Shown: piece after piece, positions 1-24,283 of the stretch
Numbering within the stretch: position 1 is the first letter of the stretch
Layout of the letters: every line of letters starts with the position of its first letter
IMG/VR virus record: IMGVR_UViG_3300042691_010246
Span: 1 to 24,283 of that record
Origin: a virus
DNA: 24,283 nt
Reading direction: 5' to 3' (one strand)
Translations under genes and position numbers: made by a program
Notes under the pieces: model-generated
Seen by the model: the letters and a program-made list of their open reading frames with translations, nothing else
Told to the model about the DNA's origin: nothing
Database searches by the model: none

Positions 1-2
1 GG

Positions 3-650
3 TGGGGCGACGGCCGGGCGCCGCGGCCCTGCCTGGGTGTGGAGCTCGATGCGAAGGTGGCCCGTGAGCGTTACTTGAGCGGCGACGAGCTGCGCCGGCT
101 GCGCGATGCCCTGGTGCGGTGGGAGGCCGGGGGCCCTGGGGTGCGGTGGCGGTTCTGCCAGCTGATCCGCCTGCTGCTGCTCACCGGCTGCCGCCTGCGC
201 GAGGTGCTCCATGCGCGGTGGGAGTGGGTGGACTGGACCGGGGGGCGGCTGATCATCCCGGCGGAGCACCACAAGACCGGGCGGCGGACGGGCCGGGCGC
301 GGCGGGTGCTGCTGGTGCCCAGGGCGATGGAGATCCTCGAGGAGCTGCGTGCGCAGCAGCCGCCGGATGGCGGGGAGTGGGTGATCGCTGGCGGCCGGCC
401 GGGGCAGCCGCTGGGCGGTTACCACTCGCTGTGGAAGGAGCTGCGTGATGAGGTGGGCCTGGTGGACTGCCGGCCCCATGATCTGCGGCACACCTTCGCC
501 AGCTACGGGCTGAGCGCGGGGCACGGGATCGACGTGGTGGGCCAGCTGCTGGGGCACACCAGTCTCCAGTCAACGCGGCGGTATGCGCACCTGATCGAGG
601 ACGCAGGGCGCGCGGCGGCGGCCCGGGTAAGCGATGACTTGGGAGTGTGA
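3..650 (+). CDS. int: Tyrosine recombinase/integrase, C-terminal catalytic part (5' end outside window)
   Basis: Site-specific recombinase that would integrate and excise the prophage. The frame is open back to the window edge, and the residues before the GTG at 39 (…RPCLGVELDAKVARERYLS) read like the usual linker between the core-binding and catalytic domains. The gene therefore starts upstream and 39 is not the true start. Counting from that GTG, the full catalytic set is visible: Arg52 (TGCRLRE), Lys79 (HHKTG), His147 and Arg150 (PHDLRH), His173 (LLGHTS) and the nucleophile Tyr182 (RRYAHL). The catalytic domain looks intact and active. It reads toward, and away from the far end of, the leftward structural array, as expected for an integrase at one prophage end. 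The family is clear; the attachment site and target are unknown. Confidence 0.93.
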   Translation, partial: WGDGRAPRPCLGVELDAKVARERYLSGDELRRLRDALVRWEAGGPGVRWRFCQLIRLLLLTGCRLREVLHARWEWVDWTGGRLIIPAEHHKTGRRTGRARRVLLVPRAMEILEELRAQQPPDGGEWVIAGGRPGQPLGGYHSLWKELRDEVGLVDCRPHDLRHTFASYGLSAGHGIDVVGQLLGHTSLQSTRRYAHLIEDAGRAAAARVSDDLGV

Positions 651-840
651 CGGATTGTTACGGGGGCGAGCCAGCTGCGTGGCCCGGTCTTTATGGTGAT
701 CGCATCGGGAGGCAACCGCCTCCTCCGGGGCACTGACCCCTGGCCCGCGGGGAGCCTGCCAAGCAGTCGGCAATCCCCGCACCCCATTCACACGGCAGGC
801 CGAGCGCGCCGCCGACCATCACCCCACCGCATTCCCCGCC
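651..840. other. Intergenic spacer with two tandem hairpins (708-740)
   Basis: No convincing gene lies here. Two back-to-back hairpins follow the integrase: GGAGGC/GCCTCC (708-713 with 718-723, loop AACC) and GGGG/CCCC (727-730 with 737-740, loop CACTGA). Neither is followed by a T-run, so a factor-independent terminator is doubtful. The spacer beside an integrase is also a natural place for recombinase arm sites or attP, but I see no tRNA-like sequence or repeated arm motif that would show this. Confidence 0.35.
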
Positions 841-1029
841 ATGTCCATCGCTTGCCTCACCGCCTGGGCCGTCGCCCTGCTCCTGCTCCCCCTGCTGGTC
901 CTCGCCTGGGCCACCGAGTCGCGCCAGCAGCGCGCCCGCCGGTGGCGCCGTGACGGCCTTACCCAGCAGGCCATCGCCGAGCGCCTCGGCTGCTCGCGCA
1001 CCACGGTGCGCCGGCTGCTGGCGGCTTGA
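841..1029 (+). CDS. Small membrane-anchored helix-turn-helix protein
   Basis: A 62-residue protein with two clear parts. Residues about 5-24 are a strongly hydrophobic segment (LTAWAVALLLLPLLVLAWAT), long enough to cross a membrane. Residues about 29-61 are basic and then match a resolvase/Hin-type helix-turn-helix (GLTQQAIAERLGCSRTTVRR). No Shine-Dalgarno sequence precedes the ATG (CATTCCCCGCC), which is not unusual in cyanobacteria. It is separated by 190 bases from the integrase and by about 59 bases from the next gene on the same strand. I recall similar short hydrophobic/HTH proteins in GC-rich Synechococcus-type genomes, but cannot confirm this here. A DNA-binding role is inferred from the HTH pattern; regulation of the prophage or a role at the membrane are both possible. 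Confidence 0.7.
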   Translation: MSIACLTAWAVALLLLPLLVLAWATESRQQRARRWRRDGLTQQAIAERLGCSRTTVRRLLAA

Positions 1030-1088
1030 TCGCCGCGGCCCGCCGGAGCCGCACCCAATCCGGCATCGCCCCTCATCCGCATCTTGCA

Positions 1089-1355
1089 ATGGCTCTTGAA
1101 AACCGCACCGTCATCCTGAACGGCACCCAGTTCACGCTGGGCAAGAAGTACCGCGACACCGTCCTCGGCGTCGAAGGAACTGCCGTCGCATCGGCCACCT
1201 ACCTCACCGGCTGCGATCAGATACAGCTGGCGGCACGGGACGCCAACGGCATGCCCTACAGCCAGTGGTTCGACGTGACCCGCATCGGAGGGGTCGAGGT
1301 CGAGAAGCGGCCCGGCGGCCCTGGCCCGAACATCACCGCGCGCCACCCTGGCTGA
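1089..1355 (+). CDS. Small conserved phage accessory protein of unknown function
   Basis: An 88-residue protein with the pattern FTLGKKYRDTVLGVEGTA…YLTGCDQIQLA…SQWFDVTRI. This resembles a group of short, probably beta-barrel proteins often seen in phage genomes, with a 'G..v.D.vtGf.G.a…YltGc.q' core and a QWFD-type C-terminus. No function is known to me. I chose the ATG at 1089 because the conserved part starts just after it; a longer reading from TTG at 1026 would add a low-complexity Arg-rich leader that overlaps the previous stop. The tail after residue about 72 is Gly/Pro-rich. It is convergent with the lysis genes, 15 bases before the shared terminator. Confidence 0.75.
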   Translation: MALENRTVILNGTQFTLGKKYRDTVLGVEGTAVASATYLTGCDQIQLAARDANGMPYSQWFDVTRIGGVEVEKRPGGPGPNITARHPG

Positions 1356-1369
1356 TCGCCGCAAGGAAA

Positions 1370-1397
1370 AGCCCCCGGTCCACCAGTCCCGGGGGCT
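1370..1397 (-). terminator. Factor-independent terminator for the leftward late array
   Basis: A perfect 9-bp GC-rich stem (AGCCCCCGG at 1370-1378 with CCGGGGGCT at 1389-1397) has a 10-base loop. On the minus strand the stem runs into TTTT (positions 1370-1367), the classic arrangement for stopping transcription that leaves the lysozyme gene. It lies 19 bases past the lysozyme stop and 15 bases past the stop of the rightward gene at 1355, so it may also act in the other direction, though the plus-strand side has no T-run. Confidence 0.85.
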
Positions 1398-1416
1398 CAG
1401 CAGTCCCTTCCTCAGG

Positions 1417-1860
1417 CTAGGAGAGCAGCTCGCGCGGATCCTGTCCTGTCGCCATCATCTGACTCAGCCGCTGCGCACGCTGCCCGACCTGGCCGGCCCA
1501 GCGGGATTCCAGCATCATCGCTGCCGCCTTGCTGAACTCTCCCCCCTGGATCGCAGCCAGCGTCCGCTTGAACGTGAGCAGGGTGCCCAGGCCCATGTTG
1601 AACGCCATGTCGATCAGCACCCGCTGCCGCACGTCGTCCAGTGTGCCCACCCAGGGCAGCGCCTTCAGCAGGGCCGCCTGGGTGGAAGTGATGTCGTTGC
1701 TCAGCAGGTAGGCCGCCTCCTGCGCCGTGATGCCACGATCCTCGAGGTTGCGGCCGACGCCGATCGTCAGCTTGCCGGCGGTGCAGCGGTACGGCTTTAG
1801 CCGCTCGCCCTCGTGCAGCCGCAGCTGACGGATCAACCGGTTGTGATCGATCAGCGCCAT
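1417..1860 (-). CDS. Phage lysozyme, glycoside hydrolase family 24
   Basis: A 147-residue T4/P21-type endolysin that cuts the glycan strands of peptidoglycan during lysis. The catalytic block is LHEGERLKPYRCTAGKLTIG. Glu17 is the general acid. Aligning to T4 lysozyme (Glu11, Asp20, Thr26) gives Glu17, Cys26 and Thr32, so the usual Asp is Cys, a variant I know from P21-type lysozymes with YRCPAG. The second half holds the family's helical part (RQRVLIDMAFNMGLGTL…FKRTL). There is no signal peptide or N-terminal membrane anchor, so export should depend on a holin. Its ATG shares one base with the stop of the holin-like gene (TGATG at 1860), which suggests translational coupling. It is the last gene before the terminator. 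Confidence 0.95.
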   Translation of the reverse strand: MALIDHNRLIRQLRLHEGERLKPYRCTAGKLTIGVGRNLEDRGITAQEAAYLLSNDITSTQAALLKALPWVGTLDDVRQRVLIDMAFNMGLGTLLTFKRTLAAIQGGEFSKAAAMMLESRWAGQVGQRAQRLSQMMATGQDPRELLS

Positions 1861-2054
1861 CAGCGCTTCACCTTCGGGCTGATGATCCCGGCCAGGATCT
1901 CGATGGCCCGATAGGACTTCACGACCAGGCGGCTGTAGGTGTCGAGCGCTTCGTTATCCTTTGGCGTCGGCGTCATGTTTACGATCAGCAGCGCGACGCC
2001 GTGAACGGCGACGGCCAGGGTGGCGTACTCGCCCAGAGTCTCAACAGATGGCAT
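1860..2054 (-). CDS. Small one-span membrane protein, candidate holin
   Basis: A 64-residue protein with one hydrophobic segment at about residues 8-28 (EYATLAVAVHGVALLIVNMT), then the pattern TPTPKDNEALDTYSRLVVKSYRAIEILAG and a basic end (SPKVKR). Small proteins with a 'N.TPTPKD' turn after one membrane span sit next to lysozyme genes in many phages of Gram-negative hosts and are usually taken as holin-like. Position directly before the lysozyme, a strong ribosome binding site and stop/start overlap with the lysozyme support a lysis role. Topology and pore formation are not shown by the sequence. Confidence 0.75.
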   Translation of the reverse strand: MPSVETLGEYATLAVAVHGVALLIVNMTPTPKDNEALDTYSRLVVKSYRAIEILAGIISPKVKR

Positions 2055-2058
2055 GGTG

Positions 2059-2065
2059 ACCTCCT
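2059..2065 (-). promoter_or_regulatory. Strong ribosome binding site of the holin-like gene
   Basis: On the minus strand AGGAGGT lies five bases before the ATG at 2054 (TGAGGAGGTCACCATG). The TGA is the stop of the C39-like peptidase gene, so the stop codon and the Shine-Dalgarno sequence overlap. Confidence 0.8.
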
Positions 2066-2814
2066 CAGGTGATGGGTTGAGCGATGATGGCCCAGCCGTT
2101 GCCGGGCGCGTACCGGTAGCTGTTGCCTGATGGCAGCACCTCCCACCGGCGGCAGAAGTTCTTGAACGAGTAGCGCAGCCTGGCGCCCCAGTTGTTGACG
2201 TAGCCGCCGTTCACCACGTCCATCTCGCCGAACGGGTCGTGGACGATGAAGTTGGTGGCGTCGTAGCCGATGGCGATCAGCCAGTGGCCGTCGCCGTGAA
2301 GGTTGCCCAGGCCGCCCTTGTGGATGCAGCCCAGGGGCACGGGGATCCCCTTGTCGATCTGGGCCTTCACATCCGCCGGTGTGCAGGTCTGGTCCAGGTG
2401 GGCGGTGACGCCATAGTGGGCCAGGGCCTTGATCTGGTTCGGGGCCTCGGTGGTGTCGCCATAGCGCAGCACCCGGCCCAGGTAGGTGTCGTCGCCGTTC
2501 GGGCCCTTGAGCATCCCCGGCTTGAGCGTCTCCAGGAGCATCGCGCAGCTGGAGCTGAAGCACATCCGCATTGCGTGCGCGGTGCTGCTGTCGCGCTGGC
2601 TGTAGTAGGGCACCTGCAGCGGGTTGCTGAGCGTGCGTGGTTGCTCCTGTTTCCCTGCCCCCTGCCAGGTCTGATACCAGCTGGCGTCGCGCTTCTTCAG
2701 GCTGGCCGGCACCGCCTCCCAGAACTGCTGCACGGCTGCACGCTGCAGCGGCAGGCCTTTCCAGTGCTCGAAGAACGGAACGATGTCAGGGAGCAGTCCC
2801 GGTTCTTGAGTCAT
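2065..2814 (-). CDS. C39-like papain-fold cysteine peptidase, candidate second endolysin
   Basis: A 249-residue protein. After an N-terminal helical part (1-65) comes a C39_2-type peptidase domain. VPYYSQRD (68-74) starts it; RMCFSSSCAM (83-92) carries the probable nucleophile Cys85, which aligns with the Cys of CGPTSLAM in this family; GDGHWLIAIGYD (174-185) carries His177; VHDPFG (191-196) carries Asp193. The likely target is the peptide part of peptidoglycan, because the gene sits between a coiled-coil membrane protein and the holin/lysozyme pair. The alternative is processing of a phage or host protein. I used the ATG at 2814; an upstream in-frame start at 2886 would overlap the preceding gene by about 100 bases. 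There is no signal peptide. I recall close relatives in cyanobacterial prophages. Confidence 0.8.
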   Translation of the reverse strand: MTQEPGLLPDIVPFFEHWKGLPLQRAAVQQFWEAVPASLKKRDASWYQTWQGAGKQEQPRTLSNPLQVPYYSQRDSSTAHAMRMCFSSSCAMLLETLKPGMLKGPNGDDTYLGRVLRYGDTTEAPNQIKALAHYGVTAHLDQTCTPADVKAQIDKGIPVPLGCIHKGGLGNLHGDGHWLIAIGYDATNFIVHDPFGEMDVVNGGYVNNWGARLRYSFKNFCRRWEVLPSGNSYRYAPGNGWAIIAQPIT

Positions 2815-3073
2815 GGCTGCTGGCCTCAGCCGGTGGTCCTGCAAAGTGTAGCCGGGCACCCACTGCGGACCAGAGCACCGGTGCAATCAAGCTGATCACC
2901 ACCGCCAGGATGACGCCCTGTGCGACGCGCTTCTCGACCTCAACCAGTCGCTTGAATGCATCGGCCAGGTCTGTTCGCTTCTCGGCGACGGAGACCATCA
3001 CAGCATCGAGCTTTCCCTCCAGGGCGCCGAGCTTGTGGTAGATGTCTCCGTGCGAGACCTCGTGCTCCGGCAT
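2786..3073 (-). CDS. Coiled-coil protein with one membrane span, lysis-associated
   Basis: A 95-residue protein. Residues about 8-58 are charged and helical with heptad-like spacing (KLGALEGKLDAVMVSVAEKR…LADAFKRLVEVEKR). Then one membrane span follows (about 59-77, VAQGVILAVVISLIAPVLWS) and a short polar tail. The layout recalls XhlA-type 'hemolysin' proteins and other small lysis-cassette proteins; a spanin subunit is also possible. I chose ATG 3073 over 3091 because GAGG lies seven bases before it (GAGGTCCCACTATG). The 3' end overlaps the start of the peptidase gene by 29 bases in another frame, more than the 1-8 bases usual in this array. Confidence 0.7.
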   Translation of the reverse strand: MPEHEVSHGDIYHKLGALEGKLDAVMVSVAEKRTDLADAFKRLVEVEKRVAQGVILAVVISLIAPVLWSAVGARLHFAGPPAEASSHDSRTGTAP

Positions 3074-3096
3074 AGTGGGACCTCGATCCATGCAGG

Positions 3097-4923
3097 TTAC
3101 TTCAGCCGCCAGTATTCAGGAGTGCGCCCGTAGTAGCTGGTGTAGCCACTGGGCGGTGCAACCCAGCTGAACGTCCCCTTGCTGGAGCTGTTGCTGATGA
3201 TCGATCCATCGTTCTGCACGATGCCGATGTGGGGATACGGCGGGTTGCCGTTGTCGCGCATGATAGCGATGGCGCCAGGCTCGGGCCCTGAGAGCAGGGT
3301 GCCGGCGCCGCCCGCCAGCGTGCTGCGCACGGTGGGGACGTAGTTGCTGTTGCCCCACGGCGGAGTGATTCCTGCGCTTCTCAATACCTTGTTCACGGCA
3401 TAGACGCAAGCGTTGTTGCCGCCATCCGGGCCGCCCCTGGTGTTCATCCCCCTGGCGCTGGCCGCGGCCTTGGACAGCAGTGCCGCCTTCTCCGTCGCTG
3501 GCTTGCCGTTGTTCGCTCCACCCCCGCTGGCCCAGTCGGTGTTCTCCTCGCCCTGGGTGCCGCACTCCACCCGGGTAGTGAAGCCGCCACCGGCCAGCTC
3601 GTGCACCACCTCCTTGATCAGCCAGGTGCCGTCCACCTCCGCGCGGAAGCCTGACAGGGTGACGTCGCCATCAGCATTCAGCTCCGGCCGGCCGGGCGTT
3701 GTCACGCTGATCCGCACCTCCCCGCTCTTGAGCGCCTCGAGCTTGCTGGCGGCGGCCTCCTTCGCCTCGTCCTCGCTGCGGAACAACTGCTTCTCCTCGA
3801 ACACCGGCAGCGGGCCTTTCTGCCCAGCGGTGAGCACCTTCTCCGTGTTGCTCTCGCGGTCCAGGTACTTGACCTTCACGGCGTCGTAGGCGCCACGGTT
3901 CTTCAGCGTGGCCCGCCACTGGGTTGCGTCGGTGCCCTTGATGCTGAAGCTGCCGCGCGTGCCGCTGGGCAGATCGCCGAGGGTGGTGCTGGCGCCCGCC
4001 CGCGCGGCCGCGAGGTAACGCTTGTAGGCGCCGGAGCGGTAGACCGACCAGGCGCCGAATCCCTGCTGCTGGTAGATCGCCCGCGCTGCCCTGGCATTGG
4101 TCGCCGGGTCGTAGAGCTGCTCATTGCCCGACAGGCCCAGCTGGCGGCGACGCTCCGGCCCGAGGCCGCCGATCATGTTGATCTGCCACAGGCCATAGCT
4201 CAGGTCGGGCGGCTTGCTGTTCAGCGCCCGCACCTTGCCGCCGGATTCGGCCATGGCGATGGCGCCCATGGTGACGGCATCGTTGCCAGTGAAGCCAGCC
4301 TGGCGCGCCAGGGCGACCGCTTGGCCGGCGCTGATCCTGCCCGTGCTGTTGGGCACCGGGCTGGCGCTGCCCTTGCCCCTGGGCGCCACTACGAGGGTGC
4401 CGTCAGCCGGCTTGATCGTCGCGCCGTACTTCACCGATAACCGGGTGAGGAACGACTGGTCGGACTCGCTGGTCTGGTCTTCGTGCTTGACCGCCACCTC
4501 GCCCAGCTTCCCCTTCAGGACCAGCTGCAGGCCGTTGCGCTTGGCGATCTCCTCGGCGATCTTCCCCAAGGTGGTGTCGTGCCAGCTCTGGGAGCGCTGC
4601 TCCTTTACCAGCTCGGGGGCGGTCTGGGCGGCGGTGCCTTTGATCACCATCGACCGTGGCCCGTTGCTCAGGTCCACCTCGTCGACGGCGTAGCTGCCCA
4701 TGTAGACCGGGGCCTGGCCCTCGCCGCGCCAACCCAGCCACACCTTCAGCCATGCGCCAGAGCGGGGCACCGGCACCTGGGCGTTGCGATCGTCGAGCGT
4801 CACCTCCAGGCTGTCGGACTGCTGGCCGGCCTGGTCGGTGATGCGGATGGACAGGAGGCGATCGGCGATGATCCCCGTGAGGTCTGCGCCATCGGCCTCC
4901 AGGCGGAAGGCGGGGGTGCTCAT
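3097..4923 (-). CDS. D: Baseplate hub protein gpD with inserted transglycosylase-like domain and C-terminal cysteine-peptidase-like domain
   Basis: A 608-residue hub; P2 gpD is roughly 390. Four parts are visible. Residues 1-185 are the N-terminal half of gpD. Residues about 197-306 form a lysozyme-like/SLT domain with the likely catalytic Glu226 (AIAMAESGG) and YGLWQIN (243-249). Residues about 325-458 are the C-terminal half of gpD (…VTLSGFRAEVDGTWLIKEVVHEL…). Residues about 490-608 are a CHAP/NlpC-like domain with candidate Cys506 (NNACVYAVNKV), His565 (PHIGIV) and a polar SNSS near 578. In the P2/Mu/T4 family the hub sits on the spike and contacts the tube, and T4 gp5 likewise carries a wall-cutting domain. 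A role in local cell-wall opening during injection is inferred. The start overlaps gpX by four bases (ATGA). Confidence 0.9.
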   Translation of the reverse strand: MSTPAFRLEADGADLTGIIADRLLSIRITDQAGQQSDSLEVTLDDRNAQVPVPRSGAWLKVWLGWRGEGQAPVYMGSYAVDEVDLSNGPRSMVIKGTAAQTAPELVKEQRSQSWHDTTLGKIAEEIAKRNGLQLVLKGKLGEVAVKHEDQTSESDQSFLTRLSVKYGATIKPADGTLVVAPRGKGSASPVPNSTGRISAGQAVALARQAGFTGNDAVTMGAIAMAESGGKVRALNSKPPDLSYGLWQINMIGGLGPERRRQLGLSGNEQLYDPATNARAARAIYQQQGFGAWSVYRSGAYKRYLAAARAGASTTLGDLPSGTRGSFSIKGTDATQWRATLKNRGAYDAVKVKYLDRESNTEKVLTAGQKGPLPVFEEKQLFRSEDEAKEAAASKLEALKSGEVRISVTTPGRPELNADGDVTLSGFRAEVDGTWLIKEVVHELAGGGFTTRVECGTQGEENTDWASGGGANNGKPATEKAALLSKAAASARGMNTRGGPDGGNNACVYAVNKVLRSAGITPPWGNSNYVPTVRSTLAGGAGTLLSGPEPGAIAIMRDNGNPPYPHIGIVQNDGSIISNSSSKGTFSWVAPPSGYTSYYGRTPEYWRLK

Positions 4924-5132
4924 GGATCCCAGATCCTGAGGGTGGTAGTGGTTTCAGGGTCAGGCAGGTCTGGCAGCTCGATGGTCAGGCCCTGCGGCAG
5001 GATCGGCATCAGGTCTGCCAGGTTGGGGTTGGCCTCCATCACAGCTTCGACAGTCTGCTGGGTGCGGCCGTAGTACCGCCAGCAGATCAGGTCGACCTCA
5101 TCGAATTGGCGGGTGATGTAGAGCTGGCTCAT
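4920..5132 (-). CDS. X: Tail protein X, LysM-like
   Basis: A 70-residue protein with the P2 gpX pattern: YITRQFDEVDLICWRYYG, then VEAVMEANPNLAD, then LPQGLTIELPDLP. This is a single small LysM-like fold that in this family helps assemble the tail tube or baseplate. Length matches the family (P2 X is 67). It overlaps U at its start and D at its end by four bases each (ATGA), so U, X and D are probably translated as a coupled set. Its place between U and D is the same as in P2. Confidence 0.93.
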   Translation of the reverse strand: MSQLYITRQFDEVDLICWRYYGRTQQTVEAVMEANPNLADLMPILPQGLTIELPDLPDPETTTTLRIWDP

Positions 5133-6052
5133 TGCAGGACCAATGCACGGACAGCGTTGGTGATCGCCGGGTCGACGTCGAGGATCGATCCCAGTGTGGC
5201 AGCCTGGCTGAGCAGTGCGCCGATGGCGCCGGCGTCTTGGGGGTTGACGATGCCGGCGCTGGTGAGGCCAGGGACACCGGTGATGCGCGCCACGTCAAGC
5301 ACGGAGGCCAGGCCTGCTGCGCCCCTGGCGGCGGTGAAGGTCTGCGCCAGGTTGGTGGCGTTGACGCCCAGCGTCGCCCAGCCGGCCGCGGCCTGCGGGG
5401 TGAAGCCGTTCAGGCCGAAGGTGTTCAGGGTGGTGTTGACCTGGCTGCCAGGCACCAGGCCGGTGGCACCGATCGCCGCCAGTTGGCCCAGGTTGAAGCC
5501 GGCCTCCTGCGTCGCGCGCTGGGTGAGGCCCTGCCACTGGAAGCTCTGCGCCCAGTCGAGGGAGTTGAAGGCGGAGCCGTCACCGGTGAAGTTGGAGGGT
5601 GCTGCCGCGACGGTCTTGGCCAGTGCGGTGACGCTGAGCGGCGAACCCTTGGCGCCGGGGTTGTCCTCGCCGTAGCGCACCAGGCGAATGGAGAAGTCGA
5701 TCTGGCGGGCGTCGCCGCCGGCGACGAACACCGACCGGCCCTCGCGGATGGAGACGATGCACCACCGGCCGAGCACCCGGCCGCGGCCGTCGTTCAGCAT
5801 GTAGGGCTCGCCGCGCTCCGCCATGTCGCGCAGGGTCTGCATGGTGCCCTGCCGGCCGGAGAAGCCTGGGTAGAGCACACCGTCCAGGGTGATCTCGCGG
5901 GTGCCGACGCCCAGCCACTGGTTGGCGGGCTCGCGCAGCAGTCGGTCCTGCTGCTCCCAGCGGTAGGCGTCGTTGCGATCGACGGTCTGGGGTGAGCCGT
6001 TGGGCAGGTTGAACTGGAACGAGCCCAGCTGGTAAAGCGGGAGGCTAGTCAT
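5129..6052 (-). CDS. U: Tail protein U, with long C-terminal extension
   Basis: Residues about 1-135 match P2 gpU: an N-terminal LGSFQFNLP, then RWEQQDRL and WLGVGTREITLDGVLYPGF, then RDMAERGEPYMLNDGRGRVLG and a C-terminal strand FSIRLVRYGED. The family acts in tail assembly or termination. P2 U is about 159 residues; here 307. The extra part (about 140-307) is rich in Ala, Gly, Leu and Asn, with no motif I recognise. It could be a helical trimer extension or a baseplate contact. It overlaps the tape-measure gene by eight bases and X by four. Confidence 0.9.
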   Translation of the reverse strand: MTSLPLYQLGSFQFNLPNGSPQTVDRNDAYRWEQQDRLLREPANQWLGVGTREITLDGVLYPGFSGRQGTMQTLRDMAERGEPYMLNDGRGRVLGRWCIVSIREGRSVFVAGGDARQIDFSIRLVRYGEDNPGAKGSPLSVTALAKTVAAAPSNFTGDGSAFNSLDWAQSFQWQGLTQRATQEAGFNLGQLAAIGATGLVPGSQVNTTLNTFGLNGFTPQAAAGWATLGVNATNLAQTFTAARGAAGLASVLDVARITGVPGLTSAGIVNPQDAGAIGALLSQAATLGSILDVDPAITNAVRALVLQ

Positions 6053-8372
6053 TCAGCAGCACCCGGTGAGCGGATTCAATCTCGCGCTGGATGTCAACGA
6101 AGGCGAGCTGCACCTGGCGGCTGATCTCCATAGCATCGGCGCTGCCGCCGGCGTGGATGGTGACCGGGGCGTTGATGGTGAGGGGCGCCGAGGCTCGGCG
6201 TGCCCGTGGCGCCTGCAGCGAGACGGGCGCCTGAGCAACCTGCTGGGCAGCAGGGGCAGCGGCCAGCGCAGCGCCAGGGCCGGCGGAGAGCAGGGCCGCC
6301 ATGGCACCGGCGGTGATGGGCCGGGCGATGCGGGGGATGATCGCCCCGTTGAAGCCGGGCACGAACAGCTCCCGGCGGCGCTCCCCGACGACGTAGGGGA
6401 ACCCCGCGCGCACTGAGCCGCCCACCGCTCGCCCGGGTGGCGTGGCCGCTGCGCCGCCGCCGGAGCCCTCGCCACCGCCACCGCCGCCGATCATCGAGCC
6501 GATGCGGGAGACCGCGCCGCCGACCCAGGAGAACAGCGCACCGGCCCGGGCCTTCAGCCCGTCGATGATCGTGCCGATAATTCGCTGGCCGATGCCGGAC
6601 CTGGTGAACAGGCCGATGATCATGCCGGGGATGGGGGAGATGATCGCCAGGATGCCGGGGCCGAAGCGGGCAAAGCCTTGGATCAGCTGGGTGATCAGCC
6701 GCTGGAACAGCGAGGTCATCCAGCCGTACCAGGAGCTGAACATGCCCTGGACACCAGCGATCATCTGCCCGAACCCGGCCTGGATCTTCTGGGTGTCGGC
6801 GGTGAAGATACCGACCAGCATGCTCCAGCCGCCCTGCAGCACGGTGATGAAGCTGGAGAAGGTGGCGCGGATCCCGGCCACCATGCTGTCGACGCCAGCC
6901 CGGAACCACTCGACCTTGTGGTAGGCGAAGGTGAAGGCTGCGCCGATGCCGATGATGCCGGCGACCACCAGGCTGATGGGCCCGGCGGCCACCGCCAGCA
7001 CCGTGCCGATGCCGGCGATCACCGGGAAGGCTGCAGCTGCTGCACCGATGGCGGTGCCGATGGTGCCGATGGCGGAGACCACCCCAGCGATCACCGGCAG
7101 CGCCACCACCAGGCCGGCCAGACCCGCGCCGATCACGGTGATGCCGGTGGCCAGGCCAGGGTTGGCGGCGACCCAGGAGGCGATCCCCTCAGCGATCGGC
7201 GTGATGATCTCTGCCATCCGCGTGAGCGGGGGCAGGAGGGCGTTGCCCACCGCGATGCCGAGCCGCTGGGCGGAGTTCTGGAAGCTGGTCAGCGTGCCCT
7301 GGAAGGTGGCCAGGCTGCGCTGGAAGTCCTTGTCGACGGTGCCGGCGGCGGCCGATCCGCCCGCATCAGCCTTCAGCTTCTCGTACTCCTTGCGGTACTT
7401 CATCAGGGACATCAGGGCCAGCTTGGCCTCCTTGTCCCCGAAGATCTGGCTGAGCTTGAAGATGTCCCCGCCGGTCACCTTCTGCAGCTGATCGAGGGCG
7501 GCCTCCATCGGGTTGATGCCCTTGGCCTTGGCATCGTTCAGCACCTGCTCGATGTTCACGCCGAACTTGGAGAAGCGCTTCACCGCATCAGGGGCGGTGA
7601 GCTTCAGCATGGCGTCGGTGAGACGAGTGGCAGCCTGCCCCGCGTCGGGCGCATCCTTGCGCACCATCTGCATCATGGCCGCCAGGGAGACGGCGCCCTT
7701 CTGGCCCTGGATGCCCAGGCTGCCGGCGGCCGCGGCGATGGTGGGCATGAACTGCGCCATGTCCCGCAGCTCGAAGGCGCCCTGCTTGCCGGCGAACGCC
7801 AGCGCATCGAACGTCGCCTTGAGCTCGGTGGGGCGGATCTTCAGCGCGTTCTGCAGCTGGAAGCCGGTCTTGGTGACGTCGAGCAGGTCGGAGTTGGTGG
7901 CGGTCGCCACCTTGCCGAGGGACTCCATCGAGGCGACGGCATCCTTCAGCTCCAGGCCCTGGGCCACCAGGTCCTGGATGCCGGCCGCCAACTTCTCCGG
8001 CGACAGGTTGGTGAGGTTGCGACCGCTCAGCCGCAGCAGCTCACCAGACAGCGCCTTGAGCTCCCCCTGGCCGATGTTGGCGGTCTTGCCGATGTCGCTC
8101 AGGATCACCTCGAAGCGGGCCGCCTGGCGGATGCTGGCGCCGAATGCCACGCCGATGCCAGCCGCGCCGACGGCCGCCTGCTGCCACAGGGCGTTGTCGA
8201 ACATGCCCTTGAAGGACTTGCGGCCGGCCAGCGCCGCGTCGTTCATCGTGCGGTTCACGTTCCGCCCGAACGACGACACCTGCATCTGAGCGGTGCGCAG
8301 GGACGCGCCAAGACTTGCGGCGATCTTGCCGCCGATCTCGACCGTGATCTTCTGCGCGCCCCCGCCGATCAT
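6045..8372 (-). CDS. T: Tail tape measure protein
   Basis: A 775-residue protein that sets tail length and is released on injection. The TP901-type N-terminal region is seen at about 70-330 (AARFEVILSDIGKTANIG…LLDVTKTGFQLQNAL…IFGDKEAKLALMSL). A hydrophobic block spans about 409-482 (ITVIGAGLAGLVVALPVIAG…). The tail end has a Gly-rich linker (about 630-645) and the common tape-measure ending with VRAGFPYVVGE and ELFVPGFNG. Using the rule of thumb of about 1.5 Å per residue, it predicts a tail near 115 nm. P2 T is similar in size (815). There is no wall-degrading domain in it, unlike many tape measures; here those domains sit in the hub. The ATG shares one base with the E' stop (TGATG at 8372). 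Confidence 0.95.
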   Translation of the reverse strand: MIGGGAQKITVEIGGKIAASLGASLRTAQMQVSSFGRNVNRTMNDAALAGRKSFKGMFDNALWQQAAVGAAGIGVAFGASIRQAARFEVILSDIGKTANIGQGELKALSGELLRLSGRNLTNLSPEKLAAGIQDLVAQGLELKDAVASMESLGKVATATNSDLLDVTKTGFQLQNALKIRPTELKATFDALAFAGKQGAFELRDMAQFMPTIAAAAGSLGIQGQKGAVSLAAMMQMVRKDAPDAGQAATRLTDAMLKLTAPDAVKRFSKFGVNIEQVLNDAKAKGINPMEAALDQLQKVTGGDIFKLSQIFGDKEAKLALMSLMKYRKEYEKLKADAGGSAAAGTVDKDFQRSLATFQGTLTSFQNSAQRLGIAVGNALLPPLTRMAEIITPIAEGIASWVAANPGLATGITVIGAGLAGLVVALPVIAGVVSAIGTIGTAIGAAAAAFPVIAGIGTVLAVAAGPISLVVAGIIGIGAAFTFAYHKVEWFRAGVDSMVAGIRATFSSFITVLQGGWSMLVGIFTADTQKIQAGFGQMIAGVQGMFSSWYGWMTSLFQRLITQLIQGFARFGPGILAIISPIPGMIIGLFTRSGIGQRIIGTIIDGLKARAGALFSWVGGAVSRIGSMIGGGGGGEGSGGGAAATPPGRAVGGSVRAGFPYVVGERRRELFVPGFNGAIIPRIARPITAGAMAALLSAGPGAALAAAPAAQQVAQAPVSLQAPRARRASAPLTINAPVTIHAGGSADAMEISRQVQLAFVDIQREIESAHRVLLND

Positions 8373-8521
8373 CAGCTCACCGCCTCCGCGATCTCATTTT
8401 CAATGGCCTGGGCCTGCTCCAGCCACAGCCAGAACTCGTCGAGGTCGAGCTCGAGGATCTCGGCCAGGCCCCAGCTGGTTGCCTTCGCCAGGATGATGAC
8501 AGCCCGGCGAAGGGTCTCCAC
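8372..8521 (-). CDS. E': GpE'-like tail assembly protein
   Basis: A short leftward frame of 49 codons from GTG 8521: the product contains LRRAVIILAKATSWGLAEIL and LDLDEFWLWLEQAQAIENEI. Position between E and the tape measure, size, and the 'W…l.eLdldEf..w..qA' character fit P2 E'/GpE-like chaperone parts. In P2, E' has no start of its own and is made by a -1 frameshift from E. Here the E' frame is -1 to E and is open back to 8581, 57 bases before the E stop. I see no canonical slippery heptamer, so independent start at the GTG two bases after the E stop is also possible. A strong coding pattern supports it being real. Confidence 0.75.
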   Translation of the reverse strand: METLRRAVIILAKATSWGLAEILELDLDEFWLWLEQAQAIENEIAEAVS

Positions 8522-8523
8522 TG

Positions 8524-8799
8524 CTACGACCTGGCCGCCCTGAAAGCCACGATCTGGGCCTCCAGCTTGCCCCAGTTGTTGTCATCGAACAGCATCAGCT
8601 CATCCACGGGCACCTCGCAGAGGTTGGCCACCAGATGAACGGCTTGCTCGCCCTCGTTACTGCTGGCCCTGGACGCTGCCACCCGGTCACTGACCTTGGG
8701 CCGGCGCATCACCAGGAAGTCCACGTCCACCCCGCCCACCTTCTCAGGGAAGTCGAAGACGACCTTGGCGGTGGGTTCGGGGCGTTGCTTGCTGCTCAT
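8524..8799 (-). CDS. E: Tail assembly chaperone gpE
   Basis: A 91-residue P2 gpE/Mu gp41-type tail assembly chaperone that would bind the tape measure while the tube grows. The family core is visible: VDVDFLVMRRPKVSDRVAASR, then EGEQAVHLVANLCEVPVDELMLFDDNNWGKL. The ATG has GGAG eight bases upstream (GGAGTCTGATCGATG). It lies three bases after the tube gene, in P2 order. Confidence 0.88.
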   Translation of the reverse strand: MSSKQRPEPTAKVVFDFPEKVGGVDVDFLVMRRPKVSDRVAASRASSNEGEQAVHLVANLCEVPVDELMLFDDNNWGKLEAQIVAFRAARS

Positions 8800-8802
8800 C
8801 GA

Positions 8803-9309
8803 TCAGACTCCGATTGCTTGGCGGATGGTGGCCAGCTGATCCTGGCCGTTGATCCGGCGGATCATGTTCACCTTGTCGATCTCCACCAGCTCACGGCCGC
8901 CGATGGTCAGCTTGTAGTACCGCAGGGCGAAGGTGAACGTGGGGCTCGACTGATCGCCGGCCTTCCAGTCGCCCTTCTCCACCTGCTTCACCACGCCGGT
9001 CATGTTGACCACGGCAGGCACAGCGGCCTCGCCATCGCGACGCATCGCGCCACGGGCGGTCATCTGGGTGTTGGCCGACGCCAGGCCGTAGAGGGCGATG
9101 ACGTCGGGGTTGTACTCGAGCAGCACGAAGCTGCCCTCCAGCTTCTCCATCCCCATGTCGAGCTCCACCGGGGCGTCCATGCCGCCGCCGCGGAACTCCT
9201 CCATCTTGGTGGTGAGGGTGGGCAGGGTGAGGGTGTCGATCGTGCCGGCCAGGCCCTGGCCGTCGACGAACAGGCTGAAGTTCTTCAGTACGCGGGGAAT
9301 CTGGGCCAT
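8803..9309 (-). CDS. FII: Major tail tube protein FII
   Basis: A 168-residue protein clearly of the P2 FII family: it begins PRVLKNFSLFVDGQGLAG, continues with LTLPTLTTKMEEFRGGGMDAPVEL, and ends RYYKLTIGGRELVEID…VNMIRRINGQDQL. It polymerises into hexameric rings that form the inner tube through which DNA passes. Length equals the family (P2 FII is 172). The start has GAGG eight bases upstream within a TGA-rich motif (GAGGACTGACCCATG). Confidence 0.96.
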   Translation of the reverse strand: MAQIPRVLKNFSLFVDGQGLAGTIDTLTLPTLTTKMEEFRGGGMDAPVELDMGMEKLEGSFVLLEYNPDVIALYGLASANTQMTARGAMRRDGEAAVPAVVNMTGVVKQVEKGDWKAGDQSSPTFTFALRYYKLTIGGRELVEIDKVNMIRRINGQDQLATIRQAIGV

Positions 9310-9312
9310 GGG

Positions 9313-9322
9313 TCAGTCCTCG
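9313..9322 (-). promoter_or_regulatory. GAGGACTGA initiation motif before FII
   Basis: The minus strand reads CGAGGACTGA three bases before the FII start codon. It differs by one base from the TGAGGACTGA copies before the cement gene and the 361-residue fibre gene. GAGG serves as Shine-Dalgarno sequence. Confidence 0.6.
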
Positions 9323-9339
9323 ATGGGGCGGTGGGTGGA

Positions 9340-10746
9340 TCAGACGAACAGGTCGGTGACGTAGCTGTTCACCAGGTGGGAGCGGAAGGTGACCCGCTCA
9401 GCCGGGAACGGCGGGGTGAAGTCGAAGTCGAAGAACACCTGGCCGTTGCTGATGCTCACCGGGGTGTTCAGCTCGGGATCCACCCAGACGTCGCCGCCGA
9501 GGATGGCGCCGCGTGCCTTGAGGCTGCGCATGTACTCGCGCACCGACTCCTGCACCTCCTCCAGGTAGGTGGCGGTGATGCAGCGGTCGACGGCCCAGAG
9601 GTGGCCGCGGAGGATCGACTCGTTGATCATGTCGGCGGTGCGCCGCACCGACAGGAAGGCGTAGCGGGGATCGCTGGCCAGGGTGCGGTTGCCCCAGAGG
9701 CGGAAGCCTTGCTCGCGGACGATCGTGGCGATCTTCTGCTCGTTGAGCAGGTTGGCGCGGGAGTTGTAGTCGCCCAGGGTGAAGTCGATGGCGCGGCTGG
9801 TGCCTTCGATGCCGTTGAGCTCGTTGTTCGAGGGGGACCACCAGAAGCCGCGCTCGTTGTCGACCTTGTTGATCAGGCCAGCAACGGCGGGGGAGGCGGG
9901 CACGCTGGAGCCGTCGCGCAGCACCCAGGGATCGACGACGTAGATGCGGTCGCTGCCGAAGTCGTCGGCGATCTGGATCGCGTCAGCGTCGGTGGTGTTG
10001 GGGCCATCGGCGACGATCACCGCGCGCAGGCGCTGCGCGATGCCGACCATCTCGGCCAGCACCTCAGAGCGCACGGTGCCGCGCTGCACGGTGCCGGCCA
10101 CAGCCTGCACGCCGCCGGCCGGGGGCGCTGCGATCGTGACGGTCGGGTTGGTGGCGTAGTTCTTGCCGGGGTTAGTGATGGTGATGCTCACCACCTTGCC
10201 GGAGTTGGCGCCGGTGCCGAGCACTGCCACGGCCGTCGCGCCGGTGCCGCCGCCGCTGGTGATGGTGACCGCCGGGGCAGTGGTGTAGCCCGAGCCCTCG
10301 GTCTGAACGGCGATGCTGAGGATCCCGTTGCTGGTGCGCTGGTGGGTGTAGCCGGGGGCGATCAGGATGCGCGGCGCAAAGCCCACAGCGTTTTCGGCTG
10401 CCATGAAGGCATGGACGCCGGTGTAGCTGCCGCCGCCGGTGACGCCGCCGCGGATGTTGTCGATGATCGCGCTCTCGCTCGCGCCCTCAACCCGGATCAC
10501 CACCACGACAGCACCGGCCTGGTCGTAGATCAGGTCCAGGGCGGTGGGCAGGGTGCCGTTCTCGCCGATGCCGGACATCTCCGACCGCCGGGTGATGAGC
10601 ACCGGGGTGTTCAGCGGAAACTTCTGGGCATCAGCGTCGGGCGCAGTGCCGACCAGGCCGATGACGCTGGAGCGGATGGTCTGGATCGGCCGGGCCCCAG
10701 TGTCGATCTGGAGAACCTCTACGCCGTGAAGGAAGTTCGTGGTCAT
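9340..10746 (-). CDS. FI: Contractile tail sheath protein FI, with inserted beta-repeat domain
   Basis: A 468-residue P2 FI-type sheath protein; P2 FI is 396. The N-terminus (HGVEVLQIDTGARPI) and the sheath core (GPNTTDADAIQIADDFGSDR, WWSPSNNELNGIEGTSR, LWGNRTLASDP) match well. So does the C-terminal handshake region, FFDFDFTPPFPAERVTF. Between ILIAPGYTHQ (127-136) and VLAEMVGIAQRL (229-240) there is an extra segment, about residues 141-225. It has two copies of a Gly/Thr-rich beta motif: GSGYTTAPAVTITSGGGTGA and NPGKNYATNPTVTIAAPPA. The insertion should face outward on the sheath. The gene has the strongest ribosome binding site in the array, in keeping with a highly made structural protein. 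Confidence 0.96.
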   Translation of the reverse strand: MTTNFLHGVEVLQIDTGARPIQTIRSSVIGLVGTAPDADAQKFPLNTPVLITRRSEMSGIGENGTLPTALDLIYDQAGAVVVVIRVEGASESAIIDNIRGGVTGGGSYTGVHAFMAAENAVGFAPRILIAPGYTHQRTSNGILSIAVQTEGSGYTTAPAVTITSGGGTGATAVAVLGTGANSGKVVSITITNPGKNYATNPTVTIAAPPAGGVQAVAGTVQRGTVRSEVLAEMVGIAQRLRAVIVADGPNTTDADAIQIADDFGSDRIYVVDPWVLRDGSSVPASPAVAGLINKVDNERGFWWSPSNNELNGIEGTSRAIDFTLGDYNSRANLLNEQKIATIVREQGFRLWGNRTLASDPRYAFLSVRRTADMINESILRGHLWAVDRCITATYLEEVQESVREYMRSLKARGAILGGDVWVDPELNTPVSISNGQVFFDFDFTPPFPAERVTFRSHLVNSYVTDLFV

Positions 10747-10755
10747 GCGGAGCGG

Positions 10756-10762
10756 TCCTCCT
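10756..10762 (-). promoter_or_regulatory. Strong ribosome binding site of the sheath gene
   Basis: AGGAGGA on the minus strand, nine bases before the ATG at 10746, within the 43-base gap after the upstream fibre gene. It is one of the best matches to the anti-Shine-Dalgarno sequence in the window. Confidence 0.8.
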
Positions 10763-10789
10763 GTCGGGTTGATTCTAGGGTGAGCTGAT

Positions 10790-11443
10790 TCAGCGAATGA
10801 TCAGCAGGCTGACGCTGGCCGAGTCGTGCCCAGCCGGGGGCGTCTGGTTGGTGGAGCCGACCAGGATCCGCAGGGCGTTGGCGGTCTTGGTGGTCGGTGC
10901 CAGCAGATTGCCGGCGGAGCGGATGTTGACGACCGTCTTGGGGTTGTTGGTGGCGACGGAGTTGCCCATCCCCATCGCGGCATAGTTGCCGTCGATGAAC
11001 GGCGTGGTGAAGTTGATGCCGTAGTCGCCGTCGCCGCAGTCGGCGATGCTGGCGACGTTGTTGCCCGCGCCCACGGGGCAGCCCTTGAGCACGACGCTGC
11101 CGCTGGTGGTTGCGCTGGTCGCTGCCGTCACGGTGAAGCTGTTGGGCCCGGGCACGCTGGCGACGATGAAGGTGTTGTCGGTCGCGGTGCCCGAGGTGAA
11201 GTCGCAGCTGACGATGTGGCCCACCTGGCGGCCATGGTTGGTGAAGTTGATCGTGATCGTGGTGCCGGACTGGCTGTAGGTCGCGGTCTGGTTCGCCGCA
11301 GCCGTGCCGTCGAAATGCACCCAGGTCGGGGCGAACGACACCCCTGCCGCCAGCTTCTCTGCCGTCACGCAGCCATTCTTGAGGTCTGGTGTATCGATTG
11401 TTCCGTCCGACACCATCGCGCCGGGAATCCTCTGCAGTGGCAT
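10790..11443 (-). CDS. Tail fibre-like protein with nested Ig-like beta domain
   Basis: A 217-residue protein. Residues about 11-35 carry a short repeat-like helix motif (SDGTIDTPDLKNGCVTAEKLA) that is shared with the neighbouring fibre. A common phage fibre module, 'WV.FdG … CGDGDYGINFTTPFIDGNYA', starts at about 41 and resumes at about 133. It is split by an Ig-like beta region (about 50-120: QSGTTITINFTNHGRQVGHI, then VASVPGPNSFTVTAA). It is the last gene of the fibre block before the sheath gene. Probably a distal or accessory fibre; receptor binding is inferred. I see no Shine-Dalgarno sequence before the ATG. Confidence 0.75.
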   Translation of the reverse strand: MPLQRIPGAMVSDGTIDTPDLKNGCVTAEKLAAGVSFAPTWVHFDGTAAANQTATYSQSGTTITINFTNHGRQVGHIVSCDFTSGTATDNTFIVASVPGPNSFTVTAATSATTSGSVVLKGCPVGAGNNVASIADCGDGDYGINFTTPFIDGNYAAMGMGNSVATNNPKTVVNIRSAGNLLAPTTKTANALRILVGSTNQTPPAGHDSASVSLLIIR

Positions 11444-11462
11444 GGTGAAACGAGGTGAAGGA

Positions 11463-12992
11463 TCAGAGTTCAGCGCGGCCGCTGATTACCACGCGAGATT
11501 CAGTTGTGGCATAGGTGCTCACCCTGAAGGCGTTCACCCCGACCGGGATGACAGTGCCGCCGCTGCCATCCAGCACTTCCTCGATCTGGATGTCTGGTGT
11601 CGTGCGCTTCTTGCTGGACCACTGGCCCATCACGCGCAGGCCGCTGGCCGGAATCGCATAGGCCGACAGCTCGTAATACCGCTGGCAGAGGTCGAGCTCG
11701 ACTGCCTGTGGGCGCCGCTCAAAGGGCGTGGGGGCAGGGCCTGCTTCGATCTGCACCTGCGCAATGTCGAACGTGCCGGACTGCTGCCCGAGCGAAGCGG
11801 TGCGGCTGTTGAAGTTGGCGCCGGCATCGAACCAGATCAGCAGCTCCAGGCTGGTGTCACTGTCGTTGCCCAGCGCCTTGTTGGCGATCGAGGGAACCTG
11901 AGCAGTGACGGTGATCTTCTGCCAGCTGGTGCCGAGCGTGACTTTGGTGGTGCCGATGCCGGTCACCTGTGGAGTGACGAGCGTGCCGAACTGTTGCATC
12001 AGCTCGACGGCGATTGACCGTGCCGCGTCTGCCTTCGCCCAGAACGTCACCGTGCAGGTCTGGCCGGCGAAGGTGCGGACGTCTTCGATCGGCTGCCGCA
12101 GGTAGCAGAAGTTGCCGGTGCCGGGGACGGATGCAGCAGCGACGCGGCAGAAGAAGCGGGGGTTGTTCGGCACCGCCGTCTGCCCCACCGTGAACGCTTG
12201 CTGGCTGGTGTCGTGGGTTGAGCCGGTCACGACGGTCTGCCAGCGGTCTGCGACGAACCCGCTCTGGCTGCCGCTGAACGAGGTGCGGCGCTGCCAGAAG
12301 TCGAAGTTGCCGTTGATGATCGCGTTTCGGAAGCCCGACAGCGCGCCGCCCTCGAATGCCAGCTTGGGGATGGTGACGCCACCATCGCGCAGCTTGGGCG
12401 TGGTGATGGTGTCATCAGCTGGGGCGCCGGCGGCGGCCACCGACAGCGCCAGCACTCGCACCGCCGCACCTGCACCAGGCGCCTCGGAGAGGGTGAGGGT
12501 AAGTCCGTCCTGGCTGATGCTGTACTCGCTGGTCGGCTGCACCACACCGTCCACTGTGACCAGCGCCGAGGGCTTGTTGATGATCGGCGAGGTGAGGCCG
12601 AAGGCGACCTGCCCGGCGGCGGCCGTGAACATGGTCTCGACCTGCACGGCACCCTGCACGTAGCGGGCATCGGCCTCGGCCTTGGTGTAGCGATCGCCCA
12701 GGGCGGTGTTGATCGAGGCCAGGCTGTTGGCGACGGTGGCGGCGAAGTTGGCGTTGTCGCCCAGCGCGGCCGCCAGCTCATCGAGCGTGTCGAGGGCCCC
12801 AGGGGCGCCGGCAATCACGTTGGCGATGGCAGCGCTGATCAGTGTGTCAACCGCCGTGGAGGTGGGCCTGGCGGCCATGTCCGTGTCGATCGCATCGAGC
12901 GCCAGCCGCAGGCGCTCCACGTCAACGACCAGCTGGTTGGCGACGTTCGGCTTGGGATACGACCGGTTGGTCGTGACCTGTTGGATCGTCAT
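11463..12992 (-). CDS. Tail fibre protein with C-terminal carbohydrate-binding-like domain
   Basis: A 509-residue fibre. Recognised parts in order: a helical trimer segment of the usual phage type (APGALDTLDELAAALGDNAN, about 63-82, then SINTALGDRYTKAEADARY), a small beta module (VDGVVQPTSEYSISQDGLTL, about 126-145), a TITTPKL…GGVTIPKLAF motif (about 195-213), and a jelly-roll-like region from about 218 (FRNAIINGNFDFWQRR) to about 430 (FDIAQVQIEAGPAPTPFERR). The last ~80 residues look like an extra beta cap. This is the typical make-up of a receptor-binding fibre with a sugar-binding tip; the target is unknown. It lies one base after the upstream gene's stop. Confidence 0.85.
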   Translation of the reverse strand: MTIQQVTTNRSYPKPNVANQLVVDVERLRLALDAIDTDMAARPTSTAVDTLISAAIANVIAGAPGALDTLDELAAALGDNANFAATVANSLASINTALGDRYTKAEADARYVQGAVQVETMFTAAAGQVAFGLTSPIINKPSALVTVDGVVQPTSEYSISQDGLTLTLSEAPGAGAAVRVLALSVAAAGAPADDTITTPKLRDGGVTIPKLAFEGGALSGFRNAIINGNFDFWQRRTSFSGSQSGFVADRWQTVVTGSTHDTSQQAFTVGQTAVPNNPRFFCRVAAASVPGTGNFCYLRQPIEDVRTFAGQTCTVTFWAKADAARSIAVELMQQFGTLVTPQVTGIGTTKVTLGTSWQKITVTAQVPSIANKALGNDSDTSLELLIWFDAGANFNSRTASLGQQSGTFDIAQVQIEAGPAPTPFERRPQAVELDLCQRYYELSAYAIPASGLRVMGQWSSKKRTTPDIQIEEVLDGSGGTVIPVGVNAFRVSTYATTESRVVISGRAEL

Positions 12993-12993
12993 G

Positions 12994-14196
12994 TCACACC
13001 ACCACGACGCGGAGGTTGCGGACGCGCGGACGGTTGACCGTGTTCCCGGTCAGCGTCAGCCGCACCCGGGTGTTGGTCAGCGTCACCGTGCTGGAGCTGT
13101 AGGCGTACTCCACCAGGCCATCGCCCAGCTGGGTGGCGGTCGGGTTGCTCAGGGTCTGGAAGGTGCCAGCGGTGGCGGTTTCATAGGCCGCCTGGACCAG
13201 GGCGGAGCCGGGCAGGATCGCGTCGAAGATCACCTTGATCACCTTGCTGGTGCCGACCGCGATCTGGCGGGTGACGTAGATGGCACTCTCGTCGAGGTCG
13301 CCACGCACCTGCTGTGCACCGGGGAATAGCACCGGCGACTCGAACTCGTTGCCGGTGAGCTTGGCGACCAGGGCGAAGTCAGCGGTCTGGCGGGTGTCGA
13401 ATCTGATCGGCTGGCCAGGCTGCGCACGGAAGATGGTGCCGTCACCACGGCGGAAGTTGAACGCCAGGCTGGTGGCAGCGGTGGGGCGATCGAATGGTGC
13501 GACGCCCAGCAGGTCCGAGATGTTGGTGGCAGCAGCGCTGCCCAGCTCGACGTCGCGAGTCGTGCTGGTGAACCGTGCGCCGATCAGCCGGAACCGCAGA
13601 TCCTTCTCCTGATGCGGCGTCCAGGTGGAAGCATTGCTGCTGCTCAGCAGCACGCCCACGGTGTAGGGCTGGGATGTGACCCACTGCTGAGCGCTGGCGT
13701 CGTACTTGCCCAGCTCGGCCACAGCGACGGCGTGGTTGGCGTCGTTCGTGAGCAGCACCAGGGCGTACTCACGGCTGCCCTCCAGCCATACCGGGGTGTC
13801 GAACGTCGCCCGCACCCAGTTGGCGGTGACGTCGATGTCAGCTGCGCGGATGCGGGCATCGGCCAGGACGGTCTGGGTGGGAATGCCGTTCTCAACCTCG
13901 CGGATCTCCACCTGCACCGGCTCGCTGCCGCCCTTGGTGGTGAAGGTGATGTCCACGGCCGTCACGTGCCGGCCACGGGTGAGGGTGAAGGTCTGGGCGA
14001 GGGGGTCGATGGGTCGACCGATCGCGCGGGTGCGGACGATGCGGCGAACGAGAAGCTCGCCGCGGCCGGTGAACTGGCCAGCGCCGTAGGTGCCGCCAGC
14101 GCCGGTGAACTCGACCAGCTTGGTGCCGGCAGGGACGTTGGCCGGGATGGTGAACTGCCCCGTCAGGATGCCGTTGCTGTTTGCTGAGAATGGCAT
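12994..14196 (-). CDS. Fibre-block structural protein, mostly beta (unknown family)
   Basis: A 400-residue protein that I do not recognise at family level. The N-terminus (SANSNGILTGQFTIPANVPAG) and the repeated beta-type segments (PLAQTFTLTRGRHVTAVDIT, WVRATFDTPVWLEGSREYAL) look like fibre or baseplate periphery. The region from about 70 to 200 resembles a sugar-binding jelly roll of the 'QTF.l…v..v.l' type. In other phages proteins of this look often accompany DUF4815 proteins. The ATG is preceded by TGAGGCCTGA, and the gene is 10 bases after the DUF4815 stop. Confidence 0.75.
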   Translation of the reverse strand: MPFSANSNGILTGQFTIPANVPAGTKLVEFTGAGGTYGAGQFTGRGELLVRRIVRTRAIGRPIDPLAQTFTLTRGRHVTAVDITFTTKGGSEPVQVEIREVENGIPTQTVLADARIRAADIDVTANWVRATFDTPVWLEGSREYALVLLTNDANHAVAVAELGKYDASAQQWVTSQPYTVGVLLSSSNASTWTPHQEKDLRFRLIGARFTSTTRDVELGSAAATNISDLLGVAPFDRPTAATSLAFNFRRGDGTIFRAQPGQPIRFDTRQTADFALVAKLTGNEFESPVLFPGAQQVRGDLDESAIYVTRQIAVGTSKVIKVIFDAILPGSALVQAAYETATAGTFQTLSNPTATQLGDGLVEYAYSSSTVTLTNTRVRLTLTGNTVNRPRVRNLRVVVV

Positions 14197-14199
14197 TGC

Positions 14200-14209
14200 T
14201 CAGGCCTCA
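14200..14209 (-). promoter_or_regulatory. TGAGGCCTGA stop/Shine-Dalgarno motif
   Basis: TGAGGCCTGA on the minus strand. The first TGA is the stop codon of the DUF4815 gene, GAGG is a Shine-Dalgarno sequence, and the next gene starts 10 bases after the stop. The same 10 bases occur at 16142-16151. Confidence 0.65.
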
Positions 14210-16138
14210 GAGGGGGGTGATGTCGATGCCGTCGAACTCGAGGAGCACCAGCTGCTCGCCAGCGCCGAAGCCCTCGACGATGAACTCGACTGCGATCTGG
14301 CGGAGGAACTCCACTTCAGTCCTGGTCGTTTCGACCAGCTCTCTGGTGAAGGTTATCGTGCGGTCCCCGCTGCGGGCCACGAGGGTGGGGTCGATGAACC
14401 GGCGGGTCTGCTCGGTCACCATGTTCTCCACCACCGTCCACTGGTCGACCGATGGGTTGAGGGTGACGAGTGCCGGCGGCGGTGCGAAGGCCTGGTAGGG
14501 GTTGATCTTCATGCTGCCGGTGCGCAGCCGCTGAACGATCAGAAACTCATCCTCGTAAGGCAGCAGCCAGGTGGCCTTGTGGTTGGTCGAGGCTGGGACA
14601 TTGGTGGACGCGATCGGCAGCTGCAGCTCGCCGTCGATGATCACCGCATCCTGGGTGATGCCATCGTCGCGGAGGTCGTCATCGAAGAACGGATCGACGA
14701 AGACGCCGGACTTGCTGGTGGGCTCGCGGCTTGAGATGTCGGTCTTGAGGCGCTCCAGGGCGATGAGGCCAAACAGCTCGACGATGGAGTTGCGAACCTT
14801 GCGCAGCTCGCCCATGTCGGTGACGCGGATGGCGTCGTTGTCGACCAGGGCCACCTGCCCCCAGGCGTTGGTGATCGTTGCCAGGGCCAGGAGGGAGGAT
14901 GGCACGAACGGCTTGGGGCTGCCGAACCTGGAGCTCTCGCCTTTGATCCGGATGAACTCGCCGATGCTGTTCACCGCCAGGATGTCGGTGCGGGGCAGCT
15001 TCCAGATGTAGTCGACGAGGATCAGGGTGCCAGCGACTGCGCCGGTGACGGAGAAGGTGCCAGCGGCGAGATTGATGCTGGTCGGGGTAACGCTGGTGAG
15101 GTAGCGGTAGGTGACGGAGTAGGTGCTGCCCGGGGCAGGTTCAGCGCCGGCAGGCGACCAGCTGATGGTGTCGCCCACCAACAGGTAGTCGGTGGTTGCG
15201 GTGTAGGTGGTGCCGCCCTGGGTGACCGACTGGATGCTGAGGATGGCAGTATCGGGGAAGGGATCGGTGCCACCAGAGAAGCCGCCGCGGTTCACGGTGA
15301 CGGTCTTCTGCGCCGTGATCACGACGTCCTGAATGGACGACAGCGGCTTGTAGTTCAGGGTGACGGTCTGGGCCGAGGCCGATGCCGAGGTCTTCGGCTC
15401 GTTGGCGATCGTCTCCAGGTCCGGGTCTTCGGCGTAGCTGAGGCGGGTGGAGGTGAGCTTGTCGACCTTGAAGCCGAGGACGTTGGCGACGCCATCGTTG
15501 ACGGTGAACACCTGGCTACCGGAGACCAGGCCAGCCGGCTGGACGTCCATCCCCCGGACGGCGTAGTTGCCGTTGCTCTCGCGGTCGTAGCGGGCGATGA
15601 GCTGCAGGACTGGGTCGAGGACCGGCGGCTGGGTCTGGGTGAGCAGCGAGCCATCGCGAACGGTGTAGACCGGGTAGAAGTCGCCGGTGCCACCATCGCC
15701 CGACCAGCCCCAGGCGGCGAGGCGGCGGAGGCGGCCAGCGCCAGGCTCCTGGTAGTTGCGGGTGCCGACAGCTGGATCCCGCAGGGCAGGATCTTCGAGT
15801 TCGGTGATCTCGGCGGTGGTGATGCGGATGCCGATCTGCAGCTCACCGATGACCGGGATGGTGAAGGTGGCGGCGGCCACCTCGCGGACAGCACCGACCA
15901 CGTAGATGGCGCCGGCCTCCATCTGGGTGACGCCGGAGACGGGATCGATGATCGCCTGGCCGTTGCGGATGACGGCGCCGTCCTTGAACAGGACGTCGGC
16001 GATGCGCTTGAGCCGATCGAACTGGGTCGATTGGATCTCGTTCAGCTCGGCGGACTGGAGGCCCTTGGCAGCGCGGAACAGGAGCTCGTCGTAGCCCTGG
16101 GCTGCGTTGAACCGGTTGTAGTACTGGGTCAGGGTCAC
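14207..16138 (-). CDS. DUF4815-type virion protein, probable baseplate-fibre connector
   Basis: A 643-residue protein. Its N-terminus matches DUF4815: YYNRFNAAQGYDELLFRAAK, GLQSAELNEIQSTQFDRLKR, then VLFKDGAVIRNGQAIIDP. The middle (about 95-370) is beta-rich with tail-like repeats (GGTTYTATTDYLLVGDTISW). The last third has helical and beta parts ending GEQLVLLEFDGIDITPL. In my knowledge DUF4815 proteins are large virion proteins of phages infecting cyanobacteria and proteobacteria, placed with baseplate and fibre genes. The start is GTG, supported by GAGG eight bases upstream (GAGGCCTGAACCGTG). It sits between smaller fibre-block genes, so a bridging role between baseplate and fibres is inferred. 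Confidence 0.85.
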   Translation of the reverse strand: MTLTQYYNRFNAAQGYDELLFRAAKGLQSAELNEIQSTQFDRLKRIADVLFKDGAVIRNGQAIIDPVSGVTQMEAGAIYVVGAVREVAAATFTIPVIGELQIGIRITTAEITELEDPALRDPAVGTRNYQEPGAGRLRRLAAWGWSGDGGTGDFYPVYTVRDGSLLTQTQPPVLDPVLQLIARYDRESNGNYAVRGMDVQPAGLVSGSQVFTVNDGVANVLGFKVDKLTSTRLSYAEDPDLETIANEPKTSASASAQTVTLNYKPLSSIQDVVITAQKTVTVNRGGFSGGTDPFPDTAILSIQSVTQGGTTYTATTDYLLVGDTISWSPAGAEPAPGSTYSVTYRYLTSVTPTSINLAAGTFSVTGAVAGTLILVDYIWKLPRTDILAVNSIGEFIRIKGESSRFGSPKPFVPSSLLALATITNAWGQVALVDNDAIRVTDMGELRKVRNSIVELFGLIALERLKTDISSREPTSKSGVFVDPFFDDDLRDDGITQDAVIIDGELQLPIASTNVPASTNHKATWLLPYEDEFLIVQRLRTGSMKINPYQAFAPPPALVTLNPSVDQWTVVENMVTEQTRRFIDPTLVARSGDRTITFTRELVETTRTEVEFLRQIAVEFIVEGFGAGEQLVLLEFDGIDITPL

Positions 16139-16141
16139 GGT

Positions 16142-16151
16142 TCAGGCCTCA
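16142..16151 (-). promoter_or_regulatory. TGAGGCCTGA stop/Shine-Dalgarno motif
   Basis: TGAGGCCTGA on the minus strand; the first TGA ends the 160-residue gene, GAGG serves the GTG start of the DUF4815 gene. The gap between the two genes is exactly 10 bases, as at the copies at 14200 and 17957. Confidence 0.65.
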
Positions 16152-16631
16152 GAAGGTGACGACGAACTCGAAGGTCTCGCGCGTTGCGGCGGTGCGGTTG
16201 ATGCGCGGGACGTTCTCGGCAACCAGCATGGTGCCAGGGTTGGTGACCTGCGCTGGGGAGAAGTACATCTGACCCAGCGGGAGGGCGGGGTCGGTGACGG
16301 TGCCAAGGAAGACGGCGGTCTCGCGGATCTGAGCGGTCGGCGCGTCGTCGAAGTCGAAGGTGAAGCGGAGGTAGAGGTGATTGGTGGGGGTCTGGGAGAC
16401 GTTGAAGTTGCCGGTGGGGACGACGATGGTGCCGTTTGCGTTGGGGGTGCAGAAGGCAGATTCGGTGAGCTTGCGGTAGCCGACGGGCGTGACGAGCTGA
16501 GTCTTGGAGGTGTCTTCGGTGACGAAGGCAGTGTCCCATGCGACGAGGCCTGCCCCCCAGCCCATGAAGAGGGCGCCGTCGCGGATGGAATCAGCGATGG
16601 CGGTGCGGCCTGAGGTTACGAGAGTCGCCAT
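16149..16631 (-). CDS. Fibre-block virion protein of unknown function
   Basis: A 160-residue protein: TSGRTAIADSIRDGALFMGW near the start, a beta-rich middle (LYLRFTFDFDDAPTAQIRET) and a C-terminus ending REAF-like with TRETFEFVVTF. Proteins with this 'WG.G…W…E…T.L' opening and FEFVVTF end occur in phage tail regions next to fibre genes; I know no function. It is probably a small beta-sandwich structural piece. No good Shine-Dalgarno sequence is seen (CAGG directly before ATG). It is 24 bases after the 70-residue gene. Confidence 0.75.
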   Translation of the reverse strand: MATLVTSGRTAIADSIRDGALFMGWGAGLVAWDTAFVTEDTSKTQLVTPVGYRKLTESAFCTPNANGTIVVPTGNFNVSQTPTNHLYLRFTFDFDDAPTAQIRETAVFLGTVTDPALPLGQMYFSPAQVTNPGTMLVAENVPRINRTAATRETFEFVVTF

Positions 16632-16655
16632 CCTGGGAAGTCCGTCGGTGAGAGT

Positions 16656-16868
16656 TTAAGTGCGAACGCGGAGCTTGGGGAATGCCCGGATCGGAGAGGC
16701 GGGTGCTGGGTCGCCTGCGCCGCCAAACGAAATCGCAACGCTCCCGCCCTCAACAGTGAACCGCGCTGGTATGCGAACCGGCGTGGCGGTGGCAACGATG
16801 CTGTTGAAACTGATCCCCGAGAGCGTGACGCTGGCCTGGCCTGCAGGGGATTGGTTGATTGTTGCCAT
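16656..16868 (-). CDS. Small fibre-block protein of unknown function
   Basis: A 70-residue, beta-prone, charge-poor protein (INQSPAGQASVTLSGISFNS…RIPARFTVEGGSVAISFG…) with a basic end (FPKLRVRT). Its ATG shares one base with the stop of the 361-residue gene (TGATG at 16868), so the two are probably coupled. No family is recognised. It may be a small virion part or an assembly helper for the gene before it. Confidence 0.65.
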   Translation of the reverse strand: MATINQSPAGQASVTLSGISFNSIVATATPVRIPARFTVEGGSVAISFGGAGDPAPASPIRAFPKLRVRT

Positions 16869-17953
16869 CAGACCATCCGAGCGAGGAATAGCGGAGAGGC
16901 GCCGGTCACAGCAGAGGCGTTAGCGGCGAAGTCAAGGACTTCCCACTCCTCGGTGCCAGCGCTCACCACGAAGGTGTCACCCTGGCTGAATGAATTGGTG
17001 GCGTAGTGGAATGTCAGGCCGAAGTCTGCAGGCAGAGATTCCGTGATGTATGGGTTCCACGTCAGGCTGTGGAAGATGGGATTGCTGTTGCTGGTGAATG
17101 CTGGATTGGTGCCGCTGAAGTTGTTGGGGAGGATGATGGCGCCGGGATGTCCTCCAATAGCGGCAGCGCTATTAACAGCATCGGCCTCAAACGCCTCGCC
17201 GTTGAGCTGGTTATTGGGTGAATTAGTGTTGGGTGCGTTGCCAACAGCTCCATACGCCAAAATCGTTTTGTTGCTTGGACCGCCGGATGTAGTCAATTGT
17301 CCGGAGTAAAAATTTGGGTCGGTAGCTTGGTTTAATGAGGTGCCAAGCACTAAGTCTCGCCGCAATGCCGGACCGCGCATAAAAGCTAGGGTGCCATAGC
17401 GACGAGGGGTAGAAGCACCTCCAGTTCTCGGATATATCCAGCCAAACCCAGCGAAAAAGCCCTCTGCCAAATCCATCCACGGCTGCACCGTCATGGCGTC
17501 ATTGACGATTGTGAAGCAACGCCGAGTCGTGCCGCTCTTAATAATAAACCAGCTCTGATCAGTGTCCGCTCCACTGGTGTAGCGCACCAGTTCCACAGTG
17601 TTGGCTGCAGATGCGCTGAAGATTTGCGAGTGGTTAGTTGTTGCGTTCGTCGTGGTGGAGAAGAAGTCCAGATACTGCGTGCCAGTTGGCTGATCCGTCG
17701 CAGGATTCCACCCTGTCGCCACATGGAGAAACACTCCACTGGTCGAGAACATAAACCAGTAGTAAGTTTTGCCGTATGCCTTGGTCCCGTCGTAGGTGAC
17801 TTCCAGGATCCGATTCTCGATGCTGCCGCTCAGGAACGAATCGAACCAATCCGTCATCAGCCCAGCATCAATGAACGCATCGCGGAACAGCGTGGCCAAC
17901 TGTGATGCAGTCCATGTAGCTGTCGCTGTGTAAATTTCCCTGGTGCAGGCCAT
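16868..17953 (-). CDS. Candidate adsorption/receptor-binding protein, AT-richer than its neighbours
   Basis: A 361-residue protein with no family I recognise. The N-terminus is TWTASQLATLFRDAFIDAGL and the C-terminus EEWEVLDFAANASAVTGASP then FLARMV. The centre is rich in aromatic residues, Asn, Thr and Ser (GKTYYWFMFSTSGVFLHVAT; FFAGFGWIYPRTGGASTPRR), typical of virion surface proteins. The region of about 17050-17750 is visibly richer in A+T than all other parts of the window, with runs such as AAAAATTT at 17308-17315 and TTAATAATAAA at 17538-17548. This suggests recent exchange of the gene. Placement inside the fibre block supports an adsorption role, which remains inference. Confidence 0.78.
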   Translation of the reverse strand: MACTREIYTATATWTASQLATLFRDAFIDAGLMTDWFDSFLSGSIENRILEVTYDGTKAYGKTYYWFMFSTSGVFLHVATGWNPATDQPTGTQYLDFFSTTTNATTNHSQIFSASAANTVELVRYTSGADTDQSWFIIKSGTTRRCFTIVNDAMTVQPWMDLAEGFFAGFGWIYPRTGGASTPRRYGTLAFMRGPALRRDLVLGTSLNQATDPNFYSGQLTTSGGPSNKTILAYGAVGNAPNTNSPNNQLNGEAFEADAVNSAAAIGGHPGAIILPNNFSGTNPAFTSNSNPIFHSLTWNPYITESLPADFGLTFHYATNSFSQGDTFVVSAGTEEWEVLDFAANASAVTGASPLFLARMV

Positions 17954-17956
17954 CGG

Positions 17957-17966
17957 TCAGTCCTCA
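17957..17966 (-). promoter_or_regulatory. TGAGGACTGA stop/Shine-Dalgarno motif
   Basis: TGAGGACTGA on the minus strand, three bases before the ATG of the 361-residue gene. The first TGA is the stop of the 122-residue gene. The gap between the genes is again exactly 10 bases. Confidence 0.65.
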
Positions 17967-18332
17967 GATAATCTCTTCGTAGGTGATCAGCAGGTCGATC
18001 TTCCCTGCCACATTGGCCTTCGCGAAAATCGCGTCGCCTTCCTCCAGGTACAGGATCTCTTCCCGGCTGCGCACCACCAGCGCCTGGTCCGCTTGCACCG
18101 TCACCGTCTTCGCCATGTAGGTGTCCACACCAGCACGGCGGAACGACACATCCACCTCGAACCCTGCCGCGCCATCCACGTTTGATGCCGTGATGGCACT
18201 CACCCGCAGCACCTTGTTGCTGCCCGCACCGTTGCTCAGCGCGCTCGAATGAGACGTGGTGCAGCTATACGGCTGGGTCTTCCCGATGATCGACGTGATC
18301 GTGTCGGGGCTCCTCAGGTTCGGGGCCGCCAT
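17964..18332 (-). CDS. Small virion protein of a type common in cyanophages
   Basis: A 122-residue protein beginning MAAPNLRSPDTITSIIGKTQ, with SALSNGAGSNKVLRVSAITA, the segment ASNVDGAAGFEVDVSFRR and the end LEEGDAIFAKANVAGKIDLL. I recognise the overall pattern ('MAAPNI…T…GKT…vl.vn.i.isNvdg…v.…LeegD.i…a…l…cSYEEI') from small structural proteins of cyanobacterial and marine phages, where the exact role is unknown. It looks like one beta-sandwich. I chose ATG 18332; a TTG one codon upstream gives the same frame. It starts three bases after the gpI stop. This gene is the best single pointer to a cyanobacterial host. Confidence 0.82.
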   Translation of the reverse strand: MAAPNLRSPDTITSIIGKTQPYSCTTSHSSALSNGAGSNKVLRVSAITASNVDGAAGFEVDVSFRRAGVDTYMAKTVTVQADQALVVRSREEILYLEEGDAIFAKANVAGKIDLLITYEEII

Positions 18333-18335
18333 CAA

Positions 18336-19283
18336 TCAGTCTCCAACCCAGTCCGCATACATCCTATCCTCCCACCACCAGCCCTGCACCCAGGGGCCCC
18401 ACCATTCCTCGCCGTCCCACTGCACTGTCCTGCTGATCCTCAGCCCTGCCTGCGCACTATCGGGCACAGTCCACACCTCAGCCTCGGCCCACGTCCGCTG
18501 GTCCCAGTAGCTTACCTGATCTGTCGATGCGCTCGAACCCCACCGCCGCGCACCTTCGCTCGATGAGTTGTGCACCACTGGGTGGTTGAGCACATGCCAC
18601 CCGTCGTCCAGCAGGTCGCGGTCCAGCAGCCACCGGTCGGGATACTCCACACGCGCGCCATGCGACCGCGCGCGCGCATTGCTCACCGACACACCAGCAA
18701 CCACCCATGCGCCGAACCGCTGCCCGAAACTCAGCTGCGGCCAGCCTGGCTCCAGGTCGTAGACACCGCTGTGATCACACAGCAGGCCCTCGCCCAGCAG
18801 GTGATAGTCCAGCAGGAACCGCCGCTCGTCATAGCCCCCATACACCCGGAACAGCCGGCTGCGGATTGGCTGGCTGATCCGCGCAATCCCCACCAGCCGA
18901 CCGATCTGCTCCAGCCCGTTGGGTGCAGCCTCCAGACCCAGCTGGTACTCGGCCCATCGCAGCGTCCCTGCCTCGGACTCCTCCAGCTCTGCGATCAGGC
19001 CGATCCAGCTCAGGCCAATCTTCAGCGCTGCTGGCGTCCCTCGCACCCGCTGCCACAGCACACCCTCGGCGATCGCCTGCCGCTGATCCGACAGGTACGG
19101 CAGCAGCTCCCCCAGGCCATACTCATAGACCAGCCACGGCACCACGCCGTCGGGAATGTTGATGCGCTTGGCGGTGCGGATCGTTGGCACCGGCCGCCCG
19201 ATGCGCTCCAGGAAACTGCTTGCTCGCGACAGATCGCGCTCAAGCTGCGTCGCGTTTGGCGGCAGCAGGTCGTATCGACTCAT
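18336..19283 (-). CDS. I: Baseplate protein gpI with Trp-rich C-terminal extension
   Basis: A 315-residue protein; P2 I is 176. The N-terminal ~150 residues match Tail_P2_I: YDLLPPNATQLERDLSRAS, then VVPWLVYEYGLGELLPYL and LWQRVRGTPAALKIGLSWIG. This family forms the baseplate wedge with J. The rest (about 150-315) is not in P2 I; it has RLFRVYGGYDERRFLLDYHL and then a very Trp-rich end, with 12 Trp in the last 70 residues (…EEWWGPWVQGWWWEDRMYAD). It overlaps gpJ by four bases (ATGA). The extension may link the wedge to the unusual fibre set downstream. Confidence 0.9.
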   Translation of the reverse strand: MSRYDLLPPNATQLERDLSRASSFLERIGRPVPTIRTAKRINIPDGVVPWLVYEYGLGELLPYLSDQRQAIAEGVLWQRVRGTPAALKIGLSWIGLIAELEESEAGTLRWAEYQLGLEAAPNGLEQIGRLVGIARISQPIRSRLFRVYGGYDERRFLLDYHLLGEGLLCDHSGVYDLEPGWPQLSFGQRFGAWVVAGVSVSNARARSHGARVEYPDRWLLDRDLLDDGWHVLNHPVVHNSSSEGARRWGSSASTDQVSYWDQRTWAEAEVWTVPDSAQAGLRISRTVQWDGEEWWGPWVQGWWWEDRMYADWVGD

Positions 19284-20251
19284 CGATCACGACCCGCCAG
19301 GGTCAGGGTGATGCTGCCCAGTGCCGGCGCATCACTCGCCGAACACACTACGTTTGCTGCTGGCGCTGTCAAGATCACGCGCTGTACTCCGGCGGGATGC
19401 AGCTGCGTGATCAGCCAGCTGGTCGTCACGTCCCACCCCAGGCCAGACTGCGCCGCGAACGCATCCTTCAGCCGCTGCTCCAGCCCCTCGAACACCGCCT
19501 CATGGGTCTCCGGGTAGAGCCACACCTGGGCGGTCACATCCACCGGGATAATCGTGGCGCCTTCCACCGTCACCGTGTCGGTGAGCACGCGGACGTCATC
19601 AGCCTGCAGGCGATCGTCGACGGCATCGAGCAGGTCCTGGCTGGCCAGCCCTGCACCGCCGGCTTCATCGACCGCTGCCAGGATCCGCGCGCGGTAGGCC
19701 GCATCCGTCTCGCCGGTCGTTCGCGCCACCCCGAAGTTCTCGCCGAGCACATCCAGCGCCTCGCCGGCGGCCGTCGCCACCTCGTAGGCCTCGTCGCTCA
19801 GGATCGACACCAGCACCTCGCCGGGCTCCGGGCTGCTCACCGCTGCGTCCTTCACCCGATCGTCAGCCGTCAGCGCCTGGTAGCGATACCATGCCGCGCC
19901 GCCGGCGGTGCTGCTGCCCATGATCCGCTCGATGGTGCGCAGGCGCAGCGCTTCGTCGTCTTCATCCAGCAGCCTGGTGACGCCATAGAACGCTGCCAGG
20001 TTGTCCATGTCCGCGCCGATGGCGAAGCGCAGCAGGGTGGCCCGCAGCGCATCGTTCACCCGCTGCCTGAGCGTCAGCTCACGCGCGGCTGCCACCTCGA
20101 GGATCTTCACGCCCGGGTCCGACTCCAGGATCTCGGTGTAGGACGGGTCGCGGGCCTGCAGATCAGCGATCATCTCCTCGAGGATCGCCTCGTAGTCCAG
20201 CTCCTCGATGATGATCGGCGCCGGGATGGAGCTGAAGTCGATCGTCGTCAT
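19280..20251 (-). CDS. J: Baseplate assembly protein gpJ with internal duplication
   Basis: A 323-residue wedge protein of the P2 J/Mu gp47 family: APIIIEELDYEAILEEMIAD, VAAARELTLRQRVNDALRAT, AAVSSPEPGEVLVSIL and LHPAGVQRVILTAPAANVV all match. Compared with P2 J (302) there is an extra piece before SQDLLDAV. That piece repeats an earlier one without gaps: MDNLAAFYGVTRLLDEDDEA at residue 82 and LDVLGENFGVARTTGETDAA at residue 166, each followed by a '.R.R' helix. It overlaps gpW by one base and gpI by four, so W, J and I form a coupled wedge set in P2 order. Confidence 0.94.
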   Translation of the reverse strand: MTTIDFSSIPAPIIIEELDYEAILEEMIADLQARDPSYTEILESDPGVKILEVAAARELTLRQRVNDALRATLLRFAIGADMDNLAAFYGVTRLLDEDDEALRLRTIERIMGSSTAGGAAWYRYQALTADDRVKDAAVSSPEPGEVLVSILSDEAYEVATAAGEALDVLGENFGVARTTGETDAAYRARILAAVDEAGGAGLASQDLLDAVDDRLQADDVRVLTDTVTVEGATIIPVDVTAQVWLYPETHEAVFEGLEQRLKDAFAAQSGLGWDVTTSWLITQLHPAGVQRVILTAPAANVVCSASDAPALGSITLTLAGRDR

Positions 20252-20589
20252 CAGACCACCAGCCCCTCAAGCGTGATGCGCTGACCGTTGACCAGATAGT
20301 AGCCAACAAGGCTCAGCTCGATCTGCCCATTCTCGCTCACCGAATCGATCTGCACTTCGTCCAGCTTCAGCCGCGGTTCCCACCGGTCCAGCGCTTCGGC
20401 GGTGGCCGCCACCAGCTCCGACACCAGGGACTGGTTGACGGGCCGATCGACCAGCTGCGTCAGCCGGCTGCCATAGTCCCGCCGATGCACGCGGCTCCCT
20501 ACCGGTGTGGTGAGAATGTCCTGGATGGACTGGCGCAGGTGGTCGAACCCGCCCAGGGCCTCGCCCGTTGTCCGGCTCATCCCAGCCAT
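20251..20589 (-). CDS. W: Baseplate assembly protein gpW, gp25-like
   Basis: A 112-residue protein of the gp25/W family, which starts sheath assembly on the baseplate. The key helix-strand motif is QSIQDILTTPVGSRVHRRDY followed by GSRLTQLVDRPVN, and the end is IELSLVGYYLVNGQRITLEG. Length fits P2 W (115). The ATG at 20589 is supported by AGGAGG (20594-20599) four bases upstream; an internal ATG at 20580 is less likely. Confidence 0.95.
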   Translation of the reverse strand: MAGMSRTTGEALGGFDHLRQSIQDILTTPVGSRVHRRDYGSRLTQLVDRPVNQSLVSELVAATAEALDRWEPRLKLDEVQIDSVSENGQIELSLVGYYLVNGQRITLEGLVV

Positions 20590-20593
20590 GGTG

Positions 20594-20599
20594 CCTCCT
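20594..20599 (-). promoter_or_regulatory. Strong ribosome binding site of gpW overlapping the PAAR stop
   Basis: TGAGGAGGCACCATG on the minus strand: the TGA (20601-20599) ends the PAAR gene and AGGAGG lies just before the gpW start. This decides the gpW start at 20589. Confidence 0.75.
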
Positions 20600-20856
20600 C
20601 AGTTGGCGAGCGTGTCGGGGCTGCCTTCGGTGATGGTGGCCCCGCATGCAGTCTGATCCCCCACGCGCGCCACGGGCATGCTGTTGGCGGTGATGTCCGG
20701 GCTGCCGGTCACGATCGGGTTGGGCCCGTGGATGGGGCAGTTGTACGTGTCGCCCACCCTGGCGGTGCCGATGCCGTTGGTCAGCACGTCCTCGCTGCCG
20801 GTGATGATCGTGCCGCCGTGGCTGCCGGCATCTCCCACGCGCGCGACCTCTGGCAT
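20599..20856 (-). CDS. PAAR-domain spike tip protein
   Basis: An 85-residue PAAR protein that would cap the spike and sharpen the membrane-piercing tip. Three ARVGD repeats are seen at about residues 5, 32 and 63, with SHGGTIITGS, IHGPNPIVTGSPDI and ACGATITEGSPDT between them. Candidate zinc ligands are His13, Cys40, His43 and Cys71. P2 itself has no separate PAAR gene: its gpV ends in a metal-binding tip. The separate tip here, next to a shortened gpV, shows a two-part spike. It overlaps gpV by one base (TGATG). Confidence 0.93.
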   Translation of the reverse strand: MPEVARVGDAGSHGGTIITGSEDVLTNGIGTARVGDTYNCPIHGPNPIVTGSPDITANSMPVARVGDQTACGATITEGSPDTLAN

Positions 20857-21278
20857 CAGCTGGTCGGGTTGAGGTGGATGATGCCAGCCTTCACGATCAC
20901 CTCGCTGTCGCTGGCCGTGGCGTCGATCGTGTAGCGGTGCGCAGCCCGGTCGTACTCGATCACCGTGCCATCCTCGAAGGTCTGCCGCTGAACAGTGGGC
21001 TCGGTCGCGTTCTGGTTCTGGTTGCTGAATGCAGCGGGCAGGGCGACGGCATTGGCCAGCTCACCCGACGGGGCCAGCAGCAGCATCACCTCGCCTTCCT
21101 CCGGCGCCCACCAGAACTTGTCGTTGCCGGCCCGGAGAGTGACCCATGGGATCCAGTCGGTGAGCAGCTCGCCGTCCTGGAGCTCCACCCGGATCAGCGC
21201 CTTCTCGTAGTCGGTCTCCTTGACGACGCCGTAGCGGATGACGTTGGCAATGCGGCGGCTGGCCTCGGTGTGCTCCAT
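20856..21278 (-). CDS. V: Baseplate spike protein gpV, short form
   Basis: A 140-residue protein (156 if GTG 21326 is used) of the P2 gpV family: RRIANVIRYGVVKETDYEKA, LLTDWIPWVTLRAGNDKFWW, APEEGEVMLLLAPSGELANA, and TFEDGTVIEYDRAAHRYTID. This covers the OB-fold and the first part of the beta-helix. P2 V (211) goes on into a long needle with a metal-binding tip; here the protein stops soon after the OB-fold and the PAAR protein follows. I prefer ATG 21278 because the longer form overlaps the upstream gene; neither start has a clear Shine-Dalgarno sequence. Confidence 0.9.
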   Translation of the reverse strand: MEHTEASRRIANVIRYGVVKETDYEKALIRVELQDGELLTDWIPWVTLRAGNDKFWWAPEEGEVMLLLAPSGELANAVALPAAFSNQNQNATEPTVQRQTFEDGTVIEYDRAAHRYTIDATASDSEVIVKAGIIHLNPTS

Positions 21279-21312
21279 CGCACCGACGCCAGATGTGATC
21301 TGGGTGTCGCGA

Positions 21313-21672
21313 TTAACCCTGAGCACTGGCGTAGACCTTGAGGTAGTAACGCACCACCAGGGGGAGGTCAGCTGCAGCGGGCGGCTCGTCCAGCTCGTCG
21401 GTGATCAGCAGCTTGGACGCAAGCAGCTTGACCGCCTGGGCGAGGGGGTGGGGCAGGACGGCGGGGAGGGAAGGGATGCCGAGCTCTGCGGCTGCTGCAG
21501 CACTGGCAAGGTCGATGGCCTGCTCCAGACGGGCCGGGTTGCCGTCGATGCCGATGAACTCCGCCAGGCTGGCGGCTGTCACCCAGGCTTCATTCACGGT
21601 TGGGGTAGAAGGGTCGTCGCCCTTGAACTGGCCTTCCTTGGAGCGGGCGCGGGTCTTGCGGGTGATGGCCAT
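21313..21672 (-). CDS. Probable head-tail connector/adaptor protein
   Basis: A 119-residue protein. After a basic start (ITRKTRARSKEGQFKGDD) comes VTAASLAEFIGIDGNPARLE then DLASAAAAAELGIP, and a last helix (VVRYYLKVYASAQG). This 'l…L.eflgid…..l..ai..A.a.ie' pattern with helical ends recalls gp6/gp15-type head-tail connectors. The match is weak, so the call rests partly on place between the joining genes and gpV. The ATG shares one base with the stop of the upstream gene (TGATG at 21672). Confidence 0.65.
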   Translation of the reverse strand: MAITRKTRARSKEGQFKGDDPSTPTVNEAWVTAASLAEFIGIDGNPARLEQAIDLASAAAAAELGIPSLPAVLPHPLAQAVKLLASKLLITDELDEPPAAADLPLVVRYYLKVYASAQG

Positions 21673-22328
21673 CAGTTGATCGGCTCCTCTTGAGAGAACA
21701 GCTCGGCCGTGCCGATGGGGCACACCTCGCCAGTGTTGTCGGCTGGGCAGCCAGGGGTGACTTGGCCACCAGGATAAGCGCCGCTGCGCTCCAGGGGGCC
21801 ATCGCCGGCCGCGGCGTCGGTGTCGACGTAGGGATCGCTGCAGGCGCGGTAGGGGGTCATGTAGTCGACGCTGTAGCGGAGGGTGCGAACGGACGTGGCC
21901 AGGCTGCCCTCGAACTCAGGATCGGCCATGTCCGAGTCGACCAGGAACGGATCAGATGACTCGAAGCCTGGGATGGTCCAGGCCTGGAGGGCGGCCTCTA
22001 CCTGGTTGGCGATCGTGTCGAGGTCGGCGTCCAGGTCGTCGAAGCTCTGGGCGACGACGACGATGGAGACGATGCAGCGGCGCTCCTCGAAGCCATTCCA
22101 GCCGGATGAGCTGCGGCGGAGGATCTTCTCCGGTTCGCGCGTGTGGACGATGATGGCCGGCAATGCGGGCTCCTCTACGGGCATCAGCCGGCCGGAGTGC
22201 ACGCGCTCCTCTGCAGCGGTGCGATAGGTCGGCGCGCCAGGCTGCTGACCCTGTGCGGGCGGCGGGGTGATGTTCTGCCCCAGCCGGGCGACGAAGGCTG
22301 TGCGGAGCTCGGTGCGGCGGTGGGTCAT
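21672..22328 (-). CDS. Probable tail terminator/completion protein with extra C-terminus
   Basis: A 218-residue protein. Residues about 1-155 fit the general look of lambda gpU-like tail terminator proteins: RTELRTAFVARLG, then LMPVEEPALPAIIVHTREPE, RRCIVSIVVVAQSFDDLDAD and LDTIANQVEAALQAW, then VRTLRYSVDYMTPYR. The last ~55 residues are Pro/Gly-rich and hold three Cys (CSDPYVDTD…GCPADNTGEVCP). They match nothing I know. The ATG at 22328 overlaps the upstream stop by four bases (ATGA), which favours it over the upstream start at 22358. Confidence 0.75.
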   Translation of the reverse strand: MTHRRTELRTAFVARLGQNITPPPAQGQQPGAPTYRTAAEERVHSGRLMPVEEPALPAIIVHTREPEKILRRSSSGWNGFEERRCIVSIVVVAQSFDDLDADLDTIANQVEAALQAWTIPGFESSDPFLVDSDMADPEFEGSLATSVRTLRYSVDYMTPYRACSDPYVDTDAAAGDGPLERSGAYPGGQVTPGCPADNTGEVCPIGTAELFSQEEPIN

Positions 22329-22639
22329 GGCTGGGTCCGGTGCAGCATCAGCAGCCACCCATCGTGGCCATCCGGCTGGGGATCACGCACCTGGAACACA
22401 CTCCCCGCCACCTCTACCGTGTCGCCCTGTCTGGGCTTGAACAGCAGATCCTCGAAACTCACCAGCAGCACCGGCTGCGTGCTGTTCACACGCACGCCGG
22501 TCTCTGGATCCAACCCAACATGCGATGCCTGAAACACACCCCTGGCGGCCGTGGCCTGCCCAGACCTGGTGTAGGTGATGGGTTCCCCCATCACCCGCAC
22601 CACAGCCCTCAGCGCCCTGTTCGCCAGGTCGTTCAGCAT
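22325..22639 (-). CDS. Head-tail joining protein, lambda gpFII-like
   Basis: A 104-residue protein: an N-terminal helix (LNDLANRALRAVVRVMGEPI), an extended region (SGQATAARGVFQASHVGLDP), then a small beta-barrel (PVLLVSFEDLLFKPRQGDTV, VAGSVFQVRDPQPDGHDGWL). The layout matches head-tail joining proteins of the lambda gpFII type (phage_H_T_join), which fill the gap between portal and tail. One-base overlap with the cement gene (TGATG) and four-base overlap with the next gene. Confidence 0.8.
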   Translation of the reverse strand: MLNDLANRALRAVVRVMGEPITYTRSGQATAARGVFQASHVGLDPETGVRVNSTQPVLLVSFEDLLFKPRQGDTVEVAGSVFQVRDPQPDGHDGWLLMLHRTQP

Positions 22640-22989
22640 CAGCCGATCTTCACCGACGCGAACGCTTGCGTGGTGGTCTTCGCAGTTACGAAGTTGCCCA
22701 CCTTCTTGTGCGTCGATGCCTGCGGCGTGATCCGCTTGTTGGTGTCATCCCAGTACGCCGCAGCGCCCTGGGCCGCATCGTTGCCGCTGCCAGTCGCAGC
22801 AACCAGTCCATAGACGCACTCGGTGTCGATGTTGATCACTTCGCCTTGCGCACCGTCCACGGTGCAGATGCCGAAGATGTCGCCCACCAGCACGCCCTGC
22901 CCGCCGCTGCGGGCATAGGGCAGCGTGACTTCGAGATAGCGGCCGGTCTGGATGTAACCCAGACCGGTGCTCGGATCGTAACCCTTCAT
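22639..22989 (-). CDS. DUF2190 capsid cement/decoration protein
   Basis: A 116-residue DUF2190-type protein: YLEVTLPYARSGGQGVLVGD, then FGICTVDGAQGEVINIDTEC, VYGLVAATGSGNDAAQGAAA, YWDDTNKRIT and THKKVGNFVTAKTT. These small beta proteins bind the outside of HK97-fold capsids at local symmetry axes and stabilise the shell. It directly follows the capsid gene, as in many phages. The start has TGAGGACTGA just upstream. Confidence 0.9.
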   Translation of the reverse strand: MKGYDPSTGLGYIQTGRYLEVTLPYARSGGQGVLVGDIFGICTVDGAQGEVINIDTECVYGLVAATGSGNDAAQGAAAYWDDTNKRITPQASTHKKVGNFVTAKTTTQAFASVKIG

Positions 22990-22992
22990 GAT

Positions 22993-23002
22993 TCAGTCCT
23001 CA
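22993..23002 (-). promoter_or_regulatory. TGAGGACTGA initiation motif before the cement gene
   Basis: TGAGGACTGA on the minus strand, three bases before the ATG of the cement gene, identical to the copy at 17957-17966. Here it lies in the 40-base gap after the capsid gene, so its TGA is not a gene stop; the motif is conserved without that role. Confidence 0.6.
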
Positions 23003-23029
23003 GACAGTGGTTGATTGGATCGGCTCAGA

Positions 23030-24283
23030 TCAAGCGTTCACACCGCTGGAGCGGTAGAAGGCCTGGTGCTGCGGCACATGGGCGCCGAAGCTGTGACGCA
23101 GGTAGGTGGTCACACCGTCAGGATCACGCCCCGACACGGACTCGATGCTGGGTCCGCCTTCGCCCTCCAGGTAGCCGTAGACCAGCTTGTCCACGCCGGG
23201 GTAGTCGCCCACGATGTAGAACTGCTGCAGGCTGCTCGCATCCAGGCGAGGCTCGACGATCTTCTCCAGGTAGCCCGAGAAGATGTTCACGTTGCTGGTC
23301 TGGTTCGGGATGATCGTGGTGTTGAACTTGTCGAACGCAGTCTCCAGCACCGTCGGCAGCAGGATGTAACGCGGGGTCACATACAGCGGGTTCTTGCCGG
23401 TGAAGTCCTTCTGGTTGCGCATCTTCTGACGCGCCTCGGAGATCGCCGCCTCACCGATCACGCCGGTGCCGGTGTTGTTGTGGTTGGCGTGGAACAGGGC
23501 CAGGTTGTCGCTGGTGCACTTCGCGTTGCCGGTGATCAGGGCCCACATCATGTTGGCCTCGAACGTGGCGACGCCACGGCCCAGCACCTGGATGATCCGG
23601 GTGATGTAGCCCAGGTTGTCGTTGATGATCAGCCGGCGGCCGACCAGCACCTTCTTCCCGTACTCGCTCAGCTTCCAGCTGCCGCCCTGCTCCTGCACGG
23701 TGCCGCTCTTGTACTCGCCCTGCTCCTTGAGCTCCTCAGGCAGCATCTGGCCGCCCACCTCGATCTCCTTCATCTCGCGGAAGTCGGGCAGGTTGCGCTG
23801 CTCCGCCAGCGGCCGCCAGGTCTGGCGCTCCGCTTCATAGGCGCCCTTCAGCGTCACGCGCTGGATGCTGGTCAGCAGCAGGGGGAAGTCGGTGGTGGAG
23901 TGCATGGCACGGCCGGCCAGCTCCTCCTTGCTCATCCCCTTGGTGCTCACACCCGAGCGCTCCACGCACTCGCGCGCCATGTCCAGCAGGGTGGTGCCCA
24001 GGTACTCGCGGGCGCCGCCTTCATCCCACTTCCGCATGCCGGAGCGGGCCTCCAGGGCGTGGAGCATCGCCTCGACGCGCTTCTCGCCGTGGTCGGTGCC
24101 AACATCAACGCGGCCGATCATGGTCTGCGGCTGGCTGGACTGGCGCTCAGCCATCTTGTCGATGATCGCAGCGCGGGCCTGGTCGATCGGGGTGCCATCA
24201 GCAATCAGCTGCTCGGCGAACCCACCATCGATGCCGGCCTTGCGGCAGGCGTCCATGATGTCGGTCACGCGGCGGCGCTCGCC
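23030..24283 (-). CDS. Major capsid protein, probably C-terminal part of a protease-capsid fusion (5' end outside window)
   Basis: At least 417 residues, open to the right edge of the window; GTG 24268 is probably internal, because the frame continues upstream (GERRR). The main part matches Mu gpT-like/HK97-fold major capsid proteins: TDFPLLLTSIQRVTLKGAYE, QGEYKSGTVQEQGGSWKLSE, YGKKVLVGRRLIINDNLGYI and WALITGNAKCTSDNLALFHA. The leader (about 1-110) holds MDACRKAGIDGGFAEQLIAD then GTPIDQARAAIIDKMAERQ, which is the usual linker between a ClpP-like prohead protease and the capsid domain in fused capsid polyproteins. The protease itself would lie outside the window. Such a head is not P2-like, so the head and tail modules have different origins. 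Confidence 0.92.
   Translation of the reverse strand, partial: GERRRVTDIMDACRKAGIDGGFAEQLIADGTPIDQARAAIIDKMAERQSSQPQTMIGRVDVGTDHGEKRVEAMLHALEARSGMRKWDEGGAREYLGTTLLDMARECVERSGVSTKGMSKEELAGRAMHSTTDFPLLLTSIQRVTLKGAYEAERQTWRPLAEQRNLPDFREMKEIEVGGQMLPEELKEQGEYKSGTVQEQGGSWKLSEYGKKVLVGRRLIINDNLGYITRIIQVLGRGVATFEANMMWALITGNAKCTSDNLALFHANHNNTGTGVIGEAAISEARQKMRNQKDFTGKNPLYVTPRYILLPTVLETAFDKFNTTIIPNQTSNVNIFSGYLEKIVEPRLDASSLQQFYIVGDYPGVDKLVYGYLEGEGGPSIESVSGRDPDGVTTYLRHSFGAHVPQHQAFYRSSGVNA

Follow-up and report, generated by a model that had tools for sequence, protein, structure and literature searches.

The tail hub and its surroundings

Can the tail hub of a P2-like phage carry, within a single polypeptide, one domain that cuts the glycan strands of peptidoglycan and another that cuts its peptides? 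The question is raised by a gene in a stretch of viral DNA of 24,283 bases (hereafter the window), which makes up one virus record and is probably a fragment. A sequence-only reading had taken the product for a gpD-type hub of 608 residues with a lysozyme-like domain inserted between its two halves and a CHAP/NlpC-like domain added at the C terminus, and had considered such a dual cutter essentially undescribed.

The open reading frame runs from 4923 to 3097 on the minus strand, codes for 608 residues without interruption, as had been claimed, and is broken by stops on the plus strand. The same full-length gene is found in nine near-identical contigs (91%–97%), which rules out an assembly accident. 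It sits beside gpU and gpX and after the tape measure gene, the arrangement of a P2 gpD-type hub, and is followed by a separate set of wall genes comprising a C39-type peptidase and a phage lysozyme:

6045-8372: tape measure gene, preceding gpU, gpX, and the hub
5129..6052, minus strand: gpU, whose Pfam domain (E 2e-34) spans residues 10-129 of 307 and leaves a long C-terminal extension
4920..5132, minus strand: gpX (Phage_tail_X, Pfam E 1e-23), upstream of the hub
3097..4923, minus strand: whole hub gene, gpD-type tail hub of 608 aa (Phage_GPD, PHROG 52 tail protein, R2 pyocin hub 6u5h)
2065-2886, minus strand: C39-like cysteine peptidase (PHROG endolysin family)
1417-1860: phage lysozyme (PF00959), near the C39-like peptidase

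The identity of the hub body is indicated by Pfam Phage_GPD, which matches in two stretches (43.9 bits against a cut-off of 30.1), by PHROG 52 tail protein (E 5e-100), and by the R2 pyocin hub 6u5h, which aligns in two pieces covering query residues 4-188 and 332-455 (E 2e-44). Because the 6u5h match is broken in this way, the SLT domain is placed where the two hub parts join, in agreement with the insertion between gpD halves that had been proposed. Taken together, these matches identify a P2/R-pyocin-type gpD hub whose body is interrupted by an SLT_3 domain between residues 188 and ~324. AlphaFold gave a full-length model of only moderate quality (pLDDT 66, pTM 0.41), whose global TM-score is low owing to unreliable placement of the domains relative to one another. 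Its best PDB matches (Foldseek) are nevertheless tail hubs, with E values of 1e-15 to 1e-8: those of the R2 pyocin, contractile injection systems, Mu gp44-type proteins, VgrG, and A-1(L). The layout of the hub is as follows, all features lying on the minus strand:

4366..4923, minus strand: hub part 1, residues 1-186 (6u5h match 4-188 and alignment)
4339..4365, minus strand: linker 1, residues 187-195 (alignment and junction sequences)
4006..4338, minus strand: SLT_3 lysozyme-like domain, residues 196-306 (Pfam above cut-off; profile against c-type lysozymes)
4246..4248, minus strand: codon of Glu226, predicted catalytic acid (invariant in 35/35 SLT sequences)
3955..4005, minus strand: linker 2, residues 307-323, fast evolving (alignment; dN/dS 0.5-0.6 against L003 and L008)
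3556..3954, minus strand: hub part 2, residues 324-456 (6u5h match 332-455)
3469..3555, minus strand: linker to the C-terminal domain, residues 457-485 (alignment)
3100..3468, minus strand: CHAP/NlpC-P60-type domain, residues 486-608 (Pfam CHAP; AF2 model; PDB fold matches)
3406..3408, minus strand: codon of Cys506, predicted nucleophile at a helix start (invariant 34/34, and 11/11 in a wider alignment)
3229..3231, minus strand: codon of His565, at the start of a strand (in all but L034)
3190..3192, minus strand: codon of Asn578, likely third residue, on the next strand (invariant in both alignments)

The inserted lysozyme-like domain

Pfam SLT_3 covers residues 204-293 of the hub (E 2.6e-18; 66.7 bits, where the cut-off is 27), and PF01464 likewise exceeds its own cut-off. 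Searched against the PDB, a profile built from 35 SLT homologs finds c-type lysozymes, with a best E of 1e-7 and with the glutamate and the YGxxQIN motif aligned; Glu226 and the stretch Y243-N249 (YGLWQIN) are unchanged in all 35. The lysozyme-like fold, together with the two sequence features on which it had been proposed, is thereby upheld. In the full-length model the SLT domain is poorly predicted (pLDDT 25-55), being present in only 8 of the 19 alignment rows. It is predicted to cut either as a lysozyme or as a lytic transglycosylase, two activities that its sequence does not distinguish.

The closest relatives of the hub SLT outside hubs lie in tape measure and other tail proteins, at 55%–68% identity. 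Scanning genome contigs with the hub gave matches to the SLT domain only, mostly in actinobacteria. In L045, L060, L071, and others, SLT_3 domains 60%–68% identical to that of the hub lie inside tape measure proteins, and these relatives suggest that tail SLT modules are drawn from a shared pool.

The C-terminal domain and its alternative

Assignment of the C-terminal domain draws on several lines of evidence. Pfam CHAP covers residues 503-575 just below its cut-off of 26, scoring 21.1 on the whole protein and 25.7 bits (E 1.6e-5) on the isolated domain. Built from 34 sequences, an AF2 model of the domain has high confidence (pLDDT 91, pTM 0.88) and shows a helix at 37-48 followed by strands at 97-101 and 107-111; among PDB structures it comes closest to NlpC/P60 endopeptidases (4xcm, MepS) and to 2k3a, a CHAP structure, at a probability of ~1.0 with E values of only 0.003 to 0.007. 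Against PDB sequences, a profile made from close members found no match and one made from distant members reached an E of 0.057, so that assignment of the papain-like fold rests on the model. As modelled, the domain is papain-like, with the cysteine at the start of a helix and the histidine on the sheet that follows. Thus, the CHAP/NlpC-like domain with Cys506 and His565 that had been read from the sequence is borne out by the predicted fold and by residue conservation, the histidine being absent only from L034.

The domain of L034 (2605-2997) has suffered a short in-frame deletion that removed the stretch with the catalytic histidine and left the cysteine in place; given this loss, it may be dispensable or inactive there.

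The same CHAP-type module occurs near the C terminus of Synechococcus phage proteins annotated as late control gene D or endolysin (39%–48% identical), and the copy in S-CAM7 scores above the Pfam Amidase_5 cut-off. In a genome from the family of a Cyanobium metagenome-assembled genome (MAG), a 498-aa protein (L263:10754-12250, minus strand) joins a glucosaminidase, a peptidoglycan-binding domain, and this module, and these partners speak for a peptidase or amidase acting on the wall.

Some relatives of the hub carry an M23-like domain at the C terminus instead (L020:3517-3879, L037:2496-2858, L038:7030-7392, and others). Its M23/LytM motifs are swapped: GSSGDSTGPHLD, from the end of M23, comes first and is followed by FHxGIDFG and LLHL. 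In a PDB profile search, two pieces of the domain match M23 peptidases in permuted order (best E 0.0014), and the two halves searched separately against Pfam gave no significant match. This alternative domain may be a circularly permuted M23.

Four combinations on one hub body

Three IMG/VR scans yielded a family set of 65 distinct hub rows, one of which is that of the window. Of these, 33 carry the CHAP-type domain only, 15 combine it with SLT, 15 carry the M23-like domain only, one joins SLT to the M23-like domain, and the last is cut by a contig end. A C-terminal peptidase-type domain is present in every hub whose open frame could be followed to its end (L237 is frame-shifted). When present, SLT always follows a (P/E)RGxG motif, where hubs lacking it have a short spacer. 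The C-terminal peptidase is hence a constant feature of the hub family and SLT an optional cassette.

The M23-like hub of L237 (4897-6334) is broken by its frameshift into two reading frames, owing to either sequencing error or decay.

On the hub tree, six changes are needed to account for the presence of SLT and two for the type of C-terminal domain. The SLTs of hubs group together in one clade that excludes the 28 other SLTs sampled (support 97/87), and the simplest reading is that SLT was captured once and thereafter lost from, or transferred between, hubs. In eight related contigs (42-52 kb, possibly incomplete) whose hubs lack SLT, a search with the hub SLT gave no match anywhere; a search of the same contigs with the PF01464 model is less reliable, as it also missed one true SLT hub. 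Since there are related phages with no copy of this SLT, its activity cannot be essential to this type of phage.

Selection acts strongly on both modules. Against the close orthologs L003 and L008, dN/dS is 0.057-0.12 for SLT, 0.07-0.14 for CHAP, and 0.10-0.14 for the hub, against 0.5-0.6 for linker 2. In comparison with 72% relatives such as L012, SLT and CHAP are ~86% identical and the hub parts 63%–68%. Both modules are more conserved than the hub that surrounds them, and their catalytic residues are almost never lost. In L036, CHAP is 91% identical and the hub only 50%–60%, which points to probable exchange of the CHAP module between hubs.

Relation to known tail hydrolases

T4 gp5/gp27 likewise has a tail lysozyme at the hub and spike, but this is one glycosidase only and is carried on the spike protein. 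Phage phi29 gp13 unites a lysozyme with an M23 domain at the tail tip, but it belongs to a podovirus with a Gram-positive host and has no hub body. The R2 pyocin hub (6u5h) and P2 gpD share the hub body with the window protein, the pyocin hub being matched over nearly its whole length; they are, however, without hydrolase domains, and at the site of the ~140-residue SLT segment the pyocin hub has ~13 residues.

The concept of a tail hub cutting both glycan and peptide is not new, and the view that such a hub was essentially undescribed was overtaken by two precedents. For gp15, the hub of the Anabaena myophage A-1(L), endoglucanase and peptidase activities have been assayed (PMC10966104); three domains are named in this hub and activity is reported for two (PMC10966104). 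Like the window protein, gp15 (PDB 8kea) is a Gram-negative myophage hub with glycan- and peptide-cleaving domains and a C-terminal peptidase. Its modules are, however, unrelated (DPBB lytic transglycosylase-like and M23, as opposed to SLT_3 and CHAP), and its glycan domains lie near the N terminus of a protein of ~899 aa, compared with 608 aa here. Enterococcal tail lysins similarly place a lysozyme-type domain (PF18013) and CHAP in one tail protein (PMC10194240), but these come from Gram-positive phages, use another lysozyme family, and lack a P2 gpD body. The Synechococcus phages ACG-2014e and S-SCSM2R (45%–48%) and S-CAM7 (39%), whose late control gene D or endolysin proteins bear the CHAP-type module, are T4-like cyanophages, and Pfam detected neither SLT_3 nor Phage_GPD in those proteins.

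What survives is a narrower claim, that the arrangement is without precedent among P2-type gpD hubs: at least 80% of the hub protein in one place was found in 0 of 50,697 phage records and 0 of 72,556 plasmid records. Shewanella phage M16-3, which seemed to cover residues 3-294 unbroken, was rejected, its hub of 369 aa leaving no room for SLT. A P2 gpD body with SLT_3 in a loop and a CHAP-type domain at the C terminus, and with it a natural set of four combinations, thus appears to be new in the collections searched. What stands out is the way in which wall-cutters are swapped, gained, and lost among related phages, like exchangeable cartridges.

Proposed function and alternatives

The hub of this P2-like contractile-tailed phage probably doubles as a virion-associated peptidoglycan hydrolase, and cutting of both glycan and peptide by one hub, as had been suggested, is the most likely reading of the predicted activities. 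Exposure of the domains at the injection site, the bonds cut, and a role in entry would then fit together as follows. The sheath would contract and the spike cross the outer membrane, after which the hub would meet the wall, its three subunits bringing three SLT and three CHAP domains. SLT would split the MurNAc-GlcNAc bond, as a lysozyme or a lytic transglycosylase, and the CHAP-type domain would cut a bond of the stem peptide, so that the tube could pass through the wall. The peptidase would be standard equipment of the phage group and SLT an optional add-on.

It is unlikely that catalysis in the virion falls to one domain alone, with the other mainly binding peptidoglycan or serving as a structural part. 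Such a division would suit the loss of the CHAP histidine in L034, the lack of SLT in most relatives, and the report of activity for two of the three domains named in A-1(L) (PMC10966104). Glu226 and Cys506 are invariant, however, and strong purifying selection acts on both modules; a binding role would not predict that exactly these two residues be kept. A further alternative, in which the CHAP-like domain would mature the hub by self-cleavage as a processing protease, is highly improbable: papain-like folds can process, and the domain does lie C-terminally behind a variable linker, but an unrelated domain from a wall-peptidase family (M23-like) fills the same position in relatives, and the same module co-occurs with glucosaminidase and peptidoglycan-binding domains in one protein. 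That the gene product is an endolysin for cell lysis, as some cyanophage homologs with the C-terminal module are annotated, is barely credible given the full hub homology, the adjacent gpU and gpX, and the separate genes for a lysozyme and a C39 peptidase.

It is possible, albeit somewhat doubtful, that the hub in this P2-like group (freshwater and possibly picocyanobacterial) acts as a two-slot hydrolase holder. Its C-terminal slot would always be occupied by a CHAP-type or permuted M23-like domain, and its loop slot by an SLT that was captured once and repeatedly lost or passed on, perhaps tuned to host wall chemistry. Four combinations on one body, with a clean insertion site, allow the benefit of a second cutter to be asked in terms of host range, injection speed, or thick walls, and the junctions mark where a hub tolerates an enzyme of 110 residues.

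A lead on the host

A 59.5-kb contig binned into the Cyanobium MAG shares its gene order with almost all of the window and encodes a CHAP-only hub of 70% identity, and an M23-like hub is found in another genome of the MAG's family. Binning error is possible and the host search, with hub and sheath, was limited to cyanobacterial genomes; hence, a freshwater picocyanobacterium, possibly Cyanobium, is a lead only. A tRNA-fMet on the Cyanobium MAG contig was dropped as evidence of host, as initiator tRNAs are highly conserved between bacteria and do not discriminate. Cyanobacteria have a thicker wall than most Gram-negatives; should the host be one of them, the resemblance to A-1(L) would hint that phages facing such walls have repeatedly adopted dual hubs.

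Further observations in the window

The Phage_P2_GpU domain of gpU stops at residue 129 of 307, and the ~178 residues beyond it are without a Pfam match. With the C39-like peptidase and the lysozyme beside the dual-domain hub, the phage of the window has four wall-degrading-type domains in three genes.
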